Assembly (NCBI GenBank): GCA_964017145.1 | Contig: OZ024845.1 | Coordinates: forward strand, 806,001-870,000 | Direction: 5' to 3' | DNA: 64,000 nt | Source of the DNA: Agrocybe praecox | Taxonomy: Eukaryota > Basidiomycota > Agaricomycetes > Agaricales > Agrocybaceae | Shown: positions 1-64,000 of the stretch, piece after piece | Layout of the letters: each line of letters opens with the position of its first letter | Position numbering within the stretch: the first letter of the stretch is position 1 | Translations under genes and position numbers: made by a program | The notes under the pieces: generated by a model | What the model was told of the DNA's origin: nothing | The model's database searches: none | Seen by the model: only the letters and a program-made list of their open reading frames with translations

Positions 1-360
1 GGGTCCCAACTCGCGTTCTCTTTCGCGGCTCGTAGTGCAACTGCTAAGCGTCCCAGCCCCAGCCCTCTCTGCACCCCTATTCCGATCGCGACTCATCGCA
101 TACCCCTCCACCTCCGTGCCCACCTCCATACCCCCTACTTTCCCTCTCTTGCTTGCGTTCGTGCTCGACATGGTCCCCTCTCTTTCTCGCTCGCTCTCAG
201 CGCACCAGGTCCGCTTGCACCGCTCACAGCACTCGCGCTAACGCTCCTCCCATCCACACCTATACCTCTCAAAGGCGCCGACGCTCTCGAGGAATCATAA
301 CTCGACCTCTAGCGTAACCCGCTCTTCCTACTCGTCGGTGTGCCATGGATGTTGTGGGTG
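1..360. repeat. Dispersed repeat segment holding the Helitron empty site
   Basis: The first 280 bases are clearly related to 18270-18482 continued at 20704-20740: the same ordered words occur, including a cytosine-rich stretch and a shared run around the word CACACCTAT. The segment carries the uninterrupted version of the site where the Helitron at 18483-20703 has inserted. I see no protein gene; the open frames are low-complexity Ser/Pro/Leu products of pyrimidine-rich DNA. Confidence 0.6.
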
Positions 361-459
361 GTACTATGCCCATGCCCGTAACTGCTACGCGAAGACGACG
401 ACGACGCAGGCGAGCCTGATTGATCAGTCTCAGTCCCAGCCGCAGGCGTGGGTGCAGTC

Positions 460-804
460 TCAATGAGAAGGGATGTATTTATTCTTCCTAAAAAAGCCCA
501 ACCCCGACCCGAGTGATACCCTCTCCTTGAGCGTCTGCATCGTCATCGTCGAGCTTGAGCTCTGGCTTGAGTTAGTGCCACTTGTAGTGTGCCCATATCC
601 TGACGTAGGAGGATCAGTGATTGTCCTGCGGCGCCCGAGCCCATTTGCACCGAGGGGGGAAGATGCGATGGGTGTGAATGTTGATGTTGGTGCAGGTGTC
701 GGTGTAGGAAGGCAAAGAAGAAAGAAAGGCAAAGAAGAAGAAGAAGAAGATGGTGATGGTGATGGTGATGGAGAAGGAGAGAATATTGTCGAATTGGCAC
801 TCAT
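460..804 (-). pseudogene. Low-complexity Ser/Pro/Thr ORF remnant (copy A)
   Basis: A 114-codon minus-strand frame rich in SP and TPTPAPTS-like runs, with a counterpart in copy B at 7919-8188. Both share a C-terminal half with the same order of motifs, which suggests the last exon of a decayed gene. Upstream on the minus strand (to about 1190) further short stretches are conserved between copies but need several frame changes. I do not recognise the family; the proline/serine runs come partly from the hexanucleotide microsatellite, so this may never have been coding. Confidence 0.25.
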
Positions 805-2352
805 GAAGGCACCTCTGGGACCGTGTCCGTCTAGGTTCTGCTATATCCGTCAGATAAATCGTCGACAGGGAAAGGAGGAGCGTTAGGTGGTGCGAACTCA
901 ACCTTACCGTTAAGGCTACTTCGTCGAGTTCGAAGTTGGCCATTTCATGAACAGATGATGATGGAGCGGAGAGCATCGTCTATTTGGTTTCCTCAGCTGC
1001 AGGTATAAGATGGGCGCACTCCGATAATGGCCAACCAGAAACGATGGACTTCGATCGAAGAAAAAACCAGCACTCTGCTTCCAGCTCTCGGGAGTCGGAT
1101 CAGCCCCTTATTCCAAAATCTAAGCAGGTCGCAGGCGTCAATATTATCCCATATCTTATGAAGGTGGCTGAAGAAGTCGCCCGTTCCCACTAGTCTTTTC
1201 CAAATACGAACCTACCGCAACCTGGCTAACTGCAGGCTCGCGCATCTCGCTGCGAAAGTGAACGGAAAGCACCAAAATGGCCCGTCCCGAATCGATGCAA
1301 AACATCTCACTGAATCTTGAGCTTGAATTCTGATGATACGTTTACGAGTTTTATATATATAATATATGTAATATTCTTTTTCAGTATTGGAATCTACGCA
1401 GAAGCGATGTTCAGAATAACATGCAATCAGAATCACAAATGGACCGGTTGGCACAAGTGGATTTGGTTGCATGATTTCTCGCAAGATCCTAAGATTATAT
1501 AGGTAACCGGAGTTAGGGCACCAACAAATCCGTAACCTGCGACACCTGTTTGGGAACCAGAACTTGCATGTTCAGTACTTGAATAAGGTCGAGCAATTCG
1601 ACCCACCGGCCCCTGTAGTCTCTTGACGCCATTATGCAGATCCCTTTCTTTCAAATCATTGCTTGTGCCCTCGAAGACCCCTCAAGAACGCCGCTCGAAA
1701 TCTATGCGATAGTTCCAAGTTTAACGGTAGAGACAGCAACCACCTGAATAGATGGACGGTAGCTTGGTCCTTCGGCAGATGTCAACGACTGATGTAGTGT
1801 AAAAGAATGCAAGTCAACTCGAGAATTGAATCCCCCATATTTGCGTACCTTTCATGTTCACGTAGAAAATCCCCCATGAACGTTCCGTCGACCATCTCAG
1901 GTCTAAATATGCTGATCTCGGTCAATATGCTGCAGTACCACGCCCTTCCATTCAAATTGAGTTCAGTCCAGTCAGTCCGTAATACGGCTCAGACATAGAG
2001 GGAAATGTCAATGGGGCTTGTTTGCGCAGTGAATGAACCAGGATACTAGTCCAGGTAGATCCAATCTGACCCACTTGCTAACTTGTGTAATCTTCTATAG
2101 AGTATGGCGAGTAATGTAGTGCAGTCCCAGATATCATGTATCGACGTGTTATATCGTCCGTTGGTGGAAAGAAAACAGCGAACGCGCTTCGGGATAATGC
2201 TGCCGGGGTTCCGGGTTACTGTCACTGAGGTGTTACATGGATGTTACCACGGTGTTCATCGCCTTGATCGCCTCAATCAATCCCAAATCAATCCTTCAAC
2301 TTTCCTTACATCTTTCAACACTCGTTGTTCGATACAAAGTATCTTGTACAGA

Positions 2353-5300
2353 ATGTCTACACCAGCACAAATCTCTCTAATATCTCCTGAACACTACGAG
2401 AAAATTCGCAGCAAGTTTGGCCGCTTCCGTGTTCTCATTATAGGCCGGCGCAACTCGGGCAAAACAACTATCCTCCAGAGAGTCTGTGATACCACTAAGA
2501 AGTCAATTGTAATAAATGAGAAGGGGAAACAAGTGAGCATAGATCATACTTCTCCATGTTGGATTCCTTAGTGCTTTGCTTTAGATGATGCCTGAAGATC
2601 ATGTACTTAGTAGGCCCACAATCGAGGTCAGTTTAGTTGGTGCCTCCTGTAGACTTGGGCTCAATTAACATCTCAGCGAGGCATACATGACATCAACGAC
2701 GAGATGGTCTTCGAAAGCAATGAGAAATTTGTGTTTCATGACTCTTGCGGATTCGAGAGTGGTGGGGTTGATGAGCTAAAGATAGTACAGGACTTTATCA
2801 AGGGGCGTTCGCAAGAGCTGAGAATAAATGACCAATTGCATGCCATATGGTACTGTGTTCTGATTGCTTCGAGGAGATATTACTTTAATATTATCAACAC
2901 TAGGTATTGCATTGCAGTTGATAATTCAAGGCCTATAACACATGCAGAGAAGCAATTTTTCTCTGAATGTGGAACAGGAAAGGGTACACACTTATTGACA
3001 TCATCATTATAACATTGTTTCTAATGATAAATAGTTCCGGTTGTTGTCATTTTCACCAAGATGCATGTCAAAGATGCAGAGGAATGGCGAAAAGATAAGG
3101 ATAAACCAGCTGCACAGCGTCGGGCTTCTGCCATCAAGCAGGTGCAAGAAGGTGCATGGTTGGAATTGCAGAAATTAAAGTATCCACCATCAGCAGCAGT
3201 GTATTTGGGAGGTAATGTGTAATCAGTCAAATTGTATAATTATTTGAATATGGCTAACTGCTTTATTTGGTAGAAATTATACCAGAGAGCATAAATTGTG
3301 ATGTTCTCATACACAAAACCTTGAATTCTCTTGGTGATGAGAATCTACGTCACCTTCTGGTCTTAACACAGCAAGCAAATTTAGAGTTGTGCATGAAAAA
3401 TGCATTTTGCAGGTATTGATTTAAAGATAGAAAGCTCCATAATGAGTTACTAAAATAATATTTGAAAGATGTCTCATACCACTGCTATCAAGTAAGAGAA
3501 GTATAGATGTTCCATATATGATAGAACATTTTCCTTATATTAAGGTATATTCTTTATTCCATGTATTTATTACTAAAAAAATATATTAATTGAATATTTT
3601 TTAGGGATATTGGAAGGTAAGTTTCTGCTCTGTAATATATTTATGGCTCTTATCTAGTCACTGATTTATTTTTTTGCATCATTAATAGTTAGTACGTAGA
3701 ATTCATTCCTCTTTCTCTTTGTTCTTTGGCTTAATTCTGCTGTGTTTCTCTTTGTTTCATAGTGGGTGAGTAGAATTCATTCTCCTCTGCCATTTTTCTT
3801 TGGCTTAATTCTTCTGTGTTTCTCTTTGTTTCATAGGTTGTAGGCAGATTTCATTCTTCTCTTTCTTTGTTCTTTGGTCCAATATTTCTATGTTTCTCTT
3901 TGTTTCATAGGATGTGAGTAGATAATTTCACTCTTCTCTCTTTTTGTTCTTTGGCTTAATTCTTCTGGGTTTCTCCTTATTTTTTAGCATGTGAGTATAT
4001 TTCATTCTTCTCTCTCTTTGTTCTTTGGCTTAATTATTCTGTTTTTCTCTTTGTTTTATAGCTTGTGAGCAAATTTTATTCTTCTCTCCCTTTGTTCTTT
4101 GGCTTGATTCTTCTGTGTTTCTCTTTGTTTTATAGTTTGTAAGTAGAATTCATTCTTCTCTTTCTTTGTTTCTTGGCTTAATTCTTTTGTGTTTATCTTT
4201 GTTTCATAGCTTGTGAGCAGATTTTATTCTTCTTTCTGTTTGTTCTTTGGTTTAATTCTTTTGTGCTTCTCTTTGTTTCATAGTTTGTGAGTAGAATTCA
4301 TCCTTCTCTCTCTTTGTTTCTTTGCTTAATTCTTCTATGTTTCTCTTTATTTTATAGTTTGTGAGTAGAATTCATCCTTCTCTTTCTTTGTTTTTTGGCT
4401 TAATTCATCTGGTTTTTTGTTTGTTTCATAGGATGTGAGCAGAATTCATCCTTCTCTGCCATTATTTTTGGGCTTAATTCTTTTGTTTTTTCTTTGTTTC
4501 ATAGTTTGTGAGTACACTACATTCTTCTCTCGCTTTTTTCTTTGGCTCAATTCTTCTGTGTTTCTCTTTGTTTTATAGTTTGTGAGTAGAATTCATTTTC
4601 CTCTGCCATTTTTGTTTGGCTCAATTTTTATGGGTTTCTATTTGTTTCATAGGATGTAGCAAATTTCTTCCTTCCTTCTCTTTGTTCTTTGGCTCAATTC
4701 TTCTGTTTTTCTCTTTGTTCATAGGATGTGAGTAGATTTCTTTCTTTTCTTTCTTTGTTCTTTGGCTTAATTTCTCTGTGTTTATCTTTGTTTCATAGGG
4801 TGTGAGTAGAATTCATCCTTCTCTTCCTTTGTTCTTTGGCTTAATTCTCCTGTATTTCTCTTTGTTTTATAGTGGGTGAGTAGAATTCCTTCTCCTCTCT
4901 CTTTGTTCTTTGGCCTGATTCTCCTGTGTTTCTCTTTGTTTCATAGTGTGTGAGTAGATTTCATTCTTCTCTCTCTTTGTTTTTTTGGCATAATTCTTCT
5001 GTATTTGTCTTTGTTTTATAGGGTGTGAGTAGAATTCATTCTTCTCTTTTCCTGTTCTTTGGCATAATTTTTCTGTGTTTCTCTTTGTTTCATAGTTTGT
5101 GAGTAGAATTCATCCTTCTCTCTTTGTTATTTGAGTTAATTCTTCTGTCTCTCTTTATTTCATAGGATGTGAGCAGATTTTATTTTTCTCTCTCCTTGCT
5201 CTTTGGCTTAATTTTTCTGTGTTTTTCTTTGCTTCATAGGATGTGAGCAGATTATGTTCCTCTCTCTCTCTTTGTTCTTTGCCTTATTTCTCCTGTGTTT

Positions 5301-6223
5301 TCCTTTTTTTTCATAGGTGGTACATAGAACCTATTCCTGGCTGTATTTATTTTAGCTCATTTAACTTGTCAATTTTTTCCAATAGTCTGTGAGTAAAATT
5401 GTTTTTTCATAATATGTAAATATGATTCATACAAATACTTACAACCTTTTAGCCAAAAATGGTTTCCACAATAACTCCTGTTCTTGAACAAATGGTAATA
5501 TTTTTTTAATATTTTTAATATTTACATCATTTATGTTACTTTTCTCAGCTTAATGGATTACTTGAATCCAAAATGCAAAAGGAAATCTGCTCTGCTATAT
5601 GTTTGCTTTTATTTTATTTTATTTTAAGCATATATTTAATATATCTCTTTAGGTTTGATAATATGCTCAGAACATGTTTTTTATTTGTTCAATACATACT
5701 CCAAGGTCCCACTGGAAATTTACTTTTTAGAGACTTTGAAGCTCTATCACACATTATCCCATTTAAAAGTTTCAAACACCATGTCAGTTGCATTGGCATC
5801 ATACAATAGTAAGTTTCAAAAATTGTGGAAATATTTTTCTACATAAATCAATTCAAACAGAAATGGATGAGCTAAAATTCAAGGGGAAAAAAGCTGTTTA
5901 TAAGCTGGTGCACTTGTTTGACCAAAATTGTATATTTTCTTCCTTATTATTGAATTGACTTGTAAATCTAAAACTATACTAGCTGTAAAAGTCCAGCCAA
6001 CAACTGCTCCAAGTCAGTTGTTGATTAACACTCTTTGGACTATAATATTACAAAATCGACTTTGTATGTTCTTTCTATACTCATATATAAGACCAATTAC
6101 TTACATAGTACTATGTCTCACACAGCTGTGGACAATCTTGAAGAAGAAATCAACACAGCCAAGGTTATTTATGCTGCTGAACAGCCAAAGTCAACCAACT
6201 TCCAAAGACCACACAAATACTGA
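2353..6223 (+). CDS. P-loop GTPase-like protein with a 24-unit one-codon-exon array (gene A)
   Basis: Exons read: 2353-2532, 2585-2626, 2677-2849, 2904-2983, 3035-3211, 3274-3412, 3469-3544, 3605-3616, then 24 three-base exons (see the array at 3617-5452), then 5453-5494, 5549-5600, 5653-5808, 5861-5929, 5983-6063, 6126-6223. The coding sum is 1449 nt, 482 residues plus stop. The N-terminal domain (about residues 20-270) is of the P-loop NTPase family greatly expanded in agaricomycetes: Walker A GRRNSGKT at 31-38, DSCG (G3-like) at 96-99, and a degenerate G4 (TKMH at 166-169, where relatives usually have TKFD). The array gives residues 294-317. The C-terminal part (318-482) has no family I recognise, but its frame is kept in gene B. 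Start: the ATG before STPAQ fits the family start. The frame is open upstream to 2104, but the two copies differ there by indels. AATAAA lies at 6280-6285. GTP binding is inferred, and a role in recognition or signalling is a guess. Confidence 0.72.
3617..5452 (+). repeat. Array A: 74-bp tandem units, each an intron plus a 3-nt exon
   Basis: Period is about 74 bp (69-77). Each unit opens with a GTRNGT-type donor (mostly GTGAGT or GTGAGC), has a TTAAT/TCAAT branch-like word about 30 nt before its end, a pyrimidine tract, and ends in ATAG; exactly three bases follow before the next donor. Microexons (start, codon): 3689 TTA, 3763 TGG, 3837 GTT, 3911 GAT, 3988 CAT, 4062 CTT, 4136 TTT, 4210 CTT, 4284 TTT, 4358 TTT, 4432 GAT, 4505 TTT, 4579 TTT, 4653 GAT, 4725 GAT, 4799 GGT, 4873 TGG, 4947 TGT, 5022 GGT, 5096 TTT, 5166 GAT, 5240 GAT, 5317 GTG, 5386 TCT. 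All follow a phase-0 exon (3605-3616, residues GYWK) and precede a phase-0 exon at 5453. Donors are weaker at 3840 (GTAGGC), 4656 (GTAGCA) and 5320 (GTACAT). The alternative reading is one 1.8-kb intron carrying a minisatellite. Confidence 0.8.
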
Positions 6224-7747
6224 TGAAGACAACAAAAGAAAATGAAAAAGTAACAACAAATGAAGTCTTCAACAAGTCCAATAAATTTATGTGATCTAGA
6301 ATCTCTTCCATCTCAATTTTCTGAATAATCCACCACCCAGAAAAACATCCAAAAAAGGACACTGGCTATATATGGCTCTTGACTTTCTATATAACATTTG
6401 AATGTAAATAAAGACCAAGCTTTTCTATATACAAATCAAAACCCACAACCAAACCAAAGAAAGTATTATTTTACATGTAGGTTATACCAATGATAACATG
6501 TTCTCCTTTCTATCTGTGGTGTGCACACTGGACATATTATCTCACCAAAATTCCCCAAGTCTCCCGTTTGTACTTATAGTATTTTCGTCATGTGTATGTA
6601 TAGAAGGATGAATAAGCTGGAAAGAAGGTAAGGATGAATAGTTGGAAAGAACGAGGGAGAATGGTAAGGATGAAAGTAAGGTGGGTACAACGGAGGGAAT
6701 ATAAGAAAGGAAGCGGGAACAGTGGATGGAGATTTTTAAAACAGAAACCAAAAGGCAACCCACAAAACCACGCAAAAGGAAAAGAGGAACAGGTGGTAGC
6801 AGCAATACAGCCAGGCTTGGTGTTAAGAGAGAGACAAAGGGATAATGCTTAGGAGTAGATATAGAAAGTATGCATGCATGTGTAGATAGAGTGTGGTGTA
6901 TAGATGGACGAGAGGGGGTGAAGTGAACCACGAACACGAACGCAAAAGAAGCGTGGAACAACGAACTAGGAGAGCAAGAAACGATGAATGTACAAAACAA
7001 CAACAAACAAAAGAACATACAGAAAAACCACTCAAGGCATATCATAGGAGAACTGGGATATGTAAGCTGGCTAGGTAAGGTTATACGCTCATACGATAGG
7101 ATATGGTAGGATGGGTAGTGTAGTGTTTGTATTTCAACGATCGGAACTAAAGAGAAGGAAGGCTGAGTGAAGATAGAAGAGAGGGAATGAGAAATTGCAT
7201 TACTTCCATAATGTCACGAGTTCAGTTCGAGAACCAGATATCGAAATAATATAGAAACAAAGAAGAAACAAGGCATAACGATATCGATAGAAAAGAAAGA
7301 TGAAATATGCATATAATATACCACCGATAACGCCCAACGAAAGGCGGAGAAATTTTCAGGAACAGGAGTGAAATTGATCAGGTAGGCAGTGAAGTAGAAT
7401 AGGCGTAAAAGAAAAGATAGGCGAGATAAAGGATGCACCGTTGAAACCCACAAGAAAGAGGTCGATGTCGGGCTGATAAACAAGAGCTGAAGAGTATATG
7501 TCGGTCGGTCAAGAAAAAGTAACAACAATAAACGATCGGGTTAAGTGGGTCGATAGACTGGCCAGTTGGATCATAGCAAAGGAAGAGGTCAAACACAACT
7601 TCCAGATTGCCGATTAGTAGTGGGCTTAAATGTTCCAAGTGAGACAAGACAGCAGCAGCAGCGGTGGGAAGGCAAACAAACATAGGAGGAAGGAGAAAGC
7701 TAGCAAGCGAGAAGATGTACTGTGACCAACAACGTAGATGACAGGGT
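6224..7747. other. 3' flank of gene A, duplicated, no gene seen
   Basis: Matches 15281-16955 of copy B. It starts with the probable 3' UTR (AATAAA at 6280) and then a purine-rich plus strand. Long minus-strand frames (6542-7045, 7214-7528) are leucine, serine and phenylalanine rich and are not frame-conserved along their length in copy B, so I treat them as compositional. Confidence 0.5.
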
Positions 7748-7918
7748 ATGCCCGTAACTGCTACACGAAGACCGGCGAGCTCGATTGATCAGTCCTAGTC
7801 CCACCCGTAGGTGTGGGTGCAGTCTCAATGAAAGGAGATGTATTTATTCTTCGCCCCAACCTCGAGCCGAGCGATACCCTCTCCTTGAGCGTCGTGGTCG
7901 TCGTCTTCATCGTCGTCG

Positions 7919-8188
7919 TCAAGCTTGAGCTCCGGCTCGCGTCAGCCCCACCCCACTTGTAGAGCTAGTAGGACCATCCGTAGGGTGCCCATATTCTGAC
8001 GTAGGAAGATCAGCGATCGTCGCGTGGCGCCAGAGCACATTTACACCGAGGGGGAAAGATGCGATGGGTGTGGATGCTGATGTTGGTGCGGGTGTCGGTG
8101 TAGGAATGTTAAGAAGAGGCGAAAGTGAAGAAGATGGTGATGGTGATGGTGATGGAGAAAGAATCAACGTTATCGAATTGGCACCCAT
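7919..8188 (-). pseudogene. Low-complexity Ser/Pro/Thr ORF remnant (copy B)
   Basis: An 89-codon counterpart of the copy A frame at 460-804, with the same SPSPSP and TPTPAPTS character and a GGTGAT microsatellite under it. The two C-termini differ. Function unknown; probably the end of a decayed duplicated gene. Confidence 0.25.
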
Positions 8189-8892
8189 GAAGGCACCTCT
8201 GGGACCGCGTCCGTCTAGGTTGAGCTATATCTGTCAGATAAACCGTCGGCTGGGATAGGAGAAGCGTTAGGCGGTGCGAACTGAACCCCACCGTTATGGC
8301 AACTTCGTCGAGTTCGAAGTTGGCCATTTCATGAACAAGAGCAGAGAGCATCGTCCGTTCATCTGTTGTTTTTTTGATTTCCTCAGCGGCAGGTACAAGA
8401 TGGCCAGGCTCACTCCGATAATAGCCAACCAGAAATGATAGACTTCGATCGCAGAAAAAACCTGCGTTCTGCTTTCAGCTCTCGGAGTCGGATCAGCCCC
8501 TTACTCCAAAATCTAAGCAGTCCGCAGGCGTCAATATTATCCCATATCCTATGGAGGTGGCTGAAGAAGTCACCAGTTCCGAGCAGTCTTTTCCACATAC
8601 GAACCTACCGTGACCTGTCTAATTGCAGGCTCGCGCATCTCGCTGCGAAAGTAAACGAAAAGCACCAACATGGCCCGTCGCGAATCGATGCAAAACATCT
8701 CACTGAATCTTGAGCTTGAATTCTGATGATACATTTACGAGTTTATGTATATATAATTTACATGTAATATTACTTTTCAGTATTGGAATCTACGCAGAAG
8801 CAATGTTCAGAATAAAAAATGGACTGGTTGACACAAATGAATTTGGTTGCATGATTTTTGGCAAGACCGTAAGATTATATAGGTAACCGAAG

Positions 8893-10570
8893 GGCGGGCG
8901 ACGTTCGACTCTCATTCCCAACTAAGTTTCGGCTCCGAAGAAGCTAAGATAAATTGGACATTGACAAACGAGAACCACAGGTAGCTGAGGCAGTAACGAT
9001 TTCGAGAGCAAACTCGTAATGGAATTGCATCTAAAGTTGGACTTCCTGTATTGACTGTTGAGGGACAATTCACGTAGTGGCCTGTGGGGGCTGCAAAACT
9101 AATATTGGAAATTATAGATTGGTGGATATTACATTCGTCGGTGCGGTGCAAAACATTTCCTTCATAGTACTACGTAGTGTAGGTATTACATTTTCAAAGT
9201 CTGACAAAGAACTAGATCAGCGAAGGGCGGCATCCCAAAGGATATATCCACGTACGAATTAACCTTTAAGCAGATGCAGCCAACCGATCATCTTTTGTTC
9301 ACACACCCCAACTTTTTTTTTCCAACGCCTAACGGCTCTCAGAACATCTCGGCTCTGTAATCGCTCAATGGTACTGCAGGATATGGAAGCATCTCAATTA
9401 AGCAGCTATTGATCTGCAGAATATACACCCATGTCCGAGATGATTATGAGGTATCTCGCACAAATATCGAGAGAATTGCGAGAGAATGAGGTCGTCTAGA
9501 AGGAAACAATATTTTAGTTTGAATATACACCAAAACTAGGAGAGGTTCTCTTACATACATGAACAAGTACTCACATGCACGCAGAGAACGGGCATCAATT
9601 CCTTGAATCTGCCTGGCGTAATGTCAAGGGAAGAAAAAAATGGTAATAATTCTCCATTGTCATATTTGCTTTCTTCTCATCCACTACCAGCAACCCTTGC
9701 CCACTTCCGCGCTGCCGTACCACGAATAGGCAGACTTTATCCTAGATTCGTGTCAGTACACGCCTGCAGCTCGATACCTGACAGTACATACGATGGACTC
9801 AGATATGATACATGACCGCTTGCCTTAACACGGCATCGATAGAAATTGTGATGGTCTATCATGTTCGCGCGACTTGGTTTAACATCGCCGTTGACGTCTG
9901 GTGAGAAGATGCGCGAGTTACATAGTTACACTGCTCGAGATAGAGATATTTGCTTACCTGTCTCACGCAGCCTCGGTTTACGGTCATAAGGCCTTTGTAC
10001 TCGATCTGAAGGGCTCACAAGCCATCGCCACCTCGGAAGGTGTCTCGCCCATTGTTTTTACGGCGCCTCGCAGCTTGTGCTGGTCGATATAAATAAGGCT
10101 TGCTTTTGAACGTCGACCTTTGACTCTGCGCGCAGTGATGGGCCCCGGAGACGATAGAAGGCAGGACTGAACGAAGGTGATAATTCTTGTGTACAAATAA
10201 ATTATTTCATGGTAATGGGTACGTACTGAAAGATGTAGGGCACTTACCACATAGTTTCAGCACCCATAACCAAACATACAGCCATCGGCCCGACTTCTCG
10301 TGTGCTTGCAGCTTATACTTTGGCAGTCTTCAACCAAGGTAAGTGTTAAGTAACGTCTGTGTAAGAGTGAGCGACTCACAGAATCAGTAAATCTTGACAC
10401 CCAAACACAACTGTTCCATTCGGCGGGAAAGACGTCGTGGAGTGATAGAGTCTTCCGATGGTAGTAGCAAGAATGTCGACCAAAGATAACCTTCCTGCTA
10501 GGCTTCAAATGAGAGGAGGGCATTCTGGATTCGTCGCGTTGCTGATACCCGCTTGACGAGGCGAGTTGTA
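8893..10570. other. Copy-B-specific 1.65-kb segment
   Basis: Copies A and B are collinear up to GATTATATAGGTAACCG and again from the word GGGGCACCAAC, but only B has the sequence between them. No intact gene is visible. Part of the minus strand (10400-10746) encodes short stretches (VVNGAQTGAAGYGS-like, then SITPRR) that reappear on the plus strand at 20930-21250, so the region holds fragments of a shared decayed gene. Either a deletion in A or an insertion in B would explain it. Confidence 0.5.
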
Positions 10571-11385
10571 TAGTTAGGGGCACCAACAGATCCGTAACCC
10601 GCGGCACCTGTTTGGGCACCGTTGACGACGAGAATTTGCATGTTCGGTACTTGAATGAGGTCCAGCAATTCGCTCCACCGGCCCCCGTAGTCTCTTGACG
10701 TCATTATGCAGATCCCTTTCTTCCAAGTCATTGCTTGTACCCTCAAAGGCTCCTCAAGAACGGCCCTCGAAATCTACACGATGGTTCCAAGTTTGTCGGT
10801 AGAGACAGCAAACACCGGAATGGATGGACGGTAGCTTGGTACTTCGGTGGATGTCAGCGACTAATGTAGTGTAAAAGAATGCAAGTCAACTCGAGAATTG
10901 AATACCCTATATTTGCGTACCTTTCATGTTCACGTAGAAAATCCCCCATAAACGTTCCTTCTACCTTCTCACGTCTAAACATGCGGATCTCGGTCAATAT
11001 GCTGCAGTGCCACGCTCATCCATGCAAATTGATTTCAGTCCAGTCAGTCTGTAATACGGCCCAGACATAGAGGGAGATGTCAATGCGGCTTGTTTGGATG
11101 AGCCAACCAGGATATTTCGAGTCGTCCAAGTAGATCCGATCTAACCCGCTTGCTAACTGTTGGAATCTTCTATAGGGTATGGCGAGTAATATAGTGCAGT
11201 CCCAGATATTATATATCGACGTGTTATATGGTCCGTTGGTGGAAAGATGCTGCCAGGGTTCCGAGAGGCAAAGGTCACTGTCACTGAGGTGTGACTTGGA
11301 TGTTACTCTGTTTATCGCCTTGATCAGTCCTTCAATCGTTACGTCTTTCAACACGCATTGCTCGATACAAAGTATCTTGTACAGA

Positions 11386-14300
11386 ATGTCTACACCAGCA
11401 CAAAGCTCTGTAATATCTCCTGAACGCTACGAGGAAATTCGCCTCAAGTTTCGCCGCTTCCGTGTTCTCATTATAGGCCGACGCAACTCGGGCAAAACAA
11501 CTGTCCTCCAGAGAGTCTGTGACACCACTGAGAAGCCAATTATAATAAATAAGAAGGGGAATCAAGTGAGCATATATCAGACTTCTCCATGTTAGATTCC
11601 TCAGTGCCTTGCTTTAGATGACGCCCGAGGATCATGTACTTAGGCCCACAATTGAGGTCAGTTTAGTTGCCAGTGACTGCCGTAGACTTGGGCTCAATTA
11701 ACATCTCAGCGAGGCATACATGACATCAACGACGAGATGGTCTTCAAAAGCAACGAGAAATTTGTGTTTCATGACTCTCGCGGATTCGAGAGTGGTGGGG
11801 TTGATGAGCTAAAAATAGTACAGGATTTTATCGAGCGGCGTTCGCAAGAGCGGCGACTGGATGACCAATTGCATGCCATATGGTACCGCGTTCCGATTGC
11901 TTCGAAGATATATTACCTTAATATTATCAACACTAGGTATTGCATTGCGGTCGATAATTCAAGGCCTATAACACATGCAGAGAAGCAATTTTTCTCTGAA
12001 TGTGGAACAGGAAAGGGTGCACACCTATTGACATAATCATTATAACATCATTTCTAATGATAAATAGTTCCGGTTGTTGTCATTTTCACCAAGATGCATG
12101 TCAAAGATGCAGAGGAATGGCGAAAAGATAAGGATAAACCAGCTGCACAGCGTCGGGCTTCTGCCATCAAGCAGGTGCAAGAAGGTGCATGGTTGGAATT
12201 GCAGAAATTAAAGTATCCACCATCAGCAGCAGTGTATTTGGGAGGTAATGTGTAATCAGTCAAATTGTATAATTATTTGAATCTGATGGACTGCTTTATT
12301 TGGTAGAAATTAAGCCAGAGAACATCAAGTGTGATATTCTTATACACAAAACATTGAATTCTCTTGGTAATGAGAATCTACGTCACCTTCTGGTCTTAAC
12401 ACAGCAAGCAAATTTAGAGCTGTGCATGAAAAAGGCATTTGACAGGTATTGATTTAAAAGATATAAAATCTCTCGAGTGAGTTACTGAAATAATATTTGA
12501 AAGGCATCTTATACCATTGTTATTAAGTGAGGGGAGCATAGATTGTGGAGAAATAATAGAATGTTTTCCTTATACTTGGGTATGTCCTTCATTCAATGTT
12601 TTTGCTACAAAATAATATATCAATGGAATATTTTTAGAAATTTTGGAGAGTAAGTCTGTGCTCTATAATCTTGTTTAGTCACTGATTTTGCATCCACAAT
12701 GAATAGGATGTGTGTAGAATTCATCCTTCTCTGACTTGGTGCTTTGCCTTAATTCTTCTGTGTTTTGCTTTGTTTCAAAGTATGTGCGTAGAATTCATCC
12801 TACTCTGCCTTTGTGCTTTGCCTTAATTCTTCTGTGTTTTGCTTTGTTTCATAGGATGTGCGTAGAATTCATTCTTCTCTGCCTTTGTTCTCTGCCTTAA
12901 TTCTTCTGTGTTTGGCTTTGTTTCATAGCTTGTGTGTAGAATTTATCCTTCTCTGCCTTTGTGCTTTGCCTTAATTCTTCTGTGTTTTGCTTTGTGTCAT
13001 AGCTTGTGCGTAGAATTCATTCTTCTCTGCCTTTGTGCTTTGCCTTAATTCTTCTGTGTTTTGCTTTGTTTCATAGTATGTGCGTAGAATTCATCCTTCT
13101 CTGCCTTTGTGCTTTGTCTTAATTCTTCTGTGTTTTACTTTGTTTCATAGGATGTGCGTAGAATTCATTCTTCTCTGCCTTTGTGCTTTGCCTTAATTCT
13201 TCTGTGTTTGGCTTTGTTTCATAGCTTGTGCGTAGAATTCATCCTTCTCTGCCTTTGTGCTTTGCCTTAATTCTTCTGTGTTTGGCATTGTTTCATAGTA
13301 TGTGCGTAGAATTCATCCTTCTCTGCCTTTGTGCTTTGCCTTAATTCTTCTGTTCTTTGCTTTGTTTCATAGGATGTGCGTAGAATTCATCCTTCTCTGC
13401 CTTTGTTCTCTGCTTTAATTCTTCTGTGTTTGGCTTTGTTTCATAGCCTGTGTGTAGAATTCATCCTTCTCTGCCTTTGTGCTTTGCCTTAATTCTTCTG
13501 TGTTTGGCTTTGTTTCATAGGATGTGCGTAGAATTCATCCTTCTCTGCCTTTGTTCTCTGCCTTAATTCTTCTGTGTTTGGCTTTGTTTCATAGCTTGTG
13601 CGTAGAATTCATTCTTTTCTGCCTTTGTACTCTGCCTTAATTCTTCTGTGTTTTGCTTTGTTTCCTAGGCTGTGTGTAAAATTCATTCTTCTCTGCCTTT
13701 GTTCTCTGCCTTAATTCTTCTGTGTTTTGCTTTGTTTCATAGTATGTGCGTAGAATTCATCCTTCTCTGCCTTTGTTCTCTGCCTTAATTCTTCTGTGTT
13801 TGGCTTTGTTTCATAGCTTGTGTGTAGAATTCATCCTTCTCTGCCTTTGTGCTTTGCCTTAATTCTTCTGTGTTTTGCTTTGTTTCCTAGGCTGTGTGTA
13901 GAATTCGTTCTTCTCTGCCTTTGTTCTCTGCCTTAATTCTTCTGTGTTTGGCTTTGTTTCATAGCTTGTGCGTAGAATTCATTCTTTTCTGCCTTTGTGC
14001 TTTGCCTTAATTCTTCTGTGTTTGGCTTTGTTTCATAGTATGTGCATAGAATTCATCCTTCTCTGCCTTTGTGCTTTGCCTTAATTCTTCTGTGTTTGGC
14101 TTTGTTTCATAGCATGTGCGTAGAATTCATTCTTCTCTGCCTTTGTTCTCTGCCTTAATTCTTCTGTGTTTGGCTTTGTTTCATAGGTCGTGCGTAGAAT
14201 TCATTCTTCTCTGCCTTTGTTCTCTGCCTTAATTCTTCTGTGTTTTGCTTTGTTTCCTAGGCTGTGTGTAGAATTCATTCTTCTCTGCCTTTGTTCTCTG

Positions 14301-15280
14301 CCTTAATTCTTCTGTGTTTGGCTTTGTTTCATAGCTTGTGCGTAGAATTCGTTCTTCTCTGTCTTTGTTCTTTGTCTTAACTCTTTTTTCTTTTGCCTTG
14401 TTCTATAGGATGTCTGTAAAACATATTCTTGTTTGTCTTTTTCTTTTTGTTTATTTCTCTTGTGTTTTTATTTTTCTCAGGCTGTGAGCAATCTTTTTTT
14501 GTGATACTTAAATGTTATTAATTCAAATTTTTCAATCTTTTAGCAACAAATAATTACCCCAATAACCTCAATCATTGAAAAAATGGTAATTATTTATTAT
14601 TATTATTTATATATATCTTTAATTTTACTTTTTCTCAGCTTAATGGATTACCTAAATCCCAAATTCAAAACACATTGTGCTCTATTATATGTTTGCTCTT
14701 ATCCTACTTTATTTTCAACATCTATCTCATATATTTCTTTAGCTTTGATAATATGCTCAGAGCATGTTTTTTATTTGTTCCACACACACTCCCATGTCTC
14801 GTTAGAAACTTACTTTTCAGAGACCTTCAAGCTTTATCAAGCTTTATCTCATTCACAAGTTTCAAATGCTGTCCCAGTTGCATTGGCATCATACAATAGT
14901 GAGCCTTAAAAATTGTAAATGTCATTTTTCTACATAAATCAATTTAAACAGAACTGGAAGAGTTCAAATTCAAGGGGAAAAAAACAGTTCATAAGCTGGT
15001 GCACTTGTTTGATCGGAATTGTATGTTTTTTCACCTTGTTATCTAGATTAACTTGTATATCTAAAACCTTACTAGCTAAATATGTCCAGCCACCCACTGC
15101 CACTCAAAGTCATGATGCTCTTTGGACTATAATATTAAAAAATCGTCTTTGTATGTTCTTTTTGTACTTGTCTATATGACTAACTACTTACATAGTAATA
15201 TATTCCACACAGCTGTAGACAATATTGAAGAGGAAATCAAAGCAGCCAAAGCTATTCATGCTGCTGACCAATCAGAGTAG
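11386..15280 (+). CDS. P-loop GTPase-like protein with a 25-unit one-codon-exon array (gene B)
   Basis: Paralogue of the gene at 2353-6223 with the same exon plan: 11386-11565, 11618-11656, 11710-11882, 11937-12016, 12068-12244, 12307-12445, 12504-12579, 12638-12649, 25 three-base exons, 14544-14585, 14639-14690, 14743-14898, 14952-15020, 15076-15150, 15213-15280. Coding sum 1413 nt, 470 residues plus stop. Walker A GRRNSGKT is at 31-38; the G3-like motif is DSRG. Exon 2 lacks one codon relative to A, and the last two exons are shorter by whole codons, so indels between the copies keep frame. Exon 12504-12579 is strongly diverged in its second half although its length is the same (25 codons). 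The 4-codon exon before the array reads KFWR, where A has GYWK. AATAAA lies at 15342-15347. Family and function as for gene A: nucleotide binding is supported by motifs, the rest is unknown. Confidence 0.74.
12650..14543 (+). repeat. Array B: 25 near-identical 74-bp intron units with 3-nt exons
   Basis: The period is exactly 74 bp for 23 consecutive steps (12707 to 14409), then 72 and 63. Units share donor GTGCGT or GTGTGT, the word GAATTCAT, a CCTTAATTCTTCTGTG branch region and TTTCATAG. Microexons (start, codon): 12707 GAT, 12781 TAT, 12855 GAT, 12929 CTT, 13003 CTT, 13077 TAT, 13151 GAT, 13225 CTT, 13299 TAT, 13373 GAT, 13447 CCT, 13521 GAT, 13595 CTT, 13669 GCT, 13743 TAT, 13817 CTT, 13891 GCT, 13965 CTT, 14039 TAT, 14113 CAT, 14187 GTC, 14261 GCT, 14335 CTT, 14409 GAT, 14481 GCT. 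The three bases between introns are the most variable positions of the unit, while intron bodies differ mainly by two alternating variants. GCT at 13669, 13891 and 14261 always follows CCTAG, showing whole-unit duplication. Confidence 0.85.
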
Positions 15281-16955
15281 GCCAACTAAAATCACCAAAA
15301 GAAAATGAAAAGTGCCAACAAATCAAGTCCTCAACAAGTCCAATAAATTTCCATGATCTAGATTTTTTTTCTGTCTCAATTTTCTGAATGTACTACCACC
15401 CCAAAAAACATCCAAAACTTGAAGGACCCTGCTTATATACTACTTTGACACTGCTCTTGATATTCTATGTAAAATGATGTAAATAAAACCAACATCTCCA
15501 TATACACATTGACACCCACAACAAAAGAGAGCATGATTTGACATGTAGGTTATACCGATGATAACATGTTCTTTTTGCCATCTATGACATGCACACTGCA
15601 TGTGAGATTTCACCAAAATCTACCAAGTCAGATTACTTTTGGGTGTGCATCAGCAGATCTGCAAGTTCCCAAACACACACACACACACACACACACCCAA
15701 AACCTGTTCAAACTGTACTTATAGTATATTTCTTATATGCATGTATAGAAGGATGGAAGAGTTGGAAGAAAGGTAAGGATGAACAGGTGAAAAGAATGAG
15801 GAGAGAGGAAAGTAAGGAAGGAGGTAAGGTGGGTATGAAAGAAGGAATGTTAGAAAGAAAACAGGAACGGTGGACAGAGATTTTTAAAATGGGAATCAAA
15901 AAGCAAACTGCAAAACCGTGCAAAAGAAAACAGGAACAGGTGGTAGTAGCAATACCGCTGGGCTTGGTGTTAAGATACAAAGGCATAGTGCTAAGGAGTA
16001 GGTATAGAGAGTATGCATGAGCAAGTGTAGATAGAGTGTGGTGGATAGATGGACCAGAGGGGGTGAAGTAAACCGCAAAAGCAGTGTGGAACAGTAAACT
16101 AGGAACGCAAGAAACAACAAATGTACGAAACAACGAACACACGAAACAACAACGAACAAAAGAATGTAGTATGTACAGAAAAGCAATAAAAAGCATGACA
16201 TAAGCCATAGGAGAACTAGGATATGTAAGCTGGCTAGGTAAGGTTATACGCTCATACAATACAATACAATATGATACAATATGATACAATAGGTGGTGTA
16301 TGTACTACAACAATCGGAGCTAAAGAGAAGGGGGCTGAGTGAAGAGAGAGAAGATAGAAGAGAGAGAATGAGAAAATTAAATGGCATTACTTTCGTAGTG
16401 TCACGAGTTCAGTTCGAGAACCGGATATCGAAATAATACAGAAACAAGGAAGAAATGAGGCATAATGATATCAATAGAAGAGAAAGAAGAAATGTGCATA
16501 TAATATACCACCAATAACGCCCAACAAAAGGCGGAGAAAATTTCAAGAACAAGAGTGAAATCAGGTAGGCAGTGAAGTACAATAGGAAGAGGCGCAAAAA
16601 AAAAAAGATTGGTGAGATGAAGCCTGATGCATCGTTGAAACCCGCAAGAAAGAAGAGGTCGATGCCGGGAAGATACACAAGAGCCAAAAAATGTATGTCG
16701 GTCGGTCAATGAAAAATAACAACGATGAACAATAAGTTTAATTGAGTCAATAGACTGGCCACTTGGATCATAGCGAAGGAAGGGGTCAAACGCAACTTCC
16801 AGATTGCCGACTAATAGTGAGCTCAAATCTTCCAAGTGAGACGAGACAGCAGCAGTGGCGGTGGGTGGATGGAAGGCAGAAAGATATAAGCGTAAGGGGG
16901 AAGCTAGCAAGCAAGGAGATGTACCGTGACAAACAAAGCAGACAATAGAGGGTAA
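15281..16955. other. 3' flank of gene B, duplicated, no gene seen
   Basis: Counterpart of 6224-7747. Contains the probable 3' UTR, a CA dinucleotide run at 15672-15697 that copy A lacks, and purine-rich DNA whose opposite-strand frames are leucine and serine rich. Nothing here is supported as a gene. Confidence 0.5.
15672..15697. repeat. CA microsatellite
   Basis: About 12 uninterrupted CA dinucleotides, unique to copy B of the duplication. Confidence 0.9.
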
Positions 16956-17203
16956 TTTATGCGACGGGTGGTCGTGGTCATGGTGATCGAGGAAAAAACA
17001 TTGTCTAAGGCAAGAGCTGTTGGATTATGTAATCTGCCACTCGTGAGAAATTATCATGAAAACTCACATTTGGGAGTTGCTGAGTCATCATTGGTTGGTC
17101 AGCCTGTTGGCGTGACATTTGGGAACTGCGGTTCATTGTGGATGACTAGTAACTCAATTGAGTGGGGATTACATTAATACCATATAGTGGATTGACCCTA
17201 TAA

Positions 17204-17275
17204 GACCTGATAGCTCAGTGGTTAGAGCGTCTGGTATGTGTCCAGTGGGCCTGGGTTCAATCCCCAGTCTGGTCA
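17204..17275 (+). tRNA. tRNA-like sequence, possibly a pseudo-tRNA or SINE head
   Basis: Cloverleaf parts are visible: acceptor arms GACCTGA and TCTGGTC (one mismatch), D arm GCTC...GAGC with an AGTGGTTA loop (A box), T arm CTGGG-TTCAATC-CCCAG (B box), and a T run shortly after the end (17278-17283) that could stop Pol III. The anticodon stem TCTGG/CCAGT has a mismatch at its base, and the 7-base loop TATGTGT lacks the near-universal U33, so no trustworthy anticodon can be named. It may be a decayed tRNA or the head of a SINE. Confidence 0.45.
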
Positions 17276-17855
17276 CTTCTTTTAATAAGAGCTCTGGGTG
17301 AGTCTTGCAACATTGAGCTCGCATGATAACTGGCTGCCTCTTGTTGAAGTTCCTGTTCCCTTGAAAAGTTGATCAAAGGAAGATGGGCCTTGGCTATGGA
17401 TGGACGGGTACAGTGATTGACGGTGGGGGTGAGCGCTTGTTGTTGAGTATTGAGTATAACAATGCCCGAGCCGGTGAAAATTCAAGCATACGTAGTGGAA
17501 CCCAGTGGCGAACTAGTCGATATGCGGCGGCCGACATAGTTTGTTGGGAATCATCTAGGATGTATAAGCCTGACGACTGTGAATAGCGATGAGGTTTTGA
17601 CGGTTAAGAACAAAAATTATCTACGGCTAAAATCACGATGCGAACCGAAAGGCCACATGACCGCGTTCAACCTTGAACATCGTGCAATGTGCAGAGAGCT
17701 CTTGAGTCTTGACTATCTTAACCCATCTGCTACTTTCTGCTCCCAAGCAAAAATGGACGAAGACTCACCGCATTCTAGTCTCATCAATTTAGCTCTATGT
17801 TTTCACGCGAGTTGAAGCAGTCTTCTATATGACATCCTCCAATATCACTTTATGC

Positions 17856-18265
17856 GCCACCCTACATGTTGCGTCCTCCTCTAACATATATAGGACTGCC
17901 TAGGACGGCCAACTATGACGAAACAATCGATCTTGAGGTAAATATATGCTTAGGGGCTACTTCAATCAGTGGTAAGTCTTCCTGTATTACTCACTTGGTC
18001 CAAGCTTAACGGAAAAAACCACCAGTCGATATTATGGACTTTGGGCTCTCGACGGACGACGGACGTGTGAACCAGCTACCTGTACAGCTTGTATATCGAG
18101 TCTTTCAGAAGATCGATGTATTCTCAACGTCACTGGGCCGCCTTCAATACATCACCCATTTAAACTCGCCTTCTTTTTTGTCATGACGAACCCCGGTGTT
18201 CTCAGGTTTGGACGCAACACCTTGTGTGTTGGGGGTTGACGAAGGTTTCAACTCATCTTCTCGTT
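17856..18265 (+). pseudogene. Decayed exon fragment, copy 1 of a repeated secreted-type gene
   Basis: Aligns at reduced identity with 21395-21815, sharing the ordered motifs GLP.TxNY.E, an intron-like GTAAG...CAG, and a block ending in a tract that in the second copy reads GPLFARYYAPG. The frame is broken here by stops. I do not recognise the product with confidence; the style resembles small secreted agaricomycete proteins. Confidence 0.35.
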
Positions 18266-18482
18266 TGAGGTTCGTAGTGCCACTGCTAGGCTTCCCAGCC
18301 CCAGTCCTCTCTGCACCCCTATCCTGATCGTGACTCATTGCATGCTCTCCACCTCCGTGCCCACCTCCACGCCCCCTATTTTCTCGCTCGCGTTTGCGCT
18401 CGACATTGTCCTCTCTCTTTCTCAGCGCACCAGGTCCGCTTGCACCGCTCACCATTGCTAAGGCTCCTCCCACCCACACCTA

Positions 18483-20703
18483 TCTATCTATAATATTAAA
18501 TGAAAACGGTGTTTCTCACGGGACAAACGTCAAAGACAAAGACACGTTCTGATTGGCTGAGGCAACATTTTCACGTGCTCGCTTACGCTTACTGGCTCAC
18601 TGGCTCAGGCTTACTAATACACTCTCACAACGATGATCGCCTCAAAGAACGGCTCTCTTGCTTTTCAAAGCTTCACACTTGGTAAAATCCTGTAAAAATA
18701 TGATTTGGAATACCTCTGTCTGTGCTACTTTACCTTTCTCGCTCACTCAGAGACCGGAGTCACCTAGCCTTTCAACAAAGATTGGCTAAAGCACAACGTT
18801 AAGCGTTACTCAAACGGCGTACGTCTTTTGCTTTTCATTTCTAGAATCTTCGAGAGCTCAGGGTTGTGTGGTTGTTCCATCATTTTTGCAACCACATGAC
18901 TTACGTATCCCTTAATCCCTTTCTATTGCATTCCCTCAACGGTTTAGCACGTTGTGATCCATTTTTCAAGAACATTCGAAGACATTCTGATATTCGACAC
19001 ACCATGGTGTATAAAAGGCATCGGAATGCAAATCCTATTCTCCAATAAATTATCCTCATTATTCTATTACCTCGCTACTCATACATACAGGCTCACTATG
19101 TTACTTACTTTCTCGAGACTCTGCCGACCTCTGCTCTTGCTCTTGCTAAATTGCTCTTACTTTGCTGTCTCTCTTGCTGTGTGCTTCGACAGAAAGACTC
19201 TGACGCCTATGATCTTTAAATTACAAGTGCATCACGACTCCTGTGGTCCTGTTCGAGCAGTCCAGGATGCAGCTATAGGCGTAGCTGGGCTCTGAAGTGC
19301 GTCAAGCAGCCTCGCACAATGGCGGTAATGGTCAAGGATGATATATTCAGCTATGCACGCGTCGTGGTCACACAGAGTCTGTACACGATCTAATCTAATC
19401 AGACCGGTTGCACTGCCACACTTGTGTGGGCCATTGCAAGGCATGGCATGTATGAGCCCTGATTTTGAGTTTAATAATTTTTTATCGTATTTATTGTTGT
19501 CGAATTATGTTGCATGTATGTAAATGGCTAACGAGGCTGTGAAATTCCCGTTATAAACATTATTTAAACTTAAATCATTAATTGAGATTCTTTTTGTTAA
19601 CATTACTATCATTTTTGACTGATCTACTACCCATGGGCCATTATAAAACCATCATGAAACCAAATATTAAAGGCGTGTAATGTCACTGTCCATCTGAGGC
19701 CTTGAACTTAACAAACAAGTGGAGGATAGGGGACTGTAGTCTGTTAGCCAGGATCCTGGCATAACGGTATATTTTTAGCGTGCGCTTGACGCCAACCAAA
19801 AATCACATGACCAAACCGGTAACCGGCAAAGCAAGTGTCCGACCTCTTAACTGTGACAAGATCAAAAACAGGACGCGCGCGATATAAGAACTCGTCCTCT
19901 TTTGGAGGACTCGTAACTGTGTCCTGTGTTTATCCATTGATGAAGGTGGCATTGAAGGCAGTTACTTGAAGTTTGGAGGTTCGCTGCTGTCGCGCAACCA
20001 ATCTCTGATCACGAAATGTTTCCCTGATATCTTTGACGGACTCGATAGCATCTCATACCGCTCACCGTCACCGATGGTGCGCTTGGCAGATTCTTCTCCC
20101 AAATTCACTTAATGCATGTGCGACTCAAGGTGAGTCCAGCTGCAGCAAGACCGGATCTACCGTTATGGGATACATGGTGAGAAATATACCACGTTTCAGA
20201 CACTTGCCTCCCAGATTTCCTTGGGAGAACGGCGTCTCGCACGGGTTCAAGGGTAGAACAGTGCCCAAGCCACTGTAAGAACAAGATGCCATGCTGCACC
20301 AAGACCTGAAACACTGGCCCTTGCTCTGGCAGAGGAAAACGGACATTGTGACCCATGACTTGCGAGAGCTCTGGAGCTCTTGCAGGCTCACATCTTGCTC
20401 CCGTTTTAATCGTGCTTAAGACGTCTGACTAGCACTACATTCGTATTTTTCAGAATCTAGATACCATATATTTCTATATATCTCGATATACATTTACTTT
20501 ATTTTCTCAATATTCCTCAAACTGGGCCATGAGGAGCCAACCAAAGGTTGGCGACGAGTGGCGGCGAAGAAAGCAAGTAAAAGTGTTACAGTTCGGGAAG
20601 CAGCAGTGTTGCCTTTCGACTGTATCTTGAGATGTTTTATTTTCACTTGGAAGTTGGAGTACAATAAGGCAAGAAACCGTGCGAAGCACGGGTCAACGGC
20701 TAG
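18483..20703 (+). mobile_element. Non-autonomous Helitron (2221 bp)
   Basis: The element begins with TCTATCTATAATATTAAATG and ends with CTAG, inserted between host A (18482) and T (20704), the A|T target typical of Helitrons. The 3' end carries the expected hairpin, CCGTGC-GAA-GCACGG at 20677-20691, 8 bases before the terminal CTAG. There are no inverted repeats and no target duplication. Removing it restores CACACCTATACTTCTCAAA, which matches the uninterrupted sequence near 258-278 with one difference in this stretch. No Rep/helicase frame is visible, so an autonomous partner must have moved it. Short frames inside (e.g. minus strand 20105-20391) are not recognised; captured host fragments are possible. 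Confidence 0.85.
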
Positions 20704-22150
20704 TACTTCTCAAAAGAACTCTTCCCGTTCGTCGCGTGCTATGCGTGTTACTGTACGTGTTGTGATGCTCGTCCCCGTAACTACTATGCGAAGGCAAAGA
20801 CGACGATGCAGGCGAACCCCATCGATCAGTGCCAGTGCCAGCCGTAGGTGTGGGTGTGGGTGCAGTCACAACGAGACGGGATGATCGCCATCGTCATCGT
20901 CGAGCTCGAGCTTTGGCTAGTGGCTTCTATGAGCTAATCATCATTGTTAATGGTGCACAAAGAGGTGTTGAGGGTCACGGATCCGTTAGTGGTTTTCTAT
21001 GTCACTTGGTATAGTTCGGTTTTCGACATTTTCTTCCGTGTAGAGCTTAGATCAAGTAGGTAACAGTAGAGCCACGAATCCAACTGTTACTCTCGTCATC
21101 GATAATCCTGCTGCTCCAGCAGGTAGAAGATTTTCTTCAGTTGACATGCTGTCTCTAATATACCGAGACTGTATCACCCCACGACGTCCCTCACGCCGAA
21201 TGGAACTGTTATGGTGGGTATGGTTATTTCCCATGACTGAGTGCGTATACACAGTCGACTAAATGTTAACCAGCCGGGTTGAATCCCAACATCAATGTCT
21301 CAACGAAGAAATATGCGACGGAATATAGGTATGTCCTTGTAAAAATATGCCCCGATTATTCCTAAACCTTGCTACAGATTTGAATTCTATTCACCGCCCT
21401 ACATGTCTCTCCCACGTCGCTCCCACATCTGACGTACACAGGGCTGCCTAGCACAGTCAACTACAACGAGAAATTCGATCGACCTACCTGCAGGGGTTAC
21501 TTCCGTCAGTGGTAAGCCTTCCTTTTCTACTAACTTATTGATTCAAGCTCACCAGAAAAATGATCAGTCAACATTATGGATCTTGGGATCTCGACGCAGG
21601 TGTACATATGGACTAGCGACTCGTAAAGCTCGTGTCAAGTCTGTCAGCAGATAGGCGAAATCTCACCGTTACTGGGCCACTGTTTGCAAGATATTATGCT
21701 CCTGGACCTGCCTTCGTTTTCGTCGTGAAAAATTCCGGCATTCCCAGCTTCGGACACAAGACGTTGATTACCGGAGTCTCTCCTCCCGTAGATTTGGGGG
21801 CCATTACGAAGTAAGCATGCAATTATAATAATATTAATGTTTCTGCTGATACCGTAGCAGCTTAATCAGTAAAACGCTGTCAAACTGGGAGTCATGAAGG
21901 TACCTCTCGGCGTTCGTCCAGGTTACACGTCTTATTGCGCTGGTTTTCTTGGGATAACTGTCAGATGAGCTATCGGCGAAGAAAGGTTGACGTGGTGCAA
22001 ACTGAATCTCAACCAATAGACCCTGTAGGTTGATTTTAGCATACCTCCAGAACCATGCACTTGGATGTGGATGAATTATCTCGCGAAAGAATTGGCTCTC
22101 CCAAAAGAGAGAAGATGTGCCATTGAATGGATTTGTCCAGTTCTGTGACA
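20704..22150. repeat. Partial, decayed third copy of the duplicated module
   Basis: The words CCGTAACTACTATGCGAAG and CAGCCGTAGGTGTGGGTG match the starts of copies A (about 367) and B (about 7748). Stretches near 20930-21250 match the minus strand of 10400-10660, and 21890-22000 matches 790-900. Order and orientation are rearranged. No GTPase-like gene and no intron array is present in this copy. Confidence 0.55.
21395..21815 (+). pseudogene. Fragment of a secreted-type gene, copy 2
   Basis: A better preserved version of 17856-18265. The last 61 codons (21632-21814) are open and contain GPLFARYYAPGPAF and GIPSFGHKTLI, a pattern I associate loosely with small secreted basidiomycete proteins. 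Upstream parts need frame changes. Probably a broken gene; no function can be named. Confidence 0.35.
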
Positions 22151-22429
22151 AGCTGTTGATCTTCCACCTACGGTGTTAATCTATGTACTTTGACATGCAT
22201 ATTGAAAGACGTTGCGGAGAAATGCTGCCCGTACGACGGCGCGTAATGTATTAAAATGTCTACTTCATCCCGACCTAATTTACAAGCAATAGTAGTCTGA
22301 GGAACGTGGGGGCGTATGGTGGTTTGGTGTCCATAGGAGAAAGTCGTACAAAGATGCGCTGTTTCCGCGCGCAATATATTGAGCAGAGTATAAAAGAACC
22401 GCTTCAAAACTACTCATGCGGCGGAGAGT

Positions 22430-23128
22430 GTTTGACCCATCCTGGAGGGACATGAGACTCTGGAGACTTGATATCTGCCGTAATGGGTCTGTTCTGAAAA
22501 AAGACCAAGACGTCGCAAATTTCTTGGCATTTCTGGATGTCGTCACCAACTTTGACGGAAAGGGTGAGTGAGGACGTCTGACCAACGCGAACGACGAGAA
22601 CATAAACGAGTTCATGGAGAGGGTTGTCAACGAGTAGCCAGCCGCGCGGCTGTAGGATCTGATCTGATAGCCTCTACATGCGTCTTTTTCTTCTCAGACG
22701 TTGAACCCGCCAGACCTCAACGAGTGAAAAATTCGTCGATGAAGGGGACAACATAGTCCTCCACGTTGTATTTTTCCTCGCTCGTGTAGAACGTGGCTAG
22801 TTGAGGATATGCTGCGAGTATTCGATGAGCCATTGGGAGAGCCATGTATGCCCATTGCAAGAGGTAGGAGCAAGTTGTGGATCCAAGTCGAGCACGTAGT
22901 AGAAGAGGCAGAACTGTTCGTGTACTTGTGTGGTTGGGCTTGCAGAGGGGTGCCACTTGAGCCTAGGTTGTCGAGGAAGCTGAAATAGTCGTCTACAGTA
23001 AATATGTTGCATTTCTGGAAGATCCCACTTGCGCATGCTTTGCTGAGGGCCTCGTCGAAGGCTTTGCGGATCTCGGGGTGTTCTTCGAGGTAGCTGACGG
23101 GGGTTTGGACGATTTCGGTCTGCGCCAT
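22430..23128 (-). pseudogene. Phosphatidylserine decarboxylase-like pseudogene
   Basis: Minus-strand translation starts at 23128 (MAQTEIVQ...) and gives about 55 residues with the style of the N-terminal region of basidiomycete phosphatidylserine decarboxylase family proteins (VDDYFSFLDNL). Continuation requires frame changes: FCLFYYVLDLDPQL in one frame, then EEKYNVEDYVVPFIDEFF in another. Near the end a stretch reads KVGDDIQKCQEI...VLVFFQN, reminiscent of the C-terminal swivel of the family, where a Lys-rich turn precedes GGSDIVLVF. The GGST-like processing motif was not found. The shortened, multiply frameshifted state points to a pseudogene. The family call rests on remembered resemblance and is moderate. 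Confidence 0.4.
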
Positions 23129-24331
23129 GAGTGATGTCGCGGATTGATGATGCCAGAGACTATTGGGAATTGATGATTAGCTCCCAGTCTATCGCATGTA
23201 CATATAAAAGACGTCGTCTTTAAGGAACCTCCGCGTCAAAATAGAAATTGTCAAGCGCCGACCATCCCATCGATAGGATCATTTCATTATAGATTGGATT
23301 AGGTTGCTAGCGAGCAAAGGTAAACAGACACGCCGAGATTCCGGGGTAGTCAGATTGCGTAGAGTCCTGGGTCAGAAGATTTTTTAACAAGATTGTAGTG
23401 TGAGCTTTGTTTTCCATGGTGGCTTATGGCGAAGAGTTAATTTACACAGTTATGATGGCTTCAACGGAAGTGAATGGGTATGGTTGATAGAACAAAAGCC
23501 TAGAGAGAGAAATTGACCCCTTACTTTCTTCAGTATGGAAACACCCGGAAGGTCCGGAGACCAAGTGAACATAACAAGTCGTGCAACCCTCGTCCTGAAC
23601 GCCGAACACATACCAACAGGAACATATGGCTACACCCCGACGACCGTTGGAAGTTTGGACTTTTCATGCTGACGATGGTACCGCAGCAGTCGTGCCTGTG
23701 GTCGTCGGCTTTTCAGAAATCCGAGAAACCGAGTTGTTCACTCCTGGAGCTAAAGTTGCGAGTGTATGTGTCCATATGTACGACATGATCAAGAAAATGG
23801 GGGTAAAGAAACAAAGCAGAGTTGTCCATTTACGTTATCGTAGTAACCCGATTGGCTGAGCGAACATGTTCCGATCAAAATCGTGTGTGGTTCTGCTTAT
23901 TTCGGGGGTTACTAAGCAGGTGCAGTGGAGGGGAACAAGGGCAAGGGCATCCATACACGAGGCAATTTCACATCTCATCTTTCAACATCCTCAGCCTCGG
24001 CACTATCGCTGTTTTGTATTTCTCGACAAATTTTTCGATTTGATCGGTTCTGGAGCTTTCATTTCAACAAGAGACTACACTCAGGCGCATCTCTCTGCTA
24101 TTGACCACCACCATAATACTTTGTCTGCTCAAAATCCTCCGTATAGCAGCTACAAGAATCGTTTAATACATTCTCGTAGCGCGTATCGAGTCGAATTCGT
24201 ATCAAGGTATGTCCATGTTATTGTCAGCCATCGGTTTTCTTCGTTATTTATCCCTGCCTCATTTCATAATCTGCTTGTTTATCAGAGTATAACGCCACTT
24301 GTGCACACGACCCAATCCCAAAAAGAACGAA
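23129..24331. other. Intergenic region upstream of the E2 gene
   Basis: No gene is supported. A 77-codon plus frame at 23626-23859 has normal-looking composition but no recognisable motif and no matching exon. The E2 5' UTR, perhaps with an intron, should lie in its right part. Confidence 0.4.
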
Positions 24332-25017
24332 ATGGTGAGCTTTCTTGCACTCGTCGCGTTACTCGTGCAGTGTTGACATTCTTCACTGCCAGTCGACCAA
24401 CTGCCGTAAACGCCTCATCAGGGATTTCAAGCGTCTCTCCTCAGATCCTCCCGGTGGGATCTCAGGGAGCCCCTTACCTGATAACATCATGCTATGGAAC
24501 GCCGTCATCTTCGGGCCAGGTGCGTTGCGCTTTCTTCTCCTTTCCCTTCCTTCCTTCACTTGCTCACACATTCCCAGGTGACACACCCTTCGAAGACGGC
24601 ACATTCAAGCTCCTCCTCACATTCGACGAGTCCTACCCGAACAAACCGCCCACCGTCAAGTTCCTCTCGCGGATGTTTCACCCGAACGTGTATGCGAACG
24701 GGGAGCTGTGCCTCGACATCCTGCAGAATCGGTGGTCCCCGACATACGACGTCGCTGCGATCCTGACGTCCATTCAGAGTCTGCTGCATGACCCGAACCC
24801 GAACAGCCCGGCGAATGCGGAGGCGGCGATGCTGTATAGGGAGAATATGAAGGAGTATGTGAGGAGGGTGAAGGTTACGGTGGAGGAGAGCTGGGTGGAT
24901 GAGGAAGAGGTTGGGACTGGTGTTGGTTCTGGTGCGAATGGGGAAGCAGGGGGAGAGGGCGATGTTGGTGCTGGTGCTCCTGGGGATGGCGATGGAACAC
25001 CTGCCAATGGAGCTTGA
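24332..25017 (+). CDS. RAD6: RAD6/UBC2-type ubiquitin-conjugating enzyme E2
   Basis: Accepts ubiquitin from E1 as a thioester and passes it, with RING E3 partners, to substrates; the RAD6 class acts in PCNA and histone H2B ubiquitination and N-end-rule turnover. Exons: 24332-24334 (the ATG alone, followed by GTGAGC), 24393-24519, 24578-25017, giving 189 residues. Residues 2-12 read [11 protein letters not shown], as in RAD6 orthologues; the UBC fold follows with [15 protein letters not shown] holding the catalytic cysteine (about residue 88) after the HPN motif, and the SPTYDV loop. The end is an acidic, Gly-rich tail of about 35 residues beyond VEESW, like the acidic tail of yeast Rad6. The ATG-only coding part of exon 1 is confirmed by frame: ATG joined to TCGACC restores MST. 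The plus frame running from 23866 through the first intron is not the gene. Confidence 0.93.
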
Positions 25018-26063
25018 GGGAGTCGGTCAGGCGCCTTTTTTTGTTTCCTTCCTCTTTCCTTTCTCCTTTCCATTCCCTTTAGTTGATGTCGGATACGTTT
25101 ATAGTATCCGTATCATGGCTCGACTCGAGATACTTCTTGATCATTTGTCTCGTATCATTTCTTTTTCTTTCTTTGGGCCGAACTCTTGTTTCTTCTTTCT
25201 CGTTCCCTCCTTTTCTTCATTCCTCTCTCGTCTCTCTTTCCTACTACTCAAACACAAACAACCCTTGTACCACCTACCTACCCATTCCACCATCCATCCA
25301 GTTATATAACACTTTAAAAATCGAAATAACCTGAAATCGTGGTTGATTTGTATCCCTTGAAGGAGACATGTACATGTACATTTGTGAAAGGTGAAGGTGT
25401 ATGCTGGAAGTGCTCTGTTATATATATTATGGTGGCTATTTCAACTAGGGGGTCCTTTTGCGTACGAGTTCGGTTGGGTTGAATCCGAGCGTACTTGGAG
25501 GTATAATTACTTTCAAAACCGAATTTTTGAATTCTTCTGAGCGTTTTCCTGGCACACGAGCTATAAGTATGAGCATTTCGGTTGAGTTGAATCCGGAGGT
25601 TATTTAATAACTTCGATGACAGTGGTAAACTGATATTTATACATTGACTACTATCTGTTTCTTTACTTATAGTTCATATGTATACACTGTGCACTTACAA
25701 TTCGAGACCGTCGGGGACGGTACCGCTAGGGACAAATCTGCTGGTAATCTGCAGGATACGGGCCATACATGTCCGGCGTAGTATCCGACTCGATGGAGGA
25801 TGGGCGATAGAACTTGGAGGTTCGAAAGTGATTCGCATGTAGTATATGTCCAGCTCGTAGAACTTGAGTACCTTTTCAAGGACGTACTCGAGTCTTGAAG
25901 CGTTCTATTCTATTCTTGATCCATGCAGGGCGGCCTCCCGCAATTACTTACAAGCCTGAAACGAACGTCGTTGAACATGGAACATCCGCGCACTGTTCAT
26001 GATGATGATCCTAATTCCAGACGAGTCATGTGCGGGAGTTGTGCTTGTGCTTGTTGATCACGT

Positions 26064-26110
26064 CGATGGCGATGGCGATTGGGATGGCGATGGAGATGGC
26101 GATGGCGATC
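26064..26110. repeat. GATGGC-type microsatellite
   Basis: About eight imperfect copies of a GATGGC/GATTGG/GATGGA hexamer. Confidence 0.8.
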
Positions 26111-27689
26111 GAGGGGGGAAGTAAGTGAGCGCGGCTGATACTGGGCCGGTATGTATTATATGTGCGTCGGAGTCGAGTCGACCATCTGTCGTTGAACGTT
26201 GAGCTTTGGGAGGGTCGCGGTCGATAACCCGGGAGCGGGATGATGGATCAGTTGAGCTCGTTGTGCGCGTCTGCGTTGGGTGGGAAGGGAGGAGGCAGAT
26301 CATCATGAACATACGTCATTCATAGCGACCGAGGTTTGCTTTATTTATGTACACATGGACCATGGTAGCATACGGTTACACGGTACGGTACGCACATATG
26401 CGGGCGTTGCGTGCGTGTTATTAGATCATCGAGGTCCGACGGTGTCACTCGTCGGTGTGTCACGGCGCTTCCTAAAAAAGTGCGTCGGCGCGTTCGGTGG
26501 GGGTGGTTATTGGCGAGAAGAGGATAGAAGACACCTTGCTATATGAGGTCAAGTTTTGTCGTTGTTATGTGAATAAAATAAATAAATTTTGATGATGCGC
26601 TTCCGCGCGCGTGTGTCGCGTGGGTTTTGTTTGAGCTACGTCAACATTCATATTCATACTTGCCGTAAGGAAGGAGGGACTAATTCCCCGGGGAGGTTAT
26701 TGTTCTTGGGGTTATACCTATATGTGTAGCAAGGGTCAATGAAGTGGTCCAGGATTTTATTTGGAGAGGAATTCAAGCTTGGGCCAATGCAGTCAATTCG
26801 TCCGTCACGCCTCACACGGCAAGTGGACGAGGACGAATTCAGTCGTTGGTCCCGCGTTACAAACCAGTTGGACGTTGGCGAAATGACACACGGTCACAGA
26901 TCGAAATGGTACAGTAGGCTTTTGGGCTCGCTTGCATGGTGATTGGTAGATAAGACTCCGGGAAGGTCTTGGTATGTGGAAGAAGGCGATTAACGGGAGT
27001 AATTAGGCGCTTGGTATGCAAGATATCCTTCGCACTACTGCTACATTTGGCTGGTAGAAGACGAGGACACTGGTGGCTGATGGATTTATTGCCAAGTGTC
27101 GAAATTAGCGGTTTGCTTTGTTACCCCAGCGTTAACTTGGCGTTGACCCCAACATGCTTAAATAGATTCGTACGGACGTCTGGAATAATAAATATATATG
27201 CAAATGTCGAACTTGCTTCAGTACTTGGTTACAAGCTAGCAAGTCGAGGGAGCGTCTAGCAAGTGCAGTCTTGGCAGTCTAAAAGTACACTGAGTAAGGA
27301 CGAGGTAGAATATACATGTGCAGGAGGTGACGACGAACAAGAATAGGTTGGTGACACCGAGCGTGCGACTCCGACGCATCTTATCGCGTAAGCAGGATCA
27401 CTGTTATGCCGAGCCGCGGCAGGCAGGACTCCTGACACTCTTGTCGTTTGTTTTTTTGTGGTAATCGCCACTGCTGTGTTGGGCTTGCGGATATAGAGCA
27501 TTGAGGAGGCCCAGTGGCGTTTCTGCGGTGAGGGAGAGGGGAAGGTAGACGACAGCGGGGAGGGAAAAGAGAGTCGCCTGGGATGTCCGATAGAAATCGG
27601 TTGGATTGTTCCGTGACAACAAGGCCCGGTTCAACTATTTTACTTTTATTTTATTTCTGATCAAGGGGGGGTTCGGTTCTGAGTGGTGC

Positions 27690-27876
27690 CATGGGTATAC
27701 ATAAAAACAAATAAGATCAACCCGTTTTTCACCTCCCCTTCTTCCTTCCTTCTTCAACTTCCTCCACCATCCTCCTCAGTTGTTGATAAAAGTCACTTCC
27801 CTCTTCTCGCTCTTCTCCCCTTCCCCTTTCTGCTTCCCTGCTTATCAGCAGTAGCTTAAACCGCACCACCCAAACC
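27690..27876 (+). promoter_or_regulatory. Probable core promoter and 5' UTR of the proton ATPase gene
   Basis: An AT-rich stretch (ACATAAAAACAAATAAG at about 27700) is followed by a long CT-rich tract (about 27730-27850) leading to the ATG in the context AAACCATGAG. Pyrimidine-rich leaders of this kind are common before strongly expressed fungal genes. No mapped start site is available. Confidence 0.4.
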
Positions 27877-30800
27877 ATGAGCAACGTAGAGAAAGTATCT
27901 GGCAACTCTCCCGCTCCCTCCCAGACTGGTGGGGAGCCCGAGAAACGTAAAAGAGAGTACAAGGATTTTGGTCATGAACAAGAGGGTCCTACCAGTATGT
28001 TTTTACATTTTATCGCGTTTTTTCTCTCTTTTTTATTTTGACGCGTTTCCCTTCCATCAGAGGCCCTAGTGGACATGGGCACCGTACGTTCTTTTCATCC
28101 GGTTTTCTCCTTGCTATATCTTATCTTTGTCTTTTCTAGATTGAGCTCAAGGCGGAAGACTTGTACGACAAGGAAAAGGTCGATTTAGAGACCATCGTCA
28201 TTGACGACGTCTTCAAGCTCCTCCAATGCGACGAGAACGGTCTTACTCCAGAAGAGGCCACCCGCCGTCTCGAACTCTTCGGTCCCAACAAGCTCGAAGT
28301 TGACGAACAGAACCCATTCCTCCAGGTATGTCTTTCTTCCCCTGATCCTGTTTGCCACGTATAACTCATACATCTATTTACAGTTCCTCAGTTTCATGTG
28401 GAATCCCCTGTCATGGGTTATGGAAGCCGCTGCCCTGGTTGCTATCGTCCTCTCAAACGGTCAAGGCAAACCTCCGGACTGGCCTGATTTCGTCGGTATC
28501 GTTTTGCTCCTCTTCGTCAACTCTGCCATCGGTTTCTACGAGGAAAACAATGCCGGTAACGCTGTCAAAGCTCTCATGGACTCCCTCGCACCCAAAGCTA
28601 AAGTCAAGCGTGGCGGTTCATGGAGCGAAATCGAGTCGGCGAACTTGGTTCCTGGTGATATGGTCTCCTTCAAGATTGGTGATATCGTCCCCGCCGATTG
28701 CCGTCTCACTGAAGCCATCAACGTTTCTATCGATCAGGCTGCGTTGACTGGAGAGTCTCTCCCTCAAGGAAAGAAGACCGGTGATCAGTGCTTCTCGTGA
28801 GTTTTTCCTTTGCTCTTTTTTTGTCCAGGGACTTGGCGGCTAAATTTTCCTTTTTTTAGTGGTTCCACCTGCAAACAGGGTGAAGCTGAGGGTGTCGTTA
28901 TCTCCACTGGTCCCAACACTTTCTTCGGTCGTGCTGCTTCCCTCGTCGGTCAAGACGATGACACCACTGGTCACTTGCAGAAGATTCTCGCTCAAATCGG
29001 TTCTTTCTGCCTCATCACCATCGGTATCTTCGTCCTCGCAGAAATCTTCTGCTTGTATGCCGGTTTCCGTTACCAATACCGTCGTGGTCTCGACAACATC
29101 CTCGTCCTCCTCATTGGTGGTATTCCCATTGCCATGCCTACTGTCCTGTCCGTCACTCTCGCCGTTGGTGCTCAACAGCTCGCCAAGTACAAGGCCATCG
29201 TCACCCGTATCACTGCTATCGAGGAGTTGGCCGGTGTCACTATCCTGTGCTCAGACAAAACCGGTACTTTGACCACCAACAAGCTTACCATCGATCGTAA
29301 CACCATCCAAACCTACGGTCCTTTCAGCGCTGAGGACGTCATCCTCCTTGCTGCCTATGCTTCCCGTACCGAGAACCAGGATGCTATCGATGCTTCCGTT
29401 GTTGCTGCCATTGGTGACGCATCCCGTGCCCGTGCCGGAATCAAGCTTTTGGACTTCAAGCCCTTCAACCCCGTCGACAAGCGTACCGAAATCACATACA
29501 GGGAAGAAGCCACCGGCAAGCTCAAGCGTGTCACCAAGGGTATGACGGGCATCATCATCGAACTTTGCACCCGTAACAAGACCGATGACGTTGAGAACCG
29601 CCTCGAGAAGGACGTTGAGGAGTACGCCATGCGTGGTCTTCGTGCTCTTGCTGTTGCTTACGAGGAGGTTGATGGTGATGACTTTGAGGCTGAGGGTAAT
29701 GGTTTCGAGCTTATTGGTCTTCTCGCCATCTACGATCCCCCTCGTGACGATACCAAGCAGACCATCGACGATGCTATCGCCCTCGGTGTCCGTGTCAAGA
29801 TGGTTACCGGTGATCAGCTCGCTATCGCAAAGGAAACCGGTCGTCGTCTCGGATTGGGTGACCACATGTACCCCGCCAAGGTGCTCAAGGATGGACCTGC
29901 TCCCGGTGGCAAGCACGCTTCCCTCGACGAGATGATTATGGATGCCGATGGTTTCGCTGGAGTCTTCCCCGAGCACAAGTACGAGATTGTCAAGCGTCTC
30001 CAAGGTCTCGGACATCTTTGCGCTATGACTGGTGACGGTGCCAACGATGCCCCTGCTTTATCTCGTGCTAACGTCGGTATTGCCGTTGAGGGTGCTACCG
30101 ATGCTGCTCGTGGTGCTGCCGATATCGTCTTGACCGAGCCTGGTCTTTCCACCATCGTCCACGCTATCCGTCAATCCCGTGTCATCTTCCAACGTATGCG
30201 CAATTACTCGATTTACGCTTGTGCTGTTACCATCCGTATCGTCGTCTGCTTCGCCATCCTTGCTTTCACCTACAAGTTCGACTTCCCTCCTTTCATGATT
30301 CTTATCATTGCCTTGTTGAACGACGGTACCATCATGACTCTCTCCGTTGACCGTGTGTTGCCCTCGATGACTCCGGATTCATGGGACTTGGCCGAGATCT
30401 TCTCTTACGCTGTCGCCTATGGATTGTACTTGACCGCATCTACGTATGTTTTTGCCCTTGTTTTTTTTTATTCCGAGTTACTAACTAATTTTTTTTATTC
30501 AGTGTCGCACTTGTTTGCATCATCAAGGAGACCGATTTCTTCCAGAGGAAGTTCGGTGTTGAGCTCAACACCCCCTTCCCCATCGCCTCCAACGATCCCA
30601 AGTTGCACATGGTTATCTACTTGCAGGTTGCTATTATCTCACAGGCTCTCATCTTCGTCACTCGTGCCCACTCGTTCTTCTTTATGGAGCGCCCTTCGAC
30701 TGCCTTGATGGTTGCCTTCTGCATTGCCCAACTTATCTCAAGTATCATTGCTGCTTACGGTGACTGGGGCTTCACAAACATCCGTGCTATCAGCGGAGGA

Positions 30801-31212
30801 TGGATCGGTATTGTCTGGGTCTGGGTAAGTTCTTATTTATTTATTTCAGGTTGTCTACGAATTTCAGACTGATTCTGTATTCCCGTAGAACATCCTCTGG
30901 TTCATCCCTCTCGACTGGATCAAGTTCGCCATGAAGGCTACCGTCATCAAGTCTCTCCGTCAACGCCGCGAGGCCAAGGCTGTTCAGGATGCCGCCACTG
31001 GTGTGCCCATGACCCGCACCCAGTCCCGCGCTGCTTCTATCCACGAGTCTCTCTACTCTAACCGTGTCAGCTTCATCAAGCGCGCTGCTCGCAAGGTCGG
31101 CTTCGGCCAGAAGGTGTCAGTGAGACCCGAGGAGCTCCAGAGATTCAGCAGTATCCAGGCCCAGAGAGTGGGTGCGACGCTCGCAAGAAACCCAAGTCGC
31201 GCTCAGGCTTAA
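27877..31212 (+). CDS. PMA1: Plasma-membrane H+-ATPase (P3A-type)
   Basis: Pumps protons out of the cell using ATP, setting the membrane potential that drives nutrient uptake. Exons: 27877-27994, 28061-28083, 28140-28325, 28384-28796, 28860-30443, 30503-30824, 30889-31212, with phases closing exactly to 989 residues, a normal length. Landmarks in order: a charged cytosolic N-terminus, the first hydrophobic hairpin, LTGES (actuator), a PTVLSVT membrane segment, CSDKTGTLT with phosphorylated Asp379, [14 protein letters not shown] (nucleotide/P domain), [11 protein letters not shown] (hinge), then the C-terminal membrane helices. The last exon is basic and Ser/Thr-rich ([12 protein letters not shown]), the usual autoinhibitory, kinase-regulated tail. 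Codon use is strongly biased to C-ending codons compared with the repeat-region genes, fitting high expression. The long minus-strand frame 29251-30015 is a shadow of this bias. Confidence 0.97.
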
Positions 31213-34200
31213 GGCGTTATTGTGTGGGACATTTAGAGTAAAGTGAAGGGAGTGGGCGTTAGGAGTTGATGTGTGTGGACGAAGAAGAACGAAGAAGAAA
31301 TCAAAAGTGACCCTGTTTATTTATCTAGACTTTTTTTTTTTTTACCCCCCGACCGACCTCGACCCTCTATTACCCGACTTCGACCTCGACTAACGTACTT
31401 AATTTTTCAACGGCGACGATCATGGACTTGAGGCCGACGCATCTCTACATATACCCCATTTATTCCTTCCTTTTCCTTAACCCTCTCCCTCCAAGTTGTC
31501 GTCCTCGACCTCTGTCGCAGTGTCCACTATTCGTCATCCACTACCCACATCTATCCATCATTTTCCCCCTTAGCACCCGTTCTCGTTTGTGCTATCTCAT
31601 TAATAGTGGACACTCGTGCTATGTTATTCGTTATCTTCGATTATTACGGGGGGACTTATCGTATAGAGTGAAGGGGGTTTATGCAGGGTTTTGGATTTGG
31701 ATGTTTAACGTTGGCGGCTTGTTTTTCTTGTCATTGTTTCTTGTCGTTCGTCGTCGTCGTTCGTCGTATACTGTCGTCGTGTTTGTCGTTGTCGTCGTTC
31801 GAACAGGTTTTATATTGCGCTGTTCGTTCGTTGGTCATACCGCTATCATCATATCCCGTACCAGCGCATTAATGTCATCTATTTCTCTCACTCTTGCTCG
31901 CGCGCTCCGTTTGAGAAGGTCTGTCGGTGTTAGGGAGGGTTGTTTCCAAGTCCGCACGGCTCATTCATTCATTCATCGTTTGCACATTTTGTCCTTTGTC
32001 AACTCTGTCCTTCGCCTCCAACGTCCGTTGTTCAAACTTCCTTCCGAAGTCGACTTGTCACATCACACGCAACCCAACACCTTTATTTATTTGCCATTTG
32101 CACCCCTTGTCCACGTTTTCCATGCCCCATAATTCTACGTGCCACAATCAAGACCAACTTTCTCATCATCGCATTTCGCAATTCTTTGTTATCAACAACG
32201 GTAATTATTCACGCATCGCACGCGGCCAGCGCATGTACGCACTACCTCACTCTTTTTTTCCCGCTTGCATTGGACCGCATGCATCATGTCTTGCCACTTT
32301 CATTTTTCTTAAACCTCTATTATTTTTTCTTTCTTTTCTTAATTCCAGATTTTTCTTCCCTCGTGTTTTGTTCTGGTTGTTTCTTTTTCTTTTCTTTTCT
32401 TTTTTTTTTTTTACAAAAAAGTTAATCGTCCTAGTAGCTAGCTGCCATTTTTTTCTTCTTCTTCGACTCTCTTTGCTAGATATCTGGGTTTGGGAGTTGA
32501 TAGGGATTGACGGTGACCTGTTTTTTTATCTTTTCTCTATGTTTTACTTTTACTTTAATAATATAGATGTGTTATAACTTATAGCGACATAGAAATGAAG
32601 TTTGTTTATCTGGTTTTATGGTGTGCTTAATCCTTGAAGCTTGAGCACTTGAGTTGAATCCGACTTGATAGGTGTCAATTGTGACGTCGTGAGCGAGCAA
32701 GCCATCCAACGTTGACCATCAACCGCCATCACCGACGTTCACAGAGCATCATGCCTATCCATACCATACGTCCCCACATTACCCATATACTCACAAGTTT
32801 TATCAACATTTTGGACAAGTCGAACCGCAGCAACAACTCCCGACAACCATCAACTAAAAAATCTGATTGGACGACTCCGACCTGAGGCCTGATGATTCAA
32901 CGGTTCTACCGTCTGATCTCTCTGCTCAGGTTGAGTTCAACTTTCTTGTTCGGATCAGGTCGCGTTTCCAGCGCGTCTCGGGGTACATAATTGTATGTGC
33001 TCCTTTCCCTCGATACGACCTTTTTCAGCGACGCGGAACGTGGCGAATGGCATTGGCAGCGGGTGGAAGCATTAGCGATGTGACAGTTCGGCGCTGAGGA
33101 ACCTTGGTCCAGCGTGTTGTTTGCGCGTTGGCCCAATCATATTGCTTGTACGATAGATAACACACGATTGGAAGTATGTGACGATGATATCTCATTGCTC
33201 TTTTCTGTCCTTTGCTGGACATTATTTTTACAGGCTGGTCTTTTTCTGGAATTCAAACATTGGGTCAACTTGACCAACAGCATCTGATATGGAGTACAAG
33301 CTCAAGAGTTCAACAAGGGTCAACCCCCGTTGAGGCACGATATACCCTGTGTTACGCGCTTGCAATTCACTATTGGATGGTTGGAATAAACCTCTGATAG
33401 ACTGGTGCGTACATAGTAACTCAGGCATGAGCGTCGTTGGGCGGTGAATGCTGTCTATTGCGGCGGTATGTGCGTGCCTCCCTGGGTGATAAGGTCTGAT
33501 GCATAGACTCCGATACCATGGTAAACATCTTTTCGCGTCCCGCCGTACTGCATTAGCGCCGAATAACTCATTGGCTCTTTGTTGATCTTACCTCGATTTT
33601 CATAATAGCCTGTGAGAGACAAATCCACGAATGTCAATCATCAAAGTCAAAAGATGGCAACGAACGACCGAGATTGATGTAAGTTTACCTACTTCTTTTT
33701 GGAAACTGGCTAGTTAAGGACTGTGTATCAATATATTGCAGTAAACATTCGCATTTATTCGCACACGACGCACAGACGCACAGCTTTTAACTTCACAACC
33801 GACACGGATAATTAACTGAACAGACCCAGGTGAATGGGGCGTTTGACTCGTTGGCTCTACATGCAGCGACTCCTGGCGACTCCACCCGCAAAATTCCATG
33901 TAGCAGCCAGTGGCATTTCGACGCGCTACTTTCGCCTGGCACACAGAACACAGAAATCAAAGCGTGATCGTGACTTTTGTCGTTTTGCTCGGTTTCACGC
34001 TAGCCGAGGTGATAAAAATGGCTTTCGCTCCCTTCCTTCCGTTACACGGCTTCGGTTACAAGGTCAAATAGACGCAAGGGTACCCCAGAAACCCTTGACA
34101 TTTGCACATTCTCACCCTGTAGGCATCTTTCGCCGCACTTTCATTATTACGCTTGCCAGGCTGGCTACCCGTGTGAGCGGCGGACATCTGTGGATGCCGG

Positions 34201-35840
34201 AGTCGGGGAGGTTTAACATATTTTTATGAGTGTAAACCTCACAAGAAACCATATTCGAAACTCCCAGAGCAATATTCAATATACATGGGGGGTCTGACGC
34301 AAGACTGACGATATGCAGTGGTCCATGATGATGATGATGGCTACTTGCATTTCCATGTACCTTCCATCGGCATGATGCTCATTTTCTCCTAATTGGTGTA
34401 AGTTAAAGTTCTCTAAACATAAACATTGCACTTTCATTAACATGACTGCTATAGAACGGACTTTTGTGCGATCCTATGCATCGATCGAAGGGCGCACGTT
34501 CAGTAGGCCGGGAAGAGGATTGAGCCTATTTCTATGAGATATATTACATGCGATAGCATTTGGTGGTGATTCTGTCATGTTACTTATCCTCTCCCTTCGG
34601 TTGCCTGACCGTCCAGCAAATCCATCCTCCAGAAAACGCCTTTTCGAATTCCGAGTGTGAGCGCAGGACATGCTCCAACTCCTTTACAGAATTCCTATTA
34701 TCAGCAATTATCCGACTTAACCGTGCTCGTTGACCCCTCAGCCAATAGCACAAAATTCTGAAGTTGGCGCCCACCATTCTAAACAGCGACGTCCTCTACG
34801 AATTCCACCTGACTTCCAGTGGCCAAAATCCCTTATATTTCAAAATGGTGAAAAGTCTAGAGCCGCGAAAGCCGAACACATTCTTTTAGAATGACCAAGT
34901 ATGTTCTTTTCGGATATTCTTTCAGACGACGGATATCCATCCACGAGTTCTTTTTGGTTGTAAAAATTCAAACACTGGCGAGCCACCAAATCTGGTCGAA
35001 TTCCAATTCATTACTACTCAGGACCAACACATCGGTACAGGAGATATGCACGATGCCAGCCCATGTACTGGGAACTGTTCTGAGCCTCGTTTTTACACAA
35101 TTCCAGAGTGACCGCATTATCGCCCCGAAATATATATCCAATTCGCGAGATCAATAGAATAAACCGAAGTGTAGCCTTGGAAGAAGTCTATGCAGGCGTT
35201 TCTCCTTCACCAAGGATGATACTATCGATCCTATCGATCTTCACATTTTCATCCTGTTCCCTCTTTTCAAGCAGGCCAAGGTGGGATTGTGATCAGATGT
35301 ACCTATTCGAGTGTGGAAGTACTCATGGAGTTGACGTGGATTCAATACCTACTTATTGATTCTGTGTCCTCGGTCATTGTCGTCACAAGCATCTCTCGCG
35401 CTAAACATAGTTGACCACCTCCAAATATATCTTCACTGTGCGGTCACACTAGGGAGTCTGATAAAGAAAAGAACGAGGCAGTCTGCACATAGTCAAACAC
35501 CTTGCATTCGTTCAATCTGTACATTACCAATATAAAGATAAACGGGAAGCCCATCGGAGCGCCACATGAATGCCACGATACAAAGAGCCTTGTGGTTAAA
35601 ACCAGCGTAGTTGAATAAAGTGGTTGAAATAAAACCGAATGCATATCTTTGAGGTCTTCTTTTCTTTCACTCAGTACAGATGTCATTCTGCCAGCCTGGG
35701 GAAAGCGAGTCACGCAATCCCAGAAACGATCTTATACAAAGTAAAGTTCGGGTGCTTGAGGGACAAGAGAACTCGGAAGGCCGTAGAAATTAGTTTGTAT
35801 TCCATACAAGATTGAACACGATAAATTACTATAACGCCAG
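31213..35840. other. Intergenic region between ATPase and glucosyltransferase
   Basis: 31213-32600 is a pyrimidine-rich tail of the ATPase locus with long but low-complexity Phe/Leu/Ser frames (e.g. 31422-32132, 31927-32577), not convincing as genes. From 32600 to 35840 there are only short frames with many stops and no motif I recognise. The last part is the 3' flank of the minus-strand gene. Confidence 0.5.
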
Positions 35841-38800
35841 TCAGAGCTCGTCCCGTGTTGGGGTATCGTCCTGCGTGTACTCTTGGTTTGCCTCTTGTTG
35901 AACCACATGAGTGCCTTCTGTTTCCTGATCAGAACTGCTGTCGGCAGGCGCAGTGGTTTCGCCATTTCCAGCCAACACACTCGCATCCGCAGTAGCCATC
36001 CTAGAATGTATTTTGCCTTCTGCTGCCAACTCCCTCGTGAAACGAGCAATTTCCTTGTCATATTCATCCCATTCGGGTATTTGACGTGCTCGAGCTAGCT
36101 TAGGCTCTTTCTAGAAGTCGCGGAGGATTGAATAAGACGAGAAGAGAGACATTAGAAGGAATCCAACGCACTGTCATAGGATTTTGGCACAAATCGATAG
36201 TCTTCGCTCGGTGCAGGCGATCTTTGCTACACCAAGTTTCGCACTAAATTGAGATGTATAAGCACAAAAAGCCGCGAATTATACACGATCGAGAACTAAC
36301 CCATAGCCAGTCTTCCGGCAAAGAATACTGTAAATGGGTCAGAAACAATGCAAACCTTCACTAAACGCTAACAAACGTACAATTGGAACCTGTTGTTGCA
36401 AATTATTGGGCAAGTCTATCGAACGAAATTTAATGACCCATAAGATGGAGAGCAAGCAGCAAGGAAGAATAATTCAGTTACCTTGATCAAGGTTGGCCAG
36501 GGAGTTGGGGTCTGCAGAGAGTTGATGATACGAGCCACGTAGGATATCCTGCAATAAAGGTCAGGGCACAGAAGTTACAATAAAAAGAATAGACTGACAC
36601 CGGCAGCGAGCTAGCATGACGTCGATGGACAATTTATGTCAGTGGTTAAATGAAATCAAGGTCCAGGAAAATCGGCGCACCTGTCTGAAGCGTACCAGGT
36701 CGATCACGTACAAGGCACTACATTGATATCTCTTTAATTCCGAGACTAACTGCGTGAGGCACATTGAAAAACTGACCTGATATGGTAAGGCCTGCCTTCC
36801 AGAAATTGCTTCCAATAACCAGTCTTCCAGAACCTGAACCCTTCCATCTCGGTGTTATCGTCACCCATTGGTGTATAACCGTAAGGTGCTCCTTGCAGGT
36901 CAAGGTCCACGAGCTCTTTCAAATCAGCACGAACAATCTGGTCTGCGTCCACGAATATAACTTTTTTCAAATCCATAGGGAAAAGGACGTCCAAAAAGAG
37001 AATCTTGTAAGCCCAGATGATACGCTGCTTCTCTTTCTGTGCACGAAGCCATGATGGCCACTTATACGTAACAAGCTCGTACTGGAAGTTGTATTTCTCA
37101 GCCATATGTGGGATGAATTCCTATTGAAAGGACATCAGGAAGCTGTTGTTGAGCAGCGAATAATCCACAACGTACCAGGAAAGAAGGCGACAAGAAGTTT
37201 TCGATGAACCAGAATTTGACAGTGCTGTTTGTATTTCGGAGAACGCTCAGGATCATGATACCGACGAATCGCTTATGAAAATGATAGTCCTCAATATCCA
37301 TATCACACATAATAAACAGAACATTGTATACCTCGTACAGCAGACCAGATGCAACTGTAAAGATATTGATGTCTGCCTGTGGCTTCACGGAAATAACATC
37401 GGTCGAAATTTCTTTCTTTGGGCCCTTGAAGATAGACATCACGCTAGAAGATGCTGTCATGAGTCAAGCGATTAACAGTGAGGATCAAGACAAACCGGGC
37501 TGAAAGATCGTCCAAGACACCTTTTGAAGGATTTTCTTCGCGTTCTTCTTCCAACACATCAGCTTCCTCCATGCCAGGCTTTCTTGCTAGTCGAGGATAC
37601 AATGTAAGACCCTCGAAGCTGGTAACGGTAATTTCAGCCCCCGCCTCTGCAAGAGATGGACTATCCCATCCCTCGTTTCCTGCGCTTTCAAGATCGTATA
37701 TCTTCCTTCCTCTGCCTTTGCGGATTTCCAATTGGAACACTCCAGGCTTAGCCTTGAATTGGAAATATCCTAGATTGGCGACGACTTGGGTATCATCAAC
37801 AGGGGTGCCAGCACCCTCCACCAGCTGAAGCTGAACACCACGAGGGACATTATTGGATTGCTCTCGTGCATGACCCTCAATAACGATATAGTCGAGATCG
37901 AACACAGCTTCAACTGAGGCATCCCCAGGGAACAATTTTCCGAGCTGGATGTTATCCAAGTCATACAAAGCTTCACGAGGGCGCACAAGCCAGGCTGTCG
38001 GCACGTCCATCGCAAGTGTATAGATGGGATCGATTGGTAGGTCTTCAAACACGGCTTCCGATGCAAGCTCATTTCTGATGATTGGCGTTAGCGGACTGGA
38101 TTAACACGTAAAGAGGAATTTAAACCAACCCATCCTTGTCAAACGCCAACGTAGAGACTAGGTCATATCGATAGAAGCGTTTTAAAGGCATCTAAGTCCA
38201 AGACTCAGTGGGAGTTAGACTAGCACACACATAGAATTACTCACCTGCAGGTACCGGTTTGGATTAAGATGTACTGTTACAAAAAGATCGGGAAGCCTAG
38301 ATAACCACTGGTAGCATCATGAGTCAGAGAAAAAAATGATGAACCAGACAAGTTACCTTCAACAGGCTGGACCATTTCTGTGCGGTGTCGCTTAAAGGAT
38401 CGACGAGGACTGCAACATGATACAAGGCTGTTGTATTATCTCCAAATTGGAATGATCTTCAGCCACACGTCAGCATCGGGTGCGCAGCTTGCAAGTAAGA
38501 TAGAAAGAATTTACGTATGTTCAGAACTCAATAGTTCATACCCACGTTGCCTGGGTCGAGGAGGAGCATCAAATAAACCGCTCTCGCTTGGGTCGGGTCT
38601 TTGTGTTGCCGCCACAATCGAAGAAACCATGGACGCAACATCGGCGGCCAAGTATCTTGCAAAAGCAAAGCAAACTTATTCAACTCCTGAATACCGGATC
38701 AAGTGAAAGGAACTTACTTATCAGCCATGAGTAATGGTGCTACTTCCTGTAATGCTGTTACAACAGGTTCAATGCGCTTGCGGAATTCAAAATCTTCCAA

Positions 38801-41800
38801 GGCTTGGAAATCTGGAGTGCGGAAGGCATCCGAGGGAATGGGTCCAACGACCTACATACTAGTTTCAGTATAAGTTTGGACTTGTAATGGCCTACTCACT
38901 CTTCCATTGACAACCAAAGCTGACTGTCCGGGGGAAATATTCAATTGTCTTGCAACCAGACGACAGCTCTTGCTGTAATCCTCGTAGATCTCTGGCGCGA
39001 TGGCACTCAATGCTACACCGTCAGTCAGTTCAGTAAATTTGTCTCCGGAAGCTTCAGATGCTATAATCCCGAGAGCGGAAAGGAAAGACTGCGGAGAAGA
39101 TTTGGACAACAGTTCCCTTTCTTGAAGATATGCAAGCAACCAAGAGGCGAGAGGTCTCTCCTTACTGGCGGCGTTCTTAATGGAGGCTGGATTATGAATG
39201 AATCCTACCCTCGTTTTCGATTCGGGTGTCTAAAAACCATCAATTAAAGCCACGATGCTTGAAAGTAATAAATGCGTACCAGAGACTGTACTGCTTCCTC
39301 AACCAGTTTCAGGCTATCAACGTCGTCGAAGTCCGCGACAACGTATAGACTCTCATAAATTGATTCGAAGCCATCTGAAGCAATATTTCAGTATGGGGGA
39401 ATATTGAGAACCAAGCATTACAACACTTACCAGGATACAGATATGTCGTTGTGGACTGACGAAAATTAGCCTTCGCAAAGACGTCGGGTAGGTTCACAAT
39501 TTGTATGCCTTTAGATCCCGTTGATGGATAAATATAGTTGTTACGCCGTTTGCTCGTCGTCGGTAAGTCATAAAAGTAATTCGACATTGACTCGGGGGCA
39601 CTCTGGTCAGAGAGTGTACCTTCGTATACCTATAGGTGGCACATGTGAGTGGGTTAAGTATGAGTAGTGTTTGAACGTAGACAGACCTTTTCTTGCAAGT
39701 AATTAACCTGGAGACTGAGCTCAGCCTGGAGGTGTTTCAAGAAATCCTTGAGAAAAATTTGTCTTGAGCACGTCGTTGAATTAAGTGCTTCGTCCATCAT
39801 ACCTCGTTCACGTCAAAGTGTTTTCCGTTGAAAAAAGCGTGACCCATGTTCGATGAGGCTAGAGTGGTAGCAAGACGTTCGGAGTATAAAGAGACCTTAT
39901 CTAGAGGGGCATCATCAGTTTTGCCTTCATAAATGTCATCTAGTGTTGGGATGACAGCTTCTGGTTTCTCTTCGCGTTCTAATTCAGTGAGTTGGTCGTA
40001 GGCCTGTTGCACGGTTGCCCAATCGACTTTGGGAGTTTGGAAGCGACTGGGAATCTGGAATTGAGATATCTGTCGTTCTTGCGTTTAATCTTCAGGTCGG
40101 ATAAGATACAAAAGCGCACCTACATTCTTTAAAAATTCTAAAGTTTTCTTTCGGCCGTAATTTTTGATAAGATGGTAGAAAAGGTTAGCCATTTTCTTTC
40201 CTTTGATAAAATGTTAGGTCGAGAAATGAGAATGTATGAATGATAGTGACAAACCATCCTCGGTTTCCGCTGTGGGTACCAATCCAAACCTCAAAGGAAT
40301 GTCACGACCCAATATATTACTAACTGGTCCCGCCATAAAGTTCAGGCTAATAGTTTGGGATAAATCAAGGACAAGGACGACGTTGAAAAGATTGTATTTA
40401 ATCATTGGCAAGGCTCCAGGGAACATTGGGCGTAAAAGCTGAATTGAAGGCACTGTCAAGCTGGGCAAAAGTAGCAGTATTGGGAATACGCACCATATAG
40501 AGGGAAGGACTCCACCTCACGTAACTAAGAAATGTGATCAGGAGGAATATGCTGCTAATATTACGTTCGCACATACCGACTGTCCTTTTCCATGTCGTTC
40601 CACCACACAATCACGTCACCTCCTTCCAGCCTATCGCTGGCGTCAAATAACGCGTCCAAAACATTTCCGTCCTTGTGAGTTGCAGAAATGGCAGCATGAG
40701 TGATCAGTCTGAAGGCTTCGGGTCTTTTCAGGCCTTGGGCTGTCAGAAACTGCATTGCGGCCTTCTCCTTTTTCAGAAGCTTCAATAGACCGAATGGGTG
40801 GACATCCTTGGCGTCGATTTGTACGCCATTTAACCAGAACAAGTTAGCACCATGCTGAATCTTGGGCAAATTTTCGAGAAGCTCTTGTGTGATGTTTTCA
40901 TTCGTTGTGACCCGACGAGTCAGCGATGTCGCATATTTAGGGAAATCTTGGGAAAGGTGGATAAGCGTGTCGAGTGGATCCGCCGAGTCCTTGATGATTT
41001 GAATGGCCTTGCCCCCGAGTACTATTTCGTCGGTGGTTATTCAAGTGAAATTTCAGACAAGCAAAACCCCTTACTTTCTAGTTCCTCCGTTGCCAGTGGG
41101 ACATCAGGCCCTGGTGTTGTGGCATTCTCAGGGTACGCGAGAATCAGGGGGTGGATTGGATCCACGTGCAGTGTCGTCTCTTCGTCAGTAGTAGATTGAT
41201 GGGCACCTGTCCAGATTTTTAAGCCTTGCAAAGCCGTCACCATATAGCAAATGACATACCTTCTGCATTAGCATGTCGATCATCAACAGCCAGATAGTCT
41301 GTTTTCTTCAAATCCAAAGCCACGCCGTAGCCAGAAAGGTGATTTCTTTGTTTGGAGCTAACCAAAGGTGGTACGTGTCGGAAAACATATTCGACGTGCG
41401 GGTTTGGTTTATTCGTCACTTTCAACAAGTACGTATGTAGTTCACGGAAATTGTCAGAGAATAGAGACGCATAGAATATAGCTCTTCTAGCGGGTCGTTC
41501 TAGCAGGGCATCGGGGGGAGGGAATATATGGTCGAACGTAAGAATCTTCGGCGTGAGTTGTGGACTGAATTCGATGAGCTTGGTCCAAATTCAAACAAAA
41601 AGCGACACACCTTTGCGTCTTAGAAGAATCAATGGCCTCTACGCCTGCCAAGTGGGCCAATCTCTCTACGTCACAGACTACCTCCCCATACCAATCTACC
41701 CAGGACCCGCACGCAGTTCCTCGACTCTGATTGTGGTTGTCTGCGTAATAATTGTAGAATGCCTCTAACTTTGGGGTTGCAGCATGCAAGGCGAGATTCA

Positions 41801-42160
41801 TTTCAATGATACCGAGAGAATCTGGATCCCGAATGATACCATTGTCGATGGCGAGCTGGATAGCAGCTTTGTAAAGCGCTTCCGGTTTCTTCGAACGCGG
41901 AGAAGGAAACTCGGTGGGGTCCGTGAGGAGGTCAACGAAATTAAAGAAAGCATCAGGATTTTCCAATGAGACTGTTTCTCTGAGATGCTGTCAATATTAA
42001 CTTTTCGTTAAGAGCGCGCTTGGACTTACAGAATTTCTGCGAGAAATAGAGGCGCGGGCCATGACGACCGCAGAGTCACCTTTACTGGTGGACTCGATGC
42101 AGTTCCAGCGACTTGAAGAGCGGACAACGCTGCCCCAAGCAACATGAGAGCTACTTTCAT
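35841..42160 (-). CDS. UGGT: UDP-glucose:glycoprotein glucosyltransferase (ER folding sensor)
   Basis: Re-glucosylates N-glycans on misfolded glycoproteins in the ER lumen so that they rebind calnexin. The gene is on the minus strand with many short introns; length is roughly that of the family (about 1,550-1,650 residues; I did not resolve every junction). The start at 42160 gives [14 protein letters not shown], a clear signal peptide; an inner ATG at 42145 would spoil it. The N-terminal thioredoxin-like sensor domains cover about 42000-38700, and a beta-sandwich segment ([14 protein letters not shown]) lies near 37770. The GT24 catalytic domain follows: [12 protein letters not shown], then [20 protein letters not shown] (DxD, 36938-36952) and a segment ending [11 protein letters not shown] (around 36700). 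The C-terminus reads TRDEL, an HDEL-like ER retention signal, just before the stop at 35841. It stands alone between non-related neighbours. Confidence 0.95.
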
Positions 42161-42969
42161 ATCTGCCTTCTAAGTAGTGTGGAGGCCTGGCATATATGTG
42201 GACGTGGTGGTTAAAAAGGTTTAAAATAAATAGGACCTCTGACGTTCTCGACACGTCAACGAGCAAAGTTATCAGATAAGATAAATGACCCCCATCAGTA
42301 ACCCTAACCCCCTCTCACTTGTCCTTGTTGTACGTACTATGACCACAACTTAGTAGCGGAAAGTCTTGAACTTACCATCTCATCAACATTTCAGTAAGCC
42401 AGACTTTGTGAATTGGTTCACATGTGTTGTCGAAAAGGCCAAAGATTAAGCAGTAGCATGGAGCATGTAAATAGATGGTATTTCAAGTCGTACAATCCAG
42501 TCGGAGATGCTGTGCGGTAAAGTTTACTGACGAATGAGGTCTTCCTTGAGGTAATTGACCAGAGTTTTGACAATTTTTGTCTCGATAGTGTCTAGGTAGC
42601 AAGTATTTAAGGCTTTTCCAAGGGTACCGTACTGTACTATTACAACCAAGTGTTCATGGGTTGTGACACGTGATGCTAAGTGTTCACTGGACAATTGTTC
42701 ATTCTAGTCATGTGATTGATAAATCCGGTAATAACCACCAAAAAAATCAAGTATTCGTGACTTTTTTCTGCAAAAATTACTATATCGGGACAGTATCTAC
42801 CCATGTAAATTGAATGTGAGACGTGACAAATGTCATAAGTGTTCAGTTCATAGGTCCCTGTGATGCGTGACGTGAACAATCAGTTGTAATAGTACAGTAA
42901 TGCATGGGGCCACAAGACTTAAAGTTAGTGAATGAATGGATCATCAGCTGCTTGAAGTCAAGTTGTTGG
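42161..42969. other. Upstream flank of the glucosyltransferase gene
   Basis: Probably contains the promoter of the minus-strand gene. No coding region is supported; a 67-codon minus frame at 42676-42879 has no recognisable features. Confidence 0.45.
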
Positions 42970-43584
42970 TAGTGTTGTACAGGCTCGGCTTGGCCTGAAA
43001 GCCTCGGCTTAAGCTCGGCTTTGAAGGGCTCGGGCTTATAAAAATCTGTACCCGGGCCCTGAGCTTTTTGTAGGGCCGGCTCAGGCTCGGCTTCGGCCTG
43101 GGCCGTGGCCTATTACCATAAATGGAATTTTGATCATATAGTCTTACTTTTTATGACTTCATGTCTCTCCATTGTTAATAAATAATACATTGTATCCTTA
43201 GAAGTAATTCCCGAAAGTTTAAACAAGTCTTCTACATGATAGAGCACATAAAAATGATAAACCGCAGTGCGGCGATGCTTATCTAATCTGTCCATCACGA
43301 TGAACGACCAAGAATGGAAGGCTTATGTCATATATTTCTGATGGTGTACAATCGAAATTATGAAGAAATAATAAAACAAGATAATTCTGTGGGTAAAACA
43401 CAAAGATCTGTTGCCAAATATGAATGTAAATTACTTTCACTGAGGCTGCGGCCTGAGGCTCGGCTCAAGGCTTACAAATTCTAAGCCGAGGCCGTGGGCT
43501 TTGTTGAGCTTACCATAAAAGCTTGGCTCGGCTCGGCTTCTCAGGGCTGGCTTGGGAGCCTGAGGCCGAGCCTGTGCAACACTA
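42970..43584. mobile_element. hAT-type MITE (615 bp) with intact 8-bp target duplication
   Basis: The element starts TAGTGTTGTACAGGCTCGGC and ends with the inverted counterpart GCCTGTGCAACACTA (one mismatch over the first 20 bases). It is flanked on both sides by the identical 8-mer GTTGTTGG (42962-42969 and 43585-43592), the size expected of hAT elements, and the TAGTG terminus fits as well. Both ends are GC-rich arrays of GGCTCGG words and the core is AT-rich. No transposase frame is present. Confidence 0.9.
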
Positions 43585-43592
43585 GTTGTTGG

Positions 43593-44885
43593 AGGGATTG
43601 TAGAGGCGGAAACATTCTCAGACGGCCACTGGTCAATAGTTCCAATTCCCTGAGAGATAATGCATTGCATTGCTATTCCTTATTCATCGTCCATCCAACG
43701 TCCATCAATAGATAGCAAGTTGAACGCCAAAGGCTTCCTAGGCGGTGGATAATAGATACAATATACTTGGGCGTTAGCCACGCGCCGCCATATCTTATCT
43801 TATCTATTTCGGCCTGTGCTCGCTTAATATATAATTAGATAATAGTAATTACCAGTACATATAATGACCGGTAGTAATATTTCTAATGACATCTTTACTT
43901 TTTGCCGACTCCCATGTGATCCTTGAAGATCCTGAGAGTCGTACTCTACCCTTGCCGGCTGAGCACCCAGACATCTGCTCTCCCACTCGGGGTGACAGAG
44001 TCTCTAGCTGAAGAGTCACAACAGCCTGACCGTGACGTCCCAACGAACGTCACGCTCACAACCCCCTACTCTCGACTCCTCACATTGTGCACCTCCATGC
44101 TACGAAGTTCCGAACCACACAGCATCACAATGGTGGGGGCACTGCGGACTTCAATCCCAGCATTGAAGGTGCTCTTTTCTCGCAACGAAAAATGGGACGA
44201 CTGACCGACAAATGATTTAACGGACCAAGGTTAAGGAACGAGGGGAATCGGTTGACAGCGCTTTCGAGTTGCGTCAACTGTGCCTATCCGAGCATATGAA
44301 ATGTAGCCGGTTGCGCCTTTGGGCTGCACTGTCTTAGTTTCATATTCTCTTGGACCCTTTTCCAGGCCTTGGAATTCTGGGAGTGATTCTGAACAAGCCA
44401 CAGTGGAAAGTGCCTTCGGGCAGCATCCGCTTAAACTCATTCGAAATTCGAAGATATAAGGTCTGCTGCGCCTATGGTAACACAGGCTGAAAATCTTCGA
44501 ACTGTCAAAAGATATAAGGTCTGCTGTGCCCATGGCAGCGTAGGCCGAAAATCTTTTAAACCCTCAAATCCCTCTCGAAAACTCACGTCGAAGGAACTCA
44601 TGAAACCCCCCTGCTATTTCAATTCACTTCCTATTTCTATTCGTATAACATGTATACCCCATTCCTCCTACCGATGTGCTTTGCTGGACGATCTGATCGT
44701 AGGAAAATTATTATTATTTAAACTCATCTATTCAGTCTACTGCTTGCTCTAACGACTTGGCGATATCTCTCAGGGTTATGGAAATTTTCTAAGGGACTTA
44801 TCACGTACAAAAACCTCCCTACACACACACACATTCTTGCTTCGCTCTCATCGTTTCAACCCTCCTATATTCCCCCCCGGGCGTA
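43593..44885. other. Intergenic stretch without supported gene
   Basis: Open frames are short and motif-free. A tandem pair of 45-base segments lies at 44453-44555. Confidence 0.45.
44453..44555. repeat. Two-copy tandem repeat
   Basis: Segments 44453-44497 and 44511-44555 share GATATAAGGTCTGCTG and later GCTGAAAATCTT/GCCGAAAATCTT, 58 bases apart, with about five differences. Confidence 0.7.
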
Positions 44886-45304
44886 TGGCATCCTCAAGGA
44901 ACTCCAATCGAGGTTCCACCAACGGAACCAATCCTAGTTGCGGAAGGAATACAGTTAATTCACGTTCGACCACCCCAGTGATGAGCGTGCCGTAGGTTTG
45001 AACACGAAATTCGACTAAGTCCGCGTTTGTGGCACAGCCACTTCCGGATTTGGAAGTGCACATCAAACAAATCAAAAATGTGCTCGATATATCGAGGCCG
45101 TGCGCACCTGATTCCCCTGCTGATATCTACATTTTTCGTATGTATTATAAACCCTTTTACATCTTTCCTCATCATTCTATGTTTTTATGCTTCAAAATCA
45201 CGGTCTTCGAGCCAACCCCAATCTACCATGTGTGGCATCATTACACGCTCGGAAAGTGCCGAAACTCCACCAACTTCGCATTTTTCAACGTTTCAATGTC
45301 TTGA
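44886..45304 (+). CDS. Hypothetical small protein (two possible exons)
   Basis: ATG at 44886 opens a Ser/Asn/Thr-rich stretch of about 34 codons. A short intron (donor GTGCCG near 44984, acceptor CTAAG near 45017) would join it in frame to 45018-45304, which reads VAQPLPDLEVHIKQIKNVLD and continues to a stop. The donor is weak, and I recognise no family or domain. Equally possible is non-coding DNA. Confidence 0.25.
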
Positions 45305-45749
45305 ACTTCAATTCCTGGCTTCCGCATGATTGTTAAAAATCTGTAAAAATACAATTTGTGTTCGTAACCATTTATTATATTTTCTTAGCCCATATTTTTG
45401 TTTTTCTTGGCTTCATTAATCTAGTTATGTTCGATTTTCTTTGTAGTAGTATAAATAGGCTTGCATATGTTGTAGATAGCAATATACTAAGTTGTATCAC
45501 TCGAAATCGATCTTGTTCTAGTCTTCTCTACATCATCTACAGTCCTAGGTCGCTAGGACTCTCGTTACACGTCGTTATCTCGCTCCAGAGTGGTTCGAAG
45601 TGTCTATCTACACTTACACTCTGCCATTTCGTTTCACACTGGTTTTGAAGCCAGGGAAGCACACTCGCATCATTCTACACTACATACATTGAGTACCTTT
45701 GGTATACTACCTTGGGATATTTTTGTTTGTTTGGTTTCGCACCTAGGGG

Positions 45750-45801
45750 ATGTCAGGGCAACACTATAATCAGTGTGACAAGGCCACCAACAAAGACAAA
45801 G

Positions 45802-45846
<45 letters not shown>

Positions 45847-46258
45847 CACTCAATGATTCTAAGAGATCACACCAATGATAGTGGAAATCCTAAGAGATTG
45901 AAGCTGGGGCTACAGCTACCTACAGGTACAGTATTTATACTCTACAGGTGTTCTAGAATGTCCCTACATTACATCATGAAACAAAAGGATGAGTAAGATA
46001 ATGACATCATATAGGGGTGATGAATAAGACAATGTCATTATAAAACAAGGGGAAGAATGATGTGGAGTGATTGAGGCAGTGCTCATGGGAAATAAAGATG
46101 ATAAGTATCTAATCAAAGATCTGAGTGATAATCAAAAAGATAATCAAGGAGATAATCAAAGATGTAAAAGAGATAAGATATCTACATAACTAAGAAAGGG
46201 AAAAATGCGAAATAAATATAGAAAAATAGGGGAAAATAGGGGAAACCCTGACAGAGGA
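45750..46258. mobile_element. Possible solo LTR
   Basis: Begins TGTCAGGGCAACAC and ends CCCTGACA, an inverted TGTCAGGG/CCCTGACA pair of the kind that bounds fungal LTRs, with similar 5-base flanks (GGGGA, GAGGA). It contains a GA microsatellite (45803-45840). A plus-strand frame (46205-46531) beginning inside it and running Ser/Arg-rich could be a gag start, but no gag motif is seen. No second copy of the LTR is in the window. Confidence 0.4.
45803..45846. repeat. GA microsatellite
   Basis: About 17 GA dinucleotides followed by GATA-interrupted copies. Confidence 0.9.
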
Positions 46259-46544
46259 CTCGATAGTGTATCACCGGGAGTGGAGTTACCTGCTCCCGTT
46301 GCCAGAAGAACCAACAACTCCAGACGAAGGGTCACCATAGAGGAAGGGCCTCCTGACCCTCAGATGGTTGGAGAAACTCTACCGTTAGAAGTGGGAGCTC
46401 CGGTTCTTGACCTTGCTAAATCGGTTGCTACTAGCGCCAGAAGCGAGGGAGCTGACGCTCCTAGCTCAACGAATGGATCCTCAGTAGGTGGAGACGAAAG
46501 CTTTCATTCTGCCTTATTGAGCAGCAAATAGCCCAGAGCGAGCG

Positions 46545-46856
46545 TGTTCAGTGACAGGTATGTCAACATGAACGTATACGCTACTAACTTGTACATTGTG
46601 TATGCTAACTACTATGCAGGGGAGGGACGAGCGACTTAATACTTACCCTGTAGAGGGTCGTGTTACTTAGGTTGTAGCTACTTAAGTGGGTTGTAAACCG
46701 CTTGATATTACAGAGCATTTAGCGTCACTCTTATATACACTTTGGCCTTGTGACTACATGACTACATTACTATGTTACTTCTATATAAGTAAAGTCCAAC
46801 TAATAATATACAGCACAGCCACGTTGCACGTGTGTGCGTGTCTTAGTCGTTCAACA
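46545..46856 (-). mobile_element. 3' LTR of a Ty1/copia retrotransposon
   Basis: On the minus strand a polypurine tract (GAGGGGGAG) is followed directly by TGTTGAACGACTAAG, the classic copia LTR start, with a TATATAAGAG box downstream. The outer end is not certain (about 46545); its partner LTR is absent. Confidence 0.6.
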
Positions 46857-46962
46857 CTCCCCCTCAAGTCATACCGGCTGATTATCTAATGGGTTATGCC
46901 AGTTGATGAACTCTTTGTCAAAAGGAATTCAGTTGTGTTGACTTGTTTCCTAAGGACGATGA

Positions 46963-47310
46963 TTAGTCATCACTCAAAGGATAAAACTTGAGGCCTAGGC
47001 CAGCGTGGTGTCGCAGGAAGGCATCCGGGCCGAGGTTCTTAGTAAACATGTCAGCAACATTTTTGTCGGTTGGGACGGCGAATATTTTCAGCTCGCCCGC
47101 CTCAATTTGTTGCCTTATGTAATGGTAGTGAATTTCCATGTGTTTGACACCTTTGTTTTGGGTCACGGGATTTTGAGAATTAAATATCACACCATACGAG
47201 TCACCGTAAACGGTGACATATTCGACAGGTTTACCAAGCTCTGTAAAGAGGGTTTGAAACCACGCACAATCTCTGGCGCAGTCTGAGAGTGCCATGTATT
47301 CGCTCATCAT
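46963..47310 (-). pseudogene. Ty1/copia Pol fragment: RNase H C-terminus
   Basis: 115 codons beginning within the RNase H domain (the EYMALSDC motif that follows the usual TTEAE), through VKHMEIHYHYIRQQI and DMFTKNLG, ending ten residues after LGLKF. This is the conserved end of copia Pol; the polypurine tract and LTR follow at lower coordinates. Everything upstream (protease, integrase, reverse transcriptase) is missing: the sequence breaks at about 47305, where the KDZ-element region begins. The element was therefore truncated or interrupted. Confidence 0.85.
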
Positions 47311-48229
47311 TCACCTGTATATGCTAATGCCATTAATGAAATATGGGCAGTTGTCTAACTGCCTTCATAAATGCCTGTGGGCAGTTGCCTATCTTCCCTT
47401 TTGGGAAGGTCCTTTTTTCGAGGTTTTTAGGTGCCGGGACAGGCATATATGGGTGGGAAATAGCTTAGGGAGGCGGGAATAGGTGTTTTAGATGCTGAGG
47501 AGCCATCTAGGGGGGCGGGAGCAGGGGCGGGGGGCTTGTAGAGAGGGCGGGCACTGGTAAACACGGCCAAACACACGGCCAAACGCACAAAATGGCCTCC
47601 CTGGGCGTTGGGATTGCTATTTTGATGGGTTTGGGGCCGTTTGGGGGTGGGAAAATTTGCCAATAAATTTAAATGCATTAATAAGGATTTATAGAACACT
47701 TTGCGCGCCTATTGGGAGGAGGGGTGGATGGCTTCAGATGTAGTTGGATAATGTTGAATTTATTAATAGATCTAAATTTAGCGTGAGCGCCCAGCTATTT
47801 TTGATATAGCGTGCTGTCCGGGTACTCGGAAAATATTCTCCGGTCAGGGCTCAGATTGGATTAGATTACAAATTGAACGTAAGACGGGTTCGCTACATTG
47901 GACCGAGCACGTCCTTTTTGGGAATTATTGCCATTTTAAGCATGTTTGTTGATTTTTTAAATTTCAACAAAAATAATATATTATTTATCTATATAAGTAG
48001 AGGCTACACACAGGTAATAATGAAAAAGACAGAAAAAAGAATAGAAAAAGATTGAAAAAAGAAAGTGAACAAAGGAAAAAAAAGGAGCAAATGGGACTAT
48101 GTCCCATGCTCATCACATAGCGCAGCTACACTGTACTGTATGGTACTGTTGAATGGGTACATACAGTGTACTGTATGATACTAGCTGAGTGGGCCCATTG
48201 GGCTCCTCCAGCAATGTATTACCATATTG

Positions 48230-49210
48230 AGCAGGTGCCTACGGGAGGCGGGGGTAGGTAGCGGGGGGATATCGTGCTGGGGTAGGGTGCCCGGGTGGGG
48301 TATCGGGTAGGGTAATAGGTTGGCGGGTCTGCAATATGCGCTTGGGTGGGGTATCAGGTAGGGTACTGGGTTGGGGGTCCACAGGATGCGCTCGGGGATA
48401 CTGGGCGGGGATCAGCAGGATGCGCTCGGGGGTACTGGTTTGGGATCCGGAGGATGCGCTCGGTTGGGTATGGGTGAGCAGTGGATATTCATGTATGCAG
48501 TTCGGGTAGGCTATTTGGTAGGGTATTCGGATGGGGTCTGCAGGGTACGATCGGGTGCCATATTGGAATAGCGGGTCTACAGGATCCGCTAGGGTTTGGG
48601 ATCGCAGATCCCGCTCATGTGGCAGTTGAGATTGATGGGGCTGCAGAATACGCCTGGGTTGGGTATTGGATTGGTAGGTCTGCTGGGTAGTGAATTGGTG
48701 AGTCTGCAGCTCCAGTGGGGTATTGGATTGGGATCCGCAGGATGCACCCAGGTGCCAAATTATTGGATTGGCAAATCGGCAGGATGTTCCCTGGCAGGTA
48801 TTGGATGGGCATTGGTATAGCGGGTGTGCGAGGGATTGGGAGGTCTAGAATGGGTCTCGGTGTGATAATGCAGTTGTCTATATAGTACCTGTCAGTAGAC
48901 GGAAAGGATCGAGTGAAAGCACCCACATTACAATCCAATAATCGGATATGAACTCCCGCTCGGATGCCAGCTGGCCATTAAGGATCCGCTCAAATCACTT
49001 GCATTAAAGTCCGATGATTGAATGAACTCCCGCTTGGATGCCAATAGAGATCTGCTAAATTCACACATTGAATTCCTAATTAGATGAATGCCCGCTCGGA
49101 TGCCAGCTAGCTATTAAGGATCCGCTTAAATCATCCACATTGAATTTCAGTGATTGCATACCGATTCCCGCTGTGATACCCGCTGCGCATGAACTGCCGC
49201 AACTATTTTT
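48230..49210. repeat. G-rich degenerate subterminal repeats of the KDZ element
   Basis: 48230-48850 is built of irregular GGGTANNGG and GCGGGTCTGCAGGATGCGCTCGG-like words. 48940-49200 repeats, about every 60-120 bases, the phrase CCCGCTCGGATGCCAGCT followed by ATTAAGGATCCGCT. Such subterminal repeats could bind the transposase. The open frames over it (e.g. minus 48615-48938 with recurring PIQYP) reflect the repeats. Confidence 0.6.
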
Positions 49211-49394
49211 AAATGTCCCACCATTTAGGTTCCGCCACTTAAATTCCTTTGCAACTGAAATTTGGAACTATTAAATATACAATACAGCCTTCATATCCTG
49301 CTCTCCAAATCGACGACGGCAGCCTGGCAACGAAGGGCAATATTTTGAAAAACTCTAACTGCATCTGCTCCATGTTTTATTTTTTGTCTCTCTA

Positions 49395-49763
49395 TCAAAT
49401 ATAGTCTGTACAATGCTTCCCCATAAGAGATTCCCAGGCATGATTGAATAAATTTGATTTTCGACATAAGTTGAACTTCGAGCGGGGCGGAGGTGTTCTA
49501 AATAGATTGAGCTTTGGTTGACACATCCACACAATGGAATTATACGTCACCTCAGGCTCAGTTCGTTTTAAATTAGTACACCCATCGGACTCGTGCGGAA
49601 GCGCCAGTTGCAAGATCGGGTGGCATTCTGACTCTGCATCTTGCGGGTTCGGTGTAAATTCCTCGTCCGTTAATATATATCCCATACACGGGGTTGTCAT
49701 TGACGCAGCATCTTTTGTTGGGTCCGATATAGGTCCGTTCAATGTGGAAGAGCCACCAGGCAT
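49395..49763 (-). CDS. Hypothetical 122-codon ORF inside the KDZ element
   Basis: An intronless minus-strand frame of unbiased composition, divergent from the accessory gene starting at 50095. No domain is recognised. It could be an additional small element gene or chance. Confidence 0.3.
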   Translation of the reverse strand: MPGGSSTLNGPISDPTKDAASMTTPCMGYILTDEEFTPNPQDAESECHPILQLALPHESDGCTNLKRTEPEVTYNSIVWMCQPKLNLFRTPPPRSKFNLCRKSNLFNHAWESLMGKHCTDYI

Positions 49764-50094
49764 ACTCGTTTGATCAACAAGTGTTCACGTATAGGAGGTT
49801 GTAATGGCTTTCGTTGAGGGACGTTATTGGGAGTTATTAGAATGCGAAGGAAAACATGACCCGCTGAACAAATTTTGCGGGAGTAAACGGAGGCAGTGTT
49901 AGCGCGCACATGTATGTCTATATTTGGAGCCATAGCATGAGGTTGGTCGTGTTTCATCTTATTTATAGATGTTTTGTCAAAGTTCAACAAACCCTGTTCT
50001 TGCATTCTTTCCTCCCTCTGCAACAGCACACAAATAACCCCCTCCCGATCTCGTCTTTTTAAAGCTTTTTGCTCCCGCTCCCGCCTCACTTTCA

Positions 50095-53000
50095 ATGTCA
50101 CCTTACACAAACCCGCAAACGTTCCTGGCTGCAGTCAAGGAATGCAATGGCCACGTCACCAAAGTATTGCGCGATGGTGGTGATATCAATGCCGTCGTCG
50201 ACAACATGGACTCAATGGTGGTAAGTCTGTTTTGTTTATGTTGAAAAAAAAAATAATATATTTATATTCAATTAGTGTAGCGTTATGGAGACCCGCCAAG
50301 CCGGCACTATGGATCCAGCCGTCCTCCGCCCCAATGTTTTTTTATTCCCCTTCCTCCAAAATTACCTCGACGCCTGCGATGCTGATATCGCCATTGATGA
50401 CACCTACCGTTCATCGATGCTCCTCCGAATGAACGAATTTCATCAGGTGCATCCCGAAGACAGCTTGAATCGTGCGGCATCCACCTCAAGCAGCCAAGGA
50501 CCCGCCAGTGGGAGTACAACTGCCGCACGTAAACGCCAAAATTCAACCAGTGGGCCCCTCACTCAAGCTTTGGGGGGGCTTAGAGTCTCCGAGTCACCGG
50601 CACCCCCTGCTCGCGATATACCTCCCACTCCCGTTAAACCAACCAATTCCACTAAACCATCCGCTCCCATCCAGAGACCCGCTCCTCCGTCAGAATCATC
50701 CAAGCGCAAGCGGAAGAAGGATGAGGGAGGCAAAGACCAATCTGCCGATTCCAAGGCGGGTCCTTCCAAACCCGCTCCCCCTCCCAGGCGAAAGCACCAT
50801 CCCACCAGGTTTCTCTACATCCCAAAATGTGTGAAGTGTACGGAGAAGGGCTTCAAATGTCAGGAGCGCACGGTTGGCTTGAGGCTCAAAGGGAAGACGC
50901 CATCATGTCTAGCGTGCTCGAACCTGAACTGCAAATGTGAATTCCGTGACAAACCCAGTACAGAACCGGACCCAAATCCCGACGTGAACGAACCATCGGG
51001 AAAAGGAAAAGAGGAAGTCGATGCTGAAGACGATCCCGATGGCGAATATCAGCCACCCGCCGAGAGCGATGCAGATGCCAACATCGACAAACCCCCGCGC
51101 AAAAAAGCCAAAGTTCCCGCCCCCCCCAAAAGCGCAGAGTTTGTGGAAAAAGACGGGGATCCACGAAAACTGGATTTATTCAAGGTGGGTCCTCTGAAGA
51201 ACCGTTGCCTTGGGATGGTCCCGGTGATTGTCCGTCGGCCAATCAAGGGATCGACGGAAGTTCCAAAGGCCCTCGCTGGTCCCTCGTCTCTGTCAAATGA
51301 GACAGCTGCCCCCGTTCAAAAAGGCCCACCATGGATCATTGCGGGGCCTGCAAAGAATGCTGGACCCCCCGCTGTCCCAGCGGGACCTCCCCCTGCAGAT
51401 CCCCGCCCTCAACAAGTGACGACATCACGCAAGGGTAAGTCATCTAACATTCAACATACCCTCTCATCTAACTTTGCTTTAGTTCATTTTGTCCCAGGCA
51501 AGCATAACTCCGTCGAGGCGGACATCACCCAACCCCCGTCAGCGGGGGGTTTCAATTTTTCAATTGAGCCAAGTAAGTAGGATCTGATTTTTTACATCCC
51601 TATTACTCATGTCATATTAGGGAAGCGACTCCCGCTCAATATCCCCCACCCAACTCGCTCCAATTTGAATCGGGCGTCTCCCACCTCCTTCGATTTGACC
51701 GACCCAGAGGAGATGTGTGAGCAAATCGCGGGGCTGGAAAGCCAAATCGACACCATCGATACCCGCTTGATGGACGTTGAGGATTTCACAGAGGCAATCC
51801 AGCGTGAGCAGGAAGCGGACTTCCGCCAATGGGGTGTCGCGAACAAGGACATCCGCGAACGGTACGACAGCTGGTGCGCGAGGTTAGAGAAGAATCATGG
51901 CGTCCTCAAGGCAAACTTTGCAACGGTGGATGGGGAATCAGCAGCCCATTCGGTCAAGTACAACGTGCTGAAGCGTCGGCAACTCAACCATGAACAAGAG
52001 GTGGCCAAAGCCCAGGAACTCGCGGAGAAATACGAGGGCAAAGCGAAGATATATCGGCAGAAGATGTGCACGTTGGAAATCACTGTCAAGGATCAGTCGC
52101 GGGTGATTACCCGACTGGAGGCATTGTGCGAGTCTCTCTCGGAGAGAGTCCGCGTTATGGAGGAACAAGCATGGGTGGAGGATATTCCAGGCCGGGTCTA
52201 TGTTCTGGAGGAGTTCTCGCGGATCGAAAATCTCTCAGAAAGAGTCCGCACGCTGGAGGACTATGCACGGGGGACTGCCCACTGTTTGATTGTGACATGG
52301 ATACTGACACTGATGCGGTGGTCACCAACGACCTGGACAACCCCTCAGCGATGGACGTCGAAGAGCGGGCAGTCGACCTGGAGAGCACTCCAACCCCCCG
52401 CCAGCAGAACAATCTGTCTACGGACGATCCCTCTATCGCCACTCATTCCCCCAGCACCAGCACAACCTCCACACCTCCCGCCAGCAACACCAACATCACC
52501 AGCGTCATCAACTCTGCGGAGACTCCATCTGCCGCTGCCATTGATACGCCAGCTCCCGTTACCACTACTGCCACCCCCGCTTTCGACGACATTACGCTGC
52601 GGGACCCTAGTTCCCCTCAGCGGGTCCCCCCATCTACTGTCACCTTGCATGCGGAATTGCTGGACGGGGGTGCCGATGCAGAAGCATTTTACAATGGCTC
52701 CCCATATTCTAGTGAAGAAGACGTCGATATGGCGACAGTTTCGTTCGACAATTGTGACCCAAAGGTGAATATCATACCACCTACACTGACCCCGCCTGTC
52801 CTGCCAGCAGAAGCCCACCCTCACATGCCCCCCATTACTCAGCACACGCCCCCCGTCACTCAGCAAACACCACCTCCGCCTCCACCTCCATCCCCCAGTC
52901 AGGCTGCCATAGCCACCGAGGGCGTGGATAACACCATCCCATCTCCACTCACCCTTGATGTTCCCGTTGTACACCGCCGTTCACGTAGTCGGTCAATCTC

Positions 53001-53133
53001 CAATGACCCGCCTCGGCGCTCACATCGTTTGGCCTCTGGTGGTTCCAATGTCCCCGCCCGTGCTTCACCTGCTCCTCCCGCTCCTGCGCACTCTTCGCCT
53101 GAGGAAGAACTTGACTTCGAACCTTCACCCTGA
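50095..53133 (+). CDS. KDZ-element accessory protein with Cys cluster and coiled coil
   Basis: Exons read: 50095-50220, 50276-51434, 51483-51572 and 51621 onward. The first exon (42 codons) joins in phase to CSVMETRQAG. The protein has a Pro/Ser/Lys-rich linker with nuclear-signal-like KRKRKK, then a cysteine cluster CVKCTEKGFKC...CLACSNLNCKC (about 50827-50940) reminiscent of fungal zinc-cluster DNA binding. An acidic/basic linker and a long coiled coil (51690-52290, with two similar SERVR.(M/L)E segments) follow, and then a Ser/Thr/Pro tail with SRSRSIS. Between coiled coil and tail the frame changes near 52280: either a 78-nt intron with a weak GTTTGA donor ending CCCTCAG before 52350, or a one-base frameshift. 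Function unknown; gene order suggests a transposition cofactor. Confidence 0.6.
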
Positions 53134-53322
53134 ATGCGTTGGCGGGTCTTTTTTTTTTTGTACATATATCTTGAATCTTGTTGTCTCCTGCTGTCCAGCT
53201 GCCGCTCGGACTTTTAAAATTTTACTTTAAAAAATATATAATACAAATATTTTGGGAACAATTTGGAAAGCAATGAGTGTTAAAGCTACAAGATTTAAGG
53301 TTCCACTAAAACTTCTTTTTTT

Positions 53323-55734
53323 CTACCTTTTCTTGCCCCTGCCCCTGCCTGTCACACGTTGTGTGGCTCCTTGGATTGCATGTTTGTCAGCGGGTCTTTT
53401 AGATGAGGCAGATCTTGCACGTGTTGTCATTGTGCCGCTTTGCTCTTGAGTTGTGGCAGAAGTCATTGAGCGTGTACGACGAACGGTGGAAGTTGGGAAG
53501 GTGAGCGGGTGTCCATGAGATGGTGAATCCAAGTTTTCGAGGCCCGCTTCACCGGGTGGATTGACAGACGCTGTTGCAGCGGCTGAAATGCCAATCCCTT
53601 GCCTTTCCATGTTGCCCAAATTTGGCAGTGGATCAGACGCATCATCCCCATATATTGTCTGATGGTATAAGCTTGTTGCTGTCTTTGCCGCTCCCCGTTT
53701 GCGGGGCTGTGGTCTTTTCCTCTGAGCAGGTCCTGCGGGCTCTTGACCTCCGCATATCGAATTCAATACTGTCGGTGTATCAAGTGGACAGAGGGTTAAG
53801 CCAACAGCTGCGGGCATTCCTTCATTTGAAGCGGGGGTTGTGCTAATGGACGTGGGAGTTTGCTTATTTGGTGCAGGTGTTATGGTAATTGGTGCGGGTG
53901 TTTGGTCATTTGGTGCGGATGTTGTGCTGCTCGATGCGGGTATTTGTTCATTTGGTGCGGATGTTATGCTGATTGATGTGGGTATTGGTTCATTTGGTGC
54001 GGATGTTATGCTGATTGATGCAGGTATTGGTTCATTTGGTGCGGATGTTATGCTATTGTTGCGGGTATTGGTTCATTTGGTGCGGACGTTATGCTGATCG
54101 ATGCGGGTGTTTGCTGATTTGGAAGGACTGGAGCTGCAGCTGCAGTCGCCCTCAAGTCGATTACTGTTTGATATGGTGGAGGTTTTTTCTTTTTGCTTGC
54201 AGCAGCTTGGGGGGTTGCCTGGGTGGCGGGGTTTGATGTCCCATGTTCTGTAGGATAACTAGCATTAATGACTCGGCTCTCCTTTGCTCTTCCATCCAAA
54301 ACCCTTCTGAATCTGAACACATTTTCTAGTGAATCATAAGTTTGTTGACGGTTGTAGACATGATTTAAAAATGTCAGAATTTCCTCTTTTTGAAGGAGAC
54401 GTGGGTGGTTGAACCGAAACCCATGCGGGACATACTCCTGATCGACAAACTCCCGATCGTTTTCATACATGACCGACCACGGGACATGATACCGTTTATT
54501 CATCCCTGTCGCTATGTCTACCAAACAGTCAGAAAAAAGAAAAACAGTTAGGGGGAAAGGAATACAATAATGTTGCCCCAAATAAAGCCGCATAAGCATT
54601 TCCAGTTGATCCTTGGTCATATTTTGGTCCTTAAATTTTGGCAACAATTTTGGGTATTGATTGTCGCTAATTTCAAACATATCGGCGGGTACTGCTTTGG
54701 TCCCGCTAGGCAGAACTGGTGGTAGGATTGTCCCGCTCGTCATCAACAGGTTGCTTTCCATCCCTTGGGGTACTACTGTTGCGTCCCTTAGTGCCAAATT
54801 ACTCACTTGGTCCCGGAGCTTCTTGACATATGACGCTAATACTTGCTTGAAATCTTTGACCTGTTGCGGGTATTGGGCACTTAGTGAAAATGATGGCCCC
54901 AGATGAAGTAAATCCCCAATACGATCATGTCTTAGAGGGAAAATATTTAGTTTTCAGCACATTCGAAGAGCGTCCATTGAACACTTACATATCAACTTCC
55001 AATTCTCCGAGAGGGTTGCGGAATATAACAAAGGTTATAGAGAGGATGTCCATCTCAAGAAAGTTGCAGGAACTTCCCTCTTCAAGTCGTGCCTTCATAT
55101 GGCGATTTCAATTTCTGTGCCATGGGATTAGTTCCCGCTATGACAGGAATTTGCCAAACTGACTTTGTTTTTGCCTCTGTTGATAAACCCTCCTGCTCCC
55201 GCTGTTGAACCTCCCGCTCGATATGGCCCCGCTCCTCGGTGGAAAGGGACTTCCAAACAGTTTGCACCGCTGTGGCATACTTGGGAAGCCATCTAGAAGA
55301 CCCGCCTGAGGCAATGGACTCTTCAATTAAACGCGCAATCTCTTCTTCCACTCTGAGCCTGTGGATTTCCCAGACAATGCTCGATTTCTTGACAACAATT
55401 CGAAGACCTGGACCGTATATAGATTTTGGTAGGCGCCAATTGTTGCGAACGAAGAAAGCAAGTTTCTGGAAAAAAAGGATGGACGTCAATGGCAACTTTA
55501 AGAGTGACAGCGCAAACCATTGCTTTGGCAGCCGCATTCTCTATCACTGGGTCGCCCGTCTTCTGCCGCCAATACTCGCACAAAGATGTCCAGATGATAT
55601 TGGAAACATATTCCTTTCGCTCTGGTGGACTCTGACACTTCAGGTAACCGGATTTAAACTGCCTCAACAAGGCCCGTTCTTTTGAATTGTAGTTTTTTGA
55701 ACGGCGGTCTGTATGCCTGGCCATGAGAACAAAC
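53323..55734 (-). pseudogene. KDZ-element accessory protein with a frameshift in its repeat tail
   Basis: Minus-strand gene convergent with the one ending at 53133. Start at 55734 (MARHTDRRSKNY). An intron at about 55467-55497 (GTTGCC...TTCCAG) joins ...AVTLK to KLAFFVRNNW; the frame then continues through a basic, helical region to about 55140. A further intron or two lead to the exon starting near 54806 (VSNLALRDATVV), with FRFNHPRLLQKEEILTFLN and an Ala/Pro/Lys linker. It ends in repeats coding for TSAPNEPIPA-like units and a basic tail (RGRGKKR, stop at 53323). One repeat unit near 54050 is one base short relative to its neighbours, so the frame stops there and the tail is out of frame. 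I recognise the N-terminal type from agaricomycete transposon-linked hypotheticals but know no function. Confidence 0.5.
53836..54112 (-). repeat. Coding tandem repeat in the accessory gene
   Basis: About seven units of roughly 36-39 bases around the word CATTTGGTGCGGATGTTATGCTGATTG-like core (minus-strand peptide TSAPNEPIPASI). The unit at 54037-54075 lacks one base. Confidence 0.75.
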
Positions 55735-56063
55735 ACAAGTTTCAGTGGGGGTAAATAGTTTATGCACAATATTTAGCACACCTGATATAATCATATTGTA
55801 TTTAATGCGTCTGACATGTGTAAATCGTGCCGCATATATACAGAAACATGTTTTGTAATTTGATCAATGTAATGCTACTATATTGGTATTTTATATATAG
55901 CAGCTATACGATTGTATGTCAATGGCAAAGCCACTGGGTATACCATGTGCATAGCATGTGTATAACATGTGTATAACATGTGTATAACATGAGTCTACCA
56001 TGCGCAAAAACCTTATTTACTGAACAACAGACAAATGATATCGTTTCTTACTCTCTTTCACTC
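55735..56063. promoter_or_regulatory. Divergent promoter of the transposase and accessory gene
   Basis: An AT-rich 330-base spacer between two divergently transcribed element genes; it contains four successive copies of GTGTATAACATG-like words (55940-55992), possible binding repeats. Confidence 0.4.
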
Positions 56064-59000
56064 ATGGGACGCAGCAAAAAAACATCCCTCGCTGTTGATC
56101 GGTTGGACGATGTTGTAACATATAACACAGATGTTGTTCATGGGGACTCCGGCGGCATCTCATTTAAACGTCGCAAGGTGGTACTTGAAGGTGTTGATCA
56201 ATTGGAACATCGCACACAGACAACCTCAAGTGATCAGGCGGCCGACACACTCATCTACGATGAAGATTACTTTTTACGACACCCAGAACAAAATGAAGCG
56301 CCCGTCGCGGACTTCCCCGGCGAGCCATCACCCCAAGTCCAGCCGTGCGGGACAAAAGCCAAACGCGTATGATACTTGGCTAGTGTATTTATAACGCCAG
56401 CTTAATCTTTCTTTCAGAGAACTCAGAGCGAATACATCCGACAATTTGTCGAAAAGATTAATCCAATATTGCTCGTGCACCTTAGCCGGGAAGCACGTCC
56501 CATCGACTTAGACTGTAAACATTGTCAGTCTGCGGGTACTGCTATTTGGCGATGTCGGGACTGTTTAGCGGGTCCCGCTCTCTGCCGCAAATGCATGCGG
56601 CATGCGCATAAGGAGAACCCTCTGCACCGTGTGGAAAAATGGATCGGATCCCATTATGACAAAAGTCACTTGTGGGAAGTTGGCTGCTATGTTTTGATAC
56701 TGCATATGGGAAACAAGGTTTGCTCTCATCTGGAGAACAAGATTCAAGATCTTGAACAGGCAGAAATGCGGATAGATGACATGGAAACTCAATTCCTGGA
56801 ACAGCAGAATAGCAGATCCGCCGATAATAACTCATTCGCTGACTCCCACCAGCCTGCCGGTCCCGCACCATGGGCATTTGATTTCACAGATGTCACCAAT
56901 GAAGATATGCCGCAGGTGACTGCCGCTGAAGAACTAGAGGAGGATGCTAGGATTGACAGATATATCGAAGAACTGTATGGTGGCTCCTGCAACGTAGAGG
57001 CGGCAGGAGACGAAACTGCCGCCTATGAGGCAGGCAAACTTCCTCACATGCCTTTTTACTTGAACCACCCGCAGCAGTACAGGATGCCCAACAGACCAGA
57101 GACCCGACCAGAGAGCAGAGGTAGCGCAGAGCCTGGCATGATTGGGGACCGAGTACCATTTTCACGCATGCAGTTTCCTGTCGACTCGCCTTCAGCGCTG
57201 CCGGAAAGTGATTATGTTCGAATTGTACACACAACAGGCATTCACCATATTGGCCTGGTGTCCTGCACGTGTGAGGGAATTGACCTTCTCCCGATAGAAC
57301 TGGTCGCAGCCAACTTGTTGCCATCCAGTTTCAAGAGAATTTGTACCTTGTTCACTGCTGATATCTTGGACCAATACCAGCTTTGTAACCTGGAACTCAA
57401 AGCCTCTGCTCATCAATTTTATCACTATTTGCGCCGAATTACCTGTTCCTTAGATCCCGCTGGCGTTGTCAACGTAGTTCACGAATTCCGTCGAATGACC
57501 CGCTTGTGGAGGTGGATGAAGAAATTGAAATGGGCGGGATATGGCCATAATGGCAAGGACCCATTGAAGGCCCGCAATTCAGAATTTGCCAATTTTTGTG
57601 TTGCATGCCCGCAAGAAGGAAAAAACATTCCTGCAGACTGGCGTGATCGCACAGACCGCTTCCTATATCGCATCCAATTAGCCGCTGACAGCAACTTCAA
57701 AGCAGATCATGTTCGAGCAAAGAAAGCGGGAGATGATGTATGGCTCATTGATGGTGGGGGAATCAGTCCCAATGGTGCAGATTACACAAATTTTCTCAAA
57801 ACTGCCGCAGAACGCCCAACAGTAGGTCATTGATGGCATATCAAAATTTTACTGATTTTCCTGCAGAAAGCCCCTTGCAAAAATCGTTTTCACGTCATCA
57901 AGATGGCGCAACAACCTTCCAAAGACTGTGATGTGACTGGGCGAGTGGGAGTCGCATGCTCCTGCCATGGATGCTTTGCACCAGGCGGGTCTGTGGATCT
58001 TTTCAAGGGTGAACAACAGCAAAACATAGACTTTGCGCTGCTGAAGTCTATTGAGGGTATTGGCTTACACCCTGACCAAGGGTTAATCATCCTCTATGAC
58101 ATTGCATGTCAGTACTGGGTTCATTTAAAGGAACGAATAGGTAGCAAGCTCCCGCCGGGCTTAGTTGTCGACAAGGCCATTGGAATGTTTCATGTGCACG
58201 GCCACAAGGACGAGTGTTTCTTCCGATTTGCGCCTTCATTCATCCCTGGCGCAGCGATCACAAGTGGGGAAATTTTAGAATCCCTTTGGTTCATTCATAA
58301 TATGATATCACCATCCGTGCGGACCGCAACACTAGCCCATCGAGCGGAAGTCCTCGACGATCATGCGTGCGACTCTAATCACAAAAAGGCGCTCAGCATG
58401 GCCTGCTACTTGTGTTTCCGCAAACAAAATGCTCAGTTGAAACATGCTCATTACAAAGAATATTTCTTAAATCTCTGCAGTACATTTGGAAATGAATTGG
58501 TTGCTGCCTGGACCAGTGCAATTGAGCGCGCAGAGCAGGAACGAATGGATAGCATTGCCGCTATGGATATTTACATTCACAAGATAGCGACGCGCAATGG
58601 ATCGGGTCGTGGCGGGAACTCTCAATCCTCCGCTGGTTTGGAACCAGACGACGGGTGTACCCCGGTCAAAGCATGGTTGGAATTTGCATTTTTTGTGGAG
58701 GAAATTCAGTATGTCAACTCTCCGCTTTGCCGGCGTTTAAAATTGAATATCCCATATTCAGACTGGAGGTCATTGATCGCCTTGGCAGGCTAGGTCGTCA
58801 CCATGACCCTGCGGAAGCAAAGAAAATAGACGAAAAGCGGGACTCTTTGCGACCTTTGCTGGATCAGCTCTCATGCCTTGTGAATGAAGCGGGAGTTGCA
58901 GTTACGCCTGATAGCAATGCTGATATTGCTTTTGAAGGGGATGACATTGATTGGGAGGCTTTAATATATCCTGGAGATGTTTCAACCACTGCCGTGCAAA

Positions 59001-59434
59001 ACTCGGGCCCTAATCCAGACACCCAGTACCCCGCACCCGACGTGTATAATGCAGAAGGCCCGCCGCCGCTGGAGAAAGTGCGACTCTGTTTACCTTCCAA
59101 CGGAAATACTGGAGGTTTGTATATTCAAGATGAATTGGAGTTCCGCGTGGCACAAGCGGAAAAGCATCTGACACATATACGGGACCTTATTGCAGACAAG
59201 TCATTCCACTTCTCCGATCTCATAAGACCCGCAACCAGCAAAGATATCAAGACCCGCTCCCGCGCTGCGATTGAAGCTATGAACAAGCAGATTGTATTCC
59301 ATGGGCGTGTGTACAACCGTGTGCGGAGTCGGATGATCCGCTTGGGTGTGGGACCTAACCTCATGGCTAGTTACCAGCTTCTGCTGCGGGAACACACGAA
59401 GTCTAGCACCCTTAGCAGCCTACTTGATACATGA
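56064..59434 (+). CDS. KDZ-family transposase
   Basis: Exons: 56064-56366, 56418-57821, 57867-58708, 58762-59434, all in phase, 1073 residues. Start at MGRSKKTS; an upstream in-frame ATG (55989) is possible. N-terminal cysteine cluster CKHC...CRDC...CRKCMRH (about residues 135-165), the zinc-binding CxC2-like module of KDZ proteins. The RNase H-like core follows: RIQLAADSNFKADHV, LIDGGG, GGSVDLFKGEQQQNIDFAL, ILYDIACQYWVHL, HVHGHKDECFFRFAPSF, then EILESLWFIHNMISPSVRTAT and the DDHACDSNHKK helix, all familiar KDZ signatures. The C-terminal helical region ends in LLREHTKSSTL. Acidic residues at conserved places are present, and I see no stop or frameshift, so the protein may be functional. Confidence 0.9.
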
Positions 59435-59837
59435 AATCTAGGCAGTTGCCACATGACCCTCATACATCCAGGTAGGCAAGTAACTACTGCGGAAGTAATA
59501 TATCAGCTCTGGGGATGTCTGTTGCAGAGCCGCGTTAGAAGCTTTAAGCAAACAACTACAAACAACACCGCTTTTTTGGTCATTTTGGGCATTTTAAGCA
59601 ATAATTCCAATATACCGTTTTAACAGGCGTCTTTTCGGTGTTGAAAAAAAGTCAGTTTGCAATCTAATATATTATGGCATCTATTCCTATTTTTTGCGCG
59701 CCTAAAAAGATGAGGGAATGGATGGATTGACAAAAGACAAACCGGATGACGCTCGAAAATAGCGTGCCAAATATAACTCATCTCTAATTTTAAATCCCAG
59801 ATCTATTTATGTCTCGTCAATAACAAACCACGCAAAA

Positions 59838-60267
59838 TCAAATATTCGTATTAATGAGCGCATTGAGTACAGAATTGACACTAATAACAGCTGAACACCA
59901 GGCCCCGCGTTCACCCTCGGACTTAGCAGCACCACCCCAAAAAAAGAGACCCGCGAGGACCATAACCATACCGTTAGGGCCTGCGAGATTGAGTTCGTGC
60001 CAGTCTCCATCGAGTTCACTTTCAAGTATGGTGTCGTCGGGACCCCTTCTCCACACTGGCTGGAGAAGCGTCCACCATTTGAGAAACGATCGACTGAGCT
60101 GCCCAGCATTGAGAACTTTCGGCTTGAAAGAAGAAGAGCGGCCGCACTTCATCCATTCGGCAAGTAATTGTGGACGATCCTTGCATGTCAAGCGCTTGCT
60201 GCCCGATGCTTTGTACGAATTTTTGCGTTCGAACGCTGCCCAATTCGAAACCGCTTTATCAGCCAGT
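59838..60267 (-). pseudogene. Severed 3' part of the split agaricomycete-expanded gene
   Basis: Read on the minus strand from about 60267: LADKAVSNWAAFERKNSY, then CKDRPQLLAEWMKCGR, FLKWWTLLQPVWRR, LAGPNGMVMVLAGLFFWGG and a stop at 59838. This RP..L..W.K.GR - WW..LQP.WR - GPNG.....L.WW pattern is a domain repeated in many agaricomycete genes of unknown function. It continues the reading frame of the gene whose 5' part lies at 61105-63175, from which it is separated by the element at 60268-61104. The plus-strand ORF 59854-60315 is its shadow. Confidence 0.7.
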
Positions 60268-61104
60268 GCAGACAGATTTATGCATCAAGTTCTGGTAATT
60301 GCCCAATTAAGGTGATGCATCCACAGTGGCCGTGGCCTAGTGGCCCAAATTCATGTATCAAGCCCTCTGGCTGGCTTATTGTGACTGTTTGTGACTTATC
60401 ACCTGATAGTCATGTGTTTATATTTGATGGGATCAAAATCTATGCACATGACTTTTTGCTTGCCTCTATTTACATGTTTGGGCTCCACTCATATGTTTAT
60501 ATGGCCTCAAATACAAACAAATAATAAATAATGATGTCAGCAGGCAGGGGCATGCAGGATACAAAACAAACAAGGCCTTTGAGTGATGTCACATCCAAAC
60601 AACCCAATAAGGCAAGAGGACTTTGGACTTTGAGATTTTGAGATAAAGGCCTTTGATAGATAATAGATGGGACTGAGATAAGACTAGATAAAAGATAAGT
60701 CTATTTTTAGCGCGATCTATTTTTAGAACACTTTACATATTTGATTAGTTCAAGCCTAAAATGGTATAGAACACATTTTTTGATGATTTTAGAATTTATT
60801 TTTAGCTTGCTATAAATATTTCAATCTTTTATTTTGATTTGTATCCGGCTTTCTGCGGATATTTTGCGTTTTGTGGCTGAACCGTTGATTATTATGTAAT
60901 AAAAAATATTTAGCATAACTTTTGAATTTTTCTCTACAACTTTGATTTTTGGTGGCTGTGCACCAGATCACATGATTTTCACATGACTACAGCTCTCTAG
61001 TCACTGTTGGTCACCCTGATACATGACTTTGGGCCTTGTGGCCATTTCCGCTGTGGATGCATCATCTTAATTGGGCAACTACCAGGAACTCATGCATGAT
61101 TCTG
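60268..61104. mobile_element. Inverted-repeat MITE (about 840 bp) inside a gene
   Basis: The left end reads CAGACAGATTTATGCATCAA, then GTTCTGGTAATTGCCCAATTAAGG; the right end, read on the other strand, gives CTGACAGAATCATGCATGAG, then TTCCTGGTAGTTGCCCAATTAAG. The similarity runs through GATGCATCCACAG and beyond, about 80 bases. Exact ends are uncertain by a few bases, and a clean target duplication is not visible (CACT occurs at both borders). The interior is AT-rich with no transposase. Confidence 0.75.
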
Positions 61105-63175
61105 TCAGTAGTTAGTGGCTTTATTCCAATCCTCACCGAAGTCAGTTGAGCGAAACATCTCCCGAGCTTTCAAGAAATAAGCCTCGGGCATTCTCCCATA
61201 GCAAGAACGAGGAGGTGGGCTGGCAGAGGGAGTATGTACTTGGGGGACGTGTGCACCACTGTTGTTAGAGACCTCCTGGTCGTCCTCGCCGCAACGAGAG
61301 CGCTTCGAGGAAGGAGCCTCATCAGTCTCACTGTCTGGCAAGGTACGTTTAGTACCAGCAATTGGTACATCCGGCTCACCACGTTCTGGCACTCCAGCAT
61401 CGCCTTTGTCTGGCGAAGCGTCATTTTGAATAATGGGAGGCGGAGGCGGGGTCCGAGTAGGAGATTGAGTGGGTGAAGGTTGACGAGAAAGTGGAGGAGA
61501 AGGTGGGCGAGAATGAGGGGGATGCTGTATCGCTGCGGCATTCAATAACGAGAGGTTGGCAAGAGATTGATGCTGCTCAACGGTAGCAGCAGCTTCTCTG
61601 GGACTATGAGCGACCGCTGCAGGTTGGGCGCTAGTAGTAACTTCCTGGGAAATCGGATTAACGACCGCCTGAGACAAGGCAGCGTTAGCATTCACTTGTT
61701 GAGGGTTCAGGACTGCTGCTGGACCTGACGAGACAGCAGCAGCAGCTCTGAGTTGGGGGTTGGGTTCGGACTGGTTGAGTGCTGTATAAGGAGCCGAGAC
61801 GAGAGCTGGAGTGTGCGTCGAAGTTGTACTAGCTGCCTGAGGGTTCAAAACGGGGTTATTTGTGGTCGATGATTGGTCCGAAACCCTGTAATTAGAGACG
61901 CTGTCGAATAGGACGCTCTCCGATTCTAGCTCGAGAGCATTGAGGGGTAAATGGCCTTCACTGAGGTTGAGGGAGCGAGAGCGGCACTCGTCAACCGCTG
62001 CAAGGGGGTAAGCTCAGAGCACAAATACGTAGAGAAATTCAGTGATACTCACTATAACATTTTTTGAGGAAACTACCGAATAAAGGAACGATGATTTCCT
62101 TGTACCGCTGTCGCTCAGCCATGCCAAAATTCATCTTGACGTCCCCAGACGTCGTTCCTGCATGAATACTTCAGAATTGTGGTGAGATTTTGATTATCCA
62201 CAAAGTATGGAAGTGAAATGACATACCTGATGACGTTCAGAAGTCCACCTTGCGCAGGCTCGGGTCCACCTGCAATAAGAGTAACTTTCCATCCCGTATG
62301 GTCTGCGATAATATCAAGAATGGGTTGGGCGAATCGAACGATCCCTTGAATCGCCCTAAAAATGAGAGTAAGCACTCTCCGAGAAGTAGCGAAAATGCGA
62401 GACTTACCGCTGGCGCGTAGCTGGGTCCGTGGATGCTGGCTCTATCAATTTCTGTTTCCATTCTGCTAGTTGGGCTTCATGCTCCTGTTTGGCGAGTTGC
62501 GACCAGTTCCTTTGCTCAGAATCGGAAAGCAGCTTGAACATATCCCGCACTATCCTATCCCGATGAGTGGCATGCTGCGCCTTTGGAATTCCTTTCCCAG
62601 CAACAAACGATCGAAGGCGGTTTTCAATTTCATCCTTGTGTGTTCGACGCCAGATGTTGGTGCCCGTCTTAAGACGAGGGCGAGCAGACTCCTTACCAGT
62701 GAGCTTCGATACGAGATCACGGTAGGGATTGCAATGGGAATTATCAGCGGGATCTAAGTCGTGGTCCTTCATATATCTATAAGCAAACCAACGTTTGATT
62801 TGCTGGCGTGAGGACTTCAGTCAATAATCACATATATAAGGTGACTAAGCAAAAACATACCCCTTTTCGGAAAATTATCAACTTTCGACGCGCCTCGAAC
62901 TTCTCCATCTCTTTCTGGTACTCCCCGTCTGATAATGCGAGCGGGTTTGGTTCCATCACCTCTGGGTCGGCGCTATCATCGTCAACTGAAGCGAGGAACT
63001 CCTCCGTTGGCTCCTCATCTAGCGACAACTCGATAGGATACCTCTTGAAGTATTGGCGCGTGATAGTAAACAAAGTCTCAAGACCCCTTTCTTCGTTAAC
63101 GCCCCGCGCATATTCATCCTTCATGCTCTCGAGAAATATTCTTCTCGAGCCTCGAAACGTCCCTGGATTAACCAT
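61105..63175 (-). CDS. Agaricomycete-expanded gene, 5' part, truncated by a MITE
   Basis: Exons on the minus strand: 63175-62861, 62802-62408, 62355-62227, 62168-62053, 61997-61105, in phase, 616 codons including stop. The N-terminus has FRGSRRIFLESMKDEY and a KRWFAYRYMK motif, typical of a large agaricomycete family of unknown function; then a conserved middle (KVTLIAGGPEP), a long Ser/Pro/Ala linker with a basic TKRTLPDSETDEAPSSKRSR, and FLKAREMFRSTDFGEDWNKAT. In relatives this last motif runs directly into the WW-LQP domain, here found 0.84 kb away at 59838-60267. The present stop codon TGA (61105-61107) is the start of the MITE inverted repeat. Frames upstream (63191-63526) could be an extra 5' exon, but I found no in-frame splice. 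Role unknown. Confidence 0.6.
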
Positions 63176-63648
63176 GACTTCGCGAGAAAGTCAAAAAGAT
63201 CTGGGATAAACGTGAGTTAACGTCTCATACAAGGGATTGACCTGACGCTTACCCTGAAAAGACTCCTTCAATAAGCGTTCGTGGGACCGGGGAGGGGGGA
63301 ATTTTTTGAAGGAATTAGCGTGCATTGGGATGTTATAAAATAAACAGGAAAGCCGTGGATCTTTACCAAAACTCAGGTGCGTGTTATTTTGGCCAAAGGT
63401 CCACAGTTCCTCTTTGATAATTTCTAGTACTAGTCCAACTGACATGGTCCACGACGTCTTACGAACTCGGTTACCCGAACCTTTGATCTTCGACGCAGAT
63501 CTGACCGATGCGACGTAAGGGATCAAGGTCCGACTTAAAAAGCTATGATTATATTCCTCTTTTCCCCAGCAATTTGCTAACCCAATTCTTCCAAGCCAAC
63601 TCTTTCCACTCTCGTAATAACAGTCTCATATTCTCGTAAACTATCACA

Positions 63649-64000
63649 ATGGTCAACCCTCCACGTCGTCCTCATGCTCCCTCCAACTCTGGCAAGAGCT
63701 CCAACCGTTCCAGTAAGTCCCAATATTTTCCGTTTCCTATACACTTACTGACATCGTACTTGATAGATGACTCCGACGACCACATGGATGTTGACCTTCC
63801 TGCCAATCCTGATGCTGGGAATATTTCCTCTATTTCCCCTCCCCAGCCCGCCAGTCTTCAGCGCCCCAATGCCAGAAGTGATCATTATTGGGTCTTTTGG
63901 ACTGGAACCACGGTTGGAATATTTTCAGACGAGTCGTACGTATGTTGAATTATATCTATATTCTATAACTAACTTACTGTACACTCGTAGAAGGTTCGCA
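63649..64000 (+). CDS. 5' part of a gene with a possible RNase H1 N-terminal-like domain
   Basis: Exons 63649-63712, 63767-63939 and 63991 to the window edge. The start is MVNPPRRPHAPSN, and a splice restores NDSDDHMDVD. Next comes YWVFWTGTTVGIFSDESYV, which resembles the viroplasmin-like (RNase H1 N-terminal) fold, where a YYVVWxGxxPGIY pattern is usual. The gene is truncated by the window. It is divergent from the gene ending at 63175, with a 470-base spacer that may hold both promoters. Family assignment is tentative. Confidence 0.45.

Follow-up and report, generated by a model that had tools for sequence, protein, structure and literature searches.

Probable single-codon exons in tandem arrays within a GTPase gene family of Agrocybe praecox

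The window analysed in this work is a stretch of 64,000 nt of Agrocybe praecox contig OZ024845.1 (forward strand, 806,001-870,000; assembly GCA_964017145.1). It contains a GTPase gene, here called gene A, and its paralogue, gene B. The features are as follows, in window coordinates.

2353-2532, 2585-2626, 2677-2849, 2904-2983, 3035-3211 and 3274-3412, + strand: gene A exons 1-6, P-loop GTPase domain, GT/AG boundaries, one open frame
3469..3544, + strand: gene A exon 7, with an HFPYI motif, the counterpart (by eye) of WFPH[IL] in relatives
3605..3616, + strand: gene A exon 8, a 12-nt micro-exon, GYWK
3617..5452, + strand: array A, 25 introns of 64-74 nt and 24 putative single-codon exons, encoding LWVDHLFLFFDFFDDGWCGFDDVS
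3689, 3763, 3837, 3911, 3988, 4062, 4136 and 4210, + strand: starts of array A codons 1-8
4284, 4358, 4432, 4505, 4579, 4653, 4725 and 4799, + strand: starts of array A codons 9-16
4873, 4947, 5022, 5096, 5166, 5240, 5317 and 5386, + strand: starts of array A codons 17-24
5453-5494, 5549-5600, 5653-5808, 5861-5929 and 6126-6223 (with stop), + strand: the five post-array exons of gene A, C-terminal part
11386-11565, 11618-11656, 11710-11882 and 11937-12016, + strand: gene B exons 1-4
12068-12244, 12307-12445, 12504-12579 and 12638-12649, + strand: gene B exons 5-8
12650..14543, + strand: array B, 26 introns (57-71 nt, exactly 71 in 23) and 25 putative single-codon exons, encoding DYDLLYDLYDPDLAYLALYHVALDA
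14544-14585, 14639-14690, 14743-14898, 14952-15020 and 15213-15280 (with stop), + strand: the five post-array exons of gene B

The gene A protein matched Pfam MMR_HSR1 (PF01926) at 25.5 bits (cut-off 21.9) and its translation carries the P-loop GRRNSGKT, which places it among the P-loop GTPases of the MMR_HSR1 type and agrees with the GTPase-like protein of the original prediction. That prediction had also described units of 64-74 nt running from donor to acceptor between 3617 and 5452, exactly three bases between each acceptor and the next donor, and phase-0 exons on both sides of the array, and all of this was confirmed. GT..AG was found at 25/25 array A introns, whose lengths are 72, 71, 71, 71, 74, 71, 71, 71, 71, 71, 71, 70 and 71 nt (introns 1-13) and 71, 69, 71, 71, 71, 72, 71, 67, 71, 74, 66 and 64 nt (introns 14-25), and 24/24 intervening pieces measure exactly 3 nt. 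With both array flanks in phase 0, exons 1-8, all 24 triplets and the five post-array exons read as one open frame of 455 codons; the frame of gene B through array B is open for 445 aa. One donor among the post-array exons of gene A reads GTTTGC. The exon at 5653-5808 has matches in 27 places genome-wide, and a short exon homologous to exon 8 is readable upstream of the array in most other array genes.

Array A has a TRF score of 1830. A genome-wide search for two successive acceptor-spacer-donor junctions gave 351 matches with a 3-base spacer (backwards pattern: 4), none with a 4-base spacer (backwards: 2) and none with a 2-base spacer (backwards: 5); chance is excluded by the score together with these counts. 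The exact spacing by itself is expected from tandem copying of one unit and, judged from their letters, the units of one intron plus one codon are tandem copies. The combination of variable intron length with fixed triplet length goes further: counted introns range from 60 to 89 nt while the triplet length stays fixed in the counted units. Two of 525 units were scored as 2-base triplets (C9:2219313, gene B), and the letters give three bases in both; one of these two accounts for the only indel event in triplet columns. Exceptions at array ends occur outside the window at C6:789883 and C6:1248800, where the GT is lost three bases past the last counted acceptor and GTAATA directly abuts that acceptor.

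Beyond the original prediction, the array is family-wide; its codons are hypervariable, in contrast to the conserved introns and flanking exons, and the codon row differs between close paralogues. Arrays are present at 27 of the 30 examined loci of the GTPase family, on six contigs of the same 59-Mb genome, always at the same position within the gene and with near-identical introns of about 70 nt; the largest array has 36 counted copies. Units less than 72% identical to the unit consensus were dropped before counting; the statistics therefore cover 22 of the 24 array A codons and, for several arrays, omit the first or last units, which are more divergent. The totals are 525 units counted, 523 in the indel analysis and 522 in the stop and codon analysis (cut-off rounding; gapped triplet). 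GT..AG was scored in 520/525 counted introns, and the other five, by reading of the letters, are alignment slips. The locus C8:2982530 was included only partly, as the stretch analysed ends within it. Three loci have no units: two are truncated copies and one has a 200-N gap at the array. In two family members, likely pseudogenes, exon 5 contains an in-frame stop, and their array triplets are also stop-free. A 157-aa query of exons 3-6 matched exon by exon at known loci, and no intronless copy (natural cDNA or retrocopy) was seen among these matches.

The reading of each triplet as a codon, already made in the original prediction, gains support from the open frames and from the composition of the triplets. 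Base frequencies within the arrays predict 8.95 stops in 522 triplets, and there are none. In 523 aligned units, 413 indel events fall in intron columns and one, an alignment slip, in triplet columns (about 17.7 expected); this depletion is shared with the splice sites, since the splice-site columns adjoining the triplet are also indel-poor, although an altered triplet length would not of itself harm a splice site. Variation follows codon phase: among 102 unit pairs with letter-identical introns, the triplet differs in 65, all nonsynonymous and none synonymous, with 57, 51 and 3 differences at codon positions 1, 2 and 3. When 30 disjoint pairs were taken, a mean of 18.5 differed (14.8, 14.1 and 3.0 at the three positions), none synonymously, and in pairs with at least one intron difference a synonymous difference occurs in 42/3449. 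P values of these unit comparisons are only indicative because the units are related to one another. In the 26 arrays with at least six units, pi is 0.03-0.24 in introns, 0.49-0.81 at codon positions 1 and 2 and 0.00-0.72 at position 3, which lies above the intron mean in most arrays, most of all in the 72a class. Position 3 is also the last base of the exon, and splicing may account for some of the low change there. Unlike the other, hypervariable codons, the one that ends the row is conserved: it encodes serine by AGT in 12/13 arrays of the 72-nt classes and by TCT or TCA in 6/13 arrays of the 74-nt class, two codon sets not joined by any single base change. At C6:2573282 this codon was scored AGA (R) through an alignment slip, and the letters read AGT (S).

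We consider it probable, from these sequence patterns, that array A consists of 24 genuine single-codon exons separated by 25 short introns that are spliced out successively, and that recombination in the introns and diversifying selection on the codons have made it a hypervariable segment. Splicing is predicted to proceed 5' to 3' by intron definition, so that the upstream exon would gain 3 nt per step, and the 24 codons would encode a predicted hypervariable segment, with the GTPase domain on its N-terminal side and the C-terminal part following it. Retention of a single intron gives a stop or frameshift in 522/525 units. A continuously coding minisatellite was ruled out, as unspliced array A contains 28-32 stops in each of the three forward frames.

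In both window genes each array exon is 3 nt long and in phase 0, so that every exon combination would be in frame; within an array the donors are nearly identical, as are the acceptors, and there is little to distinguish one splice site from another. Both properties would suit stochastic splicing, where any donor is joined to any later acceptor and one gene gives many proteins by in-frame codon skips. We regard this as rather unlikely: random skips would dilute the effects of single codons and weaken the codon-level selection indicated, and short fungal introns are usually spliced efficiently, by intron definition. Exon skipping does occur, nonetheless, in Schistosoma micro-exon genes (PMC4015677).

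The first donor and last acceptor of array A are valid splice sites, and gene A also has an open frame when the array is left out, as would be the case if 3617-5452 were one intron of about 1.8 kb holding an inert minisatellite whose triplets never enter the mRNA. We find this very improbable, as it leaves unexplained the stop-free and indel-free triplets, the nonsynonymous change at positions 1 and 2, and the conserved last serine with its two codon sets; inner splice sites would also have no reason to stay intact, yet nearly all of them do.

Comparison of paralogues showed that flanking exons 3-6 are under purifying selection, with a median dN/dS of 0.27 over 116 pairs (C6:1248800-1252300, which lacks exons, was left out). 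In one pair with flanking exons 97.7% identical, the codon rows (24 and 20 counted codons) are unrelated, even though the introns are as alike between the genes (difference 0.063) as within them (0.051 and 0.074). Among the 30 closest gene pairs, rows are more alike than shuffled ones (z of at least 2.6) in four (8.7, 3.3, 3.0 and 2.6). Linkage between variable sites is weak, decays within about 10-20 nt and is similar inside introns and across the triplet (mean z at 10-19 nt 0.26 in both), and triplet-to-flank linkage under 10 nt is 0.70 and 0.95. Such short-range linkage, alike within introns and across the triplet, points to exchange at the DNA level with breakpoints anywhere. It disfavours an RNA-mediated homogenisation of introns only, in which cross-triplet linkage would not equal that within introns and triplets would not be linked to their flanks.

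Near-identical introns with unlike codons between them might also be expected if mobile introns had entered an older uninterrupted exon between its codons, the introns being alike and the codons unlike from the start, and introner-like elements occur in fungi (PMC4457414). This origin is highly improbable. No partly filled stretch came to light, the piece between counted units being 3 nt and never 6, 9 or 12; the codon number varies along with the intron number among paralogues; and codons have been copied in blocks together with their introns, as in the row L-L-D-R-D-R, present twice in succession at C6:2462434. Introner-like elements would place near-identical introns in many unrelated genes, whereas the 74-nt intron unit was found at array loci among the matches listed, and 93 of the 94 matches of a 72-nt-class junction are at array loci. 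The one match elsewhere, C7:819006, carries a stop triplet and corresponds to the control level (7 backwards matches). Finally, arrays are difficult to assemble and 200-N gaps lie at or beside the array at C5:3036000-3041161 and C6:1248800-1252300, and yet a collapsed or mis-joined repeat deserves hardly any credence, as miscalling, at 27 loci across six contigs, would neither make the codons differ between identical introns nor spare reading frames and splice sites.

Returning to genuine single-codon exons, near-identical introns flank every codon and would thus allow frame-safe exchange of whole codons. Where breakpoints fall in introns, gene conversion or unequal crossing-over may add, remove or reorder codons, leaving the frame untouched, and diversifying selection may then change the amino acids. 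The product would be a predicted loop whose length and sequence vary among paralogues; its most plausible role, and the least supported step, would be that of a recognition surface. It is about as likely as not that this amounts to a previously undescribed architecture, in which every residue of a hypervariable protein region would be its own exon and codon cassettes would be edited by recombination to go on generating new recognition loops at no fewer than 27 GTPase loci. To our knowledge, if RNA confirms it, this would be the most extreme exon-intron structure known, with dozens of consecutive one-codon exons per gene. Such genes would test how far exon definition is dispensable, their introns would serve as spacers in which recombination leaves the frame safe, so that selection can work codon by codon, and they would be a functional fungal counterpart of antibody CDR3 or PRDM9 turnover. 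As hypervariability points to recognition, the family would be a candidate for a part in how mushroom-forming fungi recognise non-self or partners. Exons of 3 nt are rarely called by gene finders, so related genomes may hold mis-annotated genes of this kind.

The best protein relatives are, in the top-ranking matches, 44-49% identical across a span that hardly exceeds the GTPase domain; the named ones are from Agaricomycetes, under the record names 'G domain-containing protein' and 'GTP-binding protein', with no mention of an array in these records. Compared as proteins, some P-loop GTPases of Agaricomycetes also resemble the family in the C-terminal part, and a variable peptide separates this from the GTPase domain. 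Proteins from contigs of 1.1-2.3 kb, some of them probably cDNAs, have a variable peptide at the array position, with D, L, R, Y and V abundant in several of them, and we infer that the genes of these relatives may bear arrays there. In three of six proteins the segment and the remaining sequence differ in composition at P < 0.05 (0.0084, 0.0049 and 0.038; others 0.09, 0.20 and 0.60). The AlphaFold2 model of one relative (P0101; mean pLDDT 85.5) has pLDDT below 50 at 301-307 and 315-337, in the variable segment, and at the N-terminus. Suillus gene models P0037, P0043, P0123, P0124 and P0126-P0132 are predictions with short or odd sequence at the array position and weigh neither for nor against array exons. 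Fold matches to immunity-related GTPases (IRG; G domain plus IRG helical domain fold) were weak and not specific.

A literature search by title and opening of the abstract, with most subscription papers and all preprints outside its scope, found no such array described. Micro-exon genes (MEGs) of Schistosoma mansoni have many tiny exons, mostly multiples of three in length and with variable products; the exons are mostly 15 bp (3-81 bp in the abstract, minimum 6 bp in the text) and the introns 100 to nearly 5000 bp (PMC10526429, PMC4015677). The GTPase arrays resemble MEGs in having tiny exons in multiples of three that could be added or skipped in frame. They differ in their 3-nt exons, near-identical introns of about 70 nt and tandem repeat inside a GTPase gene; and where serial exons of 6-81 bp make up much of the coding sequence of a MEG, the 3-nt exons account for 24/455 codons in gene A. 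Other reports describe 1-nt exons in Arabidopsis APC11 and Fusarium CYP621A (PMC4674806, PMC12940212) and a 3-bp exon in Drosophila homothorax (PMC7392893). They show that spliceosomes, a fungal one included, can splice exons of 1-3 nt; these are single cases, with neither a serial array nor hypervariability described for them. Intron multiplication by duplication or insertion, including introner-like elements in fungi, is described in two papers (PMC4974935, PMC4457414); here, in contrast, the duplicated piece is an intron plus a codon, in at most 36 counted copies per site, and the codons then diversify. The PRDM9 zinc-finger array consists of tandem coding units with mostly nonsynonymous differences at few codons per unit (PMC3890296). 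The 26 arrays with at least six units likewise combine a homogenised backbone with few hypervariable, nonsynonymous codons. However, the PRDM9 unit is 84 bp and wholly coding, while stops in unspliced array A show that the repeat unit itself is not translated: only 3 of about 74 bases would be coding, and the backbone of the repeat is intron.

Two approaches, reading of the sequence and a walk along unit boundaries, bear out the original prediction of about 25 tandem introns at exact 3-base spacing in the P-loop GTPase-like gene A (array A, window 3617-5452). The walk gave 24 triplets separating 25 introns of 64-74 nt, each of which is of the GT..AG type. Tandem Repeats Finder (TRF) reported a 74-nt period with 21.9 copies there and a second array at 12703-14413 (23.1 copies), part of the paralogous gene B, where the same walk found 26 introns and 25 triplets. 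Gene A flanks its array with these exons:

2353-3616, exons before the array, with frame continuous with the triplets and downstream exons
5453-6223, five exons after the array, open frame

Spliced with the 24 triplets, they form a single 455-codon open frame; the gene B model, with its 25 triplets, is a single open frame of 445 codons. Protein A matches the P-loop GTPase domain MMR_HSR1 above the Pfam cut-off. The array lies after a conserved motif (HFPYI in gene A, WFPHI or WFPHL in relatives) and a 12-nt exon, ahead of the C-terminal part. The DNA ahead of the two genes is similar by eye (window 1-2350 and about 7700-11390), which suggests that genes A and B arose by a segmental duplication, upstream sequence included. 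Downstream of gene B there is a tRNA-Thr gene with anticodon TGT (17204-17276). A further tandem repeat at 53809-54122 (TRF: 42-nt period, 7.5 copies, 82% matches) is possibly coding, because its period is a multiple of three.

A single gene A exon used as query found 29 matching places in the same genome (59.2 Mb), and one locus from repeat searches completes a family set of 30. Arrays are present at 27 of them (TRF and wrap-around alignment to the unit of one intron and one triplet), all at the same gene position, in one 74-nt and two 72-nt classes. Of the other three loci, two hold truncated copies, and in the third a 200-N gap falls at the array. At 72% or higher identity to the unit consensus, 525 units were counted, 3 to 36 per locus; 520 scored GT..AG, and the remaining five appear from their letters to be alignment slips. 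Two loci with an in-frame stop in exon 5 (C6:2652961-2656137 and C11:853755-856931; C numbers are contigs) have arrays of 3 and 9 counted units and are possibly pseudogenes with shrinking arrays. At C6:791383-800001, the C-terminal exon lies at 799852, ~7 kb past the array, and unrelated-looking sequence starts shortly past the first post-array exons, as if the array gene at C6:789883 had been split by an insertion.

Array units contain a donor, an acceptor and, in most units 27-29 nt upstream of the acceptor, a branch-like motif (loose consensus YTNAY). Splicing of a 1-nt exon is described for Arabidopsis (PMC4674806) and for a Fusarium P450 gene (PMC12940212). Read-through of the unspliced array was ruled out, because array A has 28-32 stops per forward frame when unspliced and 522 of 525 introns, if retained singly, would cause a stop or a frameshift. 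The array is predicted to be a row of single-codon exons, with putative splicing. The 72-nt units also have a conserved internal TGCAG resembling a second acceptor (e.g. C8:2790125-2794500), which if used would give a longer exon containing a stop.

The spacer was said never to be two or four bases, and this holds genome-wide: two successive TAG-spacer-GTGNGT junctions gave 351 matches with a spacer of three and none with four or two, while the reversed patterns gave 4, 2 and 5 for spacers of 3, 4 and 2. At least 304 of the 351 fall within the genome stretches examined. Unit alignments have 413 indel events in intron columns and one, an alignment slip, in triplet columns, where an even spread predicts about 17.7. 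The splice-site columns flanking the triplet are likewise indel-poor, so that depletion extends beyond it. Frame constraint is the simplest reason for the depletion in the triplet, since altered triplet length would keep the splice sites intact. After the final counted unit of C6:789883 and C6:1248800, the GT three bases past the acceptor is lost and GTAATA stands immediately 3' of the acceptor, as a zero-length exon would look; if this donor is used, the frame is retained.

Stops are absent from 522 triplets, with 8.95 expected from within-array base frequencies and 3.99, 6.19 and 0.12 from class-wide ones. The 72a-class junction pattern has 94 matches in the whole genome, 93 of them at array loci without a stop; the triplet of the lone match elsewhere is TGA. 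In the 26 arrays having six or more counted units, diversity is 0.49-0.81 at triplet positions 1 and 2, 0.00 to 0.72 at position 3 and 0.03-0.24 in introns. The sharpest test uses same-array unit pairs with letter-identical introns (n = 102): triplets differ in 65, never synonymously, with positions 1, 2 and 3 changed in 57, 51 and 3. With every unit used once (30 disjoint pairs), a mean of 18.5 differ, none synonymously, and mean differences at the three positions are 14.8, 14.1 and 3.0. Synonymous triplet differences occur in 42 of 3449 pairs with more intron differences. A triplet-targeted mutator would hit position 3 too, so its quietness would rather fit selection on the amino acid. Splicing constraint on the last exon base could contribute to low change at position 3, but U1 pairs best with a base other than the one usual there (T in two classes). 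On these tests the array triplets behave as codons.

The last triplet was tallied without one array unreadable to its end. In the 72-nt classes, 12 arrays out of 13 end their row on AGT and the remaining one on ACT; in the 74-nt class, 6 out of 13 end on TCT or TCA, 3 on CCT, 2 on GCT and 2 on GAT. Serine is encoded by AGT as well as by TCN, and a single base change does not turn one into the other, so serine is kept through two sets of codons, an argument for translation. The tally also shows that hypervariability stops short of the row end. On the upstream side, exon-end codons near introns (the last before the 12-nt exon, the first and last of that exon) vary between genes by eye, for example at window 3469-3616, as if variability extended slightly into that flank.

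Over 116 within-class pairs, dN/dS of flanking exons 3-6 runs from 0.11 to 0.57, with a median of 0.27. Loci C6:2462434 and C6:2573282 have exons 97.7% identical and rows, the successive residues encoded by the triplets, of VYDDDDLLDRDRLLDRDRYDYLNS and RLDLGYGGYHYDGYHDYHNS (final residue of the C6:2573282 row read from sequence letters; alignment scoring gave R), which are not more similar than shuffled rows (z -0.4). Their introns differ by 0.063 between genes and by 0.051 and 0.074 within genes, and triplets differ in 38 of 43 cross-gene intron-identical pairs. Among the 30 closest gene pairs listed, 4 have rows more similar than shuffled (z of at least 2.6); the top value, 8.7, belongs to a 99.8% identical duplicate with all 14 compared codons common. 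A row is thus first inherited and later diverges. Variable-site linkage is weak and decays within some 10-20 nt, the same within introns and across the triplet. At C6:2462434, an L-L-D-R-D-R row is tandemly duplicated, multi-codon blocks being copied along with introns. Both observations fit unequal exchange or short conversion tracts at the DNA level. Breakpoints may lie anywhere in introns, and each such exchange would add, remove or permute entire codons, never breaking the frame.

A search of 5.8 billion proteins gave GTPases as best matches (46-49% identity), the named ones from Agaricomycetes. Several of these proteins are encoded on short contigs:

P0040, 543 residues on a 1,848-nt contig
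P0101, 449 residues on a 1,699-nt contig
P0024, 316 residues on a 1,866-nt contig
P0121, 325 residues on a 2,295-nt contig

At least the contigs of P0040 and P0101 probably derive from cDNAs, because they are short against genes A and B (each ~3.9 kb, introns included). The peptide at the array position is YYYDDVRDLDVLDLLRDLDVLLLL in P0040 and GFRRDDLRFVSSIRFLSDDRFSLSRDLRFDF in P0121, with otherwise similar surroundings. Such peptides in the relatives have few K, E, Q, M and W residues, in keeping with an NNT codon row; in 3 of the 6 proteins tested their composition is atypical (P < 0.05). The AlphaFold2 model of P0101 (mean pLDDT 85.5) falls under 50 at 1-4, 301-307 and 315-337, the last two within the array-position segment. 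The Suillus gene models examined are compatible with an array or with none. The GTPase fold is similar to many G domains, and its longest matches, immunity-related GTPases (TM about 0.35, rmsd near 9 or more), are non-specific. From hypervariability alone, we infer a recognition role.

Isolated exons of 1-3 nt have been described. No serial array of single-codon exons appeared in the literature searched, which covered few subscription journals and no preprints, so the predicted structure may be new. Schistosome micro-exon genes, as described in PMC10526429, resemble it in having serial in-frame tiny exons, but these are mostly 15 bp with long introns between, against 3 nt in the arrays. The evolutionary pattern described for PRDM9, hypervariable codons in a tandem array (PMC3890296), is similar, although there the repeat itself is coding.
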